Shown here: piece after piece, positions 1 to 64,000 of the stretch
Layout of the letters: each line of letters starts with the position of its first letter
Position numbering within the stretch: position 1 is the first letter of the stretch
Origin: Jannaschia pagri
GTDB taxonomy: Bacteria > Pseudomonadota > Alphaproteobacteria > Rhodobacterales > Rhodobacteraceae
Direction of reading: 5' to 3'
DNA length: 64,000 nucleotides
Assembly: GCF_019655435.1 (NCBI RefSeq)
Contig: NZ_BPFH01000001.1
Span: forward strand, 1 to 64,000
Notes under the pieces: generated by a model
Databases searched by the model: none
What the model saw: the letters and a program-made list of their open reading frames with translations, nothing else
Told to the model about the DNA's origin: nothing
Position numbers and translations under genes: made by a program

Positions 1-207
1 TTTGTCGAGAGCTTCAACGGCCGCCTGCGGGACGAGTGCCTCAACGAGCACCTGTTCGCCAACTTGCGCCAGGCCAAGGAGCTGATCGCGGCATGGCGCG
101 CTGATTACAACCACCACCGCCCCCACACGAGCCTCGACGGGCTCACCCCCTGGGAGTATCACCAACGGTCACAAGAGGACCAAACCCTGAACAGCGCTAA
201 CCTATAA
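1..207 (+). CDS. IS3-family transposase OrfB, C-terminal part (partial)
   Basis: The open frame enters from the left edge and stops at TAA 205-207. The visible 68 residues are the end of the DDE integrase core: FVESFNGRLRDECLNEH carries the catalytic glutamate (third visible residue) of the IS3 DDE triad. The downstream NHHRPHTSLDGLTPWEY is the usual C-terminal signature (rve_3). The protein would cut and join the element ends. Intactness of the missing N-terminal part is unknown. Confidence 0.85.
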   Translation, partial: FVESFNGRLRDECLNEHLFANLRQAKELIAAWRADYNHHRPHTSLDGLTPWEYHQRSQEDQTLNSANL

Positions 208-233
208 GCGCGGACTCTAAGGGGAGCAGGTCA
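1..233 (+). mobile_element. 3' end of an IS3-family insertion sequence
   Basis: The first 207 bases encode the end of an OrfB-type transposase. They are followed by a terminal-repeat-like sequence at about 212-233 ending in GGGGAGCAGGTCA, as in many IS3/IS407-group right ends. The left end and orfA lie outside the window, so completeness and target duplication cannot be judged. Confidence 0.8.
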
Positions 234-888
234 ATCGACGACCGTTTAGCACCCGATCACTAAGGTTCTGTCAGTTGCGAGCGACAGCATCGGTGCTGCG
301 GCGCTTTGCCGGTGGGTAACCATGTCCGCGTAAAGCAGTCTGAGGGCAGGTTTGAACGTTTCATTCCTCAGCGGCCCGGCGAGGTTGCCGCTGCCGAAAC
401 GCTTACGCCCTGCGGCTTAGACATGTCTCGGACGGTGATCCTAAGCTTACCGTGAATCCCATGGAGCACCGCCACAAGCACCAAAAAGACTGCGTCTCCT
501 CCGAGCGCCTGTGATATTCTGCGGCACACCAGCACGTCTTCCCCTAAGCCTTCCAGACCAGAGCATACCTGAGTTCTGGGTTTGCAGAAGGGTTTGCAAC
601 TACCTCAGGATCCATTCGATCGCCTTAGGGGGCCAGATGTCCGCCGCGGACGAAAGCTAGCGACTCAAGTCAGAGGACGAAGACATATCGTCGTAGACCG
701 CCAAGACGGTTCAGCCTGAAGAACAGCAGGGCAACGCACCGAACGAAGTGCATTGTCTATACATCCAAGTCCTACCCAACCTAACGGCGCCGCATTGCTC
801 AGTGACAATACAGCAAACCAATCCGCTCAATATCCGCTCTGACGGTTGGGCCTGAACTCCCGAACCGGGCACGATTGGCGCATCTGGT
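234..888. other. Intergenic region without a recognised gene
   Basis: This 655-base stretch lies between the IS end and the diguanylate cyclase. I see no reading frame with convincing protein character, no tRNA and no strong terminator. The short minus-strand frame over 711-980 overlaps the cyclase end and looks like chance. The stretch may be sequence eroded beside the insertion. Confidence 0.5.
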
Positions 889-1902
889 CTACGCCGGGCG
901 CGCCTCATCGGGAGGTGCATTTGGGGTCGCGACGCTACACCGGGCGCGGCCGGCGTTCTTTGACAGATACAGCGCAACATCTGCGTCAGACATGAGGCGG
1001 TCGGGTTCGGGGATGTCGTAAAATGTCGACATGGTGATCCCGATGCTCCCGGAAATACGGCATTCGTGCCCCTCCCAAAGGATCGGCTCCTCCAGGCGAA
1101 GAATGATGCGCTCCGCGATGCGGCGCATCAGATCAACATCGCTGCAACCCGCAAACACGAGTATGAACTCATCCCCGCCAACCCGCGCCACCATGTCCCC
1201 CTTGCGAACCTGATCGCGCAGGATTTTCCCGACCACAGAGAGAACGTAGTCACCCGCTGCATGACCCAGGGTGTCATTCACCGACTTGAAGTAGTCCAAG
1301 TCCAAATGCATCAGACCGAAAACCGCACGCTCTTCGGCAAGGTCAGTCAAGTGCCGGTCCATGGCGCGTCGGTTCTTGAGCCCGGTCAATTTGTCGGTCA
1401 CGGCTTGGGATTCCGCCAGGGAGCGCGCGTCTGCTAGACGTGTGTTGAGACGCTGAAACTCACCCAAAACAGCGGACTGGGCCTCCATGAGAAAGAGGAT
1501 TTCGACAGTGGGGTCGAAGGCCGCGAAGTCGCCCGCGCTCAAGCCATGACGTGCCACGCCGCTGGCCACATCCGCCCCAAAGAAGATGTTCATCAACCCC
1601 TGCCCTGCCCCCAGCTCATAGACGACGGCCCGCATGCGCGAGCGGTGTCCCTCGGCGGGAACCGCAACCTCTTGGCGCAACTGGATCGTCAGGCGGCGGC
1701 CCTCGTGCTGGAACAAACGCCCGATACCCGTCCCCAGGCGCGGCTGAAGGACACGTAAGACACTGGATAGACTGTCGCCTTCCTTCACTTCGGCCAAGCG
1801 GCGGAGGGTCGGACCCGCCCGCATCACGACACCCTCACCATCGAAAAGAAGGTGCATGGGCATCATCCGGTCTAACACATCCAGCGGCAGCGCCACGGTC
1901 AT
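889..1902 (-). CDS. Diguanylate cyclase with HNOBA-like N-terminal domain
   Basis: A 337-residue protein predicted to make cyclic di-GMP from two GTP in the cytoplasm. Residues about 165-330 form a GGDEF domain with an intact VGGDEF active site (242-246). An RxxD inhibitory site (RKGD, 233-236) lies five residues before it, so product inhibition is likely. The N-terminus (from about residue 15, MHLLFDGEGVVMRAGPTL) resembles the HNOBA domain that follows H-NOX in animal soluble guanylate cyclase. A helical linker at about 137-165 would signal to the cyclase. The start ATG overlaps the stop of the upstream H-NOX-like gene (TGATG), so the two are translationally coupled and probably work as one sensor. 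Confidence 0.9.
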   Translation of the reverse strand: MTVALPLDVLDRMMPMHLLFDGEGVVMRAGPTLRRLAEVKEGDSLSSVLRVLQPRLGTGIGRLFQHEGRRLTIQLRQEVAVPAEGHRSRMRAVVYELGAGQGLMNIFFGADVASGVARHGLSAGDFAAFDPTVEILFLMEAQSAVLGEFQRLNTRLADARSLAESQAVTDKLTGLKNRRAMDRHLTDLAEERAVFGLMHLDLDYFKSVNDTLGHAAGDYVLSVVGKILRDQVRKGDMVARVGGDEFILVFAGCSDVDLMRRIAERIILRLEEPILWEGHECRISGSIGITMSTFYDIPEPDRLMSDADVALYLSKNAGRARCSVATPNAPPDEARPA

Positions 1903-2498
1903 CAGGCGGCCCCTCCGAGGGAAAAGGCCTGGGGCGCCTGAAAATCCTCGTCGAAGAGCTGGATCGAGACGATCTCCACCCAGCCCGCAGATACCTTTTG
2001 GGTCGCGTCGATCTCAATCATGGCGAGCGCCCCGTATTCATCCGCCAAGGTCCGCAGGATGCCGGTCAAGAGGCCACTGGCGCCCGGAATGGGCCAGGTG
2101 CATTGCACCTCGAACTCCACATCATCCACTTGGCAGAGGTGAAAGATTGGCAACTCCAGCTCCGGGACCGCCATACGCGCCCGCGCCTCCACCTCATCGA
2201 GCGAAAGCACGAGATCGCGAAAACTGGTGCCAATGAAGCGAAACAGACGGCGGACCGGTTGCAGGGGGGGATGCGTACAAATCCAGATCCCGATATCCTC
2301 CATCAACTGCAACCTGTCGCGCCCCAAGCGCTTGGCAGCCGCAGTCTGGGCTGCGGCGAACACCTCATTCGGGTAGCTCTGCATCGCTTCAAACCCGTCG
2401 ATGCCCACCTCTGCGTCCCGCGCGATGGCGGCCCATACGTCCTTACCATGGGCCGAGATGACATAGCCCTCCAACGATTTGCAGATCATCCCGTGCAT
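1902..2498 (-). CDS. H-NOX-like (heme NO-binding fold) protein lacking the usual heme ligands
   Basis: A 198-residue protein that aligns over its whole length with H-NOX domains (MHGMICKSLEGYV start). In heme-binding H-NOX the proximal ligand is His in a DEVH/DNLH context. Here the same place reads LDEVE, with Glu104 instead. The YxSxR motif that holds the heme propionates reads CTWPI (133-137). Both changes are visible in the sequence; loss of ordinary heme binding is my inference. The gene is translationally coupled to the HNOBA-GGDEF gene, so it is probably the regulatory partner of that cyclase, perhaps sensing a different ligand or acting only as a protein-protein module. Confidence 0.8.
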   Translation of the reverse strand: MHGMICKSLEGYVISAHGKDVWAAIARDAEVGIDGFEAMQSYPNEVFAAAQTAAAKRLGRDRLQLMEDIGIWICTHPPLQPVRRLFRFIGTSFRDLVLSLDEVEARARMAVPELELPIFHLCQVDDVEFEVQCTWPIPGASGLLTGILRTLADEYGALAMIEIDATQKVSAGWVEIVSIQLFDEDFQAPQAFSLGGAA

Positions 2499-2578
2499 TG
2501 CGCCCCAGCGTCCTCAGTACCCGCGGAGGAGCCTAGCGGCCCAGGCATGAAGATCGCGTTAAGGGGCCAAGGACCGCG

Positions 2579-4147
2579 TTAGAAATCCGTGGGCGCCCCG
2601 CCCTCTTCTTTTCGCTTCGCAACGAAGGCGGTCAGTTCCTCTCGTATGGCCGGGTCCATTTGGGGCGGCTCAAAACCGTCGATGATGGCGCGCGCAATCC
2701 CATGGGCGCGCTCCGCCGTCCAGGTGCCGCCAGCGCCGTCCCAAGCCTCGAAGTTGCGCCAGTCAGACAAAAAGGGCTGATAGAACGCCTCCTGATACCT
2801 GTCCTGAGTATGCTGGCAGCCAAAGTAATGCCCGTCGGGCCCGACCTCAGCGATGGCGTCGAGCGCGATGTCCCCCGGTGTCGTGGCATGGATCGCGGGG
2901 TCGAAATAGCGCTGGATCTGCTGCAACACCTCGCAATCCATGACAAACTTTTCGGGGCTCGCGATCAAACCGCCCTCAAGCCAGCCTGCGGCGTGATAAA
3001 TGACATTTGTGCCCGACTGCACCGCCGCCCAGAGAGAGGCCGTGGTCTCCCACATGGCCTGGCCATCGGGAACATTGGCAGCGCAGACGCCGGATGACCG
3101 GATCGGCAGCCCATAGAAACGGCCCATCTGCCCTGTCATCTGCGTGGCGCGGATGTATTCCGGCGTCCCAAAGGCGGGCGCGCCCGATTTCATGTCCACA
3201 TTCGAGGTAAATGTCCCGATGGCCACGGGTGTGCCGGGCGAGATGAATTGCAGCAGCGCAATGGCTGCCAACCCCTCGGCGAGGCTCAAGGTCACGGCCC
3301 CCGCCATGGTCACCGGCGCCATGGCCCCGGCCAGGGTGAACGGGGTCACGATGACCGGCTGGCGACGCCGGGCATGGATCATAGCCCCTTCGAGCATGGG
3401 GAAGTCGTGCTTCAGCGGGCTGACGGAATTGATGTTCGTATAGATCCGGGGCGTGGCCTCGAACTCTTCGTGGCTCAACCCACCGGCGATGCGGGTCATC
3501 TCAAGCACATCCTCGACCCGTTCGCGCCCCAGCGAATAGGCATGGACCACCTTATCCGTCAGCGTCAGCTTTTCGAACAGGCAGTCCAGATGGCGGACCG
3601 AGGCGTGGACGTCCACCGCCTCCACCGGATACCCGCCCGCAAAGTGGATGCAGTTAAAGTACTGGGTCAGCTTCAAAAGCTCGATGTATTTATCCAACGT
3701 GCCGGGCACCTTGCCGGTCTTCAGATCCCAGTAGTTCGGCGGGCTCGACACATTGCCGAAGGCCATCCAATTGCCGCCGATGGTCAGGCGCCGATCAGGG
3801 TTGCGCGGCGTGATGGTGAATTGGCTCGGCGCATGGCCCAACATCTCCATCACGAAATCGCTGTCCATGCGCACGTTGGTGCCATCAACACGACACCCCG
3901 CCCGGCGCAGGTGGTCCACGGCCTCCGGGTTCAGGAACTCAATCCCGATATCGCGGAGGATCCGCATGACACCGGTATGGATCGCCTGGATACCGTCTCC
4001 GTCCAAGGGTTCGGTCGGGCGGTCGATATTGCGCGGCTGGCGGAATGGCATCTGATCGATGATCGCCCCGCCCGCGCGGGCCGCATGGCCCCGGCGACCA
4101 CCAGAGCGGCGGCGACGCGGTACGGTCTGATCCGGCTGTCCGTCCAT
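2579..4147 (-). CDS. Trimethylamine methyltransferase (MttB) family protein, non-pyrrolysine type
   Basis: About 522 residues with the MttB-family TIM-barrel pattern (for example GNVSSPPNYWD and FTLAGAMAPVTMAGA). Family members move a methyl group from a methylated amine to a corrinoid protein. The frame reads through without an in-frame amber codon, so it is not the pyrrolysine enzyme but a relative such as those acting on glycine betaine or other quaternary amines. The substrate is not known here. An ATG at 4201 is possible, but the ATG at 4147 is preceded by AAGGGAGG at good spacing and removes an odd Arg/Pro-rich leader. No corrinoid protein or reactivase gene is nearby. Confidence 0.85.
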   Translation of the reverse strand: MDGQPDQTVPRRRRSGGRRGHAARAGGAIIDQMPFRQPRNIDRPTEPLDGDGIQAIHTGVMRILRDIGIEFLNPEAVDHLRRAGCRVDGTNVRMDSDFVMEMLGHAPSQFTITPRNPDRRLTIGGNWMAFGNVSSPPNYWDLKTGKVPGTLDKYIELLKLTQYFNCIHFAGGYPVEAVDVHASVRHLDCLFEKLTLTDKVVHAYSLGRERVEDVLEMTRIAGGLSHEEFEATPRIYTNINSVSPLKHDFPMLEGAMIHARRRQPVIVTPFTLAGAMAPVTMAGAVTLSLAEGLAAIALLQFISPGTPVAIGTFTSNVDMKSGAPAFGTPEYIRATQMTGQMGRFYGLPIRSSGVCAANVPDGQAMWETTASLWAAVQSGTNVIYHAAGWLEGGLIASPEKFVMDCEVLQQIQRYFDPAIHATTPGDIALDAIAEVGPDGHYFGCQHTQDRYQEAFYQPFLSDWRNFEAWDGAGGTWTAERAHGIARAIIDGFEPPQMDPAIREELTAFVAKRKEEGGAPTDF

Positions 4148-4228
4148 GGCATGCCCTCCCTTTGCGTGTAGCTTGGGAGGGGTCGGCGCCGGGAACTGCA
4201 CGTCTTGCGACCCCGAATGTCGTTTTCG

Positions 4229-4924
4229 CTAGCTGGGCACCCGCTCCGAAAGCCAGTGGGGCAGATCAGCGATACTGTCCAAGACGGCCACCGCATGGGG
4301 CGAAAGGGCTTCGCGATCTAAGGTCCCGGTCAGGACGGCCACCGCATCCATGCCAGCCCCATGCGCGGCGCCCATGTCCGTCATGCCATCGCCGACCACC
4401 AAAACCTCGGACGGCGCTAACCCCTGTGTTCTCGCAAAGGCGAGGGCACCGTCTGGGGTCGGTTTTGGCCCCCAACCGCTGTCGTACCCGATCACTTGAT
4501 CGAAGGCGTCAAGGACACCCATGGCGGCCAGATGGGTGCGCGCCTCCGCCTCATCGGCATTCGTCAAGATGCCAAGCAGCAACCCGCGCCCCCGCAATCC
4601 AGCCAAGAACGGCGCCAGGTCCAACACGGGGACTTGCGTGACCTCGATCACCTTAGCGTCCCACCATTGAACAAGTTGCTGCGTGGACCACCCGGTCTCC
4701 TGCGCGAGGGCCTGCCCCATCTGCGCGCTGGTTCCCGTGACAAAGGCGCCGTCGGCTCGGATGACGCCCAGGTCCAGGTCAAAGCCGATGATATCGGCCA
4801 AACGCTCGGGCGCGAGACCAGCCTGCTCCGCCATGCCCCCGATGAAACCGGGCAGCCAAGCCTCCCAGGTCTTGCGAAAATCGGTGAGGGTGCCGTCTTT
4901 ATCGAACAAAATCGCGCGGTACAT
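4229..4924 (-). CDS. HAD-superfamily hydrolase, phosphoglycolate-phosphatase-like
   Basis: About 231 residues starting at MYRAILFDKDGTLTDF, where DKDGT is HAD motif I (nucleophile and acid/base aspartates). A later VVGDGMTDMGAAHGAG segment is motif IV with the magnesium-binding acidic residues. A helical cap domain lies between. The protein should hydrolyse a small phosphorylated metabolite in the cytoplasm; phosphoglycolate is a common substrate for this branch but is not proven. An upstream extension of the frame runs into the next gene and lacks family character, so the start at 4924 is chosen. It follows the DUF1223 gene on the same strand by 43 bases. Confidence 0.88.
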   Translation of the reverse strand: MYRAILFDKDGTLTDFRKTWEAWLPGFIGGMAEQAGLAPERLADIIGFDLDLGVIRADGAFVTGTSAQMGQALAQETGWSTQQLVQWWDAKVIEVTQVPVLDLAPFLAGLRGRGLLLGILTNADEAEARTHLAAMGVLDAFDQVIGYDSGWGPKPTPDGALAFARTQGLAPSEVLVVGDGMTDMGAAHGAGMDAVAVLTGTLDREALSPHAVAVLDSIADLPHWLSERVPS

Positions 4925-4967
4925 GGCGTCGTCTTGCCAGGACAGGCCGGGCTTTGCCAGCACCCAA

Positions 4968-5651
4968 TCAGTCGGCGCGCACCGCCCCCAAAACTGGCCC
5001 AGGTTTGCCATCGACCACGGTCTGGGCCAGCACAATCTGCGACAGACCCTCGGGGGCTTCGGGCAGAACGACGGACAGCCGCTCTTCGCCGGACCACTCC
5101 ACCAAGGGATCCCAACTGCGCACGATGTTATGGTAAGTGATCTTCTTCCCGGCGTTTTCCCCGTGGGAAATGCGGACGGTCGCCTTTGGCTCAACGGTCA
5201 CCAGAATGATCTGCGCCCCTCCGTCGCGGGGCATGGCAGTCACGGCCTTCCCATCCGCGCTGGAGGCGAGGCGCAGCATGTCGGTCGTCTGGGCCTGATG
5301 GGCATCAATCATTTCCGCCAGTTGCATCCCCGAAGGCCCCGCAACCTGGTCCCGCCCGCCGATCACAAACTGGGGGGTATACACCACACTGGACCCAGCG
5401 GCGGAGGCATAGAGCCGTTGGCGTTCGGAATGGGCGGGGTCCGCAAATGTGTCGGCCCACCCGATCCAGTCCCAATAGTCCACATGCAGGGACAGGGCGA
5501 TCACGTCATCCCGTTCCGCCAACATGCCCAACATGTCATCCGCCGGCGGGCAAGACGAACATCCTTGCGATGTATACAACTCCACCACCACTGGATCAGC
5601 GGCGGCGGGCAGTGCCAAGAGGCTCACAAGGGCAAGGGGCAGGAAGCGCAT
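4968..5651 (-). CDS. DUF1223 family secreted thioredoxin-like protein
   Basis: About 227 residues. The chosen start gives a clear signal peptide (MRFLPLALVSLLALPAAA). The mature protein begins with VVVELYTSQGCSSCPPAD, a thioredoxin-fold strand and CxxC motif typical of DUF1223 proteins. The family is exported, and its exact role is unsettled; thiol chemistry in the periplasm is likely. The frame extends upstream to 5717, but that leader has no signal character. The following HAD gene is on the same strand. Confidence 0.88.
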   Translation of the reverse strand: MRFLPLALVSLLALPAAADPVVVELYTSQGCSSCPPADDMLGMLAERDDVIALSLHVDYWDWIGWADTFADPAHSERQRLYASAAGSSVVYTPQFVIGGRDQVAGPSGMQLAEMIDAHQAQTTDMLRLASSADGKAVTAMPRDGGAQIILVTVEPKATVRISHGENAGKKITYHNIVRSWDPLVEWSGEERLSVVLPEAPEGLSQIVLAQTVVDGKPGPVLGAVRAD

Positions 5652-5747
5652 CGGCGGCTCAATCCAATCAGGGTCGCCTAACACACCTAGCGAGGGCGCC
5701 ACGCCTTTGCCAATCACCCTTGGGTGAGCGGCCCGCGCCCTGTGGCC

Positions 5748-6194
5748 TCAGAGCCAGCGTCGGCTCTGCGCCAGGTACGTCTCGGCCGCGGGCCCGAAGG
5801 CGCGCCGCAAGCCGGCCTCCTCCACCTGGGCGAACCGACGGTCAAGCACCCACCACAAGGCGGGCACGGGCAGCAGCGCCAAAATACTCGGCTGCCTGAG
5901 GGCATAGCCCAGCGCGATCACGACGAGCGCCAGATAGATCGGGTTCCGCGACACGCGGTATGGCCCCTCCACGATCAATGCCTTGGGGGCGTGGTGGGGT
6001 TCAATCGGTGTCTTCTTGCGCCAAAACCAGACCCCCGCCCAGAGGATCAGCGCCAAGCTCGCCCCAATCAGCGCCGCTCCCAGCCAGTCGCCAAAGGCCC
6101 CAAGCCCCGCCACAGGCACAAACCGCCCAATCGCCCAGGACGTCGCCATGGTGCCCAACAGCCAGATTGGCGGCAGGTCCGGGGCGTTCTTCAT
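5748..6194 (-). CDS. Small membrane methyltransferase, isoprenylcysteine carboxyl methyltransferase-like
   Basis: About 148 residues with three to four hydrophobic segments and the C-terminal signature of the ICMT/PEMT group (GPYRVSRNPIYLALVV, then a Glu-rich cytosolic end). Family members use S-adenosylmethionine at the membrane to methylate lipids or small hydrophobic molecules. The bacterial substrate is unknown. The start at 6194 (MKNAPDLPPIW) is chosen because the longer frame overlaps the neighbouring gene and adds a polar leader unlike the family. Confidence 0.82.
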   Translation of the reverse strand: MKNAPDLPPIWLLGTMATSWAIGRFVPVAGLGAFGDWLGAALIGASLALILWAGVWFWRKKTPIEPHHAPKALIVEGPYRVSRNPIYLALVVIALGYALRQPSILALLPVPALWWVLDRRFAQVEEAGLRRAFGPAAETYLAQSRRWL

Positions 6195-6237
6195 GTGCGT
6201 GCCTCCTGCCAGAGCCGAAGACACGATAAACGGTCGC

Positions 6238-7284
6238 TCAACTCTGGGCCTTTGGTGTGATCTCCGCCACGACGATACCGTGGTCCGATTGGCGGCTTTT
6301 GCCGACACCGTCATTCAACATGTGATCGGTCAAAACGTCAAAGTCCGTGACCCGCCCAATGCTGTTGGGCGATAGGTCCGAGAAAACATCAGACAGCAGA
6401 ATATAGTCCAAGGTCGACCACTCCTGCCGGAAAATATAGGTGCCCGGGCGTGGCGCGCCGGACTCGTTCGGCCACAGGTGGAAGGCATCCTTCAGGCGGA
6501 ATCGATGCATATGGGCCTTGGTCCCGGGGGGCCAGTCCGCCTCCGACAATCCGCCGATATCATAGATCGGGTCGGCCATGGTGATCGCCCGTAAGGCCAC
6601 GGACCGGGAATCATCGTTGAGATCGCCCAGCACGATGATTGGTCGCGTCTCTTCCGCTTCTAGCTGCGCGGCAGCCCTCAGATACAGCGCCGCCGCCTCG
6701 GCGCCCCTCTGCAACATCGACCAGACGTGCCCGCGCGACATCTGCCGCATGGTGTCATAGACGCGGTCCCGCCAAGGCATGTCATCGGGATAAGGCGCCC
6801 CGTCCATCTTGGGGCGCTTGGATTTCAGGTGCACGCCATAGACGGTCACCTCTCCGAAGTCGGGCGTATCGACCACGACGCAGACCGGCGGGCGCGAGAG
6901 GCTAAAGTCGTCCTCTACGGGCAGAAACGCCTTGAGACCCTCGTCCACCGTCACGGGATCCGTCCGCAGGATCGGAAAGCGCGACGCAATGGCGACGACG
7001 GGGTTGAAAAAGACCTCGGGATCCTCTGGGTCCTGCACCGGTTCCGAAGCCGTCGCGAAATGGGGGTAGCCGGCCTGCTCACACAACACCCGAAGCGCCT
7101 CGATCGAAAACACCTCCTGGAAGGCCACGACGTCGGCATCTGTCCGCAGCAGTTGTTCGCCGATCCAGTTGGTCTTGTCCTGCCAAGCGTCTTCCGTGTG
7201 GGTGGACCGCCCGTTGTCCTTGCGCTCGTACCAATGGTTCGGCGGCTCTAGGAACTGGTACAGATTAAACGTGGCAACGCGCAT
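6238..7284 (-). CDS. Endonuclease/exonuclease/phosphatase family protein
   Basis: 348 residues with all EEP-fold markers in order: ATFNLYQF with the first Asn, FQEV with the metal-binding Glu, VYGVHLKSK, VLGDLNDDS with the catalytic Asp/Asn, and a C-terminal SDHGIVVAEI containing the catalytic Asp-His pair. It should cut phosphodiester bonds using magnesium. The substrate could be nucleic acid or a phosphorylated lipid/inositol. There is no signal peptide, so it is probably cytoplasmic. It lies about 170 bases downstream of aconitase on the same strand. Confidence 0.88.
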   Translation of the reverse strand: MRVATFNLYQFLEPPNHWYERKDNGRSTHTEDAWQDKTNWIGEQLLRTDADVVAFQEVFSIEALRVLCEQAGYPHFATASEPVQDPEDPEVFFNPVVAIASRFPILRTDPVTVDEGLKAFLPVEDDFSLSRPPVCVVVDTPDFGEVTVYGVHLKSKRPKMDGAPYPDDMPWRDRVYDTMRQMSRGHVWSMLQRGAEAAALYLRAAAQLEAEETRPIIVLGDLNDDSRSVALRAITMADPIYDIGGLSEADWPPGTKAHMHRFRLKDAFHLWPNESGAPRPGTYIFRQEWSTLDYILLSDVFSDLSPNSIGRVTDFDVLTDHMLNDGVGKSRQSDHGIVVAEITPKAQS

Positions 7285-7454
7285 GGGTCTCTCCTCTCAC
7301 ATGGGCGACACGTTAGAGGGACTGCGTGACCCATGCGTGATCCGAGCGTGGACCCCGAGGCGGTCGGCGCCGGACCGCCCCGCGCAGTCCACCGTCGACC
7401 CGCCCGAGGCGTCGGATGGCTGCTGCCGCTTGTCTTACGGCCAACCCCGGACGT

Positions 7455-10232
7455 TCATGCCGCCGCCAGGTTCCGCAGAACGTAGTGCAGCACGCCGCCG
7501 TTCTTGATGTAGTCGATCTCCACCTCCGTATCGATCCGGCACTTGAGCGTGACCACACGGTCGGTCCCATCGGCCATGGTGATCTTGGCCTCGACCTCTT
7601 GCAGGGGACGCACATCGCCCAAGCCTTCTATGGTCACCACCTCGTCGCCGGTCAGGCCCAAGCTGCTGCGACTGTCGCCGCCCGTGAACTCAAACGGGAT
7701 CACGCCCATGCCCACCAGGTTGGAGCGGTGAATACGCTCAAAACTCTCGGCAATGACGGCCTTTACGCCCAGCAGCGCCGTCCCCTTGGCCGCCCAATCG
7801 CGGCTGGACCCGGCGCCGTATTGCTCCCCGCCGAAGACCACAAGCGGCACGCCCTTGTCCTGCCAGGCCATGGCCGCGTCAAAGATCGAAGTCTGCGCGC
7901 CGTCCGGCCCCTTGGTATAGCCCCCTTCGACCCCATCCAGCATTTGGTTCTTGATGCGGATGTTGGCGAAGGTCCCGCGCATCATCACCTCGTGGTTGCC
8001 CCGCCGCGACCCGTAGGAGTTGAACTCCCGCACGGGCACCTGACGCTCAACCAGATAGCGCCCGGCGGGCGTGCTTTCCTTGAAAGACCCGGCGGGCGAG
8101 ATGTGATCCGTCGTCACCATATCGCCCAGCACGGCCAGGACCCGCGCGCCCCGAATATCCTCGATGGCGCCGGGCTTCGGGTCCATCCCTTGGAAATAAG
8201 GCGGGTTCTGCACATAGGTGGAGGCGGCGGGCCAATCGTAGGTTTCCTGCGCCGGAACCTCCACGCCCTGCCACTTGTCGTCGCCCTTGAAGACGTCGGC
8301 ATATTTCTCCTGAAAGGCGGCGCGAGTCACCGTTTGCTCCACCAGTTCGGCCACCTCTTGGGCACTGGGCCAGATGTCGCGCAGATAGACGTCGCGCCCC
8401 TCGCGGTCCTGGCCCAAGGGCTGTGACGCGATATCCACGTTCATGTCCCCGACCAGGGCATAGGCCACCACCAGCGGCGGCGAGGCCAGGTAGTTCGCCC
8501 GCACATCCGGCGAAATCCGCCCCTCGAAATTGCGGTTCCCCGAGAGGACACTGGTCGCAATCAGATCGTTGTCGTTGATGCACTTGGAAATCTCAGCACC
8601 CAGCGGCCCCGAATTGCCGATACAGGTCGTGCAGCCATAGCCCACCAGGTTGAACCCGATGGCGTCCAGATCCTCTTGCAGGCCCGCCGCCTCCAAGTAG
8701 TGGGACACCACCTGCGATCCTGGCGCGAGCGAAGTCTTGACCCAGGGCTTCCGGTTTAGCCCCAGGGCCCGCGCCTTGCGCGCCACCAGACCCGCACCGA
8801 TCATGACATAGGGGTTCGACGTATTCGTGCAGGAGGTGATCGAGGCAATGACGATAGAGCCGTCGTGCAACTGCGCCCGGTCCGCCTCTCCGCCCGACAC
8901 GAAGCCGCGCTTGTGGTTGCCCGTATCGCCGGGGATGTCCGAAGGCTCTGGCGCGCCACCCTCCCCTTCCCAGCGGATCTCGGCCTTGGGCGATGCATCC
9001 TCTCCGGACCGAATGCCATCAACGTAGGCCCCAAAGGCCCGCGCCGCGTCGGTCAATGCGATGTAATCCTGCGGCCGCTTCGGCCCCGAGATCGCTGGCA
9101 CGATGGTGCCCATATCCAGATGCAAGGTGTCGGTGTAGATCGGCGCGTAATCATCGCCCCTCCACAACCCATTCGCCTTGGCATAGGCTTCGACCAGGGC
9201 AATCCGGTCCTCGTCCCGCCCAGTCTGCCGCAGGTAGCGCAGGGTTTCTCCGTCGATGGGAAAAAACCCACAGGTGGCGCCGTACTCCGGTGCCATATTC
9301 GCAATCGTCGCCCGGTCCGCCAGCGGCAACGTGTCCAGGCCCGCGCCATAGAATTCCACGAACTTGCCGACGACCCCCTTGGCACGCAGCATCTCCACCA
9401 CCTTCAGAACCAGATCGGTACCGGTGGTGCCTTCGACCATCTGACCAGTCAGCTCAAAGCCCACAACCTCGGGGATCAGCATGGAAATCGGCTGCCCGAG
9501 CATCGCGGCCTCTGCCTCGATCCCGCCGACGCCCCAGCCCAAGACGGCGGCGCCATTGACCATGGTCGTGTGACTGTCGGTGCCCACAAGCGTATCGGGA
9601 TAGGCCACAAGATCCCCGTTCTGGTCGGTGTCGGTCCAAACGGTCTGGGCCAGGTATTCCAGGTTCACCTGATGGCAAATCCCGGTCCCGGGTGGCACCA
9701 CGCGGAAATTGTCGAAGGCCGTCTGACCCCATTTCAGGAACTGATAGCGCTCCATGTTGCGCTCATACTCGCGGTCCACATTCATCTGGAACGCGCGCGG
9801 GTTGCCGAATTCGTCGATCATGACCGAGTGGTCGATGACCAGATCGACCGGGTTAAGCGGGTTGATCTTTTGGGCGTCGCCGCCCAGTGCCTTGATCCCG
9901 TCGCGCATGGCAGCCAGATCCACGACCGCCGGGACGCCGGTAAAGTCCTGCATCAGAACGCGGGCCGGACGATAGGCGATCTCGATAGGGTGGCGCCCGC
10001 CTGCTTCTGCCCAAACGGCGAAGGCGGCGATATCCTCCACCGACACTGTGTGACCGCCATCTTCAAACCGGAGCATATTCTCCAGCACCACCTTCAGTGC
10101 CGCTGGCAGCTTGGAAAAGTCGCCCAACCCCGCCTCGCTGGCCGCCTCAATCGAATAATAGGCGAGCGTCTGGTCGCCGACAGTAAGCGTGCGGCGAGTC
10201 TTGGCGGTATCGGTTCCGGTCTGAACGGTCAT
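7455..10232 (-). CDS. acnA: Aconitate hydratase A
   Basis: About 925 residues, the normal length for the AcnA/IRP1 branch. It interconverts citrate and isocitrate in the TCA cycle. The three cysteines that hold the [4Fe-4S] cluster are in SITSCTNTSNP and YGCTTCIGNSGPL. The C-terminal swivel domain shows GSSRDWAAKG. The ATG at 10232 (MTVQTGTDTAKT) is preferred over the frame start at 10310, whose extra residues are not family-like. It is divergently arranged with ccmA, leaving about 185 bases for both promoters. Confidence 0.97.
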   Translation of the reverse strand: MTVQTGTDTAKTRRTLTVGDQTLAYYSIEAASEAGLGDFSKLPAALKVVLENMLRFEDGGHTVSVEDIAAFAVWAEAGGRHPIEIAYRPARVLMQDFTGVPAVVDLAAMRDGIKALGGDAQKINPLNPVDLVIDHSVMIDEFGNPRAFQMNVDREYERNMERYQFLKWGQTAFDNFRVVPPGTGICHQVNLEYLAQTVWTDTDQNGDLVAYPDTLVGTDSHTTMVNGAAVLGWGVGGIEAEAAMLGQPISMLIPEVVGFELTGQMVEGTTGTDLVLKVVEMLRAKGVVGKFVEFYGAGLDTLPLADRATIANMAPEYGATCGFFPIDGETLRYLRQTGRDEDRIALVEAYAKANGLWRGDDYAPIYTDTLHLDMGTIVPAISGPKRPQDYIALTDAARAFGAYVDGIRSGEDASPKAEIRWEGEGGAPEPSDIPGDTGNHKRGFVSGGEADRAQLHDGSIVIASITSCTNTSNPYVMIGAGLVARKARALGLNRKPWVKTSLAPGSQVVSHYLEAAGLQEDLDAIGFNLVGYGCTTCIGNSGPLGAEISKCINDNDLIATSVLSGNRNFEGRISPDVRANYLASPPLVVAYALVGDMNVDIASQPLGQDREGRDVYLRDIWPSAQEVAELVEQTVTRAAFQEKYADVFKGDDKWQGVEVPAQETYDWPAASTYVQNPPYFQGMDPKPGAIEDIRGARVLAVLGDMVTTDHISPAGSFKESTPAGRYLVERQVPVREFNSYGSRRGNHEVMMRGTFANIRIKNQMLDGVEGGYTKGPDGAQTSIFDAAMAWQDKGVPLVVFGGEQYGAGSSRDWAAKGTALLGVKAVIAESFERIHRSNLVGMGVIPFEFTGGDSRSSLGLTGDEVVTIEGLGDVRPLQEVEAKITMADGTDRVVTLKCRIDTEVEIDYIKNGGVLHYVLRNLAAA

Positions 10233-10416
10233 TGGCGGCCTCCAACGCTGGCTATGACGACCGGTCCGGGCTCCGCAGGCGAAAGACGTTGAACCGGCCT
10301 TTGATATCAAATCCAGATATGACAGCCCGTCGCATTCTCAAGCGTCCACGCTAAGTCGGCCCGTTTCCCACCTATGCCCCGTTGCGCCGCGCTGCCGTCT
10401 GGCGCAAGACAGCGCC

Positions 10417-11043
10417 ATGGAACTGCGTGTCGAAGGTCTGGCCTGTCGCCGTGGCGAGGCCGTCGTGCTGCGCGACGTGGGCTTTGTGCTTGCGCCCGGC
10501 GAGGCATTGATCCTGCGGGGACCGAACGGCGCGGGTAAGACAACGATGCTGCGCGCCCTTGCGGGTCTGACCCCCCCTGTCGCGGGCACCATCTCTGCCC
10601 CGCAGGAGGCGATGGCCTACGGGGCACACGCTGACGGGCTGAAGGCGCAGCTGACCGTGGCCGAAAACCTGACCTTCTGGGCTGCGGCCTTTGGGACCTC
10701 GGGCATCGGGCCGGCCGTGGCCGCCTTCGATCTTGGCGCGCTGCTGGACCGACGCACGGCGGACCTGTCGGCTGGACAAAAGCGACGGGCGTCGCTGGCG
10801 CGGATGGTCCTGACCGGGCGGCCCATTTGGTTGCTGGACGAGCCGACGGTGTCGTTGGACGCCGCCAACGTGGCGCGTTTTGCGGCGGCTGTCTCAACCC
10901 ATCTGGAGGCGGGGGGCTCCGCGCTGATTGCCACCCATATCGACCTGGGCCTGGCCGAAACACGCGTGCTGGACGTCACCCAATTCGCTGCCCGGGCCGC
11001 AGCGCGACGCGAAGCCGACCCCTTTGCGGAGGCCATCGAATGA
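10417..11043 (+). CDS. ccmA: Heme exporter ATP-binding protein CcmA
   Basis: 208 residues, the short ABC ATPase typical of CcmA. Walker A is GPNGAGKTT (35-43), the signature is LSAGQKRR and Walker B is WLLDEP. With CcmB and CcmC it forms the ABC complex that releases heme-loaded CcmE during cytochrome c maturation at the inner membrane. It starts the ccm cluster; ccmB follows after about 55 bases. The many c-type heme motifs in this window would depend on this pathway. Confidence 0.96.
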
Positions 11044-11098
11044 CGCGCAGCCGCCTGACCTCATCGCGCGGACACAACACCCAAAGGGGCCGCGTCCG

Positions 11099-11755
11099 AT
11101 GATCGCTCTGCTGTTGCGCGACCTGCGCCTCGCCTTGCGTGCGGGCGGCGGCTTTGGCCTGGGGCTTGGGTTCTACCTGGTGCTCGCAACGCTTGTGCCG
11201 CTGGCAGTGGGCCCGCAGCCGGACCTGCTGGCCCCCATCGCGCCCGGTATCCTCTGGCTGGGCGCGCTTTTGGCCTGCCTGCTCTCACTCGACCGCCTCT
11301 GGGCGCTGGATGCGGAGGACGGATCCCTGGACCTGCTGGCCACCTCGCCTCTCCCGTTGGAGGGCGCGGCCACCGTTAAAGCCCTGGGCCATTGGCTCAC
11401 GACGGGTTTGCCGCTGACGGTCATCGCGGCCCCGCTGAGCCTGCTGCTGTTCCTACCGACGCAGGCCCTGCCCTGGCTGGTGATCTCTCTGGCTGTGGGC
11501 ACGCCCGCCCTTTCCTGGCTGGGCACCTTTGGCGCCGCCCTGACGGTGGGTCTCAAACGCGGGTCTCTGCTGCTGTCGCTTTTGGTGCTGCCGCTCTACA
11601 TCCCCACGTTGGTCTTTGGCGCCGAGGTTGTGCGGCGCGGTGGCGAGGGCCTCTCCGTGGCCACACCGCTCGCGATCCTAGGCGCGATCAGCCTGGGCTG
11701 CTTGGCCATTCTGCCCTTCGCCACGGGCGCAGCCCTGCGCGCCAACCTGCGCTAA
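11099..11755 (+). CDS. ccmB: Heme exporter permease CcmB
   Basis: About 218 residues with six hydrophobic segments and the CcmB pattern (RDLRLALRAGG start, LPLYIPTLVFGAE). It is the membrane subunit partnered with CcmA. The ATG at 11099 gives the normal start; the longer frame from 10928 merely overlaps ccmA in another frame. The normal next gene, ccmC, is displaced about 1.1 kb downstream by an RNA-ligase-like gene. Confidence 0.95.
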   Translation: MIALLLRDLRLALRAGGGFGLGLGFYLVLATLVPLAVGPQPDLLAPIAPGILWLGALLACLLSLDRLWALDAEDGSLDLLATSPLPLEGAATVKALGHWLTTGLPLTVIAAPLSLLLFLPTQALPWLVISLAVGTPALSWLGTFGAALTVGLKRGSLLLSLLVLPLYIPTLVFGAEVVRRGGEGLSVATPLAILGAISLGCLAILPFATGAALRANLR

Positions 11756-12037
11756 GCGGCGGGCTGGCATCCACCCGAGTGCGAACAATCCTTGCCCAGA
11801 CGCGCGGCGTGAAACGGGGCAGATATTGCAAAGACAGAGCCCGAGCGCCAAACAACCTGCACTCAGACCCCGGCCGATCAAAGATCGTGAACCATGAGGC
11901 AACGCTCGCCTCGGAACACCAGCCGACGCAAGACGTGCCCCACGCGACCGGTGGCCGGACGCCCTCTCTCGTGACATACCTAGGCGGAACGCAGGCCCGT
12001 CATTCCACAGACCTCCCCCACGAGCCCCGACCAAGAC
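11756..12037. other. Intergenic region between ccmB and the RNA-ligase-like gene
   Basis: This stretch of 282 bases shows no convincing gene on either strand. It contains a small inverted repeat around GATCAAAGATC near 11877-11887 but no strong terminator. It may be sequence carried in with the neighbouring RNA-ligase-like gene. Confidence 0.4.
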
Positions 12038-12679
12038 GTGACACCCATGGACATGCCAAGCAAAAAGTACGGACGCACCTACCACTTGCCGACCTCTCCG
12101 GGGGCTACGGACGATGACAAGACGATGTCGGACATGGCCCACCTGATGTCCGCGTCAGAGATCGTCATCACCGAAAAGATGGATGGTGAAAACACCACGA
12201 TCCACGCCGGCGGTTGCCACCCGCGCAGCCTGGACCCCCGCCCCCATCGGTCGCGAGACTGGGTCAAAGCCTTCGCCGCTGGCATTTCTCCCGCGTTGGA
12301 CCAGGGCGAGAGAATCATTGGGGAATCGCTCTTTGCCCAACATGCAATCGCCTATGACGCATTGCCATCTTACTTTCTGGGGTTCGCCGTTATCCAAAGC
12401 GGCACGGTCCTCGGCTGGGATGAGACGCTGGCGCGGTTTGAGGGCCTGGGCATCACGCCCGTCCCCATCCTCCATCGCGGCCCACCGAGTGTCGGTGTCA
12501 TCGACACCACCGTGGGGTCGCTGGATCTGACCCGGCAGGAAGGACTGGTGGTCCGCGTCGCAGGCTCATTCCCGGAGGCGCAGCAAGATCGATACCTCGG
12601 CAAATGGGTGCGCGCGGGCCACGTCGCGACGGATGTTCATTGGACGAAGGGACCGCTGGTCCCCAACCGCCTCGCGTGA
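12038..12679 (+). CDS. RNA ligase family protein (Rnl2-like nucleotidyltransferase core)
   Basis: 213 residues with the covalent nucleotidyltransferase motifs in order. Motif I is EKMDGE (46-51), with Lys47 the expected AMP-accepting lysine. A GESLFAQHAI segment (95-104) and SYFLGFAV (111-118) match motif III. Motif IV is EGLVVR (168-173) and motif V is KWVR (189-192). Such enzymes seal RNA or DNA nicks using ATP. The protein is little more than the catalytic core, so substrate specificity cannot be read. The start is GTG at 12038; ATG codons at 12047 or 12053 are alternatives. No kinase/phosphatase partner is adjacent. Its position inside the ccm cluster is unusual and suggests insertion by transfer. 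Confidence 0.82.
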   Translation: MTPMDMPSKKYGRTYHLPTSPGATDDDKTMSDMAHLMSASEIVITEKMDGENTTIHAGGCHPRSLDPRPHRSRDWVKAFAAGISPALDQGERIIGESLFAQHAIAYDALPSYFLGFAVIQSGTVLGWDETLARFEGLGITPVPILHRGPPSVGVIDTTVGSLDLTRQEGLVVRVAGSFPEAQQDRYLGKWVRAGHVATDVHWTKGPLVPNRLA

Positions 12680-12834
12680 TGGGGCAATCCGGACGACAAA
12701 AAGGACGGCGTGTCCTACCGTCCCCCGTCATATCTGCCGCAAACGCCATCGCTTGACCGGCCCCGGGAGCTCTCTGACACCCCCGTGACGATGCTGCACT
12801 TGAAGCCCAGCCCGCCGGTCCATAGGAAAGGGCC

Positions 12835-13563
12835 ATGTCACTCTGGGAATACGCCAACCCCCGCCGTTTCATGGCCCTGTCCGCAGCCGTTTTGCCATGG
12901 ACCTGGGGCCTTGCCATCGCCCTCTGTGCCGTGGGTCTGACCTGGGGCTTTTTCTTCACGCCCGAAGACTTCCGCATGGGGCATTCGGTCAAGATCATCT
13001 ACATCCACGTCCCCTCGGCTTTCATCGCCATCAACGCTTGGTTCATGATGCTTGTGACCTCGTTGATCTGGCTGATCCGGCGGCACCACGTCTCGGCCCT
13101 GGCCGCACGCGCGGCGGCCCCGGTTGGGCTTATCATGACAGCGGTCGCGCTGCTGACCGGCGCGATCTGGGGCAAGCCCATGTGGGGCACCTATTGGGAA
13201 TGGGATCCCCGTCTGACCTCCTTCTTGATCCTCGGTTTGTTCTACCTGGGGTACATCGCCCTGTGGTCCGCCATAGAAGAGGCCGATCAAGCCGCTGATC
13301 TGACCTCTATCCTGTGCCTCGTGGGCACAGTCTTTGCCGTGCTCAGCCGCTACGCCGCGCAATTCTGGAACCAAGGCCTGCACCAGGGCGCCTCGCTCTC
13401 GCTCGATAAGGAAGAGAACGTGGCCGATGTCTTTTGGCTGCCCCTCGTGGTGTCGCTTGCGGGGTTTGTCGTCCTGTTCCTGGCCCTTGTCCTGCTGCGC
13501 ACCCGGACGGAGATCCGGCGCCGCAGGCTCCACGCGCTCACGCTTCGGGACCGTCTCGCATGA
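12835..13563 (+). CDS. ccmC: Heme transporter/lyase subunit CcmC
   Basis: 242 residues with six membrane segments and the tryptophan-rich heme-handling motif (WGKPMWGTYWEWDPRLTS). The two expected periplasmic heme-ligand histidines are in YIHVPSAF and LHQGAS. It attaches heme to CcmE in the periplasm. Its stop overlaps the ccmD start (ATGA). Confidence 0.97.
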   Translation: MSLWEYANPRRFMALSAAVLPWTWGLAIALCAVGLTWGFFFTPEDFRMGHSVKIIYIHVPSAFIAINAWFMMLVTSLIWLIRRHHVSALAARAAAPVGLIMTAVALLTGAIWGKPMWGTYWEWDPRLTSFLILGLFYLGYIALWSAIEEADQAADLTSILCLVGTVFAVLSRYAAQFWNQGLHQGASLSLDKEENVADVFWLPLVVSLAGFVVLFLALVLLRTRTEIRRRRLHALTLRDRLA

Positions 13564-13697
13564 TTGATCTTGGGAAGTACGCCTTCGATATCTTGCTCGC
13601 CTATGGGCTGAGCGCTGTGCTGATCATTGGCTTGGTCGCGCAGACCATCGCCAGCGCCAGGTCCGCCCGCCGTCGTCTGGAGGACGCCGAAAAATGA
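13560..13697 (+). CDS. ccmD: Heme exporter protein CcmD
   Basis: A 45-residue protein with one membrane helix (MIDLGKYAFDILLAYGLSAV) and a short basic tail, the usual form of CcmD. It bridges CcmC/CcmE and CcmAB. The ATG overlaps the ccmC stop, and its own stop overlaps the ccmG start, giving a tightly coupled C-D-G unit. Confidence 0.93.
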   Translation: MIDLGKYAFDILLAYGLSAVLIIGLVAQTIASARSARRRLEDAEK

Positions 13698-14221
13698 AAT
13701 GGCTTGCCTTGGCTCCGGTTGCCATCTTCGCGGCACTGGGCGGCTTTTTCCTATCCGGCCTCTTCCGCGAAGACCCTGACGCCCTGCCCTCGGCGTTGAT
13801 CGGGGAGACCGCCCCCGCGATCGACGTGACCGAATTGCCGGGGCGCACGCCCTTACCCGACGGTTTCTTGGCCGACGGAGAGGTGAAGCTCGTAAATTTT
13901 TGGGCCAGTTGGTGTGTCCCCTGCCGGGTTGAGCATCCGCAACTGAAAACCCTGGCTGAGGAGCTGCCGGTCTACGGCGTGAATTACAAAGACCAGATCC
14001 CCGATGCTATCTCCTTCCTGGAGGAACTGGGCGACCCCTTCGCGGGCATCGGTGTGGACGCGCGGGGGCGCGTTGGCATCGACTGGGGGCTCTACGGCGT
14101 TCCCGAGACGTTCGTGATCGCGGGGGACGGCACCGTGGCGCTGCGCTTTGCGGGGCCAATCACCGTCTCCGTGATCGAAGACACGATCCGACCCGCTATC
14201 GAAGCCGCCAGGGCCCAGTAG
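13694..14221 (+). CDS. ccmG: Thiol:disulfide interchange protein CcmG (DsbE)
   Basis: 175 residues: an N-terminal membrane anchor (about 5-22), then a periplasmic thioredoxin fold with active site WASWCVPC (Cys74, Cys77) and the CcmG-type GVYGVPET-like stretch (LYGVPETFVI). It keeps apocytochrome CxxCH thiols reduced before heme attachment. It is the last gene of the ccm cluster; no ccmI, ccmF, ccmH or ccmE follows, so these lie elsewhere. Confidence 0.96.
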   Translation: MKWLALAPVAIFAALGGFFLSGLFREDPDALPSALIGETAPAIDVTELPGRTPLPDGFLADGEVKLVNFWASWCVPCRVEHPQLKTLAEELPVYGVNYKDQIPDAISFLEELGDPFAGIGVDARGRVGIDWGLYGVPETFVIAGDGTVALRFAGPITVSVIEDTIRPAIEAARAQ

Positions 14222-14242
14222 CAGGGCCACGCGGTTTAGACC

Positions 14243-14269
14243 AACGACCCGCCGCCTCGTGCGGTCGTT
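14243..14269 (+). terminator. Probable terminator after ccmG
   Basis: An AACGACC(C)CGC arm pairs with GCGGTCGTT around an eight-base loop, with one bulged base, and is followed by a short T run. It sits between the convergent ccmG and galE genes. Confidence 0.55.
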
Positions 14270-14345
14270 TCGGATCAACACGCAAGGACGCATCCCCCCA
14301 AACGCAGCCGCCACGCCGTTTGTTGGCCGCCCGTCTCCCCTGTCT

Positions 14346-15362
14346 TTAGCGGTTAAACCGCCACCCAGCCGACTGCGCTTGGACCCAATCCCAACTGGAC
14401 TGGCACATATCCGACAGGCCAAAATCCGCCTCGAACCCCAGCACCTCCCGCGCGCGCGCAGGATCCGCGTACAGCCGCGGCACATCGCCCGGGCGCCGGG
14501 GACCAATGACGTGGGGCAAGTCGCGACCCACCACGTCTTGATAGGCGCTGTGCATCTCCAACACGGATACCGGCGTTCCCGTGCCGATGTTGACGACATG
14601 GGCCCGACCGTCCAGCAGCGCCTCCATCGACAGAACATGGGCCCGGGCCAGGTCCATCACGTGGATGTAGTCCCGCCAGCAGGTCCCATCGGGCGTGTCG
14701 TAGTCATTGCCGTGAACCGTCAAACGCGCCAGCTCGCCCATGGCGACCTTGGCAATATAGGGCATCAGGTTGTCTGGGATCCCGCGCGGGTCCTCCCCGA
14801 TCAGGGCCGATGGATGAGCCCCGACCGGGTTGAAGTACCGCAAGACCCCGATCTGCCAGGGATCGGCCTGCGCCGCCTGGGCGAGGATGTGCTCGCAGGT
14901 CACCTTGGTAAACGCATAGGGCGAGGTATGGGACAGCGGCATGTCCTCGGTCAGGGGAAAGACCTTAGGCTCGCCATAAACCGTCGCCGTGGACGAAAAG
15001 ACCAAGCGCCAGACACCCGCAGCCTTCATGGCCTGCATCAGTGCAGTCAGCCCACCGATATTGGTCTGGGCATAGTCCAGGGGGTTCGCGACGCTCTCCC
15101 CAACCGCCTTACGCGCCGCGAAGTGTACGACCCCGTCGTAAGCCTCGGCCGAAAACACTTGGGCCAAAAGATCGGCATCCAGGACCGATCCTTCGATGAC
15201 GGTGACGTCTTCGCCGACCAAGCGCCCCAGCCGCCCGACGACATCGGGGTCACTGTTGGAAAAGTTGTCCAGGATCATCACTTGGTGACCCGCGTCGCGC
15301 AGGGCCACAAAGGTGTGAGAGCCAATGTATCCGGCCCCGCCCGTCAGTAAAATACGCGCCAT
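14346..15362 (-). CDS. galE: UDP-glucose 4-epimerase
   Basis: 338 residues of the extended short-chain dehydrogenase family. The NAD-binding GGAGYIGSH is at the N-terminus, the catalytic Ser/Thr region is SSTATVYG, and the Tyr-x3-Lys pair is in SPYAFTK. It interconverts UDP-glucose and UDP-galactose and so feeds surface polysaccharide. It is a stand-alone gene convergent with ccmG. Confidence 0.95.
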   Translation of the reverse strand: MARILLTGGAGYIGSHTFVALRDAGHQVMILDNFSNSDPDVVGRLGRLVGEDVTVIEGSVLDADLLAQVFSAEAYDGVVHFAARKAVGESVANPLDYAQTNIGGLTALMQAMKAAGVWRLVFSSTATVYGEPKVFPLTEDMPLSHTSPYAFTKVTCEHILAQAAQADPWQIGVLRYFNPVGAHPSALIGEDPRGIPDNLMPYIAKVAMGELARLTVHGNDYDTPDGTCWRDYIHVMDLARAHVLSMEALLDGRAHVVNIGTGTPVSVLEMHSAYQDVVGRDLPHVIGPRRPGDVPRLYADPARAREVLGFEADFGLSDMCQSSWDWVQAQSAGWRFNR

Positions 15363-15491
15363 CGTGATACTTCCGAACCGGATCCGCTGCCTGCGCCGTC
15401 CCTGATGAACCGCAAAGGTGTCAAATTTTCGACGACTTTCCCTGAGATTTGAACCGAAGTCCTTCGTTGTGTCTGTTAGCGAGAAAAATTC

Positions 15492-16184
15492 ATGCCACGA
15501 TTTCTAAAAGATGAAACAGGCGCTGTCACCGTTGACTGGGTCGTGTTGACGGCTGCAGGCGTCGGACTCGGGCTGGCGGTGATGGGACTGGTCCAAACCG
15601 GTGCGGCCTCCCAAAGCGATGATGTGGATGAGACCCTGCGCGGCATCGGCATCATGACGTCCTTTACCAAGATCTATTCCACCAATGACTTCAGCGATGG
15701 CCGCGGCGATTGGTCTGGGGGCGAATTGATCAACTTCGAGGGCTTCGGCGATATCCTTGCCCTCTCAGGCAGTTCACCGACCGCTGACCTGCCCTTGGAA
15801 GTCGAATCGCAGTACAGCTATGCTGTTGTCGAGTTCGACATGGTCTTCGGAGACAGCTGGGACGGCGAACAGGCCACCATCTCGCTCAACGGCCAGGAAC
15901 TCGCCATGGGCGAGTTTAATTGGCAGTCGGGCGAGCCGACGATCACCACCTACGACACGGAAACGGATACACAAATCACCCTGACGCGGTCCTCGACGGA
16001 CACGGGGTCCGGGCGCGGTCGCTGGCAGAGCCAGAACGACTACACCTATTCCGTCCAGGTGGTTGCCGCGAACGACGGGTCCGCCTTGCAACTCGGCGCC
16101 TCGACCACGCTCAACAGTGGCACCAACGATGAGTTTTTTGGCATCGACAACGTCCAGGTGTCCGGCGCCATCAGCAAACCCTAA
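15492..16184 (+). CDS. Pilin-like secreted protein with Flp/TadE-type N-terminus
   Basis: 230 residues. The N-terminus MPRFLKDETGAVTVDWVVL followed by a hydrophobic helix resembles the prepilin leaders of Flp pilins and TadE-like proteins. Cleavage would fall after Gly10, leaving Asp at mature position +5 where Flp pilins have Glu. The remaining ~190 residues are acidic, Ser/Thr/Asp-rich and beta-strand-like (for example EFDMVFGDSWDGEQATISLNG), perhaps a lectin-like sandwich. True Flp pilins are about 50-80 residues, so this is a pilin-like anchor on a large extracellular domain. No tad/cpa genes are present nearby. Function unknown. Confidence 0.72.
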   Translation: MPRFLKDETGAVTVDWVVLTAAGVGLGLAVMGLVQTGAASQSDDVDETLRGIGIMTSFTKIYSTNDFSDGRGDWSGGELINFEGFGDILALSGSSPTADLPLEVESQYSYAVVEFDMVFGDSWDGEQATISLNGQELAMGEFNWQSGEPTITTYDTETDTQITLTRSSTDTGSGRGRWQSQNDYTYSVQVVAANDGSALQLGASTTLNSGTNDEFFGIDNVQVSGAISKP

Positions 16185-16280
16185 GGATCTCAGGCCCCGC
16201 GCATGGTCATGCTTGTCTGATCGTCCCGCGCACCACAGACTTCCCCCCACGCCAAATGGCGTGTGGGAGGGAGTGCGCGG

Positions 16281-16931
16281 GTGTCAAACGGGATTAGCCT
16301 GACTTGGGCAGATGCCGCCGCTGTGGCCGCCCTCACAATCGCGCTGCCCTATACGGCAGGCTTTGCCTACTACGCGGCCTTCTTCACGACCTTCGACGTG
16401 GCCCTGTCCGAAGTGAACCTCTCCCAAGGGGATTACTTCCTCCAGGCGCTCAATGTCGCGACGGAACGGGATGGGACCACGCGCCTGCCGCTTTGGGCCG
16501 TTCTGCTGTGCTTGGCGGGTCTCTACGGCTGTATCCTTGCGGTTCTGCGGACGGCCAAGATGCTCCGCACGCGCCATTTCGTCCTGGGGGGCGTCGCAGG
16601 GTTTGCCGCGCTCCTGCTTTTGGCGCTGACAGCTGGTCAGCACTTGGGTCGCAGCGAAAGTCGGGATCTGCTGTCTGGGGACCGATCCCTGCACCCTCCG
16701 CTTTTGCTCAACCTCGCGGCACCCAAGGACAAGCAGATCGACTTGTCGAGCTACGAAGGTCTGGGCGCCCGCCGGATCAGCGGCGACGGCGTCTGGCGTT
16801 TGATCTTTGCGGACGGCCAGACCCTCTTCCTGCTGGGCCAGTTCGACCAAAGCCCCACCCATTTCGTGTTGCGCCTGCCTGTGGCCACAACCCAAGCCCT
16901 TGTCACAACCGTCCCGGAGGGAACGCCATGA
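16281..16931 (+). CDS. Membrane protein of unknown function
   Basis: About 216 residues with three hydrophobic segments (near residues 8-35, 72-90 and 100-120) and a soluble C-terminal domain of about 95 residues. I do not recognise the family. The GTG at 16281 is chosen because GGGAGGGAG lies seven bases before it; a GTG at 16263 would be inside that ribosome-binding region. The ribosome site can pair with upstream CCCCCCACGCC, forming a hairpin that could restrain translation. The stop overlaps the next start (ATGA), so the two genes form a unit. Confidence 0.65.
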   Translation: MSNGISLTWADAAAVAALTIALPYTAGFAYYAAFFTTFDVALSEVNLSQGDYFLQALNVATERDGTTRLPLWAVLLCLAGLYGCILAVLRTAKMLRTRHFVLGGVAGFAALLLLALTAGQHLGRSESRDLLSGDRSLHPPLLLNLAAPKDKQIDLSSYEGLGARRISGDGVWRLIFADGQTLFLLGQFDQSPTHFVLRLPVATTQALVTTVPEGTP

Positions 16932-17740
16932 CCCGAACCAACCCCGTATTGCCGACTGCCGCGTTGTTTCTATCCACGGCCCTTTGCGGTTCCGCCCTGG
17001 CAGAGGACGAGGTGCCGGTCGACCCCGCCGAAGTGGCCGATACCGATACAATTTATGTTCTGTCCCTCGGCCTAGAGACGGTGCGTGGACGCTTCGTGAA
17101 AAAGACCACGACCCCCGATGGCCGCCCCTATAACTTCGTCGATTGCTACCCCACCGACCAGTTGCGCAACCTGCCGCCCGGTAACTACAAGCCGGATCCC
17201 CATTCCAACGTCTGCGCCGCCAGCAGCGCGACGGGAACCTGGGCAAAGATGGTCGCCGTCGAGCCCTATTCCTGGGAAGCCCCCAAAGACATCACCGTCG
17301 CCTTTGCAGGCGGCAGCGCCCTGCTCGACTGCTTTGCGCCAATCGCCAGCCAGGAAATGGCCCTCGCCCCCGGGTGGGAGGAGGCGCTCGGCGGTGTGGC
17401 GGAACTCAAGGGAGAATTGGCGGGCGGCTATGCGGATGTGCTGTCGGCGACCAAAGACGACTTTGGCGGCTATGGTGTGACGCTCACCCCCGATCAATGG
17501 GCTGCCATCGGGGTCACGGCACCGGCCACGGGCATGGTCGACCTGGCCCTGCCCCGCGACAGCGTCCGCCTCGCCCAGGAAGATGGGGCCTGGATTGCGA
17601 CGGTCACGCCGGACGGCTGCAAACGCGCCCTGGGCGCGACAGACCTGACCGATGCAACATTCGTCCCCACGGGGCTCGGGAACAACCTGCCCGATCTGGC
17701 CATCCCCTCGTTCGAGCGTGTCAGCCCGGCCAGTCAGTAG
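16928..17740 (+). CDS. Secreted protein of unknown function
   Basis: 270 residues with a clear signal peptide (MTRTNPVLPTAALFLSTALC, cleavage probably near ALAED). The mature part is acidic with few cysteines and no motif I recognise. It starts four bases inside the preceding membrane-protein gene, so the two are probably made together and may interact across the inner membrane. Confidence 0.68.
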   Translation: MTRTNPVLPTAALFLSTALCGSALAEDEVPVDPAEVADTDTIYVLSLGLETVRGRFVKKTTTPDGRPYNFVDCYPTDQLRNLPPGNYKPDPHSNVCAASSATGTWAKMVAVEPYSWEAPKDITVAFAGGSALLDCFAPIASQEMALAPGWEEALGGVAELKGELAGGYADVLSATKDDFGGYGVTLTPDQWAAIGVTAPATGMVDLALPRDSVRLAQEDGAWIATVTPDGCKRALGATDLTDATFVPTGLGNNLPDLAIPSFERVSPASQ

Positions 17741-17804
17741 GGACCTTCCGTCCCATCCGCATATGGCCTATCCTGATGCCAACCATACAAGATAGAGCAG
17801 CCCC

Positions 17805-19766
17805 ATGCCCGACGACCTGCTAAACGGCGCGGACAGCCCGCAGACCTACGACGCCTCCTCCATCGAAGTGTTGGAGGGGTTGGAGCCGGTGCGCAAACGC
17901 CCCGGCATGTATATCGGCGGCACGGACGAGCGGGCGCTGCACCACATGGTGGCCGAAGTCTTGGACAACTCCATGGACGAGGCCGTCGCGGGCCACGCCA
18001 ATCGGATCGAGGTCGAATTGCTGGCGGACGGGGCCATCACCATCCGCGACAACGGGCGCGGCATTCCCGTGGACCCCCACCCCAAGTTTCCCGACAAGAG
18101 CGCGCTAGAAGTCATCCTCTGCACCCTGCACGCGGGCGGCAAGTTCTCCGGAAAGGCCTACCAAACCTCCGGCGGCTTGCACGGGGTGGGTGCCTCGGTC
18201 GTCAACGCCCTGTCCGATTCCATGGTCGTCCAAGTCGCCCGTGACCGCGAGCTTTGGGAGCAACGCTTCTCCCGTGGTCTTCCCTTGGGGCCCGTCGAGA
18301 GAATCGGCGCCGCCCCCAATCGGCGCGGCACCACCGTCACTTTCCATGCGGATGCTGACATCTTCGGCTCCCACAAACTGAAACCTGCGCGCCTGTTCAA
18401 AAGCATCCGGTCCAAGGCCTATCTCTTCTCGGGCGTGGAAATCCGCTGGAAATCCGCCATCGACGACGGCGAAACCCCGACCGAGGCCACGTTCCATTTC
18501 CCGGGCGGCTTGTCCGACTACCTGTCGGAAACCCTGGGCACGGCGTCGACCTATGCGGATGCGGCTTTCGCCGGCACCGTGGATTTTCAGGAAAAGTTTG
18601 GCGCCCCAGGCAAGGTGGAATGGGCCATCAATTGGACGCCCTCCCGCGACGGCTTTATCCAATCCTACTGTAACACAGTCCCCACGCCCGAAGGCGGCAC
18701 CCATGTCACTGGCTTTTGGGCCGCGATTCTGAAGGGCATCAAAGCCTACGGAGAATTGGCGAACAACAAAAAGGCCGCGCAGATCACGCGCGACGACCTG
18801 ACCTCGGGCGGCTGTGCGCTTGTGTCCTGCTTCATCGCTGAGCCTGCGTTTGTGGGCCAAACCAAGGACCGTCTCTCGACCGAGGCCGCCGCGAAGATGA
18901 CCGAAGGCGCGGTGCGCGACCGCTTCGACAATTGGCTGGCGGGGGACACCAAAGCCGCCGGAGCGATCCTGGATTTCCTGGTGCTGCGCGCCGAAGAACG
19001 TCTGCGCCGCAAACAAGAAAAAGAGACCGCACGCAAATCCGCGACCAAGAAACTACGCCTGCCCGGCAAACTGGTGGACTGCAGCCAGAACAATCGTGAC
19101 GGCACCGAGTTGTTCATTGTGGAGGGCGACTCGGCTGGTGGCTCCGCCAAGATGGCCCGCGACCGCAAGACCCAGGCCCTCCTGCCCCTGCGCGGCAAGA
19201 TCTTGAACGTGCTGGGGGCCGCGTCCTCCAAGTTGGGCAGCAACGCCGAGATTAGCGACCTAACCCAGGCCCTAGGCGTCGGGCTGGGCACCAAGTTCAA
19301 CATCGACGATCTGCGCTACGACAAGATTATCATCATGACCGACGCGGACGTGGACGGCGCCCATATCGCGTCGCTGCTGATGACGTTCTTCTTTACCCAA
19401 ATGCGCCCCATGATCGACGCGGGCCACCTCTTCCTGGCCTGCCCACCCCTCTACCGCCTGACCCAGGGGGCCAAGCGCGTCTATTGCATCGACGAAGCCG
19501 AGCGCGACGGCTGGCTGGAACGTGGCATCGGCGGCAAGGGCAAAATCGACGTCAGCCGGTTCAAAGGCCTGGGCGAGATGGACGCCAAGGACTTGAAAGA
19601 GACCACGATGGACCCCGCCTCCCGCAAGCTGATCCGCGTGACCGTGGATGAGGACGCGCCGGGTGAAACGGGTGACCTGGTGGAACGGCTCATGGGCAAA
19701 AAGCCCGAGATGCGATTTCAGTATATTTCGGAAAACGCTCGGTTTGCGGGGGAGTTGGATGTGTAA
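17805..19766 (+). CDS. parE: DNA topoisomerase IV subunit B
   Basis: 653 residues, the length of ParE. GHKL ATPase motifs are in EVLDNSMDEA and NGRGIPVDPHP, and the TOPRIM metal site in FIVEGDSAGGSAK and DADVDGAH. With ParC it unlinks daughter chromosomes using ATP. ParE is preferred over GyrB by length and by the absence of the long GyrB insertions. It is a single gene on the plus strand. Confidence 0.95.
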   Translation: MPDDLLNGADSPQTYDASSIEVLEGLEPVRKRPGMYIGGTDERALHHMVAEVLDNSMDEAVAGHANRIEVELLADGAITIRDNGRGIPVDPHPKFPDKSALEVILCTLHAGGKFSGKAYQTSGGLHGVGASVVNALSDSMVVQVARDRELWEQRFSRGLPLGPVERIGAAPNRRGTTVTFHADADIFGSHKLKPARLFKSIRSKAYLFSGVEIRWKSAIDDGETPTEATFHFPGGLSDYLSETLGTASTYADAAFAGTVDFQEKFGAPGKVEWAINWTPSRDGFIQSYCNTVPTPEGGTHVTGFWAAILKGIKAYGELANNKKAAQITRDDLTSGGCALVSCFIAEPAFVGQTKDRLSTEAAAKMTEGAVRDRFDNWLAGDTKAAGAILDFLVLRAEERLRRKQEKETARKSATKKLRLPGKLVDCSQNNRDGTELFIVEGDSAGGSAKMARDRKTQALLPLRGKILNVLGAASSKLGSNAEISDLTQALGVGLGTKFNIDDLRYDKIIIMTDADVDGAHIASLLMTFFFTQMRPMIDAGHLFLACPPLYRLTQGAKRVYCIDEAERDGWLERGIGGKGKIDVSRFKGLGEMDAKDLKETTMDPASRKLIRVTVDEDAPGETGDLVERLMGKKPEMRFQYISENARFAGELDV

Positions 19767-20146
19767 CCCTGCGTAGTAGGTAGACGGGCCCCGCCTCGGA
19801 ACCATGTCGGATAGACAGCGGTGGCGCGGCACGACTGAGGTCATCTGCTCCGAAACGCACGCCTGCTTTATCGACTAGTGGTCATCCAAACGCGGACGCA
19901 GCCTGCTCACCCCAAAGCCACAGGGGTGAGCCGGACCAAGATCGGCCGAGGGGTGTTGGGAACATGAACCCCCCGCCCGGCGATGATCCGGCCCCCCATG
20001 CGGTGCGGGCCTGTTGTGCGCGGCACAGCAGACCCCTTCACAGCATCTTGGACAGCAGACTCCGTCGCAACATCCCGGCACACCAAGCAGGCGTTCGGTA
20101 TGCGGCGAACACGGGCACAGCGTCGCCGCGCCCGGTGCTGATAGCG
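19767..20146. other. Intergenic region after parE
   Basis: This region of 380 bases is without a secure gene. It holds a strong hairpin (19905-19931) and a 27-base imperfect tandem repeat near 20029-20082. The repeat could encode a short cysteine-rich peptide on the minus strand (from a GTG at 20081), but that frame lacks a ribosome site. Confidence 0.4.
19905..19931. terminator. Hairpin between convergent parE and cupredoxin genes
   Basis: A perfect nine-base stem, GCTCACCCC/GGGGTGAGC, with a nine-base loop. There is no clear T run on either side, so terminator activity is only likely from its position between convergent genes. Confidence 0.4.
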
Positions 20147-20500
20147 TTACTCCACCACGAGCAGCGCTTTCATCATCGGGTGGATCTCGCAGAAATAGGC
20201 GTATCGGCCCGGTTGGTCGAAACGGAGCGAGGCGGACTGGCCCCTGGTCAAGCGACCCGTGTCAAAGCTCCGGTTGTTCGCCGTGGCCGTGTGGGGCGCA
20301 CCGTCTTCGTTTACAAAGGTTACCGTGTCGCCCGCTTGAATGGTGAGTTGCGCGGGCTGAAACGTGAACCCTTTGATGGCGACTTGATGGGTGCGCGCAT
20401 GTCCATCGGCCCGCGCTGGCGCGGCAAGCGTCAGGGCCGCGATACCAGCCGTAGCGGCAGCGGCTTTGGTCATGAACTGGCGGCGGGTCGTATGGGCCAT
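20147..20500 (-). CDS. Periplasmic cupredoxin (amicyanin/pseudoazurin-like blue copper protein)
   Basis: 117 residues. The N-terminus carries a Tat-type signal (RRQFMTKAAAAT), implying export in a folded state. The copper ligands are visible: His in GAPHTAT and Cys, His and Met in YFCEIHPMM, the CxxHPxM spacing of amicyanin. It would shuttle electrons between periplasmic redox proteins. The ATG at 20500 has AGAGGAGA upstream; the longer frame to 20605 is discarded. No amine dehydrogenase genes are near, so the partner is unknown. Confidence 0.88.
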   Translation of the reverse strand: MAHTTRRQFMTKAAAATAGIAALTLAAPARADGHARTHQVAIKGFTFQPAQLTIQAGDTVTFVNEDGAPHTATANNRSFDTGRLTRGQSASLRFDQPGRYAYFCEIHPMMKALLVVE

Positions 20501-20674
20501 AGGGTGTCTCCTCTCATCAACGTAGACACCCCTCTGTCGGGCGCCCGACCCAAAAGGTTCATTCTTTTTTCGACGCAGTGCGTCGGGACGGTGACGGACG
20601 TCCAATGGTCCGCCCCAAATCCGACCGTGGTCACCCCTGGATCACCCCTAAAAATCCCCCCTCCAAACACGCGA

Positions 20675-20702
20675 AAACGGGGCGGCCGAAGCCACCCCGT
20701 TT
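20675..20702 (-). terminator. Terminator of the small secreted protein gene
   Basis: On the minus strand a 12-base stem (AAACGGGGTGGC/GCCGCCCCGTTT, one T-G pair) closes on a TTCG tetraloop and is followed by TTTT, a very typical intrinsic terminator. It lies about 20 bases after the stop of the gene ending at 20724. Confidence 0.85.
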
Positions 20703-20723
20703 CCCCTCTCCCCTCCCGTAGGA

Positions 20724-20978
20724 TCAGTTGCTGCCGAGCGTCACAGTGCGGCTCGCGGGCACCTGGATCACGACTTGGCCGGCCGCGTTGGTGAAGGCGT
20801 ACTGGCTGCCCTGATAGGGGGTCAGGGTCATGTCGATCGGCTGCACCTCGCTGATCACCTTATCGCCATGGAGCACGACGGGCGCGTTATCGACCGGGTG
20901 GATGACCCGGATCAGATGCGCAGAGGCCGGAGCGGCGAAAGCGATGGCGACAGCTGCGAGAGCGATGATCTTTTTCAT
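20724..20978 (-). CDS. Small secreted protein of unknown function
   Basis: 84 residues starting MKKIIALAAVAIAFAAPASA, a clear signal peptide with AxA cleavage. The mature ~64 residues include two histidines near the start (HLIRVIHPVDNAPVVLHGD). I do not recognise the family. The gene is followed by a strong terminator. It lies upstream of the cupredoxin gene on the same strand but is separated from it by that terminator, so the two are probably transcribed separately. Confidence 0.7.
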   Translation of the reverse strand: MKKIIALAAVAIAFAAPASAHLIRVIHPVDNAPVVLHGDKVISEVQPIDMTLTPYQGSQYAFTNAAGQVVIQVPASRTVTLGSN

Positions 20979-21191
20979 GGTATTATCCTTTGATTTCAAG
21001 GTGACCCGCCCGCCGGTTGGCTTCGGGAGCATCTCTGCTGTCCCCTCTCTACAGACTAATTATCATCAAGAAAAATTCAAAATAATAGCAAATGAAACGA
21101 TAATTTCTCATGGTAAGCGCGATCCCCCCAACGCTGACAAGTCGCCATTGTGGGACTTGGTGTTTACGCGGCGGGACCCTACGGTGATGCC

Positions 21192-21902
21192 ATGTCCATG
21201 CTCCGTCCCTTTCTCCAGGCTTGCCGTGGTGCCGCGGTTCTTGTTGGCCTTCTGGCCATTGCGGGCTGCACCAGATCGTTGACACAGGCGGAATTGGCCC
21301 TGTCCTCAAAGCTCCATGGGGATACCTTGGACCCCGCGCCGATAACGGTGGTCCAGAACCCCTTCATCGGTCTCTTCCCAATCACCTTCAACGCCCGCCC
21401 CCGCACCACTTGCCGAGAGCGGATCGGGCCGCCGCGCAGCGGGCGCATCACGGCGGCGACCGGCGGGATTGTCCTGTTTGAACGCTTGTTGCTGTCACCC
21501 GACGCGTGGCAGCCGGACTATGCCGCCACCTACGGCCCCGAGGCGGTGATTGATCTGCCCGCTGCCATGTTCCTGATCCACGAACTCACCCACGTATGGC
21601 AGTGGCAGAACCGCGCTCTGACGGGGTATCACCCCCGCCGCGCGTTCAAGGAACAGATCACCATCGACGACCCCTATCTCTTTGATACCGATGCGGAACA
21701 GCCGTTTCTCAGCTACGGCTACGAGCAACAGGCGAGCCTGGTGGAGGAATACCTATGCTGTGCCGTCCTAGACCCGGATGGCGCGCGCACGGAGCGGTTG
21801 AAGCACCTCTTGCGGCAGGTCATGCCCGTGGCGGAGCCTCGCACCCTGACCCGCCCCGCCTGGGTGCCCTATACCGAGGACGTGCCGGGGATATGTTCGT
21901 GA
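21192..21902 (+). CDS. Lipoprotein with HExxH zinc-peptidase-like motif
   Basis: About 236 residues. The N-terminus ends in a lipobox (LAIAGC, Cys26), so it is probably an outer- or inner-membrane lipoprotein. HELTHVWQW (His130, Glu131, His134) matches the HExxH zinc site seen in DUF4157/Vgr-related proteins. Peptidase activity is possible but unproven. The ATG at 21192 is chosen because it gives the signal sequence; 21198 is an alternative. The following DUF1194 gene overlaps its end. Confidence 0.72.
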   Translation: MSMLRPFLQACRGAAVLVGLLAIAGCTRSLTQAELALSSKLHGDTLDPAPITVVQNPFIGLFPITFNARPRTTCRERIGPPRSGRITAATGGIVLFERLLLSPDAWQPDYAATYGPEAVIDLPAAMFLIHELTHVWQWQNRALTGYHPRRAFKEQITIDDPYLFDTDAEQPFLSYGYEQQASLVEEYLCCAVLDPDGARTERLKHLLRQVMPVAEPRTLTRPAWVPYTEDVPGICS

Positions 21903-22627
21903 CCCTGGCGCGCCCTACCCTCCCCATCATGAGATGGTTGATACTGGCCTTTACGCTGCTGACCCTTCCGGCGTCAGCGCAGGACACGGACCTGGAACTG
22001 GTGCTCTTGGCCGATGCCTCGGGCTCAATCAGCCAGGCGGAGTTGATGTTCCAACGGGACAGCTACGCCCAGGCCATAACGGACCCGGCGGTCTTGGATG
22101 CGATCACCAACACGGCCTATGGGCACATTGCGGTGACGTATGTGGAATGGGCGACCAACCAATCGGTGGTCGTGCCATGGATGCGCATCGATGGGCCCGA
22201 GACCGCGGCGGACTTCGCCGCATCCCTCGCTGGACCGCCCAGGGGGGCCACGGGGCGAAACGCCATAGGGTCCGCCCTTTTGTTTGCGCGGGACTTGATC
22301 GAAGGGAACGAGATCGACGGATGGCGTCGCGTCATCGACTTTTCCGGCGACACCACTGGCAACAGTTTTGGCCCGCCGATCGAAGTGGCGCGCGACGAGG
22401 TTTTGGCCCAGGGGATCACGATCAACGCCCTTGCCATCGTGTCGGAGCGGCGTTTCGACAGCGATACGCTCGCCCAACGGTACGCAGATCGCATCATCGG
22501 TGGGCCAGGCGCCTTTGTCGTCGAGGCCGGGGTGGGCGCAGCCTTTGCCGAAGCGGTGAAGCGCAAGCTGATCTTGGAAATTTCCGGCGTGCCGATGGAC
22601 CGCGTCATCGCCAACCTAGACGACTGA
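21893..22627 (+). CDS. DUF1194 family secreted von Willebrand A-like protein
   Basis: About 244 residues. After a signal peptide (MRWLILAFTLLTLPASAQ) comes LELVLLADASGSISQAE, the DxSxS metal-site motif of a VWA fold, and the DUF1194 pattern. VWA domains bind metal ions and protein partners. The role of DUF1194 is not established. The ATG at 21893 overlaps the upstream lipoprotein gene; the internal ATG at 21929 would start directly at the signal peptide and may be the true start. Confidence 0.82.
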   Translation: MFVTLARPTLPIMRWLILAFTLLTLPASAQDTDLELVLLADASGSISQAELMFQRDSYAQAITDPAVLDAITNTAYGHIAVTYVEWATNQSVVVPWMRIDGPETAADFAASLAGPPRGATGRNAIGSALLFARDLIEGNEIDGWRRVIDFSGDTTGNSFGPPIEVARDEVLAQGITINALAIVSERRFDSDTLAQRYADRIIGGPGAFVVEAGVGAAFAEAVKRKLILEISGVPMDRVIANLDD

Positions 22628-22677
22628 TTCACCACTGGCCGCGAGCCAATGAGAGCGTCTGCCGCGAGGTCCGGCGT

Positions 22678-24492
22678 TCAACCAGCGGCCTCGGCACGCT
22701 CCTCTAGGGTCAGCCACTCTTCTTCTGCGGCGGCCAGCTTGGCCTGTCGCTCCGCCAAGGCGTCGGTCGCCTTCTTGAACTTCACAGGCTCCCGCCGGAA
22801 CAAGTCCGGGTCGGAGAGCAATCCCTCCAACTTTCCGATCTCTGCCTCTAGCCGTTCCATTTCCGCTGGCAGGGCCTCCAAACGGTGCTTTTCCGTATAA
22901 CTCAGCCCCGCGGGCTTCGCGGCCTTTGGTGCGGCCACAGCGGCCTTGGCTTTCTTCTTCGGTGCCTCTGCCTGCGTCTCGCGGTCTGGCCGTTGGGCGC
23001 GGTAATCGCTCCACCCGCCGGGATAGACTTGCGCACGACCCTGCCCCTCCATCGCGATGGTCTGGGTGGCCACGCGGTCCAGGAAATCCCGGTCGTGGCT
23101 GACCAGCAGGACGGTCCCGTCGTAATCGCCCAGGACATCCTGCAACAGATCCAGCGTCTCAATATCCAGGTCGTTCGTCGGTTCGTCCAACACCAGCAGG
23201 TTGGAGGGCAACGCCATGATCCGGGCCAGCAACAGGCGTGCCTTTTCGCCCCCCGACAGCGACCGCACGGGCGCCTTCAACTGCTTATCGTCGAACAGAA
23301 AGTCCTTGAGATATCCAGCCACGTGGCGCGGTGTGCCCCGGACCATGACCTGATCGGAATTGCCCGAGACGCCCAACAGGGGATCCAACGTCAGATTGTC
23401 CCAAAGGGTCGCATCCGGGTCCAGCCGCGCCCGGGTCTGGTCAAAGACGGCGACCTCCAGGTTGGTGCCCAGGCTGACGGTGCCGCCATCCGGCTCCACC
23501 TCGCCCAACAGCATCTTCAAGACGGTCGTTTTGCCCACACCATTGGGCCCCACGAAGGCAACGCGATCCCCCCGCAGAACCCGCAGGTCAAAATCGCGGA
23601 GGATCGGCTTGTCCCCATAGGCCTTAAACAGCCCGCGGGCATCGATGACCCGTTTGCCGCTGGACTGGCCCGCGTCCAACTCCAACGCAGCGGTCCCGGC
23701 GCGCCGCACCTGCGCCGCGCGCTCCGCCCGAAGACCCGCGAGAGCGCGGACCCGACCCTGGTTGCGTTTGCGGCGGGCACTGATGCCCTCCACGGCCCAC
23801 CGGGCCTCCGCCTTGATCTTACGGTCCAACTTGTGTCGGGCGAGGTCTTCCTCTTCCCAGGTCTTGTCACGCCAAGCCTCGAAAGCATCGAAGCCCTTTT
23901 CCTGCCGCCGCACCGCGCCTCGGTCTACCCAGAGGGTCGCCCGGGTGAGCGCGGTCAAAAAGGCCCGGTCGTGGGAAATCAGAACAAAGGCCGCCCGGGT
24001 CTCAGACAGCTCCCGCTCCAGCCAGGCAATGGCCTCGATGTCCAAATGGTTGGTCGGCTCGTCCAGCAGCATCAACTCCGGCGCTTCGGCAAGCAGTTTC
24101 GCCAACGCCGCGCGCCGCCGCTCCCCGCCCGAGGCCGTATCGGGCGCCCGGTCGAGCGGCAGCTTCAGACCATCGGCCACCGCCTCCACCCGCCAGACCT
24201 CCGACGGATCAAGCCCCGAAACGGCGTAATCCCCGAGGGTCGCATACCCGGAGAGATCGGGATCCTGCTCCATGTAACCGACGGAGGTTCCAGGCGAGAG
24301 GGTGCGCGCGCCCGTGTCCGCCTCCACCAGACCGGCCATCACCTTCATCAAGGTCGATTTGCCAGAGCCATTGCGCCCGACCAGCGCCACCCGATCGCCC
24401 GGCTGAACCACGAGCGAGAGGTCCGCAAACACAGGGTTGCCACCGAAGGTGAGGGAGATGTCAGTCAGTTGGAGAAGTGGGGTCCGTGCCAT
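22678..24492 (-). CDS. uup: ABC-F family ATPase Uup
   Basis: 604 residues with two ABC ATPase domains and no membrane segments. The first Walker A is VGRNGSGKST and the second is VGPNGVGKTT; signatures are ASGGERRRAAL and LSGGEKARLLL. A charged linker joins the domains, and the C-terminal ~75 residues form the coiled-coil DNA-binding tail of Uup. ABC-F proteins act on ribosomes or branched DNA rather than in transport. Uup is linked to transposon excision and replication-fork stability. Confidence 0.92.
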   Translation of the reverse strand: MARTPLLQLTDISLTFGGNPVFADLSLVVQPGDRVALVGRNGSGKSTLMKVMAGLVEADTGARTLSPGTSVGYMEQDPDLSGYATLGDYAVSGLDPSEVWRVEAVADGLKLPLDRAPDTASGGERRRAALAKLLAEAPELMLLDEPTNHLDIEAIAWLERELSETRAAFVLISHDRAFLTALTRATLWVDRGAVRRQEKGFDAFEAWRDKTWEEEDLARHKLDRKIKAEARWAVEGISARRKRNQGRVRALAGLRAERAAQVRRAGTAALELDAGQSSGKRVIDARGLFKAYGDKPILRDFDLRVLRGDRVAFVGPNGVGKTTVLKMLLGEVEPDGGTVSLGTNLEVAVFDQTRARLDPDATLWDNLTLDPLLGVSGNSDQVMVRGTPRHVAGYLKDFLFDDKQLKAPVRSLSGGEKARLLLARIMALPSNLLVLDEPTNDLDIETLDLLQDVLGDYDGTVLLVSHDRDFLDRVATQTIAMEGQGRAQVYPGGWSDYRAQRPDRETQAEAPKKKAKAAVAAPKAAKPAGLSYTEKHRLEALPAEMERLEAEIGKLEGLLSDPDLFRREPVKFKKATDALAERQAKLAAAEEEWLTLEERAEAAG

Positions 24493-24554
24493 GGCCGCGA
24501 GTTAGGCGCCCCGGCTCCCCGCGTCAATCGGCAGACCGACCGGCTGCCCCAGGG

Positions 24555-25226
24555 CTAGGCCGCTGCCAGCATCCCGCGCAGCAACTTGGCCCGGCGCGGT
24601 GGAATATCGGCAATGGGCAGGGCCGTGCAAACATGCACCGTGCCCAAATCGCGGTCGACCACACCATGGTCCGACACCCGCGCGCCCAAACTCAGGTAGG
24701 ATCGCAACAGCGGCGGCAGGGGCGTGGCCGGTCCGGTCAGGTCCCGCGTCTCCGGGGCCTTGCGCCCTGGGGCCCAGGTTTCAGGCGCCGTTTGCCCCGT
24801 CAGGCGCGACAGCCCCGTCCCCTCCAGCGGAAACGAGGCACACCCATAAAGCGCCAGTGCCCGTTCCCGCACCACCAAGCGGGCCAATGTCGCCAGCAAG
24901 AGGCGCGGCGCATCCGGGTCGGCGCAGCGCGGATCCAGGCAGATGCGGCCAACCTCCACGACCCGGCGAAACGCCGCTGCAAAAGCGGTCAGATCGTAGA
25001 ACTGAGCCGTGTATCCCTTCTGGATATCCGCCTCGCGCTGCACCTCCAGCCGCGCGCAGCCGACGACGCCCTCAGGGTCTTCGATGACCAGATGACGCGC
25101 ACCGCTGTCAAAGGCATCCCGGTCACAGCCACCGCCCCGAAACACGCGCCCCCGCAGGTCCAGCGCGCCCTCGGCGCCCGCGAGGTCCGTCACACGTGCC
25201 CTGAGACGCCCCGCGTCAATCTCCAT
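24555..25226 (-). CDS. olsB: Ornithine N-acyltransferase-like protein (OlsB)
   Basis: About 223 residues. The GNAT-like core and the C-terminal signature PPLLRSYLSLGARVSDHG followed by LPIADIPPRR match OlsB, which acylates ornithine from acyl-ACP in the first step of ornithine-lipid synthesis. The ATG at 25226 has GGAAGGGA before it, so it is preferred over 25241. The usual partner olsA is not next to it; uup lies downstream. Confidence 0.82.
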   Translation of the reverse strand: MEIDAGRLRARVTDLAGAEGALDLRGRVFRGGGCDRDAFDSGARHLVIEDPEGVVGCARLEVQREADIQKGYTAQFYDLTAFAAAFRRVVEVGRICLDPRCADPDAPRLLLATLARLVVRERALALYGCASFPLEGTGLSRLTGQTAPETWAPGRKAPETRDLTGPATPLPPLLRSYLSLGARVSDHGVVDRDLGTVHVCTALPIADIPPRRAKLLRGMLAAA

Positions 25227-25300
25227 GCCGGTCCCTTCCATAGGCTCTGCAACATCCTATGTCCCGGACGTGCATGACAATCGCCCGAGAAGGACCAGCA

Positions 25301-25705
25301 ATGGACAAAGTCGTCAAGACAGATGCGGAATGGCAAGCGCAACTCGGGAGCGAGGCCTATAAGGTCCTGCGCAAACACGGGACGGAACGGGCCGGCACCC
25401 ATGAGGATTTTCCCAAAGGCGCGGGCACCTACATGTGCAAAGGCTGCGGCGCGCCCCTCTTTGACCAAGCCCATAAGTTCGAAAGCGGCACCGGCTGGCC
25501 CAGCTTCTACCAACCCGTCGACGGCCTCCAGAGCGAGCGGATCGGTGAAAGCCAGGACAACAGCTGGTTCATGCGCCGGACGGAGGTCCATTGCGCGCGC
25601 TGTGATGGCCACCTGGGCCACGTCTTCCCGGACGGCCCGAACCCTACGGGTCTGCGATACTGCATCAATGGGGTCGCGCTGACCTTTGAACCCGAAGACG
25701 GCTGA
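25301..25705 (+). CDS. msrB: Peptide-methionine (R)-S-oxide reductase
   Basis: 134 residues. Zinc cysteines are Cys46/Cys49 (CKGC) and Cys98/Cys101 (CARC). The catalytic cysteine is Cys121 in RYCINGVAL. It repairs oxidised methionine residues in the cytoplasm. The ATG at 25301 is preceded by GAGAAGGA and gives the normal length; the upstream frame start at 25259 is not family-like. It is divergent from olsB. Confidence 0.95.
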   Translation: MDKVVKTDAEWQAQLGSEAYKVLRKHGTERAGTHEDFPKGAGTYMCKGCGAPLFDQAHKFESGTGWPSFYQPVDGLQSERIGESQDNSWFMRRTEVHCARCDGHLGHVFPDGPNPTGLRYCINGVALTFEPEDG

Positions 25706-25724
25706 AGGGCGCGCCCGGCCCCCC

Positions 25725-25790
25725 TTCTTCTCGGCAAAAATACCTCCGGGGGGCCGCAGGCGGGGGCAGAGCCCCCTCCGCCCTTCAATC
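25725..25790. repeat. GC-rich intergenic element of the kind repeated in Rhodobacterales genomes
   Basis: The stretch CTTCTCGGCAAAAATACCTC, followed by G runs and the perfect hairpin GGGGGC-AGA-GCCCCC (25762-25776), resembles a sequence I remember following many genes in this order. It may act as the msrB terminator. Whether it is multicopy here cannot be seen from one window. Confidence 0.5.
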
Positions 25791-25843
25791 CAGGCGATCC
25801 CGGTCTAAACGGCGCGACATGAGCCGCGAGGCTCTGTGAGGAC

Positions 25844-26311
25844 TTAAGTATCGTCGGCCAGTGTTTCGCCGATATTGACCCGACCGAAGTTGCGGATCAG
25901 CTGCTGGATCAGGCCGAACTCCCGGATGGACGTCTCGGTCACGCGGCGGGACAGGGTCACCACCCGGCCATCCTCCAACCCAAACCGCTCAATGTTTTGA
26001 ACGGTCCCATCGTCCGCAAAGCTGATGGCGACCAACTCCCGTTCGATTGTCTCCGGGGCGCGGTAGGCGAAGTTGCGCACGCGCGAGCGGACGTAATACC
26101 AGGCATCTTCGCGGAGCACCCCATTGGCGGACGGACGCCCCACCGTGGTCTCCACGGTATCGCGGGTATCCACCCCGACGACCAGAGCCTGAAGGTCGGT
26201 CTCATCGGGGACGTAGCCATGGTTTCGGAAGGTCGCGGAACAGGCTGTCACGCCCACGAGAACCAGGGCCATCGCCGCCATGCGAACCATGCCGCGATTA
26301 GTTGCTGCCAT
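25844..26311 (-). CDS. bamE: Outer membrane assembly factor BamE
   Basis: 155 residues. A lipoprotein signal ends at GVTACS (lipobox Cys24). The SmpA/OmlA fold follows, with VVGVDTRDTVETTVGRPS and AWYYVRSRVR. BamE stabilises the BamD-BamA complex that inserts beta-barrels into the outer membrane. Divergent to the YceD gene, as in related genomes. Confidence 0.9.
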   Translation of the reverse strand: MAATNRGMVRMAAMALVLVGVTACSATFRNHGYVPDETDLQALVVGVDTRDTVETTVGRPSANGVLREDAWYYVRSRVRNFAYRAPETIERELVAISFADDGTVQNIERFGLEDGRVVTLSRRVTETSIREFGLIQQLIRNFGRVNIGETLADDT

Positions 26312-26437
26312 GCCGAACCCGTCCCTGCCCCACAGCCCCGTTGCGGGCTGCCCTCTTTTCGCCCTATGGCTTACCTGTCCGGCTGGGCACCATCAAGCCC
26401 GGTCACCCAGACAGCAGTTTTCGGGAAGGCTTCGCCC

Positions 26438-26992
26438 ATGACACCGGTCCTTAGCCACAGATTGCGCCTCGCCGATCTTCCGCAGCGTCGTGCGACGCAT
26501 GTCCGGCTGGTGCCTGACAGTGGCGCGTTGACCGAATTGGCCGATCAATTCGACGTGTCAGAACTCCGGAAAGTCCGCTTCGAAGGCACGCTCGCTCCGC
26601 TGGCGGGCAAATCCTGGGTCTTTGATGGAACGCTTGGGGCCACGGTGGTCCAGCCCTGTCGCGTCACAGGCGATCCCGTCACAACGCGCATCGACGAGCC
26701 CGTCCAGCGCCGCTACCTGGCCGACTTTGAGACGCCCGAGGCCGAAGAGGCGGAAATGCCCGAGGATGACACGGCAGAGCCCTTGCCCGACGTCATCGAC
26801 ATGGGCGACCTGCTGGAAGAAGTCCTCGCCCTGTCCATACCGGCCTTTCCGCGCAGCAATGACGCGGAAACGCTCAATGTCAGCGCGGCCCCCGAGGGGG
26901 CAGCGCCATTGACCGACGAGGCCGTCAAACCCTTCGCGGGCCTGGCCGCGTTGCGCGCCAAGATGCAGGACACGGACGACGGGACAGACTGA
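26438..26992 (+). CDS. DUF177 (YceD) family protein
   Basis: About 184 residues with the DUF177 core, including the strand-rich segment GTLGATVVQPCRVTGDPV and an acidic middle. The family is involved in 23S rRNA handling in other organisms. The start at 26438 (MTPVLSHRLRLADLP) is family-like; the long upstream frame is the reverse of bamE. It lies upstream of rpmF, the usual neighbour, though here about 390 bases separate them. Confidence 0.85.
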   Translation: MTPVLSHRLRLADLPQRRATHVRLVPDSGALTELADQFDVSELRKVRFEGTLAPLAGKSWVFDGTLGATVVQPCRVTGDPVTTRIDEPVQRRYLADFETPEAEEAEMPEDDTAEPLPDVIDMGDLLEEVLALSIPAFPRSNDAETLNVSAAPEGAAPLTDEAVKPFAGLAALRAKMQDTDDGTD

Positions 26993-27024
26993 CAGGGGCC
27001 TGCGCCGTGCCGTGGCGCGGTCCG

Positions 27025-27114
27025 TTACGAGATGAGCGCGCTGACATAGGTAGTGGCCGCCCCCAAGGACAGCGACACAACCAGGATGACAACAGTGGAC
27101 AGAAGAATGCGCAT
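27025..27114 (-). CDS. Short hydrophobic peptide, 29 residues
   Basis: A 29-codon frame (MRILLSTVVILVVSLSLGAA, then a short polar end) forms one membrane helix. It is preceded by GGAAAGGATC at about eight bases, a good ribosome site. Nothing else occupies this strand between yceD and rpmF. It could be a single-pass small membrane protein. Being so short it may be chance, but the ribosome site and all-hydrophobic composition support it. Confidence 0.5.
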   Translation of the reverse strand: MRILLSTVVILVVSLSLGAATTYVSALIS

Positions 27115-27380
27115 GGCGTGATCCTTTCCGCAGCGCGGCATCGTCTTGGTCTTAGACGTGCGACGGGGCGCCTTGGTTCACTTTTCGGTCTCTCGTCGGT
27201 TGTCCGGCGCGCCCTCCGGGCTTGCATCCCCCGTGAATCGGTGTATCAGGCGCGCTCCGCCCGGCACCTGTGTCGGGAAAGGTCTGGACCCCTGCTGAGA
27301 TAGGCAATAGGGACCGACGGAAGATTCAAACTGACACTGGGCTCTCCGCGAGGCCCTCCTGATAGACTAGAGGTTGAGCC

Positions 27381-27584
27381 ATGGCCGTCCCGCAGAACAA
27401 GGTCACCCCCTCCCGCCGCAACAACCGCCGGTCCCACGACAGCCTGCGTCCGGGGAACCCTGCTGAATGCCCCAATTGCGGTGAGCTGAAGCGCCCCCAC
27501 CACGTCTGTGGGGCTTGCGGCCACTACGCCGATCGCGAAGTCATCGCGGCCAACACCGTTGAGCTGGACGACGACGTCGCCTGA
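27381..27584 (+). CDS. rpmF: 50S ribosomal protein L32
   Basis: 67 residues starting [20 protein letters not shown], the universal L32 N-terminus, with the zinc-type cysteines [18 protein letters not shown]. First gene of the rpmF-plsX-fabH group, which couples ribosome and lipid synthesis in many bacteria. plsX follows after 40 bases. Confidence 0.97.
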
Positions 27585-27624
27585 GCATTGACCTCCGGCC
27601 AGCGATCCGTGACGGAGCCTGCCC

Positions 27625-28692
27625 ATGTCTGATGCGGATGCCAGCGGCGTCCTGTCCATCGATGCCATGGGCGGCGACCTCGGGCCGGAGGCGGTCATCG
27701 CCGGCCTGGCCCGGGCCGTTCGCAAAACACCCGCCATGCGGTTCATCGTCCATGGCGATACCCAGGTGTTGGAGCCGCTGATCGCCAAGCGACGCGGCCT
27801 GTCCGATCATTGCACCCTGCGGCACGCCCAGGATGTTGTCGTGATGGACGACAAGCCCAGCCAGGTGCTGCGCACGGGAAAGGCCACATCCATGTGGTCC
27901 GCCGTCGAAGCCGTCCGGTCCGGAGAGGCGCAGGTGTGCGTCAGCTGCGGCAACACGGGCGCCCTTATGGCGATCAGCATGATCCGCCTGCGCCGCTTGC
28001 CCGGCATCAATCGTCCCGCCATCGCAATCCTTTGGCCATCGCGAAACCCGGCAGGGTTTAACGTCATGCTGGACGTGGGCGCCGACATCCGTGCGGACCC
28101 AGACGACCTGCTGCAATACGCCTTGATGGGAATCTCCTACGCCCGCAACGGCCTTGGGTTGGACCGACCCCGGGTCGGGCTGCTCAACGTCGGCACCGAG
28201 GAAACGAAGGGCCGTGCGGAACTCAAAGAGGCCCATGATTTGATTGAGGCCAACGCGGCGACGTCGCACTATGAGTTTGTGGGCTTCGTGGAGGGCGGCG
28301 ACATTCCCGGCGACCGCTGCGATGTGATCGTGACGGACGGGTTTACCGGCAATATCGCGCTCAAGACCGGCGAAGGCACCGCCCGGTTCGTCCGTGATAT
28401 GCTGGCCGAAGCCTTTAGTGCCACACCCCTGTCCAAGATCGCGGCGCTGCTGGCCATGACCTCGCTTAAGCGCCTGTCCAAACGGATTGATCCCCGCCGG
28501 GTCAACGGCGGCGTCTTCCTGGGCCTGAACGGAACCGTGGTGAAATCCCATGGCTCTGCCGATGAAACCGGCGTCGCGGCCGCCATCGCCCTCGCCTGGG
28601 ATCTGTCGCGCTCCGGCTTTTCTGACCGGCTCCAGGCACGGGTGGCGGCAGCTACGCGGTCCCTCGATGTCCCATCGGGGGGCAAAGCATGA
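27625..28692 (+). CDS. plsX: Phosphate acyltransferase PlsX
   Basis: 355 residues with the family start SIDAMGGDLGPEAVIAG and CGNTGALMA. It makes acyl-phosphate from acyl-ACP for phospholipid synthesis as a peripheral membrane enzyme. The end overlaps the fabH start by four bases (ATGA), so the two are coupled. Confidence 0.97.
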   Translation: MSDADASGVLSIDAMGGDLGPEAVIAGLARAVRKTPAMRFIVHGDTQVLEPLIAKRRGLSDHCTLRHAQDVVVMDDKPSQVLRTGKATSMWSAVEAVRSGEAQVCVSCGNTGALMAISMIRLRRLPGINRPAIAILWPSRNPAGFNVMLDVGADIRADPDDLLQYALMGISYARNGLGLDRPRVGLLNVGTEETKGRAELKEAHDLIEANAATSHYEFVGFVEGGDIPGDRCDVIVTDGFTGNIALKTGEGTARFVRDMLAEAFSATPLSKIAALLAMTSLKRLSKRIDPRRVNGGVFLGLNGTVVKSHGSADETGVAAAIALAWDLSRSGFSDRLQARVAAATRSLDVPSGGKA

Positions 28693-29660
28693 GGCGGGCT
28701 GTCGTCAAAGGCGTGGGCCATTGCCTGCCGGAGCGGGTCGTCGAGAACGCTTGGTTTACCACCTTCCTGGACACGTCTGACGATTGGATCAAAGCCCGAT
28801 CCGGCATCGAACGCCGCCATTTTGCGGCGGACGGTCAGACCACCTCGGACCTTGCAACCGCAGCGGCCCAGGCCGCGCTGGCCGATGCGGGGCTGACTGC
28901 CGATGACTTAGACGCCATCGTGGTCGCCACATCGACGCCGGATCTGACCTTCCCGGCAACGGCCACCATCGTTCAGCAAAAACTGGGTATGACCAGAGGT
29001 TTCGCCTTCGACGTTCAAGCGGTCTGCGCGGGCTTCGTCTATGCGTTAACCAATGCCGACGCTCTGATCCTGTCAGGTCAAGCCAAGCGCGTCCTCGTCA
29101 TCGGGGCCGAGACCTTCAGCCGGATCATGAACTGGCAAGACCGCACCACCTGCGTTCTGTTTGGGGACGGCGCGGGGGCGCTGATCCTAGAGGCGGAGGA
29201 CAGCGCGGGGACGTCCCAAGATCGCGGCATTCTGGCCACCGACCTGCATTCGGACGGGCGCTACCGGGATATCCTGCAAGTCTCCGGCGGCGTCTCGTCG
29301 TCCCAGACCACGGGCCATCTGATGATGGCTGGTAAGGAAGTGTTCCGCCACGCCGTCGAGAAGCTGGCCCAATCCACGGTAGACGTGATGGCCAAGGGCG
29401 GCGTGACCGCCGATCAGATCGACCGTGTCATTCCACATCAAGCCAACATCCGCATTATCACGCGGACGGCGGCGAAGCTCGGCCTGTCCATGGATAAGGT
29501 GGTCGTCACCGTGGCCGATCACGGCAACACCTCGGCGGCATCGATTCCCTTGGCAATGTCCGTCGCGAAGGCGCGGGGAGAGCTGCGTGCGGGCGATTTA
29601 TGCGTGACAGAGGCCATTGGCGGGGGCTTGGCCTGGGGGGCCGTCCTGCTGCGCTGGTAG
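28689..29660 (+). CDS. fabH: Beta-ketoacyl-ACP synthase III
   Basis: 323 residues with the complete FabH triad: Cys113 (AVCAGF), His250 (IPHQANIR) and Asn280 (DHGNTSAAS). It condenses acetyl-CoA with malonyl-ACP to start fatty acid synthesis. It is translationally coupled to plsX. ihfA follows after about 155 bases with its own promoter space. Confidence 0.97.
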   Translation: MRRAVVKGVGHCLPERVVENAWFTTFLDTSDDWIKARSGIERRHFAADGQTTSDLATAAAQAALADAGLTADDLDAIVVATSTPDLTFPATATIVQQKLGMTRGFAFDVQAVCAGFVYALTNADALILSGQAKRVLVIGAETFSRIMNWQDRTTCVLFGDGAGALILEAEDSAGTSQDRGILATDLHSDGRYRDILQVSGGVSSSQTTGHLMMAGKEVFRHAVEKLAQSTVDVMAKGGVTADQIDRVIPHQANIRIITRTAAKLGLSMDKVVVTVADHGNTSAASIPLAMSVAKARGELRAGDLCVTEAIGGGLAWGAVLLRW

Positions 29661-29816
29661 GCGAAGCGCGTTACGCCATATGGGCTTTCTCGGATTTCGT
29701 CCGGCAAAAGACGGCATATGAACTTCGGCGGCTAAACCCCGATGTTGACACGGCTTTCCGCGTGAGGTGAACCTGGGGTCATCTGATGATACTTTGTCTG
29801 CATATCGGAGCTTTTG

Positions 29817-30119
29817 ATGTCGGGAAAAACTCTCACCCGGATGGATCTCAGCGAAGCCGTTTTTCGCGAGGTCGGCCTTAGCCGCAATGAAAGCGCAACG
29901 CTCGTCGCCTCCGTTCTGCAACATGTCTCAGATGCGCTGGTCGCTGGCGAACAAGTGAAGGTGTCCAGCTTCGGAACCTTTTCGACCCGGGACAAGACCG
30001 CCCGCGTTGGACGGAACCCTAAGACCGGCGAAGAGGCGCCCATTCCGCCCCGTCGCGTGCTGACGTTCCGTCCGTCACACCTGATGAAAGACCGCGTGGC
30101 TGCCGGTAACAAGGACTGA
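29817..30119 (+). CDS. ihfA: Integration host factor subunit alpha
   Basis: 100 residues of the HU/IHF fold. The DNA-bending arm contains [19 protein letters not shown] with the intercalating proline. It acts as a heterodimer with IhfB in DNA bending, replication and recombination. The ATG at 29817 is six bases after GGAG, so it is preferred over a TTG at 29814. A MerR gene starts three bases after its stop. Confidence 0.95.
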
Positions 30120-30122
30120 TCC

Positions 30123-31199
30123 TTGGCTAAAGCACCGGAAAAATCCGACGGCGCGTTTCGTACAATCCGCGAAGTTGCCGACTGGCTTGGCGTACCCACC
30201 CATGTGCTCCGCTTTTGGGAGTCGAAGTTCGACCAGATCGCTCCGGTTAAGGGCGCGGGCGGTCGTCGATATTATCGCCCCGAGGACATGCGTCTGCTGG
30301 GTGGGATCAAAGTCATGCTGCATGACCAAGGTCTGACGATCCGTGCCGTGGGCCAGAAGATCGAGGACGACGGCGTCGATCCGGTCATGGCGCTCTCACC
30401 GGAGGTGGAGATGCCAGAGGGGCCGCCCGCACGCACCCGCCGTGTCATACGGCAGGGGGACGAGCCTGCCACGGAGCCGGTGGCGTCCAAAGCGACGCCC
30501 ACCGATATACCTGCCTCGGAGGAGACCTCTGCCAATGAGCCGGACCTGTCCGAACCGGCAACCATCGCGGAGCCGACTGACACGCCTGTCGCCGAGCCGG
30601 ACCTTGAGACCGAAGATGCATCCGAGGCACGGGTAACGCCGGGGGCTGCCCTGCCCAAATCACGGCTGACGCCCGTCAGCCTGGAAGAGTTCCCGGATGA
30701 GGCGCCCACCGAGGATGGGGAGTCAGCTGCACCGACCGATGAGGCACCCAGCCCGTCCCCCGACACGCGGGATAACACAGATACGCCAGAGGACAGCGCC
30801 GAGGCCGAACCCATCGCGCGGGACACCGACGTTGATGCCGACCAGACCCCGCAGCCTAAGCCAGTGCCGGTGCCGGATGTGCCGAACCAGCCCGACGATC
30901 CGACGCTGGCGGCGGAGGTACCAGAGCAGCCGGACGCTCCCAGCCCTGCCGTCGAAGCGGCGCCGCAGACGGATCCCGTGCCTGCACAGCCCGTGCCGAC
31001 GGTTCCCCCGCATGATCCTCACCCAGAGCCTGCAGCGGCCTCTCAACCGGCGCTGTCCCTGCGACGGGCGCGGGAACAGGCCCGGGGCGCGGCATCCCTG
31101 GATGATCTCGCCCGGCGGCGGTTGCGGCGCTTGGTCCGCCGTTACCGTGCCCTTGCCGAAGAAATCCGCGAAGACCTGGATGACAGCGCGCAAAAATGA
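30123..31199 (+). CDS. MerR family regulator with long acidic linker
   Basis: 358 residues. Residues about 10-80 form a MerR winged helix ([20 protein letters not shown], then [12 protein letters not shown]). From about 95 to 300 the protein is a low-complexity Pro/Glu/Asp/Thr-rich region, and the last ~50 residues are basic and helical. It starts with TTG three bases after ihfA, with AAGGA of the ihfA end as ribosome site. A MerR gene after ihfA is normal in this group. There is no cysteine set for metal sensing, and the effector is unknown. Confidence 0.88.
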
Positions 31200-31272
31200 T
31201 CGCAGGCCCGGCGCAAAAAGCGGGACTTTATGCTTGCGCCCCCGACGCAGGACCGTATGTATGGCCGCCAGT

Positions 31273-31349
31273 CGGGCTATGGCGCAGCCTGGTAGCGCGT
31301 CCGTCTGGGGGACGGAAGGTCGCAGGTTCGAGTCCTGCTAGCCCGACCA
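31273..31349 (+). tRNA. tRNA-Pro (anticodon GGG)
   Basis: 77 bases with a seven-base acceptor stem (CGGGCTA/TAGCCCG), a D arm, an anticodon stem TCCGT/ACGGA around loop CTGGGGG giving anticodon GGG, a T arm with GGTTCGAGTCC, discriminator A and encoded CCA. It decodes CCC and CCU. Confidence 0.95.
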
Positions 31350-31355
31350 TATCGC

Positions 31356-31385
31356 AACGCCTCTCCCCGATTGGGGTGAGGCGTT
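31356..31385 (+). terminator. Terminator after tRNA-Pro
   Basis: A 13-base stem, AACGCCTCTCCCC with GGGGTGAGGCGTT (one mismatch) around GATT, followed by T-rich sequence. It lies seven bases after the tRNA. Confidence 0.8.
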
Positions 31386-31416
31386 TCGCGTTTTAAGACC
31401 GCACAAGGCGGAGGGG

Positions 31417-32490
31417 ATGATGGCATATCCGCCTGGTGTTTTGGCCAGTCAGCAAATCCAGGGGCTTGTCGCACAGGGCGCGATTTCGGCGCCTCCGTTG
31501 ATCGAGGGTCAGGTCCAACCGGCCAGTCTGGATCTCCGGTTGGGGACTGTGGCCTATCGGGTTCGTGCCTCGTTCCTGCCAGGCAGCGGCCAGCGTCTTT
31601 TGGATCGCTTGCCCGAGTTCGAGATGCATCGCATCGACTTGACCGAAGGTGCGGTCCTGGAAAAGGGAGCGGTCTATCTCGTGCCGCTGCAAGAAGCCTT
31701 GGACCTACCCGAGGATCTGTCCGCCGTCGCCAATGCTAAATCGTCGACCGGGCGCTTGGACCTTCTGACGCGCACGGTGACCGATGGCGGGGCGGAGTTT
31801 GACAGGATTGCCCCCGGCTATACGGGGCCGCTCTATGCTGAAATCTGTCCACGCAGCTTTAGCGTTCTGGTCCGCCCCGGTATGCGCCTGAATCAAATCC
31901 GGTTCCGCGCAGGCGAGGCGACCCTGAACGATCAGGCCCTGCGCGCGCTCCATAATGCGACGCCGCTGGTCGATGGGGCGGCGGTGATTGGCGACGGTCT
32001 TGGCTTTTCCGTCGATCTGACCCCAGGTAAGAGTGAGCTTGTGGGGTGGCGGGCGAAGCCCCACAGCGGGGTGATCGACCTGGATCGGCTAGGCCACTAT
32101 GCGCCCCGTGACTTTTGGGAAGCGATCCGCACCGACAAGCGTCGGATCGTGCTGGATCCTGGTGCGTTCTATATTCTTGTCAGTCGCGAGGCTGTCACCA
32201 TCCCGCCAACCCATGCCGCAGAGATGGCGCCCTACCTGGCAATGGTCGGCGAGTTCCGCGTTCACTACGCCGGATTCTTCGATCCGGGCTTTGGCCATGG
32301 CACCCCTGCCCGTGGCGTGCTGGAGGTCCGCTGCCACGAAGCCCCCTTCGTCCTGGAGGACGGACAGGTCGTCGGGCGCCTGATTTACGAGACGATGTCC
32401 CAGGTCCCTGAAACGCTCTATGGTCAGGACATGGCGTCAAACTATCAGGGACAGGGACTGAAGCTATCGAAGCATTTCGCCGCCCCCTGA
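31417..32490 (+). CDS. dcd: dCTP deaminase, long two-domain form
   Basis: 357 residues, about twice the length of E. coli Dcd; long forms of this kind are usual in alphaproteobacteria. The catalytic region contains KSSTGRLDLLTRTVTDGG and GYTGPLYAEICPRSFSVLV. It deaminates dCTP towards dUTP for thymidylate synthesis. GGAGGGG precedes the ATG at 31417; the next codon is also ATG. Confidence 0.9.
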   Translation: MMAYPPGVLASQQIQGLVAQGAISAPPLIEGQVQPASLDLRLGTVAYRVRASFLPGSGQRLLDRLPEFEMHRIDLTEGAVLEKGAVYLVPLQEALDLPEDLSAVANAKSSTGRLDLLTRTVTDGGAEFDRIAPGYTGPLYAEICPRSFSVLVRPGMRLNQIRFRAGEATLNDQALRALHNATPLVDGAAVIGDGLGFSVDLTPGKSELVGWRAKPHSGVIDLDRLGHYAPRDFWEAIRTDKRRIVLDPGAFYILVSREAVTIPPTHAAEMAPYLAMVGEFRVHYAGFFDPGFGHGTPARGVLEVRCHEAPFVLEDGQVVGRLIYETMSQVPETLYGQDMASNYQGQGLKLSKHFAAP

Positions 32491-32515
32491 TCGCCGCCCG
32501 GCATCTCGCTAGCTG

Positions 32516-33052
32516 TCAATCGCGGACATGGTCGTCGACGTCGAAGGCCGCCGTGACACCCGCTTGAACACCCCGTTCAAGGTGCGTGGACAGCGCCATG
32601 TATGTCTTCGTCCCGATCACCCCTTCCACGTCATACACGCGCGCCAGTAAGCCCTCTAACGCATGGGGTGACGCCACGCGCACCTTTAGGATCAGACAGG
32701 TGTCGCCGGTGGCGGAGTGGATTTCTTCGACCTCGGGAAAGGCGCTCAAGGACAGAAGCGACCGGGTCTTGCCCCATCCCCGCGTGTTCACATGTACGAA
32801 GGCGAGCATCGGCTTGCCCATGGCCGGGCCGTCCAAATCCGCCGTGGTCCCTCGGATCACGCCTGCGGCGCGCAGACGTCGCACCCGCTCATGCACGGCC
32901 GCTGGCGACAGGCCGACCTCCGCTGACAAATCGGAATAGCTGACCGTCGCATCCCGTGCCAAAACACCGGATATTTTTCGGTCCATATCATCCAAACCCC
33001 GTCCTGCCCCGGCACGGGACCGAAGACCAATCGTTTCTTCACCCTTCGGCAT
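32516..33052 (-). CDS. Lrp/AsnC family transcriptional regulator
   Basis: 178 residues. An N-terminal helix-turn-helix (DDMDRKISGVLARDATVSYS, then AEVGLSPAAVHERVRRL) is followed by the RAM/AsnC ligand domain. Lrp-type regulators bind amino acids or other small molecules. It is divergent from the MFS transporter gene with about 70 bases between starts, so it probably controls that gene. GGAG lies five bases before the ATG at 33052. Confidence 0.9.
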   Translation of the reverse strand: MPKGEETIGLRSRAGAGRGLDDMDRKISGVLARDATVSYSDLSAEVGLSPAAVHERVRRLRAAGVIRGTTADLDGPAMGKPMLAFVHVNTRGWGKTRSLLSLSAFPEVEEIHSATGDTCLILKVRVASPHALEGLLARVYDVEGVIGTKTYMALSTHLERGVQAGVTAAFDVDDHVRD

Positions 33053-33123
33053 ATGCGCTCCTTCCAGAATGGTGTTCGCCCGATTACGCCAACGGGCAGC
33101 GCAATTCTAAGGATCTGCACGCC

Positions 33124-34254
33124 ATGCGAAACGACATTCTTTTGATGAGCGCGGTTGGCCTTGTCGGGACAAACTCCATGGCCTTGGCACCGATCTCGGG
33201 CACCGTGGGGGCGGACCTTGGGCGGACAGCGACGCAGATCATGGGCGCCTCCGCTGCATTTGGCTTGGCCACGGCTGTCGCGGCCCTGGCGCTCGCGCCC
33301 TTGATCGACCGTTTCGGCGCGGCGCGCATGGCCACGGTTGCCCTGATGACCCTGGGCTGTGGCTTGGCCGCCAGCGGTTTGGCGCCAAGCTTCACCTGGT
33401 TGCTCTTTGGCCAAGTCCTGGCGGGGCTTGCCTCAGGGGTGGCGTTGCCAGCGGCTTATGCCCTGGCCTCCGAGATCGCGCCCCCCGGACGTGAAGCAGC
33501 AACCCTTGGCCGGGTGCTCACCGGATGGACGATTGCCATGGTCTGTGGCGTGACCCTGTCCGCCGTTCTGGCCGACCAGGTCCATTGGCGCATGATTTAC
33601 GGGCTGACCACGGTTGTGTCCGTCGCCCTATCTTGGTGGATGATGCAACTCCCCAATCGGGGCGGCGGGACGGTCTCGCCCCCTTGGACCGCCCTAACAT
33701 GTCCCGGTGTTCTGAGCGGGTTGATCGCCCAAGGTGTGCTGATGACGTCGTTCTATGGCACCTACAGCTTCCTGGGGGCCCACGGTGAGGCCCAGGGCTG
33801 GACCACGACACAGGGTGCCCTGCCAGTTCTGGCCTACGGGATCGGCTTTGGTGCATCGGGCCTGTTCGATCCCTGGCTGGACCGGCGCGGCTATGGCGGT
33901 GCGGGCCCTTGGGTCTTTGCAGGCAGCGCCTTGGCCCTCGCTGGGATCAGCTTGACGGGATCGTCCTTGGTCGCGCTGTCCCTGGCTTTCTTGGCCTGGG
34001 GTGTGATCACACACTTGGCCCTCGGATTGACCGTCGGGCGCCTAACGCGGGCCGCCGGATCGCAAAAGGGGGCGGTCCTTGGCCTCAATTCAGCGGTCAC
34101 GTACTTGGGTGTTGTCGGAGGTGCCGCAGGCTTTGCACCGGTCTTCACCTGGGGCGGCCTGGCCACCTGCGCCATGATTGCTGGCGGAGGGTCAGCGGTG
34201 CTGTGGGCAGAAGCATTGAGCTACCGGTTGAGATCGCCGGCTGCACAAAGTTGA
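33124..34254 (+). CDS. MFS transporter
   Basis: 376 residues with about twelve hydrophobic helices. The loop 2-3 region reads LIDRFGAARMA, a form of the MFS A motif. It would export or import a small molecule using the proton gradient. The ATG at 33124 starts directly at the first helix; the upstream part of the frame overlaps the divergent Lrp gene. The substrate is unknown. Confidence 0.88.
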   Translation: MRNDILLMSAVGLVGTNSMALAPISGTVGADLGRTATQIMGASAAFGLATAVAALALAPLIDRFGAARMATVALMTLGCGLAASGLAPSFTWLLFGQVLAGLASGVALPAAYALASEIAPPGREAATLGRVLTGWTIAMVCGVTLSAVLADQVHWRMIYGLTTVVSVALSWWMMQLPNRGGGTVSPPWTALTCPGVLSGLIAQGVLMTSFYGTYSFLGAHGEAQGWTTTQGALPVLAYGIGFGASGLFDPWLDRRGYGGAGPWVFAGSALALAGISLTGSSLVALSLAFLAWGVITHLALGLTVGRLTRAAGSQKGAVLGLNSAVTYLGVVGGAAGFAPVFTWGGLATCAMIAGGGSAVLWAEALSYRLRSPAAQS

Positions 34255-34387
34255 GATGCCGGGCCATGTTTTCAGCGCCGCATTTCAAAGACGGGGAAAA
34301 AGCGCGGTTTCCGTGCGTCGGCAGGGAACGTGACCAAAATCCGCACGACCACTGCCGGACGCGCTAAACTGGAGCGTCTTGAGGGCA

Positions 34388-35713
34388 TCACTCCTCCGGG
34401 GCGGCGTCGCTCAGCAGGTCGTCGCTTTTGGCCTCCCGCCGCTCTTCGTCGACCATGCGCTCGATGGTGGTATCGGCGGCGAGATCCTCCACATCCGCTG
34501 GGCTGGCCGTTGGTCGCGGCGCTGCGGCGGGGGTCTGCACAGGCTCGGTCGTCGTCGGCAGCGTCCCGGAAATCGCCAAACGGTAGGTGGGTTCGGGCAG
34601 TCCGATGTCAGCAGCCGTCAGAGCCGCCATGACGCTGCGCAAGGCTTCGCCCCGAGCGACCGCGAAATTAACCTCACGCTGATTGACCCAGCCCAGGAAT
34701 TCGACCGCGATGGTCGAGTCGCCTGCCTCTGAAATCCAGACCTGGGGCGCGGGATCGTCCAAGACGAACTCCAACCCCTCCAAGGTAGACAGCCCAATGC
34801 GCCGGGCCGCAGACAAATCCGCCGCCGGGTCGATGCCCAGGACAAAAGAAAACCGGCGTTCAGCGTTGCGTGTGTAATTGATGATCTTTGACTTGAAGAC
34901 AGTGGCATTGGGCAGACGGACGTGATTGCCGTTCGGGTCCAACAAGACAGTCGCTCGGCTGGTGAGGCGGATGACCGACCCCATGCTGCCCTCGATGTCC
35001 ACGAAGTCGTTGGGGCGAAACGGCTGACGCAGAGACAGCATCACCGAGGCAATGAAGTTCTCGACCGTGTCGCGCACGGCAAAGCCGACCGCCAACCCAA
35101 CAATCCCCGCAGCGCCGAGCAAGCCCGTCAAGACAGCGGTCGCATTGAGGATATCCAGCGCAATGACGACCCCTGCCAAGACAAAGACGAGGCGCAGCAC
35201 CATACGATAAATGTCTGCGATGAAACCGTTCGGAGCCAGACGGCGCCACGGGGCCTCCCACCGGGCCAAGAGGATGCCACCAAAGATCACGGCGCCCCCG
35301 GCGGACACCGCAATCGCCACGAGTGGCAGGTACGCCACCGCCTGGGCCAAACGGTCCTGGAAACGGTCCACGACCGGATCGAGCCGTTGGGCAACGTCCG
35401 TGCTCTCATCGACTTCGTTTTCGATGGCGACCACCCCGTCGACACGCGCGGCCAGGTCATCGAGCCGAGGAATGTCCTCTCCGTCGAGGACTTCACCGGT
35501 GAAGGTCACAATCCCGTCTTGCACCGTGACCTGCACGGTGTCGTATCCGTCTAAGGCGGCAATGATCGTCTGAATGCGGCGCTGGATCGCCGCATCGGCA
35601 GCGCTGTCCTGCGTGGTGGAAATGGCCCCAGACGGCTGAGCGCCCCCCTGCGCGCTGACGGAGGGCCCCCAGAGGGTCAGGGCCAGGATGGCCGTTAGAA
35701 GAAAGGCACGCAT
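34388..35713 (-). CDS. Mechanosensitive ion channel with BON domain
   Basis: 441 residues: signal peptide, BON domain at about 45-105 (TVQVTVQDGIVTFTGEVLD), membrane helices from about 125, then a MscS pore and beta domain (GLAVGFAVRDTVENFIASV, RQPFRPNDFVDIEG). The C-terminal ~60 residues are low-complexity. It would release solutes on osmotic downshift. The BON domain suggests attachment to membrane or peptidoglycan. Confidence 0.9.
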   Translation of the reverse strand: MRAFLLTAILALTLWGPSVSAQGGAQPSGAISTTQDSAADAAIQRRIQTIIAALDGYDTVQVTVQDGIVTFTGEVLDGEDIPRLDDLAARVDGVVAIENEVDESTDVAQRLDPVVDRFQDRLAQAVAYLPLVAIAVSAGGAVIFGGILLARWEAPWRRLAPNGFIADIYRMVLRLVFVLAGVVIALDILNATAVLTGLLGAAGIVGLAVGFAVRDTVENFIASVMLSLRQPFRPNDFVDIEGSMGSVIRLTSRATVLLDPNGNHVRLPNATVFKSKIINYTRNAERRFSFVLGIDPAADLSAARRIGLSTLEGLEFVLDDPAPQVWISEAGDSTIAVEFLGWVNQREVNFAVARGEALRSVMAALTAADIGLPEPTYRLAISGTLPTTTEPVQTPAAAPRPTASPADVEDLAADTTIERMVDEERREAKSDDLLSDAAPEE

Positions 35714-35794
35714 GACGTCCCCGTCGGATCAGACACTTACGCCATCAACGGGCCGCAAATAGCACGTGGCGTCAAGGCCCGAGCACCGGTCCGG

Positions 35795-37285
35795 TCAAAA
35801 GGTTTGATCGTAGGCGCCTACGGTCGGCTCCTGCCGGATGATTGCGTCGAGATCGCCGAAGATGGCCCGCAACTCCGCCTCCGAGGCGGGGCTTTCGCAC
35901 ACCACCACAAGATTGGGCGTGTTAGACGACGCGCGGACCAGGCCCCATGCGCCATTCTCCAACATGACGCGCGCGCCATTCACCGTCACGATATCTACGA
36001 TCCGCTGCCCACCCAGCGTGCCCTGCCCCTTCATTGGCAAGAGACGCGCGACGATCCGGTCAAGGGTGGCGTACTTTTCCTCGTCCGGACAAAACGGCGC
36101 CAAGGTCGGCGTATTCCAAACCTTGGGCAGCGCGGCGCGAAGGTCGGAGAGGCTGGCCCCTGGATTGCGATCCATCAGCTTGCACACTTCGACAGCGACC
36201 CGCATGCCGCAGTCGTAGCCTCGACCGATGGGCTGCGCGAGAAAGTAGTGACCCGACTTTTCGAAGCCCGCCAAAGCCCCCAGGGCGTGAACACGGCGCT
36301 TCATGTGGCTGTGACCTGTCTTCCAATAATCCGTCGTGGCGCCGTTGCCGCGCAAGACAGCGTCGGAGGCAAAGAGCCCTGTGGATTTGACGTCCGCAAC
36401 GAAGGTGGCGCCGGGGTGCAACGCGGACAAATCACGGGCCAGGATCACGCCCATGATGTCCGCAAAGATTTCCTCACCCTGGTCATCGACAACGCCGCAA
36501 CGATCCCCATCGCCGTCAAAACCTAAGGCCAAATCGGCCCCCGAAGCCCGCACGGAGTCGGCCATATCATGCAGCATTTCCATGGCTTCGGGGTTCGGGT
36601 TGTAGGCGGGGAAGGTGTAGTCAGGGGTGCAATGGCTCTCGAGCACCTCGGCGCCGATACGCCGCAAGATCTCGGGCGCGAAGGCGCCGGCAGTGCCGTT
36701 GCCTGTGGCGCAGACAACCTTCAGCGGGCGGGACAGGCGGAAGGTCCCGACCAGATCCTCGATGTAAGCCTCCTGCACGCCATCCACAAAGGACCACCCG
36801 CCGCCCGGACGCGCCTCGCCATGGCCACCAAGGACGATATCGCGCAACTCGGCCATTTCCTCAGGCCCGTGGGTCAGCGGCCGCTCAAAGCCCATCTTAA
36901 CCCCAGTCCAGCCATTCGGGTTATGGGACGCGGTAACCATGGCGACGGCAGGCGCGTCCAAATGAAACTGTGCAAAATAGGCCATGGGCGAGAGGGCCGG
37001 ACCGATGTCTTGCACCTGAATCCCCGCTTGCACCAGGCCCAGGATCAAGGCCTGCTTGATGGCCAGCGAATAGTCCCGGTAATCATTCCCGACGGCAATC
37101 CTCGGCTCAATCCCGCGTCGGTGCATTTGCGTGCCTAGACCCAACCCGAGGGCCGTCATGCCGGGCAGGTTGATGGATTCGGGGTACTGCCATCGCGCGT
37201 CGTATTCGCGGAAGCCCGTCGGCGCGATCATCGGGTCTCGGAGAAAGCGCCAGGTGTTCGGCGTCACGGTGGCCAAGGGTGTCAT
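35795..37285 (-). CDS. Phosphomannomutase/phosphoglucomutase
   Basis: 496 residues of the alpha-D-phosphohexomutase family. The phosphoserine is Ser120 in TASHNPNGW, the metal loop is GFDGDGDRCGVV, and a late phosphate-binding domain is present. It makes mannose-1-phosphate or glucose-1-phosphate for surface polysaccharides. It follows the KpsE/KpsT genes on the same strand with 54 bases spacing, so it probably serves capsule precursor supply. Confidence 0.9.
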   Translation of the reverse strand: MTPLATVTPNTWRFLRDPMIAPTGFREYDARWQYPESINLPGMTALGLGLGTQMHRRGIEPRIAVGNDYRDYSLAIKQALILGLVQAGIQVQDIGPALSPMAYFAQFHLDAPAVAMVTASHNPNGWTGVKMGFERPLTHGPEEMAELRDIVLGGHGEARPGGGWSFVDGVQEAYIEDLVGTFRLSRPLKVVCATGNGTAGAFAPEILRRIGAEVLESHCTPDYTFPAYNPNPEAMEMLHDMADSVRASGADLALGFDGDGDRCGVVDDQGEEIFADIMGVILARDLSALHPGATFVADVKSTGLFASDAVLRGNGATTDYWKTGHSHMKRRVHALGALAGFEKSGHYFLAQPIGRGYDCGMRVAVEVCKLMDRNPGASLSDLRAALPKVWNTPTLAPFCPDEEKYATLDRIVARLLPMKGQGTLGGQRIVDIVTVNGARVMLENGAWGLVRASSNTPNLVVVCESPASEAELRAIFGDLDAIIRQEPTVGAYDQTF

Positions 37286-37339
37286 GGTTGGGTCCAGAAA
37301 TGTCTGTCGAAGGAAGGGTCTAAGGACAGGTGCGCGACC

Positions 37340-38956
37340 TTAACCGCTCACCTGTTCGCGCAGGATTGCAGCCGTCAGCGAAATCATAAGATAGATCCCG
37401 GAGAAGATCAGAAACGCCAGGATCGTGTTCTCGAACGCCCTAGGATAGGTCGGTTCATCCACGGCAACGGGGGCCACGGGCGTGGACAAGTAGCGGACCT
37501 GCCGGTTGGCCTCGATCCGGGCGGTTTCCTGTTGCTGCGCCGCTTGTTGCAGCAGAAGCTGGCGGGTGTTCAGATCCATCTGCGCCACGCCCAATTCGGC
37601 CGACACGCGGGCCAGGCTGGCGTCAGCGGTCGCGCCATCGGTCAGACCCGCGCGCAGGTCCTCCAACTCCGCATTGAGACGCGCGATGTTGCGCTCCGCC
37701 ACGTCGACACGGGTCGCATTGGGACGGGCATTGGCCAAAAGCTGATCGAGGCGCAGACGCTCGGCCCGCAATTCCGTTTCGACAAGGTTGATTTGGCTGT
37801 AGCGGCTGCTCAGTTCCGCATCGGCGGAAACCACGCCCAATTGCTCCTGCAGATCGACGACGCGGGCCTGGGCCTCCAACATCCGCGCCTCGGCGGCGGC
37901 AAAGCTTTCCATCGCGCCCGCCATTTGGTCGCTGCGCAACCGTGCGGTGAGTTGGTCGACCTGCTCTTCCGCGTAGTCGATGAGCGCCTCGCTGAATTGG
38001 AGCGACACCTGGGGATCGGCGGCGACAACCTCCATCTTGATGACGCCTTCGGTCGGATCGTATCCGATTTCGACCATACGCTGGTACAGCGCATAACCAT
38101 CGGCTTGGGAGCTATCGGCATCGAGTCGCTGCAACGCATCGATGGAGGGGTCCGCGAAATGCGCCGTAAATCCCTGGTCGGCATCCAAGCGGCGGAACGC
38201 ATCGCGCGACAGCAGATACCCTTGGACCGAGACGCTGTCGGTCTGGGTCGCAAGCCCCGTACCCGAGAACAAACCGCCAAGCCCCCCGGCCCCGCCCGCC
38301 GCACTGTCGGCCTGTTGGATCACAAACTCCGACTTGGTGGCGTACATGGGGGTAGCGATGGTGTAGTAGTAAATCCCGGCTATGACGGTCGGAAGACCGA
38401 CGAAAAACGCCAGCCGGATCGACAACAAGGCCAGACGGCGGCGACGGCGGCGGGCAATGTCGCGCTGAATGTTGACGATCTCAGAATCGCGTCGGTCGCC
38501 GTCCAGAACGATTGGTGTGGGCGCGGCGGGTACGGGCGCCTGGGGCATCGCTGGAACCTGTGATGCCGCGGCAGCGGGACCAGGAACCTGGGCGGGCGCG
38601 GTCTGAGCCGGCACCAGTTGCAGCATGTTCGCCCGCTCAAAGGGGTCGATGCCCTTGGCGCGCAACGCCTCGACGGCCTCTTTGTCGGAACTGACCTTGA
38701 TGCCGTGTTTCTGTGCGATCCGACGGGCCATCCGCAGTTGGCGTCCCGTCGGCTCCGCCGGACCATTCCCCGCCGAGGCCTCCGGCTTCGCGCCATCGCC
38801 CAAGGGCGCGACCGGCGGGGGGGCATCGTTGGCGGCAGGTGCGATATGTGTCGCCCCCACGACCGGGGCGGCCCCCTCGGTCAGTTCGACGCCCGGCGTC
38901 ATAAAGGGCGCGTCGGGGCGGATGCGGAACTTGCGGGCCTTAGGCATCGTACTCAT
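37340..38956 (-). CDS. Capsule polysaccharide export inner-membrane protein (KpsE/BexC-like)
   Basis: About 538 residues. It has a long Pro/Ala-rich N-terminal cytoplasmic part (to about 180), a membrane helix, a periplasmic region with long coiled coils, and a second membrane helix near the C-terminus, as in polysaccharide co-polymerase/KpsE proteins. The ATG at 38956 has GGAGG four bases before it and overlaps the end of the ABC ATPase gene by 17 bases, indicating coupling. The N-terminal extension is longer than in E. coli KpsE. Confidence 0.88.
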   Translation of the reverse strand: MSTMPKARKFRIRPDAPFMTPGVELTEGAAPVVGATHIAPAANDAPPPVAPLGDGAKPEASAGNGPAEPTGRQLRMARRIAQKHGIKVSSDKEAVEALRAKGIDPFERANMLQLVPAQTAPAQVPGPAAAASQVPAMPQAPVPAAPTPIVLDGDRRDSEIVNIQRDIARRRRRRLALLSIRLAFFVGLPTVIAGIYYYTIATPMYATKSEFVIQQADSAAGGAGGLGGLFSGTGLATQTDSVSVQGYLLSRDAFRRLDADQGFTAHFADPSIDALQRLDADSSQADGYALYQRMVEIGYDPTEGVIKMEVVAADPQVSLQFSEALIDYAEEQVDQLTARLRSDQMAGAMESFAAAEARMLEAQARVVDLQEQLGVVSADAELSSRYSQINLVETELRAERLRLDQLLANARPNATRVDVAERNIARLNAELEDLRAGLTDGATADASLARVSAELGVAQMDLNTRQLLLQQAAQQQETARIEANRQVRYLSTPVAPVAVDEPTYPRAFENTILAFLIFSGIYLMISLTAAILREQVSG

Positions 38957-39593
38957 AGAGCCTCCGCGCTTCGTCGAGCGTCTCGAACTGGTGCAGTTTG
39001 CCATCCCGGAGCACCGCCGCCGACGTGGCAAACCGCTCAAGCGTCTTCGGTTGGTGGCTGACGATCACCACGGTGGCATCGCGCAGGCGATCCTTCAGGA
39101 TGGAGCCCGCCCGCTTATTAAACCCCGCGTCGGTGGTCGATGGCATCCCCTCGTCGATCAAATAGATGTCAAATTCCAGCGCCAGCATCAGGCTAAAGCT
39201 GAACCGCGCGCGCATCCCTTGGCTGTAAGTGCCGACAGGCATGTCGAAATATTCTTTGATGTCACAGAGCCAGCGGCAGAAGGCTTCGCCGTAATCTGGA
39301 TCAAGTCCGTAGAGCTGGGCGATGTAGCGGGCGTTTTCGGTCGCGGTGTTGCGATTGACCACACCGCCCATAAAGCCCAACGGAAAGGACACACGGCTGG
39401 TGCGATGCACCTCGCCCTCATCGGGCTTTTCCAGACCGGCCATCATGTTGATGATCGTCGTCTTGCCAGTGCCATTGGGCGCCAACACCCCGACGGAGCG
39501 GCCCATCTCCACCCGGAAGGAGGCGCGATCAAGGATCACCTTGCGCTGTTGGCCGGTCCAAAAGGACTTCGAGACGTGGTCAAACTCGATCAT
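38940..39593 (-). CDS. kpsT: Capsule polysaccharide ABC exporter ATPase (KpsT-like)
   Basis: 217 residues. Walker A is APNGTGKTT (38-46), the ABC signature is the divergent YSQGMRARF and Walker B is IYLIDEG, all as in KpsT/BexA. It powers export of capsule through a KpsM permease. No KpsM gene lies next to it in this window; the gene before it on this strand is nhaA. Confidence 0.92.
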   Translation of the reverse strand: MIEFDHVSKSFWTGQQRKVILDRASFRVEMGRSVGVLAPNGTGKTTIINMMAGLEKPDEGEVHRTSRVSFPLGFMGGVVNRNTATENARYIAQLYGLDPDYGEAFCRWLCDIKEYFDMPVGTYSQGMRARFSFSLMLALEFDIYLIDEGMPSTTDAGFNKRAGSILKDRLRDATVVIVSHQPKTLERFATSAAVLRDGKLHQFETLDEARRLYEYDA

Positions 39594-39726
39594 ATGACGG
39601 CAAACCCCGACTCACCTATCTGGACAATGCATCCCCGATCAGGGTAGCGCGCTGTCCCTGCTAAGCGGTTAATTCGCCGATATTATGGTGAATGGCAGAG
39701 GTTTTGACCACCGAAAGTGGGGAAAT

Positions 39727-39753
39727 GCGGCGACTTTGGGGCAAAGTCGCCGC
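39727..39753 (-). terminator. Terminator downstream of nhaA
   Basis: A perfect 12-base stem, GCGGCGACTTTG/CAAAGTCGCCGC, with a three-base loop lies just after the nhaA stop on the minus strand. The T run is weak. Confidence 0.65.
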
Positions 39754-39768
39754 CGGTTGGTTGGGTGG

Positions 39769-41070
39769 CTACTGAACGGCCACCTTTTGAACACGGGTCA
39801 GTTTTCCTGCCACGAAGGATAGAATGGCGGCGGCAAAGCTGAACAGCGCACCCATTTTCGCAGCGTCTTGGACCGGACCCGGATCAAAGGCGACGGACGC
39901 CACAAAGAGCGACACCGTAAACCCGATCGCTGCCACACAGCCGATGACGAACAGGTCTATGGTTCGCATCCCGGCCGGCAGGCCCAGCTTCAAGGTATGG
40001 GCGCCCACATAGCCAAAGAGCAGGATACCAAGCGGTTTGCCCACGATCAGACCAGCAAGGACCAACCAGGTCGGCTCAGAAATGGCCGAAAACTCAACGC
40101 CCGCATTCATCAGGCCGAAGAAGAACAGGATCACTTCGACCGGGTGCTTCAGCAGATGCTCCGTATGGTTCAGCAGATCCGTCAGGTGCTTTTCCGCATC
40201 GGCAAAGATACCAAAGGCGCGGTCCGCATGGGGCAAGGTCGGCACGATGGGCAGCAGGCCCAAGGCAGGGTGCAGGCCCGACTGGGCAAAGCCATACCAC
40301 GACAGCGCGCCCGCGATCAGATAGGGCCAGTAGGACAGCTTTTGACGCATCCAGGTGGAGCGAGGGCGCAGTTGATCGCCCCGGTCCAACCGGCGCGGCA
40401 GCCAGTTGAAGATCAGGAACACACCGACCGCAGCAGCCAGCGACAGCAGAAGCCATTCCGGCGCCAATGCGCTGGACGGATAGAAGATCGCGAGGATGAT
40501 CAGGCCCGCCGCGTCATCTGCGATGGCCAGCAGCAGCAGGAACCGCACAGCCGGGTGCCCGGCTCCGAAGACGAGACGCCCGACGAGGTAGCTGAACGCG
40601 ATGTCTGTCGCGGTCGGAATGGCCCAACCATTGGCAACCATGCCGAACTTGTCGGCCCCCAGCACCGCAGCGAGGCCTAGATACACGGCAATCGGCCCAA
40701 ACATGCCGCCAGCCGTCGCAAACAGGGGCGTCGCAGCCTTCTTGCCGCGCAGGCTTCCGTTCTTGAGGATGACCGCTTCCCAGACTTCTTTCCCCGCAAT
40801 CGCAAAGAAAAATGCCATCAGCAGGTCGTTGACCAAGTAGTGCGCGGTCAGAACCTTGGCGCTTTCTGGGTGGCCGAACGCCAGGGCGTCCTCGCCCATG
40901 GCGACCTCCCAGTGGTGGAGGCTGACACCGATGAAGTCATTGAACCAAAGGGGGTATTCCACGAAAACGTGGTAGGAATGCCCCTCGGTGTTTGCCCAAA
41001 CCAACGCGATGATCGCGCCGAATATGAGCAAAAGCGAGTAGTTCGTGAGAAAGTTCCAAACGCGATACAT
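39769..41070 (-). CDS. nhaA: Na+/H+ antiporter NhaA
   Basis: About 433 residues with twelve hydrophobic helices. The key aspartates are in TATDIAFS and LAIADDAAGL, the paired-Asp ion site of NhaA. It exports sodium in exchange for protons, which suits a marine lifestyle. The start at 41070 (MYRVWNFLTN) is chosen since the frame to 41196 adds a basic leader and crosses the operator region. Confidence 0.93.
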   Translation of the reverse strand: MYRVWNFLTNYSLLLIFGAIIALVWANTEGHSYHVFVEYPLWFNDFIGVSLHHWEVAMGEDALAFGHPESAKVLTAHYLVNDLLMAFFFAIAGKEVWEAVILKNGSLRGKKAATPLFATAGGMFGPIAVYLGLAAVLGADKFGMVANGWAIPTATDIAFSYLVGRLVFGAGHPAVRFLLLLAIADDAAGLIILAIFYPSSALAPEWLLLSLAAAVGVFLIFNWLPRRLDRGDQLRPRSTWMRQKLSYWPYLIAGALSWYGFAQSGLHPALGLLPIVPTLPHADRAFGIFADAEKHLTDLLNHTEHLLKHPVEVILFFFGLMNAGVEFSAISEPTWLVLAGLIVGKPLGILLFGYVGAHTLKLGLPAGMRTIDLFVIGCVAAIGFTVSLFVASVAFDPGPVQDAAKMGALFSFAAAILSFVAGKLTRVQKVAVQ

Positions 41071-41153
41071 GGTCGTCCCCGGTCTAGTTTCAAGGGCCTT
41101 TATCTGACGAAATGATACAGGACAACCGCAGCGCTGTCCCCGCTTCCTTCGTC

Positions 41154-41181
41154 TAACGTATTTCGTTACCATGCTAACGAA
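41154..41181. promoter_or_regulatory. Probable MarR operator before the monooxygenase gene
   Basis: Three TAACG/CGTTA half-sites occur in 28 bases: TAACG-TATTT-CGTTA and TTCGTTA-CCATGC-TAACGAA share the middle arm. The second pair is a perfect seven-base inverted repeat. It ends 15 bases before the monooxygenase start, where a MarR regulator could block both that gene and divergent nhaA. Confidence 0.6.
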
Positions 41182-41196
41182 TCGTAGGAGACCCAC

Positions 41197-41487
41197 ATGA
41201 CTGACCTCAACATCTTCGCGCGCATCACCCCAAAGCCAGAGTTTCGGAGCGCCGCCATCGACGCCGTTCGCGGAATCATTCCCGCCACCACGGCGGAGCC
41301 GGGGTGCCTCCGCTTTGAGCTAAACGTCGGAACCGGCGAGGATCCCGCGATATATCTGGTGGAGCGATGGACCGATGAAGCGGCGCTAGCGGCCCATTAT
41401 GCAATGCCCTACACCGCCGCGGTCATGGAGAATTACGCTGATTGGCTGGCAGAGCCCGCAGAGATCATCCACATGCACCCCGCCTGA
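41197..41487 (+). CDS. Antibiotic biosynthesis monooxygenase (ABM) domain protein
   Basis: 96 residues of the ABM dimeric ferredoxin-like fold (EPGCLRFELNVG, then YLVERWTDEAALAAHY). Some relatives oxidise quinol-like compounds without cofactor or degrade heme; many have unknown roles. GTAGGAG precedes the ATG. The MarR gene begins two bases after its stop, so they form an operon. Confidence 0.88.
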   Translation: MTDLNIFARITPKPEFRSAAIDAVRGIIPATTAEPGCLRFELNVGTGEDPAIYLVERWTDEAALAAHYAMPYTAAVMENYADWLAEPAEIIHMHPA

Positions 41488-41488
41488 C

Positions 41489-41956
41489 GTGTTCTTTCTG
41501 AAGGACCTGCCCACGCGCGAAATGATCGAAGGGTTGGCGGGCCGGTTCGCCGGGGCAGATGCCGACGCCATGCTGGATGAGCTGCGCCTGCTGCGTCGGG
41601 CCAGCCTGCGCCTGCGTCTCGTGGAGAATTACCTGACGGCCCAGGGCCTATCGCAAACGCAGTTTCTGGTGCTCACGGTCATCCTGCGAGAGCCGGACCG
41701 GGACAGCCTCACGTCTGTCGAGATCGCTGAGCGTTTGGACGTCTCGCGCCCCGTTCTCTCGAAGACCCTGGCCACGATGGAGCGCAAAGGCCTGATCGCG
41801 CGTCAGCCCCACGGCCAAGACAAGCGCTGCGTCCTAATCGCCCCGACCGAGGCTGGGACTCAGACGTACCTGGCGCTTTTGCCGGGGTATTGTGACGCTC
41901 TGTTGGCACCCCTGCCCGATGACGGGGCATCGAAAGATCCCACGGCCACGGGATAA
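41489..41956 (+). CDS. MarR family transcriptional regulator
   Basis: About 155 residues with a central winged helix (TSVEIAERLDVSRPVLSKTL, then MERKGLIARQPHGQDKRC) and helical dimer ends. The start is GTG at 41489, just after the monooxygenase stop; the upstream part of the frame is the reading shadow of that gene. It is likely autoregulated through the inverted repeats before the monooxygenase. Confidence 0.9.
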   Translation: MFFLKDLPTREMIEGLAGRFAGADADAMLDELRLLRRASLRLRLVENYLTAQGLSQTQFLVLTVILREPDRDSLTSVEIAERLDVSRPVLSKTLATMERKGLIARQPHGQDKRCVLIAPTEAGTQTYLALLPGYCDALLAPLPDDGASKDPTATG

Positions 41957-41981
41957 CCCGCAGGCCCCCACGAAACGCAAC

Positions 41982-42003
41982 AAAGGGGCCCAAGGGCCCC
42001 TTT
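41982..42003. terminator. Bidirectional terminator between marR and groEL
   Basis: A perfect ten-base stem, AAAGGGGCCC/GGGCCCCTTT, with a two-base spacer at its centre. T-rich ends exist on both strands from the stem itself. It separates convergent genes. Confidence 0.7.
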
Positions 42004-42042
42004 GCTTATGCCGTGTCGGCACATGTCTCAGCCGAGGGCTGA

Positions 42043-43698
<1,656 letters not shown>

Positions 43699-43740
43699 CT
43701 AAATTACAGTATGATGGGGGACGATCGTGAGATCAGCGGC

Positions 43741-44028
43741 TCAGCCGATGATGCCCAGGATGTCGCTCTCCTTCATGATCAGCAGTTCTTCGCCGTCGAG
43801 GGTGACCTCGGTGCCGGACCACTTGCCGAACAGGATCTTGTCGCCAGCTTTGACAGACGGTGCGATCAGCTCGCCCGAGTCCTTGCGGGCGCCTTCACCG
43901 ACGGAAACGATCTCACCTTCGGCGGGCTTTTCCTTGGCGGTGTCGGGGATGATCAGACCACCCTTGGTCTTTTCGTCGGACTCGACGCGGCGGACCAGGA
44001 CGCGGTCATGCAGCGGTGTGAAAGCCAT
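43741..44028 (-). CDS. groES: Co-chaperonin GroES (10 kDa)
   Basis: 95 residues ([20 protein letters not shown]), with the mobile loop [13 protein letters not shown]. It caps GroEL. The start at 44028 is the family start; the longer frame runs through the promoter. AGGAGGG lies upstream. Confidence 0.98.
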
Positions 44029-44059
44029 TTCGGCCCTCCTGAAATTGCGTTTCTCCCTG

Positions 44060-44086
44060 TTGTCACTCACCAAGGGCGAGTGCCAA
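44060..44086 (-). promoter_or_regulatory. CIRCE operator of groESL
   Basis: On the minus strand it reads TTGGCACTC-N9-GAGTGACAA, a close match to the consensus TTAGCACTC-N9-GAGTGCTAA, 31 bases before groES. HrcA repressor binding here would give heat-shock control. hrcA itself is not in the window. Confidence 0.88.
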
Positions 44087-44267
44087 CGCCCGCTAGGTAG
44101 GTGCGCGATCCGAAGGTGTCAACAGGCGCCGTCCCGCTGAATGCAGTGTTCGGTTTGCGCTAACTTACGCCAAGCCTGATCCGTGGGAGCGCGCAGACTT
44201 TCGCACGGATGGAGACGCGGCCTTAACCTATCGCTGCGAGTTACCGCAACGACCTAGAGGCAAGGCG

Positions 44268-45863
44268 ATGGCAGGCATCACGCGAAATGGCGGAAACGGT
44301 CCCGACAGCTTGGTCGGGACGCAGGATGACGACACCCTCCGTGGGAATGGTGGCGACGATACGCTGCGCGGCCTGGACGGCGCGGATTCGCTGGACGGCG
44401 GAAACGGAAATGACAGCATCGCCGGAGGGGATGGCGACGACACGCTCGACGGCGGCGACAACGACGACACCCTAAAGGGCGACGGCGGGGCCGATTCGAT
44501 TACCGGCGTGAACGGCGCCGACAGTATCTCTGGCGGCGCAGGCGACGACACGCTCAAGGGTGGCAGTCAGGACGACACCATTGGCGGCGGGGCCGACGAT
44601 GACAGCATCGAGGGCGGATCGGGCGACGACCTGATCGGTGGCGGCGCGGGCAATGACTCCCTGACCGGCGACGATGGAGAGGATACCATCTATGGCGAAG
44701 GTGGCGACGATTTCATCGACGAAAGTTTCGACGGCAGCCGCAATCGGTTGGACGGCGGCGACGGCCAAGACGCCATTCTCGGCGGCTCTCTCGAAGATAC
44801 CATTTGCGGCGGCGACGGCGACGACTTCATCGACGCGGGCACAGGCGGCGACCATGTGGACGGCGGCGCGGGCGACGACACGATCATTGCAGGCGGCGGC
44901 AGCGACTACGTCGACGGGGGAACCGGCGACGATAACATCACCTTCGGCGGCTACGACGGCGGCAATGACACCATCGCCTTCGATGTCGGGGGCGGCACGG
45001 ATACCGTTCTGGGTTGGAACCCGCAGGAAGACCTCATCCACATCGGTGACCTGACCCAGGATGACATCACACTCACCCAGGTCAGTCCGAAGATCTGGCA
45101 GATTAGCGTCGATGGGGGCGACCCGGACGATGTTCTGACCTTGGACTATGATTTCTTTTGGAACCAAAACCTGACTGAGGACGATCTGCGCGCCCGGATC
45201 CTGACCAGCGCCGATGAGCCGCGACCAGAGAAACCCGATGTGGCCGACCCGCCATGTTTCACGCCAGGGGTTCGGATCCTGACGACAGATGGGCTTGTAC
45301 GCGTGGAACATCTCATTCCCGGTCAGATGGTCGTGACCCGAGACCACGGCCCCCTGCCCTTGCAGCGGCTGCTGGAGACCACCATTGACCCAACCGTCAT
45401 GTCGGACATGCCCAACTTGCGACCGGTCGTGTTTCCGGCAGGGTCTATCGCGCCGGGCATCCCGCCGCGCCGCATGCGCGTGTCACCACAGCACGGCATC
45501 TTGCTGTCGTTGCCGAGTGGCCCTGCCGTGATCCGGGCGCGACACATCGTGGAGCACGCGAACATTGGCCACCGGCAACGGGCACCGTCCCAGCCGGTAC
45601 GCTATCTCCACCTGCTATTGGAGCGTCACGCGTTGGTGCAAGCGGACGGGATTTGGTCCGAGAGCTTTTATCCCGGCCCCCAAACTCTGTTCGGGCGCCG
45701 AATTCTTTCAGAGGTGACTGACCAAAAGCGGGACCCGCTGCCTTGGCCGTACTTGAAACGCCGTGACGTGCGCGCCTTGACCTCTTCGGACCTGCGACGC
45801 GCGCTGGGTGACGGGCTGACATCCGAGAACGATGACGCGACAGCCAGCTTGCAGCGCATCTAG
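44268..45863 (+). CDS. RTX calcium-binding protein with C-terminal Hint domain
   Basis: 531 residues. Residues about 8-245 are GGxGxDxL-type RTX repeats that fold on calcium outside the cell. From Cys330 (PCFTPGVRILTTDG) to about 500 is a Hint (Hedgehog/intein-like, Hint_2) domain with the later HGILLSLPSG-type histidine region. Hint domains can self-cleave; in this bacterial class the activity is untested. There is no signal peptide. RTX proteins normally leave by type I secretion, but no exporter genes are close. Confidence 0.88.
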   Translation: MAGITRNGGNGPDSLVGTQDDDTLRGNGGDDTLRGLDGADSLDGGNGNDSIAGGDGDDTLDGGDNDDTLKGDGGADSITGVNGADSISGGAGDDTLKGGSQDDTIGGGADDDSIEGGSGDDLIGGGAGNDSLTGDDGEDTIYGEGGDDFIDESFDGSRNRLDGGDGQDAILGGSLEDTICGGDGDDFIDAGTGGDHVDGGAGDDTIIAGGGSDYVDGGTGDDNITFGGYDGGNDTIAFDVGGGTDTVLGWNPQEDLIHIGDLTQDDITLTQVSPKIWQISVDGGDPDDVLTLDYDFFWNQNLTEDDLRARILTSADEPRPEKPDVADPPCFTPGVRILTTDGLVRVEHLIPGQMVVTRDHGPLPLQRLLETTIDPTVMSDMPNLRPVVFPAGSIAPGIPPRRMRVSPQHGILLSLPSGPAVIRARHIVEHANIGHRQRAPSQPVRYLHLLLERHALVQADGIWSESFYPGPQTLFGRRILSEVTDQKRDPLPWPYLKRRDVRALTSSDLRRALGDGLTSENDDATASLQRI

Positions 45864-46037
45864 TCCGTTGTCCTATGGATGACCGGCCCTTTGACGGTAG
45901 AGCAGTGTATCGCCCACGGCCCATAGACGTGCTCGATTAGGGACCAGATGCCCTAACCGTCGCCTCACGCCAAAGGCCCCGGATCTGGGCCATGCCGACC
46001 GACTGCGTTCAGACAGCCGGCATCCCCAGGGATCGCC

Positions 46038-46505
46038 TTAGGCCCAGAACTTCCAGAACGGCTTCTTTTCCGGTGCCGTGCCAGCCATCGCCGGGGCCGG
46101 GTAAGCCGCGTCTTTCATCACGCCAGAGAGCGTTCCATAGGCGGTGACCCAAGCCTCTTTGACTTCAGGGGTGAACCCATCGCCCAGACCCTTTTCCAAG
46201 GTGCGCAGCAGCGAGGCACCGACCTTGTCGTAGTCCTCGGCTTTCACGCCGTAGGCCACGTGACCCACGGCCAGCTTCTGCGCCACCGGCACAATCTTAT
46301 CGAGGTCGCGCAGACCGTTCACGACAACCGCCAGGGTGGCCATCAGCTTGGAGCCCTGTTCCGTCATGTCGCTGTTCTTGAAGTAGGGCTTCACCTCGGG
46401 CGAGGTTTCAAAGAGGTCGTTGTAGAAGATCTCGGCGGCGGCGTCCTTGATCGGCACAACCTTGGCAAAGCTTTCCTGCACGAGGACGATCTGCTGTTCG
46501 TTCAT
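46038..46505 (-). CDS. Single-domain globin
   Basis: 155 residues of the bacterial hemoglobin/flavohemoglobin globin type. The proximal His82 is in VGHVAYGV. Tyr28 sits at the B10 position and Gln50 at E7, the pair typical of NO-detoxifying and oxygen-binding globins. It lacks a reductase domain. It is the last gene of the redox operon, four bases after the cytochrome c gene (AAGGAA before its ATG). A role in NO or oxygen handling, with electrons from the operon's reductase or another, is inferred. Confidence 0.9.
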   Translation of the reverse strand: MNEQQIVLVQESFAKVVPIKDAAAEIFYNDLFETSPEVKPYFKNSDMTEQGSKLMATLAVVVNGLRDLDKIVPVAQKLAVGHVAYGVKAEDYDKVGASLLRTLEKGLGDGFTPEVKEAWVTAYGTLSGVMKDAAYPAPAMAGTAPEKKPFWKFWA

Positions 46506-46509
46506 AGTC

Positions 46510-46947
46510 TCATTCCTTTGGGATCTGTGTTTCCGCCCAGGCCAGCGCCGGGGAGTCTCCGCCGCTGGCCCAAATCATAAAGGCCACAGCCGCCTCGACC
46601 TCAGCATCGCTCAGGTCCGCGTTGCCGCCACGCGCGGGCATTTCGGCATATTTGGGCCCGATGAACCCATTGATCGCGTGATCAAAAAGCACATCGAGAC
46701 CTTGGTCTATTCGGGGCGCCCACACCTCGGTCGAGGTGATTTTGGGCGCGCCCGTCAGCTTGTTGCCCCCGTGGCAGTTCTGGCAGGTGTCGCCCCAAAC
46801 CGCGCGCCCGGCGGCCAGGGCCGCCACATCGGGCACGGGAAGGCGATCCAGGGTGACAAAGCCGTCCAACCCCTCGGGCGTGGCTTGCGCCAGCACCGAA
46901 GGGGCCATCAGGGTGGCCAGGGCCAGGGAGAAACAAGCCGTCCGCAT
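46510..46947 (-). CDS. Small periplasmic c-type cytochrome
   Basis: 145 residues. After a signal peptide (to about residue 21) there is one heme motif, CQNCH (55-59). The likely axial methionine is in YAEMPARGG, the pattern of cytochrome c5-like proteins. It would carry electrons in the periplasm. Its ATG follows the upstream DUF3365 stop by one base. Heme attachment would need the ccm genes. Confidence 0.88.
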   Translation of the reverse strand: MRTACFSLALATLMAPSVLAQATPEGLDGFVTLDRLPVPDVAALAAGRAVWGDTCQNCHGGNKLTGAPKITSTEVWAPRIDQGLDVLFDHAINGFIGPKYAEMPARGGNADLSDAEVEAAVAFMIWASGGDSPALAWAETQIPKE

Positions 46948-46948
46948 C

Positions 46949-47512
46949 TTACATCGGGATGCGGATCACGACGCCGCCCATGACGTCACCGGCTTTGAAG
47001 TCGGTCCGGGGCGTGTCCTTGTGGTCGTTGTGGCAAGCCCAGCAGGCTTCGGCCACGGCAATGTCAGGGTAGACGGCGGTGAAGTAGGTTTCGCCACCCA
47101 GCTCTTCTTCGCCATAGAAGTTCTCACCGGGGTTGGCGGCGATGTATTCCAGGCCCTCTTTCTCCATCGGAGTGGTCGGCGCGTTCTGCTTGTTGATCGG
47201 CCAGAGCGACAGCAGCGAGTAGGAGAACTCGTCGGTTTCCTCTGCCACCATCTCGGAGCCGAAGCGGAACATCTGGGCGGGCAGCACCAGGGCCTTGTCG
47301 TCCTCAAAGTGTTCGGAGGCTTTGATCACGCCTTCCTCGACCGCCAAACGGTTGACGATCATGCGCGTGTAGACCGTGCGGTCGGAGCTCATGACCAGGT
47401 GCAGAAGGTCGGTCACCGTCTCGTAGTCCATGCCGTCCGCCGAGGCCGAGCCGCCCAGGGCGACGCCCGCGCCCACGATAAGGGCTTTGACCTTTGCCAT
47501 TGGTGTCATCAT
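46949..47512 (-). CDS. DUF3365 (Tll0287-like) mono-heme protein
   Basis: 187 residues. A signal peptide precedes a PAS-like DUF3365 domain, with one heme motif CWACH (157-161) near the C-terminus. Family members are periplasmic c-type heme sensors or electron carriers. AGGAAA lies eight bases before the ATG at 47512, which is followed by further Met codons. It sits between the multiheme cytochrome and the small cytochrome c genes in one operon. Confidence 0.85.
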   Translation of the reverse strand: MMTPMAKVKALIVGAGVALGGSASADGMDYETVTDLLHLVMSSDRTVYTRMIVNRLAVEEGVIKASEHFEDDKALVLPAQMFRFGSEMVAEETDEFSYSLLSLWPINKQNAPTTPMEKEGLEYIAANPGENFYGEEELGGETYFTAVYPDIAVAEACWACHNDHKDTPRTDFKAGDVMGGVVIRIPM

Positions 47513-47561
47513 ATCTGTGTTTCCTGTCGCTCTTGCAGTTGCGGGAAGCGTGGCCAGCCGG

Positions 47562-49052
47562 TCATTGGTTGGAGCCTTGGTCCGGTTGGTCCACGCGTTT
47601 TACCGCCCAATCGATGCTTTCGATGTGGCGATCCGGGGTGCCCTGGAAGTTCCGCTGCACCAAGTCCGCGTCCGCCAAAGCGTCGATCGAGAATTCGAGG
47701 CTGTGACAGGACATGCAGACGGGGCGGATCATCTTCTCATTGGGGCGAAGGGTGTCGTTCTGGTTGTGGTTGGTCATCACTACGCCGCGCCGCTCGCTGG
47801 TGGACATGTGGCATGTGGCGCAGGTCACGCCCGACCCGGGCGGCAAGTCGCCAGCCATTTCGGCCAAGACCAGGTCATGGTGGGCGCTGTCCTCATAGGC
47901 GAGGCTGTGATCGTCGGAATGGCACGTCAGACAGGCGCCCGTGGAGGCAAAGGACAGATCCTGTTCGTGGGGCGCATGGCAGGTGGCGCAGGTCAGGTCG
48001 CGGCCCATGGCCTCGGCATGGAGGTCGACGCGGGCCTCGGAGGTGGACATGAGCGGCGCAGGCGCAGGATCGGCCAGATAGTCTTCGAGCGCAGAGACGA
48101 CCATTTCTGGCGGCTCTGACCAGCCCAGACGCTTAAGCATACGCTCCGGGTCACGGGGGTTGGCCAGTTCTGGGTGGCGGCGCATTCCGTGGCGGCCCAG
48201 AGCGAAGGTCTTGGCCTGGCCACGGTGGCAGGAGGCGCAAACCTGTTCCCCTGGCGCAGGCTCCCACGCAGCCTCAATCTCGGCCGGGGTTTCGGCGTCG
48301 GGCGCGTGGCATCCGCCACAGCCCACATCAGCGGCGGCATGGGCGGAGGCCGCCCAATGGGTGTCGGCCTCGGTGCCTTGGGCATCTTCTGGGGCGACGA
48401 TGGCTGCTAGATAGGTCTCAATCTCACTGGCATCTGCACGGGGACGGGCCCGGGCGATGACGCTGGGCGGATGGGTCGGATCATCGGCCAACCACGGCTC
48501 GCCCGCGTGTTTCACCAGGAAGTCCTCATAGAGCGCCTTGTTGTCGTGGTAGTTGTGGCACCCCGAAGAGGCACAGGTGTCAAAGGTCAAGCCCAGGTGC
48601 GACGGGCGGTTCACCCGCACGTCTTGCTCCCCTTCCGAATGGCAGGCCACGCAGTAGTCGCCGGGCAATGTCAGCAGACCGGCCTCGGTGATCTCCGGCT
48701 CATGCTCCGAATGGCAGGAGGTGCAGTACCGCGCGTCGATCCGGTCCCAGTAGGCCGCCATCCGCGGGTTCTTGAACTTCTTGATAGGGTGGCTGTCGTC
48801 CGCGGCCTTCAGCTCTTCTTTGTGGCAGGTCACGCAGGTCTTGTTCAGATCCTTGCGGATGGAGGCCTGATCTTCGAACGGCTCAGAGGTATGGCAAGTC
48901 TCACAAGAGACTTCGAACTGATGGTGCACGCCCGAGGTCTCACCCGGTTGAAAGACAGTGCGATCACCCCCCACGTAGAGCCGCGCCGACGCCGCAGCCG
49001 CAAGCCCCAGGGTAAGCGCAATCCAGAGGATCCAAAGCGTTCCGGTCTTCAT
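47562..49052 (-). CDS. Multiheme cytochrome c with ten CxxCH and one CX4CH motif
   Basis: 496 residues. After a signal peptide (about 1-23) I count CETCH, CVTCH, CTSCH, CVACH, CASSGCH, CGGCH, CASCH, CATCH, CLTCH, CATCH and CMSCH. That is ten standard motifs plus one CX4CH, so up to eleven hemes. The early motifs resemble cytochrome c3/NrfA-related carriers. The catalytic type is not recognisable: no CxxCK motif of NrfA is present. It probably receives electrons from the membrane reductase encoded 13 bases upstream and passes them to a periplasmic acceptor. Confidence 0.88.
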   Translation of the reverse strand: MKTGTLWILWIALTLGLAAAASARLYVGGDRTVFQPGETSGVHHQFEVSCETCHTSEPFEDQASIRKDLNKTCVTCHKEELKAADDSHPIKKFKNPRMAAYWDRIDARYCTSCHSEHEPEITEAGLLTLPGDYCVACHSEGEQDVRVNRPSHLGLTFDTCASSGCHNYHDNKALYEDFLVKHAGEPWLADDPTHPPSVIARARPRADASEIETYLAAIVAPEDAQGTEADTHWAASAHAAADVGCGGCHAPDAETPAEIEAAWEPAPGEQVCASCHRGQAKTFALGRHGMRRHPELANPRDPERMLKRLGWSEPPEMVVSALEDYLADPAPAPLMSTSEARVDLHAEAMGRDLTCATCHAPHEQDLSFASTGACLTCHSDDHSLAYEDSAHHDLVLAEMAGDLPPGSGVTCATCHMSTSERRGVVMTNHNQNDTLRPNEKMIRPVCMSCHSLEFSIDALADADLVQRNFQGTPDRHIESIDWAVKRVDQPDQGSNQ

Positions 49053-49065
49053 CGCCCTCGCCCCC

Positions 49066-51069
49066 TCAGTACGCGTATGACGCTAAAACGTGGATGAGCA
49101 GCAGCACCGGCAACGGCCAGAGCAGCAGGATATGGGCCCAAGTCGGCATCTTGCGGGGTGGATTGCGGGTCGTCCCAATCCGACGCGCCCGCAGTTCGTG
49201 GTCTGCCCCCGTGGCCACACCGGCAACCGCACCAGTCAGCAAGGTGCCCAAAGCCACCACACCAAGCGCGAGGTTCCAGCCGGAGCCCAGGCTGAACCCC
49301 GTATGGGCGAAGAAGCCCGCAACCGCGCTCAACCCCACCACGTTGTGAACAAGACGCCAGCCATCAAAGCTGCCCAGACGATCAAACAGACGGATCCGCT
49401 TGCGCAGCCCGATGGCCAAGGCCGCCACGAAGATACCGACCAGGATGTAGCCGGACCACTGCTTGACGATATTGTCGCGCCACAGCCAGTCGCGCAGGCT
49501 ATCGGCGTCGTAGCTGGTTGGCAGCGGGACGTTCCCAACGAACAGGGGATACAGCCCCACCAACAAAGCAACCAACGACAGGGCCAGAACCGGCTTCCAC
49601 AGCGGCACAGGCTCTGGGTCGGCGCCGGCGTCAATCATCTCGGCCAGAATGGGACGGCAGGTGCCACAGACGCTGCCAGCGGTGGTGACCGCCGATAGAT
49701 CGGGGACGGTGCCCGCCCCCTGGGCAATCGCCTGGCGCAACTGTCCCGCCGTCACGCCCGTGCAATTGCAGACCGTCGCAGAGTCGGCCATGGCCTCGGC
49801 AGAGGCGTCGCTTTCGGCCCAGAGGTGCCCGTTCGCGCGAAAGCGAAACACCATCCAGGGTTGAACGGTCGCGCCCTGCCCCACGGCATCCTGCACGCGG
49901 CTCGCATCGCGCCAGCCCCCGACAGCGATCGCGCCGACCAAGCGGCCCCGCTGAATAAAGATCCGCCGGTAGCTGTCGCCTTCGCTCCAACTATGGGAGC
50001 GGACGCCGACCCGAGCTTCGAGCTGTTCCACGTCACCGGCCGAGAACACCTCCGCGCCGATGACCTTGAGCTTTGTCGCCGGGGTCCGCGCCTCGAAGGC
50101 ATCGATCCCCCCGGTCACGGTGGTCGCAGCCACCTCCGCTTGGGACAGGCCTGGCCCGACCAGACCATACAACTGGCCCTCATGTTCCGCGCATTCCCCG
50201 ACAGCAAAAATATCGGGGTCGCTGGTCCGCATGTGATCGTCGACCGTGATGCCACGCCCAAAGGCCAGCCCCGCATCCCGCGCGAGGTCGATGTTTGGGC
50301 GGATACCGGTGCAGATCACGACGGTATCGCAGTCCAACGTACTGCCATCGGCAAAGGCCAGGCCCGAGACCCGTTCCGCCCCGGTGATTTCGCGCACGGC
50401 CACGCCGGTCCGCACCTCGACGCCCATCTCGGACACGCGGGCCGCAAGCCGATCCCCACCGGCCTGGTCCAACTGGCGCGGCATGAGCCGGCTTTCGTGT
50501 TCCACCACCGTGACGGCGCACCCGCGCAGGGCCATCCCCCGCGCCGCTTCCAACCCAAGCAGACCGCCGCCGATCACCGCGACGCGGCGGGCAGAAAAGC
50601 TGCGGGCGAGCAATGCCGACGCGTCATCGGCACTGCGGAAGCGATAGACACCGGTGCGATGACGGCCCGGGATGTTGGGCACGAAGGCTCGGGAGCCCGT
50701 CGCCAGAACCAACTTGTGATAGGGCCAAACGGCTCCGGTGGCGGTCACGACCTGCCGGGCCTCGCGATCAATTCGGACGATCCGCTGGCCGAGCGCCAGG
50801 TGCCCTTCCTCTCCGGAGGATGCCAAGGCAGGCAGCGCGATGTCCCCGAACTGAGCCTCTCCGGCCAGGAGTGGCGTCAGTTGGACCCGATTATAAGGAT
50901 CTACCGTCTCGTCGGTCAGGACAATCGCCCTTTGGCCAAGGCGTGCAAGGGACTGAGCCGTCCGGATCCCCACGGGGCCACCGCCGACGATGACGATACC
51001 GTCATCTTGCGAAACCCGATCTGGGACATGCCCGTGTTGGGCGACAGCTGGGCTGGCAACTGGGGACAA
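49066..51069 (-). CDS. NirB-like FAD/[2Fe-2S] oxidoreductase fused to a diheme-b-like membrane domain
   Basis: About 667 residues from a TTG at 51069 preceded by AAAGGAGAG; the ATG at 51177 has no ribosome site. Residues about 22-420 are a pyridine-nucleotide-disulfide oxidoreductase with two dinucleotide folds (IVIVGGGPVGIRTA, VAVIGGGLLGLEAA). A BFD-type [2Fe-2S] site follows: Cys434, 436, 468, 471. The C-terminal ~175 residues have about five membrane helices. Two carry His-X13-His pairs (His575/His589, His646/His660), the spacing for two stacked b hemes. It probably moves electrons from cytoplasmic NAD(P)H into the membrane. It lacks the siroheme half of NirB. Confidence 0.85.
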   Translation of the reverse strand: MSPVASPAVAQHGHVPDRVSQDDGIVIVGGGPVGIRTAQSLARLGQRAIVLTDETVDPYNRVQLTPLLAGEAQFGDIALPALASSGEEGHLALGQRIVRIDREARQVVTATGAVWPYHKLVLATGSRAFVPNIPGRHRTGVYRFRSADDASALLARSFSARRVAVIGGGLLGLEAARGMALRGCAVTVVEHESRLMPRQLDQAGGDRLAARVSEMGVEVRTGVAVREITGAERVSGLAFADGSTLDCDTVVICTGIRPNIDLARDAGLAFGRGITVDDHMRTSDPDIFAVGECAEHEGQLYGLVGPGLSQAEVAATTVTGGIDAFEARTPATKLKVIGAEVFSAGDVEQLEARVGVRSHSWSEGDSYRRIFIQRGRLVGAIAVGGWRDASRVQDAVGQGATVQPWMVFRFRANGHLWAESDASAEAMADSATVCNCTGVTAGQLRQAIAQGAGTVPDLSAVTTAGSVCGTCRPILAEMIDAGADPEPVPLWKPVLALSLVALLVGLYPLFVGNVPLPTSYDADSLRDWLWRDNIVKQWSGYILVGIFVAALAIGLRKRIRLFDRLGSFDGWRLVHNVVGLSAVAGFFAHTGFSLGSGWNLALGVVALGTLLTGAVAGVATGADHELRARRIGTTRNPPRKMPTWAHILLLWPLPVLLLIHVLASYAY

Positions 51070-51186
51070 AGGACCTCTCCTTTCACGGGGAAACCCCGAT
51101 CCGACGAGCGCCTTTGCCCAAAAATGCGACTTGCGAGAGCACCCCGTTGCATCCCCCGCGTCCCCAGGATTGTGCATGTGCAGAAT

Positions 51187-51200
51187 CTGTCAAGCGACAA
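51187..51200. promoter_or_regulatory. Possible FNR/NnrR-type site upstream of the redox operon
   Basis: On the minus strand it reads TTGTCGCTTGACAG, a near-palindrome of the CRP/FNR class (TTG-N8-CAA pattern with CAG at one end). It is centred about 125 bases before the TTG start of the reductase, a plausible promoter position. One imperfect half makes this tentative. Confidence 0.35.
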
Positions 51201-51288
51201 GCCGCGAAATGGCACGTTGGTCGCAGGTAACGGGCGGCAGGTTTTAGAACTGCTCAAATCCTAACAGCTTTGCCTCCGCTCATGACGC

Positions 51289-51324
51289 AAAAACGGCCGC
51301 AGTGCGCTTAGTGCAATGCGGCCG
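51289..51324 (-). terminator. Terminator of the serralysin-like gene
   Basis: On the minus strand an eight-base stem CGGCCGCA/TGCGGCCG, extended by GC-rich inner pairs, is followed by TTTTT. It lies about 45 bases after the stop and separates this gene from the redox operon. Confidence 0.85.
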
Positions 51325-51366
51325 AAAGGCAAGGATCTGCTGCTGATTCCAGGCGATTCCTAAGCG

Positions 51367-53967
51367 TCAGAGGATGAAATCTCCAACCTCCGCACCGCCG
51401 ACAATGTAGATTTGACCATTGGCGACGCCGTCACCTCGGGTGTCGAACGAGGCGATGGTGACCGCCTGCCCCGACAGCGTGTAGTCGTTCAAGATCATCT
51501 GCCCCCCGCGACCAGTGAACACGCTGCCGCCAAAGGTGAAGGTCTGGTTGCCCGACAACCACACATTCGCGTCCATGGCCGACAGATCGATCACGTCACC
51601 CTCTGCAGCGTCGAAATCACGGATCTCATCGCGGCGCCACCGCCCCACACCCGTATGCGCGACGCTGGTAAAGACAAAGCGGTCCGCGTCCGCGCCGCCC
51701 GTCAGAAAGTCCACGCCGTCGCCGCCCCCCAGGGTGTCGCGCCCAGCGCCGCCGAGCAAACGGTCCACGTCATCACCGCCTTGCAACAGATCATGGCCCT
51801 CACCACCCAACAGCGTGTCGCGCCCATCCAGACCGTAGATCCTGTCATTGCCCAAGCTGCCTTCGAGCCGGTTGCCGTGGGCATGGGTGCCATAGATCAG
51901 ATCGGCGTGGCCTGACCCAAAGGCATGTTCGATCCGCGACAGCCGGTCCGTCCCTCCGCCACCGGTGGCGGTGCCCGCTTGCAGATTGACCTGCACCCCC
52001 GCGCTATGACCCGTGTAGAGCACCATGTCGAAGTTCGTGCCGCCATCCAGTGTGTCGTCGCCCGCGCCCCCGCGCAGCGTATCGGCATAGCTGCCACCGC
52101 TTAGCCTGTCGTCGCCGTCATCGCCTTCCAGCCTGTCGCTGCCGCTGTCCCCGTTGAGCGTGTCATCGCCGCGTCCACCGCGGAGCGTATCGTTGTCGGC
52201 ACCCCCCGTGAGCAGATCGTCGCCATCCCGCCCCAATAGACTGTCGTTTCCGGCGCCCCCGTCCAGATCATCATCGTCATTGATCAGCGCGATTTCCTGC
52301 CGGGCTCCGGCAGAAATTGCCTGGAGCGCCGTGCCGCCTTCGAGATCGGGGATCGGGCCACGGTTTGCGTCGGGCACCCAGTAGTTCACCAGATCCGGAT
52401 CCGATGTGCTGGCCAGGTCGCTGATATCCCGCGCGGCCACCTCCACGCTGCTGAGGGCCTTGTCGTAGACCGCGATCGGACCGAAATCGCCCTCGAACAG
52501 CGCGTTTCCACTGGACGTCCAGACGCCCTGACTGTCGCCGAACACCAGCTTGCCGCCAGAGGTGAAGCCCGTGCCAGCCTCATAGGTCGTCGACCGCTTT
52601 TCGACCCCGTCCAGGTACAGCGTCATCATACCGGTCGAGGCGTCCCGCGTGATGGTCAGCCTGTGCGCCTGTCCGTCGGCCAGGTCACTGGCATAGAGCC
52701 CTGTCCAAGCCGTCGTGTATCCGCCCGACCGCGGTACGATAAAGAACAGCGCGTTCGATCCGGTGCTGTCGAACAATTGCAACTCCAGGATCGGGTCGCC
52801 GGATCCGTCGGGATCGTAGGACACGATCCGTTGCAAATGGTTCACGTTGGCGTCGAACTTCAGAACCATGTCGATCGTGACGCTGCCGGGCATGGCGTAG
52901 TTGTCGATCTCCAGCCTCCGCGCGGGACTGGTGCTGTCGTTCATCTCTGCCAGGATCACAGTGGGCACCGGCTGCCCTGGTCCGGCCCCGTCCAGAGTGT
53001 CGTTCCCCGCGCCGCCACGGATGGTGTCGTTGCCCAGACCACCCCGCAACAGATTGGCGGCCCCATTGCCCGTCAGACTGTCATCTCCGATGCCTGCGAC
53101 GCCCTCCTCGATGGTGACGCCAAAGGCAATGTTCAAACCACCACCCGCGCGCGTCACATCACCGTCGCCATCGCGGACGACGTCCCAAAGCGAGACATAG
53201 CCGCCCCCGCCGACCTCCACTTGGAGGGTCGCTGCCCGCAGGTCTAGGATGCTGTCGCCCGTGATGCCGGACAGGTCGATGCGGTCGGTCCCGCCAGCGT
53301 CCCAGATGGTGTAGAACGAGCTGTCGAAAGACACCCCGGGCACGTAAGTCGTATCGCCCGCCTCATGGGTCTGGTTCGCCCCAAAAATCGCCTGCAAGGC
53401 CGCGATGTCGAACGGCGCGAGGTCTTCGGGATAGAGAAACCGCAGATCAGGATGCTCGGTCGGGGTACCGGTGCGGTAGGCCATGACGGTGTAGAAATTG
53501 CTGTTGAAGCCAAACTGCCCTGGATCGTAGGTACTGCCCACGCCGGGCAGCTTGGTCCCGTCGAACGGATGGTCCAGCGCCATCACGTGGCCCAACTCGT
53601 GGGTCAGCAGGCCGATGCTATCCGATCCGACCACAAACGTGCCAGACGTGCCCGCATAGCCGCCCCAGCCCCCTGGGACGGAGTCCACCATTTCCAGTCG
53701 GATGTCAGAACTGCCGTAGGGAACCTCCGTAAAGGTCATACCGGCGACTTCGCTGAAACGGGCCACGACGTCTCGGAAGTTGGCCTTTTCCTCGTTCGTC
53801 CAAGCGCGGGTGAAATCGGAGCCGCCCTCGTACCCTGCCTTCGTCGTGGGATTGCCCGCTGGCACGAAGGCATAGGTGTAGCTCGATTTCGTGGGATTGA
53901 AGCCGTAGGACAGCGACCCCAGCAAGGGATGGTTGATGTTGTCGATGTTTGTTGCGCCCACGGACAT
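51367..53967 (-). CDS. Serralysin-like RTX metalloprotease with LamG-like insert
   Basis: 866 residues. The N-terminal domain has HELGHVMALDHP (His123, Glu124, His127, His133), the zinc site of matrixin/serralysin peptidases, and the Met-turn YTVMAYRTG. RTX repeats begin near 300, are interrupted by a concanavalin/LamG-like domain at about 335-530, then continue. The last ~170 residues end in DGVANGQIYIVGG and DFIL, a likely type I secretion end shared with the next gene. There is no signal peptide. It would be secreted and calcium-stabilised and would cut extracellular protein. A strong terminator follows it. Confidence 0.9.
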   Translation of the reverse strand: MSVGATNIDNINHPLLGSLSYGFNPTKSSYTYAFVPAGNPTTKAGYEGGSDFTRAWTNEEKANFRDVVARFSEVAGMTFTEVPYGSSDIRLEMVDSVPGGWGGYAGTSGTFVVGSDSIGLLTHELGHVMALDHPFDGTKLPGVGSTYDPGQFGFNSNFYTVMAYRTGTPTEHPDLRFLYPEDLAPFDIAALQAIFGANQTHEAGDTTYVPGVSFDSSFYTIWDAGGTDRIDLSGITGDSILDLRAATLQVEVGGGGYVSLWDVVRDGDGDVTRAGGGLNIAFGVTIEEGVAGIGDDSLTGNGAANLLRGGLGNDTIRGGAGNDTLDGAGPGQPVPTVILAEMNDSTSPARRLEIDNYAMPGSVTIDMVLKFDANVNHLQRIVSYDPDGSGDPILELQLFDSTGSNALFFIVPRSGGYTTAWTGLYASDLADGQAHRLTITRDASTGMMTLYLDGVEKRSTTYEAGTGFTSGGKLVFGDSQGVWTSSGNALFEGDFGPIAVYDKALSSVEVAARDISDLASTSDPDLVNYWVPDANRGPIPDLEGGTALQAISAGARQEIALINDDDDLDGGAGNDSLLGRDGDDLLTGGADNDTLRGGRGDDTLNGDSGSDRLEGDDGDDRLSGGSYADTLRGGAGDDTLDGGTNFDMVLYTGHSAGVQVNLQAGTATGGGGTDRLSRIEHAFGSGHADLIYGTHAHGNRLEGSLGNDRIYGLDGRDTLLGGEGHDLLQGGDDVDRLLGGAGRDTLGGGDGVDFLTGGADADRFVFTSVAHTGVGRWRRDEIRDFDAAEGDVIDLSAMDANVWLSGNQTFTFGGSVFTGRGGQMILNDYTLSGQAVTIASFDTRGDGVANGQIYIVGGAEVGDFIL

Positions 53968-54124
53968 TTGATCGCCTCCTCGTTTCGGCCGTTATAGGCG
54001 CAAGAGAAGGGTCCGCGTCACCCAGATTGTCGCAGACACGGCCAGCGTGCGACCTTTGTCTCACGGGATGATCAGAGACGGTCGTGAACCACCGGGCCAG
54101 ACAAGACGCAGGTGTGGCGGCGGG

Positions 54125-54143
54125 CGGCCCCCCTGCTGGGGGC
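54125..54143. terminator. Hairpin after the FG-GAP/RTX gene
   Basis: A seven-base stem GGCCCCC/GGGGGCC with a five-base loop lies about 25 bases beyond the stop of the large minus-strand gene. There is no T run, so it is only a possible terminator. Confidence 0.35.
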
Positions 54144-54169
54144 CAGCCGTTCTCGCATCGCGCATCTGA

Positions 54170-57100
54170 CTACAAAATGAAGTCGCTGATGTCCGCCCCG
54201 CCCACGATGTAGATTTGACCATCGGCCAACCCGTTGCCGCGCACATCCAAGGACGCAATGGTCACGTCCACACCGCTGATCACAAAGTCATTGAGGATGA
54301 TCTCACCACCCGTGCTGGTGAAGCTTGTCCCGGCAAAGGTGAAGGCCTGGTTGCCCGCGTTGAACACATTGGCATCCATCACAGACAGGTCGATCATATC
54401 GCCATCGACGCTGTTGAAATCACGGATCTCATCCCGTCGGAACCGCCCGACGCCGGTGTCGTTGATGTTGCCAAACTCAAAGGTATCGGCCCCCGCACCA
54501 CCCGTCAGGAAGTCGACGCCACCACCGCCGTTCAGCGTGTCGTTCTGATTTCCACCCAGCAAGCGGTCCACGTCATCGCCGCCAAACAGGACATCTTCGC
54601 TGTTGCCGCCCAGGAGGGTGTCCCGGCCATCGAGGCCGTAGATCGTGTCGTCCCCGGACGACCCCTCGAGACGGTTGCCATGGGCATTAGTGCCGAAGAT
54701 CTCGTCACCTGCGGCAGAGCCGAAGACATTCTCGATATTGCGAATGGTGTCCGTCCCGGCGCCGCCGGTGGCCGTTCCCGCCTCCAGGTTGACCTGCACG
54801 GCCGCGAAGATCCCAGTGAACAGGACCGTGTCGAAGTTTGTCCCACCGTCGAGCGTGTCGTCCCCGAGCCCAGCGAGCAACGTATCGGCAAAGGTGCCGC
54901 CTGACAGGCTGTCGCTGCCATCGCCACCGTCCAAGCGGTCCGCGCCGGACCCACCGATCAGCGTATCGGAATCCGCCCCGCCGCTCAGCGTGTCGCTGCC
55001 CGCACCGCCGTCCAGGGTGTCGTTATGCGTGCCCCCTTCCAACACGTCGTTCTCGGTGCCGCCGTTCAGTTCATCGGACCCGCTTCCGCCCTTCAGCGTG
55101 TCGTCACCGCCATCGCCAAAGAGTTTGTCGTCGCCGCCGTTGCCCTCCAGGCTGTCGGCATCGGCGCCGCCCTCCAGTCGGTCACGGTCCGCGCCGCCAA
55201 ACAGGCTGTCTTCGCCTTCGTCGCCAAACAGACTGTCGTCTCCGCTGAGCCCATAGAGCTTGTCATCGCCGCGTTTGCCTTCCAGCACGTTCGCGATGCT
55301 GTTGGAGCCGAACACCGTATCATCGCGGTTCGATCCGATGACATCCTCGATACTAACCAGGGTATCGGTGCCCAAAAGCATCCCGCTGGCGGTTTCGTTT
55401 TCCAGGTTGACCGAAACCCCTTCGGGAATGAACAGGAACGATACAACGTCGGAGTTTTCGCGGCCATCGAGACTGTCATCTCCGCTGCTGGCGAAGAAAA
55501 AGTCGTCACCCCTGCCACCGATCAGCGTATCGTCGCCACCCCGCCCGGCCAGTGTGTCGTCGCCATCGTCACCAAACAGCCGGTTCGCGCTAAAGGCGCT
55601 GCCGGACAGGACGTCGTTGAACGCGGAGCCATCGACGTTCTCGATGGAGATCAGGCTATCGTTGCCTTCGCCCGTGGCCGTCCCCGCGTCGAGATCCACC
55701 GTGACACCCATGGTGGCGTTGGTGAACCGCGCCGTGTCACGATCCGCCCCGCCATCCAGCGTGTCGTCGCCAGCTAAGCCGATCAGCGTGTCATCCCCAG
55801 CGCCGCCGGTCAGCGTGTTGCCATGGATCGCGGTGCCGGTGATCTTGTCGTTGCCGCTGCTTCCGGTGGCATGCTCGAACTGCTCGACGACAGTCACCGT
55901 GCTGCTGCCACTGCGGACGGCTGTCCCCGCCTGAAGATCAATGTCGAAATCGGAAATGGCCGCGCTGAAGTCCACGAGGTCAAAGTTCGACCCGCCGTAG
56001 ATGTAGGACGCGCTCGTCAGCGAGTCATGCAACATGACCGTGTCCCGACCGCTGCCACCGTCCACGGTATCGCCCGTCGCGTTCCCAATTATCAGGTCGT
56101 TCCCGCCCCGTCCGTTCAGGATATTGGCACCGAAATCGCCGGTTATGGTGTCGTTTCCGTTGCCACCATCGACGTCTTCGATCCCGATCAGGGTGTCGCT
56201 GCCTTCGCCCGTGGCCGTCCCAAGCAGCAGATCAATGTTTAGGTCCGCTGTCGCGTTGGAGAAATCCGCGAGGTCGTAATAGCGGGTTGTGGTCGAAATA
56301 CCCCCGACCATGACGACACGGTCGCCGCCACCTTCGAGCGTATCGTCGTCCGGTCCGCCCAGAAGGGTGTCATTGCCGTAGCCGCCGAACAGCTCGTCCG
56401 AACCGCTGCCGCCCACAACAACATCAGCGCCATCATTGCCACGGATGGTGTCGTCTCCACCGCGTCCGCGCAGGGTGTCGTTGCCGCCCAAGCCGATGAT
56501 CAACTCGCCGGCATTGGTTCCCGTAAAGTCATCGTTGATCGACCCCTGACCGACGAAGGCGGTCGTATCAATGCCCGATGGATTAATTTCACCGTCGCTA
56601 TACCCGTCCATCTGGTCCAGGTACGACCATCGTTCAGCATCCCCGCCAGAGATTACGCGGCTGGGCGCGCCGGGGTTGTAGGTTCTGCTCAGACCGCTCA
56701 GCACGATATCGGCAAAGCCGTCTCCGTTGATATCGCCGCCGTCGACCTCCACCGCGGAGATATCGAAGTTGCCGTAGCCAAAGGCGCCGAGGTTGATGCG
56801 GTATCCGGTGGAGGGCGTGAGGCCTGAAACCTCGACAAGCTCGGTCGGTGTGATCGCCGATCCAAAGATGACGTTCAGTGTGACATCATAGGCCGAATAC
56901 GTGGCGCCACTGTAGCTGGTCAGCTGCTGGGCGACCGTTGATTGGCTGAAGACACCTATGTCGTCGAGGCCGTCGCCATTGACGTCGCCAATCGCCGCGG
57001 CCTTGCTGCCGATCGCGTCTTCGCCGTCCATCAGGGTTGCACCGTCCCCAACCACAAACCCAAGCGCGGACCCCAGGTCGTCTCGGTCCATGATCCCCGT

Positions 57101-58582
57101 GAAGCCGTCGGCATTGCCGAGGACCACGTACACTTGCCCCGTTGCGCGCGTATACGTGTTCGTCCGGGTTATGATGTTCGTGTACTGCTGGCGCGTGTAG
57201 CTGCCGCCGTAGGATGTATAGGTGTAGGTCCCTTCTCCCTTGAAGTATCTCCCGCCGGGTTGCGGGACGTAGCGATAGCTATACGTCGTCGTCTGGTAGG
57301 TCTGATAGGTCCGGCTGTTGGCCCCTTCGGCCCCGATGGCAAAATCGCCAAACCCGTCTCCGTTGATGTCACCAAGCGCCGCAACCGACGACCCGACGCG
57401 ATCACCACGCTCGAGGCCTTGGAAGATGATCCCGTTGGTGGCGTTGATCTGGGACGTTGCCAGTGAACTGGTCATCGGATCGCCAAAGACGATATAAGCG
57501 CGACCAACTTCGAACTGCGTATACAGGTAGTCCGTGCCGGGGCCGGTGTAAGTGCCGCCTCCGGTGTACGTTCCACCTCCGGTGTAGGTACCGCCGCCAC
57601 CATATGAGGTCCGGATTTCTACAAAGTTGTAACCTGCGGCGCCGACGATCAGGTCGTCCTTACCGTCACTGTTGAAATCGCTGCCGAAATCGACCGCTTG
57701 GCCGAACCCAGTCGGGTTTCGGTAATAATCATAACCGGTATCGTAGAAACCGAAACCATTGTTGTAGTAGTACTTTTGCCCAGCGGACCGGAACGTAAAG
57801 TCGATTGGCAGCGCTTCTAGCGATGCAGACCCGCCAAGAACCGTGACTTGGCCGGCTCCAGGCTCTCGATAGGTTCTCGTGTACGTGTTGAACGTCGTGT
57901 AAGGGATCCCGTCCCTCGTGTAGGTGATCGCATTTGTATACGTGTTATACGAAATCGAAACCGGACCATATGGCTGCGCCACGACAATATCGTCAAACCC
58001 ATCCCCATCGAAGTCCCCGGACCCAATAACCATATTACTCGGCGGTATACCGAGGGCGCTGATTTCCGCATCCGTCAAAACGGCCGCCGCATCCTCATCG
58101 ATGGTGATCTCTGCGCCCGGTTGGTCGCTGCCCAGGATGACAAACGACAATTCCTGCGTGCTGTCGCCCGACACGGCGATATCGTCATAGCCATCGCCGT
58201 TGATATCGCCGAGCCCGCGAACTTCCCGCCCAACGCTGACGAAGCCGGTCAGCGATTCAAAACCGCGTTCTCGCCGCTGGATAAGAACTCCGTCGTCTGC
58301 TGCGAGGCTGGACAGATCAATATCTTCCGGCAAGCCATTGGGATCGCCAAAAACGATCGCGGCCTTCCCCAATTCGGACAAATAGGTCGCGGAGGTATAA
58401 GGTGCTCCACCGGGCGTGTACAAAACATATCCGCCTGCGATCACAGCGGCGCGGGTATCCCCCACCAGGAAGTCATCATAGCCATCACCGTTAAAATCGC
58501 CGATGAGGCTGACACTCTTGCCAAAATCCGACAAAGGCCCGGTGACGCCAGACCCCGTGACACGTGTCGCAATCAAAGGCAT
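54170..58582 (-). CDS. Giant RTX protein with seven FG-GAP repeats (integrin-like propeller)
   Basis: 1470 residues. Seven DxNxDGxxD calcium loops of FG-GAP type start near residues 29, 126, 190, 302, 405, 533 and 617, enough for one seven-bladed beta-propeller. Most blades carry Tyr/Thr/Gly-rich loops: residues about 204-240, 326-356 and 424-482 are the longest. From about 680 the protein is RTX repeats. The last ~210 residues resemble the end of the neighbouring protease and stop with DFIL, a likely type I secretion signal. GTGGAG precedes the ATG. It is probably a secreted adhesin or matrix protein; the ligand is unknown. Confidence 0.88.
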   Translation of the reverse strand: MPLIATRVTGSGVTGPLSDFGKSVSLIGDFNGDGYDDFLVGDTRAAVIAGGYVLYTPGGAPYTSATYLSELGKAAIVFGDPNGLPEDIDLSSLAADDGVLIQRRERGFESLTGFVSVGREVRGLGDINGDGYDDIAVSGDSTQELSFVILGSDQPGAEITIDEDAAAVLTDAEISALGIPPSNMVIGSGDFDGDGFDDIVVAQPYGPVSISYNTYTNAITYTRDGIPYTTFNTYTRTYREPGAGQVTVLGGSASLEALPIDFTFRSAGQKYYYNNGFGFYDTGYDYYRNPTGFGQAVDFGSDFNSDGKDDLIVGAAGYNFVEIRTSYGGGGTYTGGGTYTGGGTYTGPGTDYLYTQFEVGRAYIVFGDPMTSSLATSQINATNGIIFQGLERGDRVGSSVAALGDINGDGFGDFAIGAEGANSRTYQTYQTTTYSYRYVPQPGGRYFKGEGTYTYTSYGGSYTRQQYTNIITRTNTYTRATGQVYVVLGNADGFTGIMDRDDLGSALGFVVGDGATLMDGEDAIGSKAAAIGDVNGDGLDDIGVFSQSTVAQQLTSYSGATYSAYDVTLNVIFGSAITPTELVEVSGLTPSTGYRINLGAFGYGNFDISAVEVDGGDINGDGFADIVLSGLSRTYNPGAPSRVISGGDAERWSYLDQMDGYSDGEINPSGIDTTAFVGQGSINDDFTGTNAGELIIGLGGNDTLRGRGGDDTIRGNDGADVVVGGSGSDELFGGYGNDTLLGGPDDDTLEGGGDRVVMVGGISTTTRYYDLADFSNATADLNIDLLLGTATGEGSDTLIGIEDVDGGNGNDTITGDFGANILNGRGGNDLIIGNATGDTVDGGSGRDTVMLHDSLTSASYIYGGSNFDLVDFSAAISDFDIDLQAGTAVRSGSSTVTVVEQFEHATGSSGNDKITGTAIHGNTLTGGAGDDTLIGLAGDDTLDGGADRDTARFTNATMGVTVDLDAGTATGEGNDSLISIENVDGSAFNDVLSGSAFSANRLFGDDGDDTLAGRGGDDTLIGGRGDDFFFASSGDDSLDGRENSDVVSFLFIPEGVSVNLENETASGMLLGTDTLVSIEDVIGSNRDDTVFGSNSIANVLEGKRGDDKLYGLSGDDSLFGDEGEDSLFGGADRDRLEGGADADSLEGNGGDDKLFGDGGDDTLKGGSGSDELNGGTENDVLEGGTHNDTLDGGAGSDTLSGGADSDTLIGGSGADRLDGGDGSDSLSGGTFADTLLAGLGDDTLDGGTNFDTVLFTGIFAAVQVNLEAGTATGGAGTDTIRNIENVFGSAAGDEIFGTNAHGNRLEGSSGDDTIYGLDGRDTLLGGNSEDVLFGGDDVDRLLGGNQNDTLNGGGGVDFLTGGAGADTFEFGNINDTGVGRFRRDEIRDFNSVDGDMIDLSVMDANVFNAGNQAFTFAGTSFTSTGGEIILNDFVISGVDVTIASLDVRGNGLADGQIYIVGGADISDFIL
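57545..57598 (-). repeat. 18-base tandem repeat, three units, coding for GGGTYT
   Basis: Three imperfect copies of an 18-base unit encode GGGTYT-GGGTYT-GGGTYT on the minus strand inside one propeller blade loop of the FG-GAP/RTX protein. Synonymous differences between copies suggest it is not a very recent expansion. Confidence 0.8.
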
Positions 58583-58810
58583 CGCTCACTCCACAAAAAA
58601 GGAACTAAAATCGGTAGCGCGTTGAAATCTTTAACGTAAGGTTAACGGCAGTGATCCGCCCACGCCACAAATTTTGTTCTTTTTAAGGCAGGCCAGAAAT
58701 TTGAACGAAAAATCAATATGTAAGGTTCTCTCAAGCGATGTTGACGAGGCTGGAATCGACGCCAATCGCGGCTTAGACGGCCCCACGTCGGCTCATACGA
58801 CCGAAGGCCC

Positions 58811-59911
58811 ATGACTTATTCAACGAGCCCTGAAGCCGCCCATCAGCCACCGCTGCAAATGTTTGAAAGCGAGGGACTTGCGGAGTTTCTTCGATCAGCA
58901 AACCTGTCGCTTGCGTTTTCCACCTATCAAGCGGGCAAGCTGTTCTTTGTTGGCGTCAACGACAAAGGGCGCGTCTCAATCTTCGAGCGTAACTTCCCGC
59001 GCTGCATGGGCCTGTCGGTGTCCAATGGGGCGATCTGGCTCAGCACGCTCTATCAACTCTGGCGGATGGAGAATTTTCTGGATCCGGGACAGGTCTATAA
59101 GGGGTACGACGCTGTTTTTGTCCCGCTCAGCGGCCATACGACCGGAGAAATCGACGTCCACGACATGACCCGAGGTCCCACAGGGCAGCCGGTGTTCGTC
59201 GCGACGCGGATGAACTGTCTGGCGACCATCGACGACCGCCACTCCTTTACCCCCCTTTGGACCCCGCCCTTCATCGATGCCATCGTCGCCGAAGACCGCT
59301 GTCATCTCAACGGTGCGGCCTTTGTGGATGGCGTTGCAAAATACGTCACCTGCGTGGCCGATACGAACTACGCGCGCGGCTGGTCCGACAAGCGGCGCGA
59401 TGGCGGGGTCGTGTTGGACGTGGCAACGGGCGAGACCGTCGCCCGTGGGTTGTCGATGCCCCATTCCCCACGATTACACGACGGCAAGCTGTGGGTGATC
59501 CAATCGGGCCTGGGCGAATTTGGCTGGATCGACATCGCAACGGGCCGGTTTGAAACCCTGTGCCACCTCCCCGGTTTCGCCCGAGGTCTGGGCTTTGCCG
59601 GGGGTCACGCGATCATCGGCGTTTCCGGCCCGCGAAAGGACAAAACCTTCGAAGGTCTTGCCTTGAACGAACGGCTTGCAGCACAGAACCGGCAGCCGAT
59701 GTGTGGCGTCCTGGTGGTAAACTTGACCACTGGCCAGATCGTTCATCATCTCGAACTGCGCGGCGTGGTCTCGGAACTCTATGACATCGCCCTGCTGCCA
59801 GGCGTGCGCCGCCCCATGGCCTTAGGGTTCAAGACCGATGAGATCCGGTTCATGCTACGCTCCGGCACCTATGAACGGGGCGCCTATCCACAGTCCGGGG
59901 GCCACGCATGA
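58811..59911 (+). CDS. TIGR03032 family protein
   Basis: 366 residues matching the TIGR03032/DUF4915 pattern (LAFSTYQAGKLFFVG near the start, SMPHSPRLHDGKLWV, and a late GVSGPRKDKTFEGL). The fold is probably a beta-propeller. Its function is not known. There is no signal peptide. The stop overlaps the sulfotransferase start (ATGA), so they are coupled. It is divergent from the giant FG-GAP/RTX gene with about 230 AT-richer bases between. Confidence 0.85.
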   Translation: MTYSTSPEAAHQPPLQMFESEGLAEFLRSANLSLAFSTYQAGKLFFVGVNDKGRVSIFERNFPRCMGLSVSNGAIWLSTLYQLWRMENFLDPGQVYKGYDAVFVPLSGHTTGEIDVHDMTRGPTGQPVFVATRMNCLATIDDRHSFTPLWTPPFIDAIVAEDRCHLNGAAFVDGVAKYVTCVADTNYARGWSDKRRDGGVVLDVATGETVARGLSMPHSPRLHDGKLWVIQSGLGEFGWIDIATGRFETLCHLPGFARGLGFAGGHAIIGVSGPRKDKTFEGLALNERLAAQNRQPMCGVLVVNLTTGQIVHHLELRGVVSELYDIALLPGVRRPMALGFKTDEIRFMLRSGTYERGAYPQSGGHA

Positions 59912-61017
59912 CCACCGAGGACCGCCCCACCCCGAAGCTGATCGTCCATATCGGGGACTGCAAATCAGGCTCAACCGCCATTCAGTCTGTCCTGCAACGG
60001 GGCAGCTATCGCTATATCGAGCCGGGTGCGCCGAGCTTGCGATATGCCCTTGGGGGCCGCCGCAAAGGTCTCAACCATCACCGATTGTCCAACAGCCTTC
60101 ACCTGGAAAACCACGCCAAGATCAAAGACGAGGCTTGGGGACGCTTCGCCGAAGAGGTCGCGGCCTGCAAAGACGACCTGATTGTGATTTCCTCGGAGCG
60201 GTTCGAGTTTTGCGACCCGGCGATCGTGGCAAACCAACTTCGCAAGGTTCTACCTGAGCACATCCATCGCACCATGCGCGTCATTGCCTATGTGAGACCC
60301 CATGCGCAGCGTCTGCTTTCTGGGTATGCCCAACAGGTGCGCCAAGGGTTGTTTGAAGGATCTCTTGAGGCCTTCCTGGACCACGTCACCGACGAGGCGC
60401 GCTTTGCCTTCGCCCCAAGATTGGAGCGATGGCAGGCGGCCTTCGGTCAAGCGCTGACGCTGCGGGTGATGGATCGCACGTCCCTCGAAGGGGCCTGCGT
60501 CGTCCATGATTTTTTGGCCTTCTGCGCAGAGAAACGGGCAACGCCCCGCGTCGACCTGATCCCCACGGCAAACACGTCTTTGAATCCGTTCGGTTTGGCG
60601 ACGATGCGCGCGCTCTCGGCTGAGTTGAAGCGCCGGAACCCCGCCCCCAACGCAGAACGACAGGCGCTGTTACAGCACTTAGCCACGCAGCTGGAGGACA
60701 CCGACGGGTTCGGAACCGGCAGTCTGCGCGTTCCCGCAAGGCTGGCAGACCGCGTTGATGCCGCCTTCGCCGAAGACGCCGCCACGTGTGATCGGCTGTT
60801 CTTTGACGGGACGCCGTTGACCCAATCTCTGGCGACGATTGTCGCCGCGGCGCGATCCTCCGACGCGTCTGTGATGCCAGAGCCTGATGCGCCGGAGATC
60901 CTTCGACACAGGGACATGGCCATCGCTTGGATGGAGATCTTGAGGATGCAGCAACGCGCCCAACAGGCCGCGGCCCGAAAAGCGAATGGGCCATCCGGGC
61001 GACGACACGTTCAATAG
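59908..61017 (+). CDS. Sulfotransferase-like protein
   Basis: 369 residues. The N-terminal VHIGDCKSGSTAIQ (Lys19, Ser20) matches the 5'-phosphosulfate-binding loop, and VIAYVRPHAQRLLSGY (Arg130, Ser138) the 3'-phosphate site of PAPS-dependent sulfotransferases. It would sulfate a polysaccharide, lipid or protein in the cytoplasm. The acceptor is unknown. It is coupled to the TIGR03032 gene. Confidence 0.82.
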   Translation: MTTEDRPTPKLIVHIGDCKSGSTAIQSVLQRGSYRYIEPGAPSLRYALGGRRKGLNHHRLSNSLHLENHAKIKDEAWGRFAEEVAACKDDLIVISSERFEFCDPAIVANQLRKVLPEHIHRTMRVIAYVRPHAQRLLSGYAQQVRQGLFEGSLEAFLDHVTDEARFAFAPRLERWQAAFGQALTLRVMDRTSLEGACVVHDFLAFCAEKRATPRVDLIPTANTSLNPFGLATMRALSAELKRRNPAPNAERQALLQHLATQLEDTDGFGTGSLRVPARLADRVDAAFAEDAATCDRLFFDGTPLTQSLATIVAAARSSDASVMPEPDAPEILRHRDMAIAWMEILRMQQRAQQAAARKANGPSGRRHVQ

Positions 61018-61249
61018 GCCGCCGCTCTGCACCCGGATCAAAACCGGGCGCCGTCCTCGTCGTACGGCTCGCAACTTGGCGCGCCCCCCACGACTTTAGG
61101 CGACCCCTTGTCGCCCGAAAGCCGCTAGATACAAGCATGCGGGCCTGAGACGGCTGTGGGGTCGGGACGCCCCGACAGGCATGGAGACCCAGACTTGACA
61201 GACAAATAGCTTGCATGCTCGCTGACAGCTTTAAGCGCCGGGGGGTTCC

Positions 61250-63373
61250 ATGACGAGTTTCAATATTCTTTCGACCACATCCATTCAGCGCTCGCTGACG
61301 GGCAGCGAACATGGGTTCATCGCCCAGGGCGTCGGGATCATCGCGACCGAGCCGGTGGCCAATGCGACACCCGGCGTCACAATCAAGGGCACAACCAACA
61401 CCCTGACCGTACTTGGATTTATCAACAACGGCACGGATTCGTCCGTATCCTTCGAAGACGCGAACGGCGCCTTTGTGACAATCGGCAGCAGCGGGTCGGT
61501 GACCAGCGGAGCGGTCGCAGCCGCAGCTCTGTCTGGCACATTCGTCGGAAACGGCATTCGTATGACCAACGCCGGTCTGATCTCCAACGGTCTTGGAAAC
61601 GGTGTCCTGTTGACCGCCGTAAACGGGTCAACGTCGGTGGTTGATATCTTCAACACCACGACCGGTATCCTCCAGGGAGCGTTCACAGGTCTTGAGCTCA
61701 ACCCGCGCTTCTCGCGCGCGAACGTTGTGAACGACGGCCTCATCACAGGCGGCGTTACAGGCGTAAATCTGACCTACACCGAGTTCGCGACCAGCACGCA
61801 GACGGTCAACAACAGCGGTGACATCGTCGGTGGACAAACCGGTCTGTTCATAACGGCTTCGTTCATCACGCCGCTAAAGGTGACAAACACGGGGGTCATA
61901 AGCGGCGGCCAGTCCGGGGCTGCGATCACCTCCCGCGGGACGATAGAGTTCGTGAACTCTGGTACCCTGAGCGGCAGCGCCAACAGCCTTACCCTGGAGG
62001 GCGCGCGCGGGAACGCGACGATCCTCAACAGCGGGAATCTGGTGGGGGATGTGCAGCTCGGGTCCGGCGCCGATGTCTTCGATACGCGCGGCGGCACGGT
62101 CACGGGCACCGTCAACCTGGGGGACGGGGCCGACACAGTCCTTCTCGACGACGCCAGCGTGACCCTCGTCGGCGGGGGCGGCGTGGATTTGGTCAGATCA
62201 TGGGTCGGCTACCATATGCGAACTAGTGATTTGGAGCAGCTGGTGCTCGAAGGCACGGAGGACCTGAAAGGCGCGGGGAACAGCGGCAACAACGTGATCA
62301 CCGGGAATGTCGGTGACAACGCCTTGTTTGGCTTTGCTGGGAACGACACGCTGCTGGGGCAAGAAGGCAATGACAAGTTGTTTGGCAGCGCCGGAGTCGA
62401 CAATGTTTCGGGCGGTGATGGTGACGACTGGATCCACGGCGGTGCGGACCGAGACGTCTTGCAAGGCGGGTCAGGAAACGACCTGATCCAAGGCGGAACC
62501 GGAGACGACGTGCTTGACGGTGGCGAAGGGCGCAACACACTCGAAGGCGGGGTGGGCGATGATATCATCATCGCGGGCGTAGATGCTGAAACGATTCACG
62601 GCGGCCAGGGCGAGGATCTCATCAGTTTCGCCGGCTCCCTCTCCCGCGTGGTCGTCAACATCGGTGTCAATTTCACGTCCGGCGGCGCGGCAGAAGGCGA
62701 TGTCATCTCCGGGTTTGAACAACTGGTTGGCTCAAACTTCGACGATGTCCTCGTAGGATCCAGCGGCAACAACGTGATCAGTGGACAGAGGGGGGCAGAC
62801 CGCCTCCGGGGGGAGGCAGGCGAAGACTCCCTGACCGGCGGGGCTGGCGCCGATACGCTGGACGGCGGCACTGGCGCGGATCTGGTCAGCTATCAGTTTT
62901 CCCAAGCACGGGTCATCGTGAACCTGGAGACAGGCTTCACCAGTGGCGGGGATGCCGCCGGGGACGTGCTGATTTCTATCGAGCGGGCGGAGGGCTCGAA
63001 CCTAAACGACCGGATTGTCGGATCCACCGACGGCAATCGCTTGTTCGGCTTGGATGGCGAGGACTACCTGGACGGCGCAGCAGGAAGCGACATCATAGAG
63101 GGCGGCCGGGGCAACGACGACCTCCTGGGGGGCGCAGGCGCCGATAGGTTTGTCTTTGGGCTTTTTTCCGGGAACGACCGCATTTTGGATTTCGAGGACG
63201 GCTCGGATATCATCGACCTGCGTCCCTATAACGTGCTGCAGTTCTCGGACCTTGCCCTCTCCGTCGATGACGACGACCTGCTTATCAATATAGGCGGGTT
63301 TGGCACGTCCATCCGGCTGGTGTCCGAAAACGGTCAGACGGTCCTAACCGAGGCAGATTTTCTCTTCAGCTAG
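61250..63373 (+). CDS. RTX protein with beta-helix-like N-terminal repeats
   Basis: 707 residues. Residues about 50-290 consist of Asn/Gly/Thr-rich repeats (NSGTLSGSANSLTLEG, then NSGNLVGDVQLGSGADV) likely to form a beta-helix. From about 340 to 640 there are several blocks of GGxGxDxL RTX repeats. The C-terminal ~65 residues are a plausible type I secretion end. There is no signal peptide. It is probably an extracellular calcium-binding adhesin or surface layer protein. Confidence 0.85.
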   Translation: MTSFNILSTTSIQRSLTGSEHGFIAQGVGIIATEPVANATPGVTIKGTTNTLTVLGFINNGTDSSVSFEDANGAFVTIGSSGSVTSGAVAAAALSGTFVGNGIRMTNAGLISNGLGNGVLLTAVNGSTSVVDIFNTTTGILQGAFTGLELNPRFSRANVVNDGLITGGVTGVNLTYTEFATSTQTVNNSGDIVGGQTGLFITASFITPLKVTNTGVISGGQSGAAITSRGTIEFVNSGTLSGSANSLTLEGARGNATILNSGNLVGDVQLGSGADVFDTRGGTVTGTVNLGDGADTVLLDDASVTLVGGGGVDLVRSWVGYHMRTSDLEQLVLEGTEDLKGAGNSGNNVITGNVGDNALFGFAGNDTLLGQEGNDKLFGSAGVDNVSGGDGDDWIHGGADRDVLQGGSGNDLIQGGTGDDVLDGGEGRNTLEGGVGDDIIIAGVDAETIHGGQGEDLISFAGSLSRVVVNIGVNFTSGGAAEGDVISGFEQLVGSNFDDVLVGSSGNNVISGQRGADRLRGEAGEDSLTGGAGADTLDGGTGADLVSYQFSQARVIVNLETGFTSGGDAAGDVLISIERAEGSNLNDRIVGSTDGNRLFGLDGEDYLDGAAGSDIIEGGRGNDDLLGGAGADRFVFGLFSGNDRILDFEDGSDIIDLRPYNVLQFSDLALSVDDDDLLINIGGFGTSIRLVSENGQTVLTEADFLFS

Positions 63374-63472
63374 GGAACAGCGCGTGACTTGGGTCGAGGC
63401 ACACTGACACGACCAGCGCCCCGTCGGTTGATCACCCCTGTCTTATCCCCAGGCGCGCCTTAGGTCTGCGCC

Positions 63473-64000
63473 ATGACCGTGACCGATGAGATCGCTGCTT
63501 GCCGCCATTGCGCGGACCGCTTCGCCGCAACCCATACCGCCCATCGGCCTGCCCCCGTCGTCTGGTTTCAACCCGGCGCGCGGGTCCTCGTGGCCTCCCA
63601 AGCGCCCGGCATGCGCGCCCACCAGTCAGGTAAACCCTTCGACGATCCATCGGGCGTGCGCTTGCGAGCCTGGATGGGCCTGGACGAGGAGACCTTCTGG
63701 AACAAGGAAAAGGTCGCCATCGTGCCCATGGGCTTTTGCTTCCCCGGCTACGACGCCAAGGGCAGCGACCTGCCTCCGCCCCGCGATTGCGCCAAGCTTT
63801 GGCGCGCCCGGGCCCTGGACCACGTGGGCGAGGTTGCGGTCACGCTCCTGATTGGGGGCTATGCGCAGGACTGGCACCTGGGCCGGGGACGCGTCACCGA
63901 CCGGGTGCAAGATTGGCGCGCACGGGCCCCCCATATCTTCTGCTTGCCTCATCCGTCCTGGCGCAATACCGCCTGGTTGAAACGCCACCCGTGGTTTGAA
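63473..64000 (+). CDS. Uracil-DNA glycosylase family protein (partial)
   Basis: At least 176 codons, running off the right edge. The start is ATG 63473. It opens with CRHCADRFA (a possible iron-sulfur-type Cys pair). VLVASQAPGMRAHQSGKPFD resembles the GxAPG motif I of family 4/5 uracil-DNA glycosylases, and FCLPHPSWRN the HPS motif II. It would remove uracil or a related base from DNA. Only the C-terminus is missing from view. Confidence 0.85.
   Translation, partial: MTVTDEIAACRHCADRFAATHTAHRPAPVVWFQPGARVLVASQAPGMRAHQSGKPFDDPSGVRLRAWMGLDEETFWNKEKVAIVPMGFCFPGYDAKGSDLPPPRDCAKLWRARALDHVGEVAVTLLIGGYAQDWHLGRGRVTDRVQDWRARAPHIFCLPHPSWRNTAWLKRHPWFE

Follow-up and report, generated by a model that had tools for sequence, protein, structure and literature searches.

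What would a bacterium gain from an operon that places a membrane reductase, an undecahaem cytochrome, a DUF3365 haem protein, a small cytochrome c and a globin in a single row? The question is raised by the first 64,000 nucleotides of a contig of Jannaschia pagri (hereafter the window), for which an initial annotation described five genes on one strand, separated from reductase to globin by gaps of 13, 49, 1 and 4 bases, and proposed a respiratory or detoxifying system for nitrogen oxides or another electron acceptor. The layout agrees with our check of the open reading frames, all five of which lie on the minus strand (Table 1), and each product has a family match: Pyr_redox_2, Rubredoxin_C and Fer2_BFD in the reductase, Cytochrom_c3_2/C7 in the multihaem protein, and Tll0287-like (DUF3365), Cytochrome_CBB3 and Globin in the remaining three. 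An in-frame ATG is present at 51177, upstream of the TTG to which we assign the start of the reductase, and translation from it would cross the leader hairpin discussed below. Judged from its sequence, the terminator-like hairpin of the upstream RTX gene sets that gene apart from the operon. An Rfam search of the operon region matched no known RNA family.

Table 1 Features of the operon and its leader in the window
Feature	Position	Strand	Remarks
Globin gene, single-domain	46038..46505	-	Tyr-B10, Gln-E7, His-F8
Mono-haem cytochrome c gene	46510..46947	-	Signal peptide
Stand-alone DUF3365/Tll0287 (sCache_heme) c-haem protein gene	46949..47512	-	Periplasmic, without axial Cys
11-haem c-type cytochrome gene	47562..49052	-	N-terminal membrane anchor
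Reductase gene	49066..51069	-	TTG start; ORF and domain searches
NasT/ANTAR-type hexaloop hairpin gggcAAAGGCgctc	51106..51119	-	37 nt upstream of reductase start
Possible first (P1) hairpin of ANTAR pair	51139..51150	-	Stem of 3 pairs only, weak
Intrinsic-terminator-like hairpin of upstream RTX gene	51289..51324	-	Stem 51294-51324, T run 51289-51293

Around the operon lie four genes for large calcium-binding proteins with RTX repeats, at positions 44268-45863, 51367-53967, 54170-58582 and 61250-63373 of the window. Reading by eye, we recognise a serralysin-like metallopeptidase domain at the start of the protein encoded at 51367-53967 and a Hint-like domain at the end of that encoded at 44268-45863.

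Related loci, of which we assembled 57 (26 from named genome contigs and 31 regions from genome searches), span Alpha- and Gammaproteobacteria, Lentisphaerae and others. In 48 of them the genes for the reductase, the multihaem protein and the DUF3365 protein (hereafter the trio) are adjacent and in the same order, with several of the exceptions situated at contig ends. Such conservation is not what chance would give; the operon of the initial annotation is upheld, and the condition it named as refuting, that the genes rarely occur together elsewhere, is not borne out. Cytochrome c and globin are common additions after the trio, present in many loci, and some relatives possess a truncated haemoglobin and a ferredoxin-reductase-like gene in their stead. 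Three loci (L037, L039, L093) carry a truncated haemoglobin followed by a 2Fe-2S/FAD/NAD reductase (~330 aa) in place of the single-domain globin, a pair that looks like a two-protein NO dioxygenase. Pairwise distances between the proteins are correlated (Mantel r 0.66-0.88, with no permutation as high), as expected if the operon proteins travel as a unit, with shared species history adding to the correlation. Of the genomes sampled, 13 of 395 in the family (Rhodobacteraceae) and 27 of 369 in Gammaproteobacteria have the system; carriage on plasmids was considered and rejected, given that tblastn found no match in the plasmid collection. Two gammaproteobacterial genomes, G778 (L030, L060) and G968 (L094, L110), each hold two copies of the 11-haem gene on separate contigs, and in G778 one copy adjoins nasT-nrtABC while the other does not. 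Searches of the open-licence literature by family and pathway names returned no description of the trio system.

The reductase is composed of a NirB-like FAD/NAD domain, a Rubredoxin_C-like domain, a BFD [2Fe-2S] domain and then a C-terminal domain of four transmembrane helices (4-TM), so that its likeness to NirB is limited to the N-terminal two thirds. Its score against the NirB model TIGR02374 is 389 bits, below the NirB cut-off of 578, and our domain search yielded no match to the NIR_SIR (sirohaem/4Fe-4S) domain. Across an alignment of 55 homologues, the BFD cysteines (434, 436, 468 and 471) and two H-x13-H pairs in the 4-TM domain (His575/589 and His646/660) are conserved in at least 51 sequences, and from these pairs, together with established knowledge of membrane b-type cytochromes, we predict two b haems across the membrane. 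A single hydrophobic helix lies at the N terminus of the multihaem protein, and in many relatives no cleavage site is evident for it; at the lipoprotein-signal position, a cysteine is common among relatives of the DUF3365 protein. These features suggest that both parts lie on the periplasmic side, with the globin predicted to lie in the cytoplasm. The path from NAD(P)H to periplasmic haems that had been proposed for the operon is borne out, at the level of sequence, by the cofactor ligands (BFD cysteines and H-x13-H pairs) and the predicted compartments, and we consider it likely that the operon moves NAD(P)H electrons to the periplasm.

If electrons do arrive there, the 11-haem protein is where they would be expected to enter. 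It possesses ten CxxCH motifs and one CX4CH motif (CASSGCH), and the same eleven motifs recur in every full-length homologue listed. Neither the window protein nor any of these full-length homologues contains CxxCK, the motif of the catalytic haem of NrfA, and the 11-haem protein is consequently not NrfA. Profile searches nevertheless relate it to NrfA, octahaem nitrite reductase and hydroxylamine oxidoreductase (HAO), with E ~1e-9 to 1e-10, and the predicted fold of residues ~216-472 has HAO, hydrazine dehydrogenase, NrfA and octahaem reductase as its top matches, all of this superfamily and all weak (best Z 6.5 and 6.1). Foldseek against the PDB gave nothing significant with either model of the protein, and a second look with VIA gave Z ~6 only. 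While Z ~6 is weak by itself, the profile result agrees with it, and the two support the view that the C-terminal residues ~216-472 are related to the HAO/NrfA/octahaem nitrite reductase superfamily, as judged from sequence and model. The first AlphaFold model was poor in residues 25-174; with 49 sequences the mean pLDDT rose from 64.5 to 78.5, and residues 119-132 and 164-174 (the CX4CH region) stayed below 50. The statement of the initial annotation that no known catalytic subunit is present must be qualified, because the C-terminal half is itself related to this superfamily of enzymes.

Where a catalytic site might be sought within this protein is suggested by its conserved residues. In the profile alignment, which is local and weak, the position of HAO haem 4 (P460) has no CxxCH counterpart. 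Eleven histidines outside the motifs are conserved, ten invariantly and His362 nearly so, and with eleven such residues for eleven haems every haem could be bis-His ligated. Known enzymes of the HAO/NrfA superfamily also keep an active-site histidine, so the count of distal histidines does not distinguish an enzyme from a wire. The best-conserved stretches outside the motifs are CHNYHDNxALYEDFL, which follows the CX4CH haem, and HNQNxxLRPNEKMIR, which precedes the last haem; both contain many polar residues and may be regarded as candidate active-site regions.

The DUF3365 protein matches PF11845 (E 2.5e-20), has its haem motif CWACH at residues 157-161, and gave no phmmer match in the PDB. 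The stand-alone members of this family characterised to date are Cys/His-ligated and show weak NO binding; tight NO binding is described for a signalling-linked member that lacks the axial cysteine (PMC12889525). Among 56 homologues of the operon protein we find no conserved cysteine outside CxxCH and the signal/lipobox region, which suggests that the haem may be open to NO or may use another ligand. The globin is a single-domain protein of the flavohaemoglobin-like (FHb-like) kind, without a reductase domain. Its Tyr28 (B10), Gln50 (E7) and His82 (F8) are invariant in 30 homologues, in keeping with the gas-binding role first assigned to it.

A clue to when the operon is expressed comes from its leader. 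The hairpins recognised by ANTAR proteins carry a hexanucleotide loop whose first base is A and whose fourth is G (PMC3369931), and the window hairpin conforms to this hexaloop A1/G4 rule. An exact copy of GRGCAAHGNNGCTC is found three times in the 3.9-Mb genome: in the window leader, ahead of nrtA in the nasS-nrtA leader, and in antisense orientation within the coding region of an amidohydrolase gene. A reversed control pattern occurs six times, so the number of copies is in itself unexceptional, and it is their places that are exceptional. Each of the 11 full-length leaders from related Rhodobacterales that we searched contains the hexaloop hairpin. Over all loci it occurs in 30 of 50 leaders, compared with 64 of 864 random segments drawn as controls from these loci (Fisher p ~2e-19); L023, counted among the 30, is a short-contig artefact, making 29 of 49 the safer count, and the 20 leaders with no strict hairpin include some from nas-linked loci. 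Several relatives show two hairpins, whereas the window leader has a P1 stem of three pairs and no clear terminator overlapping the hairpin. Folding of the whole leader reveals no excess stability (z 0.71), leaving the short hairpin to carry the claim. In Paracoccus there is experimental precedent for NasT acting with leader hairpins (PMC5424462). Taking the leaders together, NasT control of the trio has good support across the group; for the window operon such control is probable.

The genomic surroundings of the trio point in the same direction. One or more of nasT, nrtABC, nirBD, nasA or narK occurs within ~10 kb of the trio in 19 of the 57 loci, representative neighbours having been checked by HMM (ANTAR, NMT1_2, nitrate permease and ATPase, NIR_SIR, NirD), and one locus (L103) reads nasT, globin, reductase, multihaem, DUF3365, nrtABC, nirB, nasA. 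NirB is present in all 13 trio-bearing genomes of the family, as against 81 of 210 sampled genomes without the trio (Fisher p ~8e-6); of the 30 trio genomes searched, 29 have it and one, a MAG, does not. NrfA and NirK (copper nitrite reductase) are each found in two of the 30. The link to nitrogen oxides that had been suspected is thus sustained through the nas setting, and with the electron path it is well supported by the sequence comparisons; it is very probable that the operon is an accessory of nitrate assimilation. The same counts, with the NasT-type leader hairpin, do not favour the respiratory half of the original proposal. Two further candidates were rejected: the operon as a replacement for NirB, as trio genomes have NirB, and a link to denitrification or NrfA-type nitrite ammonification, as NirK and NrfA are each confined to two of the 30 trio genomes.

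The window genome has a nas locus of its own (C1:394-414 kb) comprising nasT, nrtABC, globin, nirB and nasA. Within it (L055, C1:394001-414000) the globin gene lies between nrtC and nirB, and its product is 68% identical to the operon globin; a nas-linked globin can thus accompany the 11-haem module here or stand apart from it. A porin family of OprD/alginate-export-like type recurs beside the trio or the nrt genes (L030, L031, L032, L036, L037, L038, L095, L099), and may be a nitrate porin.

We propose the following role for the operon. Antitermination by NasT in the leader would turn it on together with the nas genes. The reductase would take NAD(P)H electrons in the cytoplasm and pass them through FAD and the BFD-type [2Fe-2S] centre to the two predicted membrane b haems, and at the outer face of the membrane they would enter the anchored 11-haem cytochrome, for which the DUF3365 protein and the small cytochrome c would serve as periplasmic partners. 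The chain would then most likely reduce reactive nitrogen compounds that arise or escape as nitrate is assimilated; the probable site is the HAO/NrfA-like half of the 11-haem cytochrome, and NO in the cytoplasm would be removed by the globin. As the substrate we infer nitrite, NO or hydroxylamine, reduction of which would fit the way the operon is regulated, the presence of the globin and the DUF3365 protein, and the superfamily of the cytochrome; we likewise infer NasT binding, the direction of electron flow, the catalytic site and the product. Of the initial proposals, a detoxifying role is the one we favour, and we give roughly even chances to the full reading, in which an accessory module of nitrate assimilation reduces one of these compounds and its globin clears cytoplasmic NO.

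Several alternative hypotheses may account for the same genes. The chief rival holds that the operon is an electron wire, carrying NAD(P)H electrons via the 11-haem protein to a periplasmic, outer-membrane or extracellular acceptor needed during growth on nitrate; one example would be ferric iron, to supply nas enzymes that are rich in haem and Fe-S. The presence of exactly 11 conserved candidate distal histidines for 11 haems agrees with this, as do the weak fold matches to the 11-haem protein, which include OcwA and the S-layer undecahaem cytochrome, and the porin gene that often adjoins the trio; however, no MtrB-type outer-membrane conduit was recognised among the recurrent neighbours, and the OprD/alginate-export-like porins may simply admit nitrate; we regard a wire as rather unlikely. 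A similarly low likelihood attaches to a second, periplasmic assimilatory nitrite reductase, whose 11-haem protein would make ammonium from nitrite for nitrogen acquisition rather than detoxification. Such an enzyme would suit the nas linkage, the leader hairpin, the built-in NAD(P)H donor and the relatedness to HAO, NrfA and octahaem nitrite reductase (ONR), yet nitrite assimilation is already covered by NirB in 29 of the 30 trio genomes examined, and no vacant catalytic haem is evident from the conserved histidines.

Less probable by a wide step is respiration, anaerobic or at low oxygen, with a nitrogen oxide or another acceptor, as originally proposed, which the combination of multihaem cytochrome, NADH reductase and globin, together with DUF3365, might suggest. 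Against it stand the assimilatory setting (NirB, nas loci and leader hairpin), the lack of NrfA and NirK in most trio genomes, and an entry of NAD(P)H electrons that would bypass the quinone pool with no sign of energy conservation. We give least credence of all to redox or NO sensing, whereby the DUF3365 protein and cytochromes would report periplasmic redox state or NO and the chain would keep the sensor reduced. The tight NO binding of the signalling-linked DUF3365 member without axial cysteine (PMC12889525), a residue not conserved in the 56 homologues here either, speaks for this reading, but nasT excepted, no signal-transduction module is fused to the proteins or recurs alongside them, and an 11-haem protein with an NADH reductase would be heavy equipment for a sensor.

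Accounts of nitrate assimilation in bacteria place the pathway in the cytoplasm. A conserved and apparently NasT-controlled chain, taking NAD(P)H electrons to a periplasmic 11-haem cytochrome in several bacterial groups, would add a compartment to it, and probably a reaction. It would also help to explain how nitrate-assimilating bacteria deal with nitrite and NO, which would bear on the release of nitrite and NO/N2O in the sea. A bolder version of our preferred reading, which we hold to be possible though doubtful, is that nitrate assimilation has a periplasmic arm, in which the transmembrane reductase and the 11-haem enzyme convert nitrite or NO to ammonium under the same NasT control as the cytoplasmic enzymes. 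Were this true, the arm would occur in ~3% of the Rhodobacteraceae and 7% of the gammaproteobacterial genomes sampled, and would include an N-oxide reductase of a new type whose active site is unusual. For the system as a whole the genes and the regulator can be named, and hosts exist in culture, among them Actibacterium, Thalassococcus halodurans, Hahella ganghwensis and Catenovulum agarivorans.

Several parts of the operon have known counterparts from which they depart. NirB shares the N-terminal FAD/NAD, Rubredoxin_C-like and BFD [2Fe-2S] domains of the reductase, but continues into a sirohaem NIR_SIR half where the operon reductase instead has its 4-TM domain with two H-x13-H pairs. HAO, octahaem nitrite reductase and NrfA resemble the 11-haem protein over its C-terminal ~250 residues (E ~1e-9 to 1e-10; Z ~6), whereas the operon protein has 11 haems and a conserved N-terminal five-haem part that includes the CX4CH haem, and differs from HAO and NrfA in having neither CxxCK nor, in the alignment, a P460-type haem position. 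Stand-alone DUF3365/Tll0287 (sCache_heme) proteins are, like that of the operon, periplasmic with a single c haem on CxxCH; the one from P. putida is Cys/His-ligated, unlike the operon protein and its homologues, which resemble the NO-binding protein of P. azotoformans in being without the axial cysteine (PMC12889525). The closest parallel to the system as a whole is the narK-bjgb-flp-nasC cluster of Bradyrhizobium, which couples nitrate assimilation to NO removal and, much as proposed here, pairs a single-domain globin with a flavoprotein that uses NAD(P)H, both within the nas regulon; it is under NasS-NasT control and protects against NO arising from nitrate assimilation (PMC4724949). That system is cytoplasmic, whereas in the present one a separate operon encodes a membrane-spanning reductase and an 11-haem cytochrome that would extend the chain to the periplasm.
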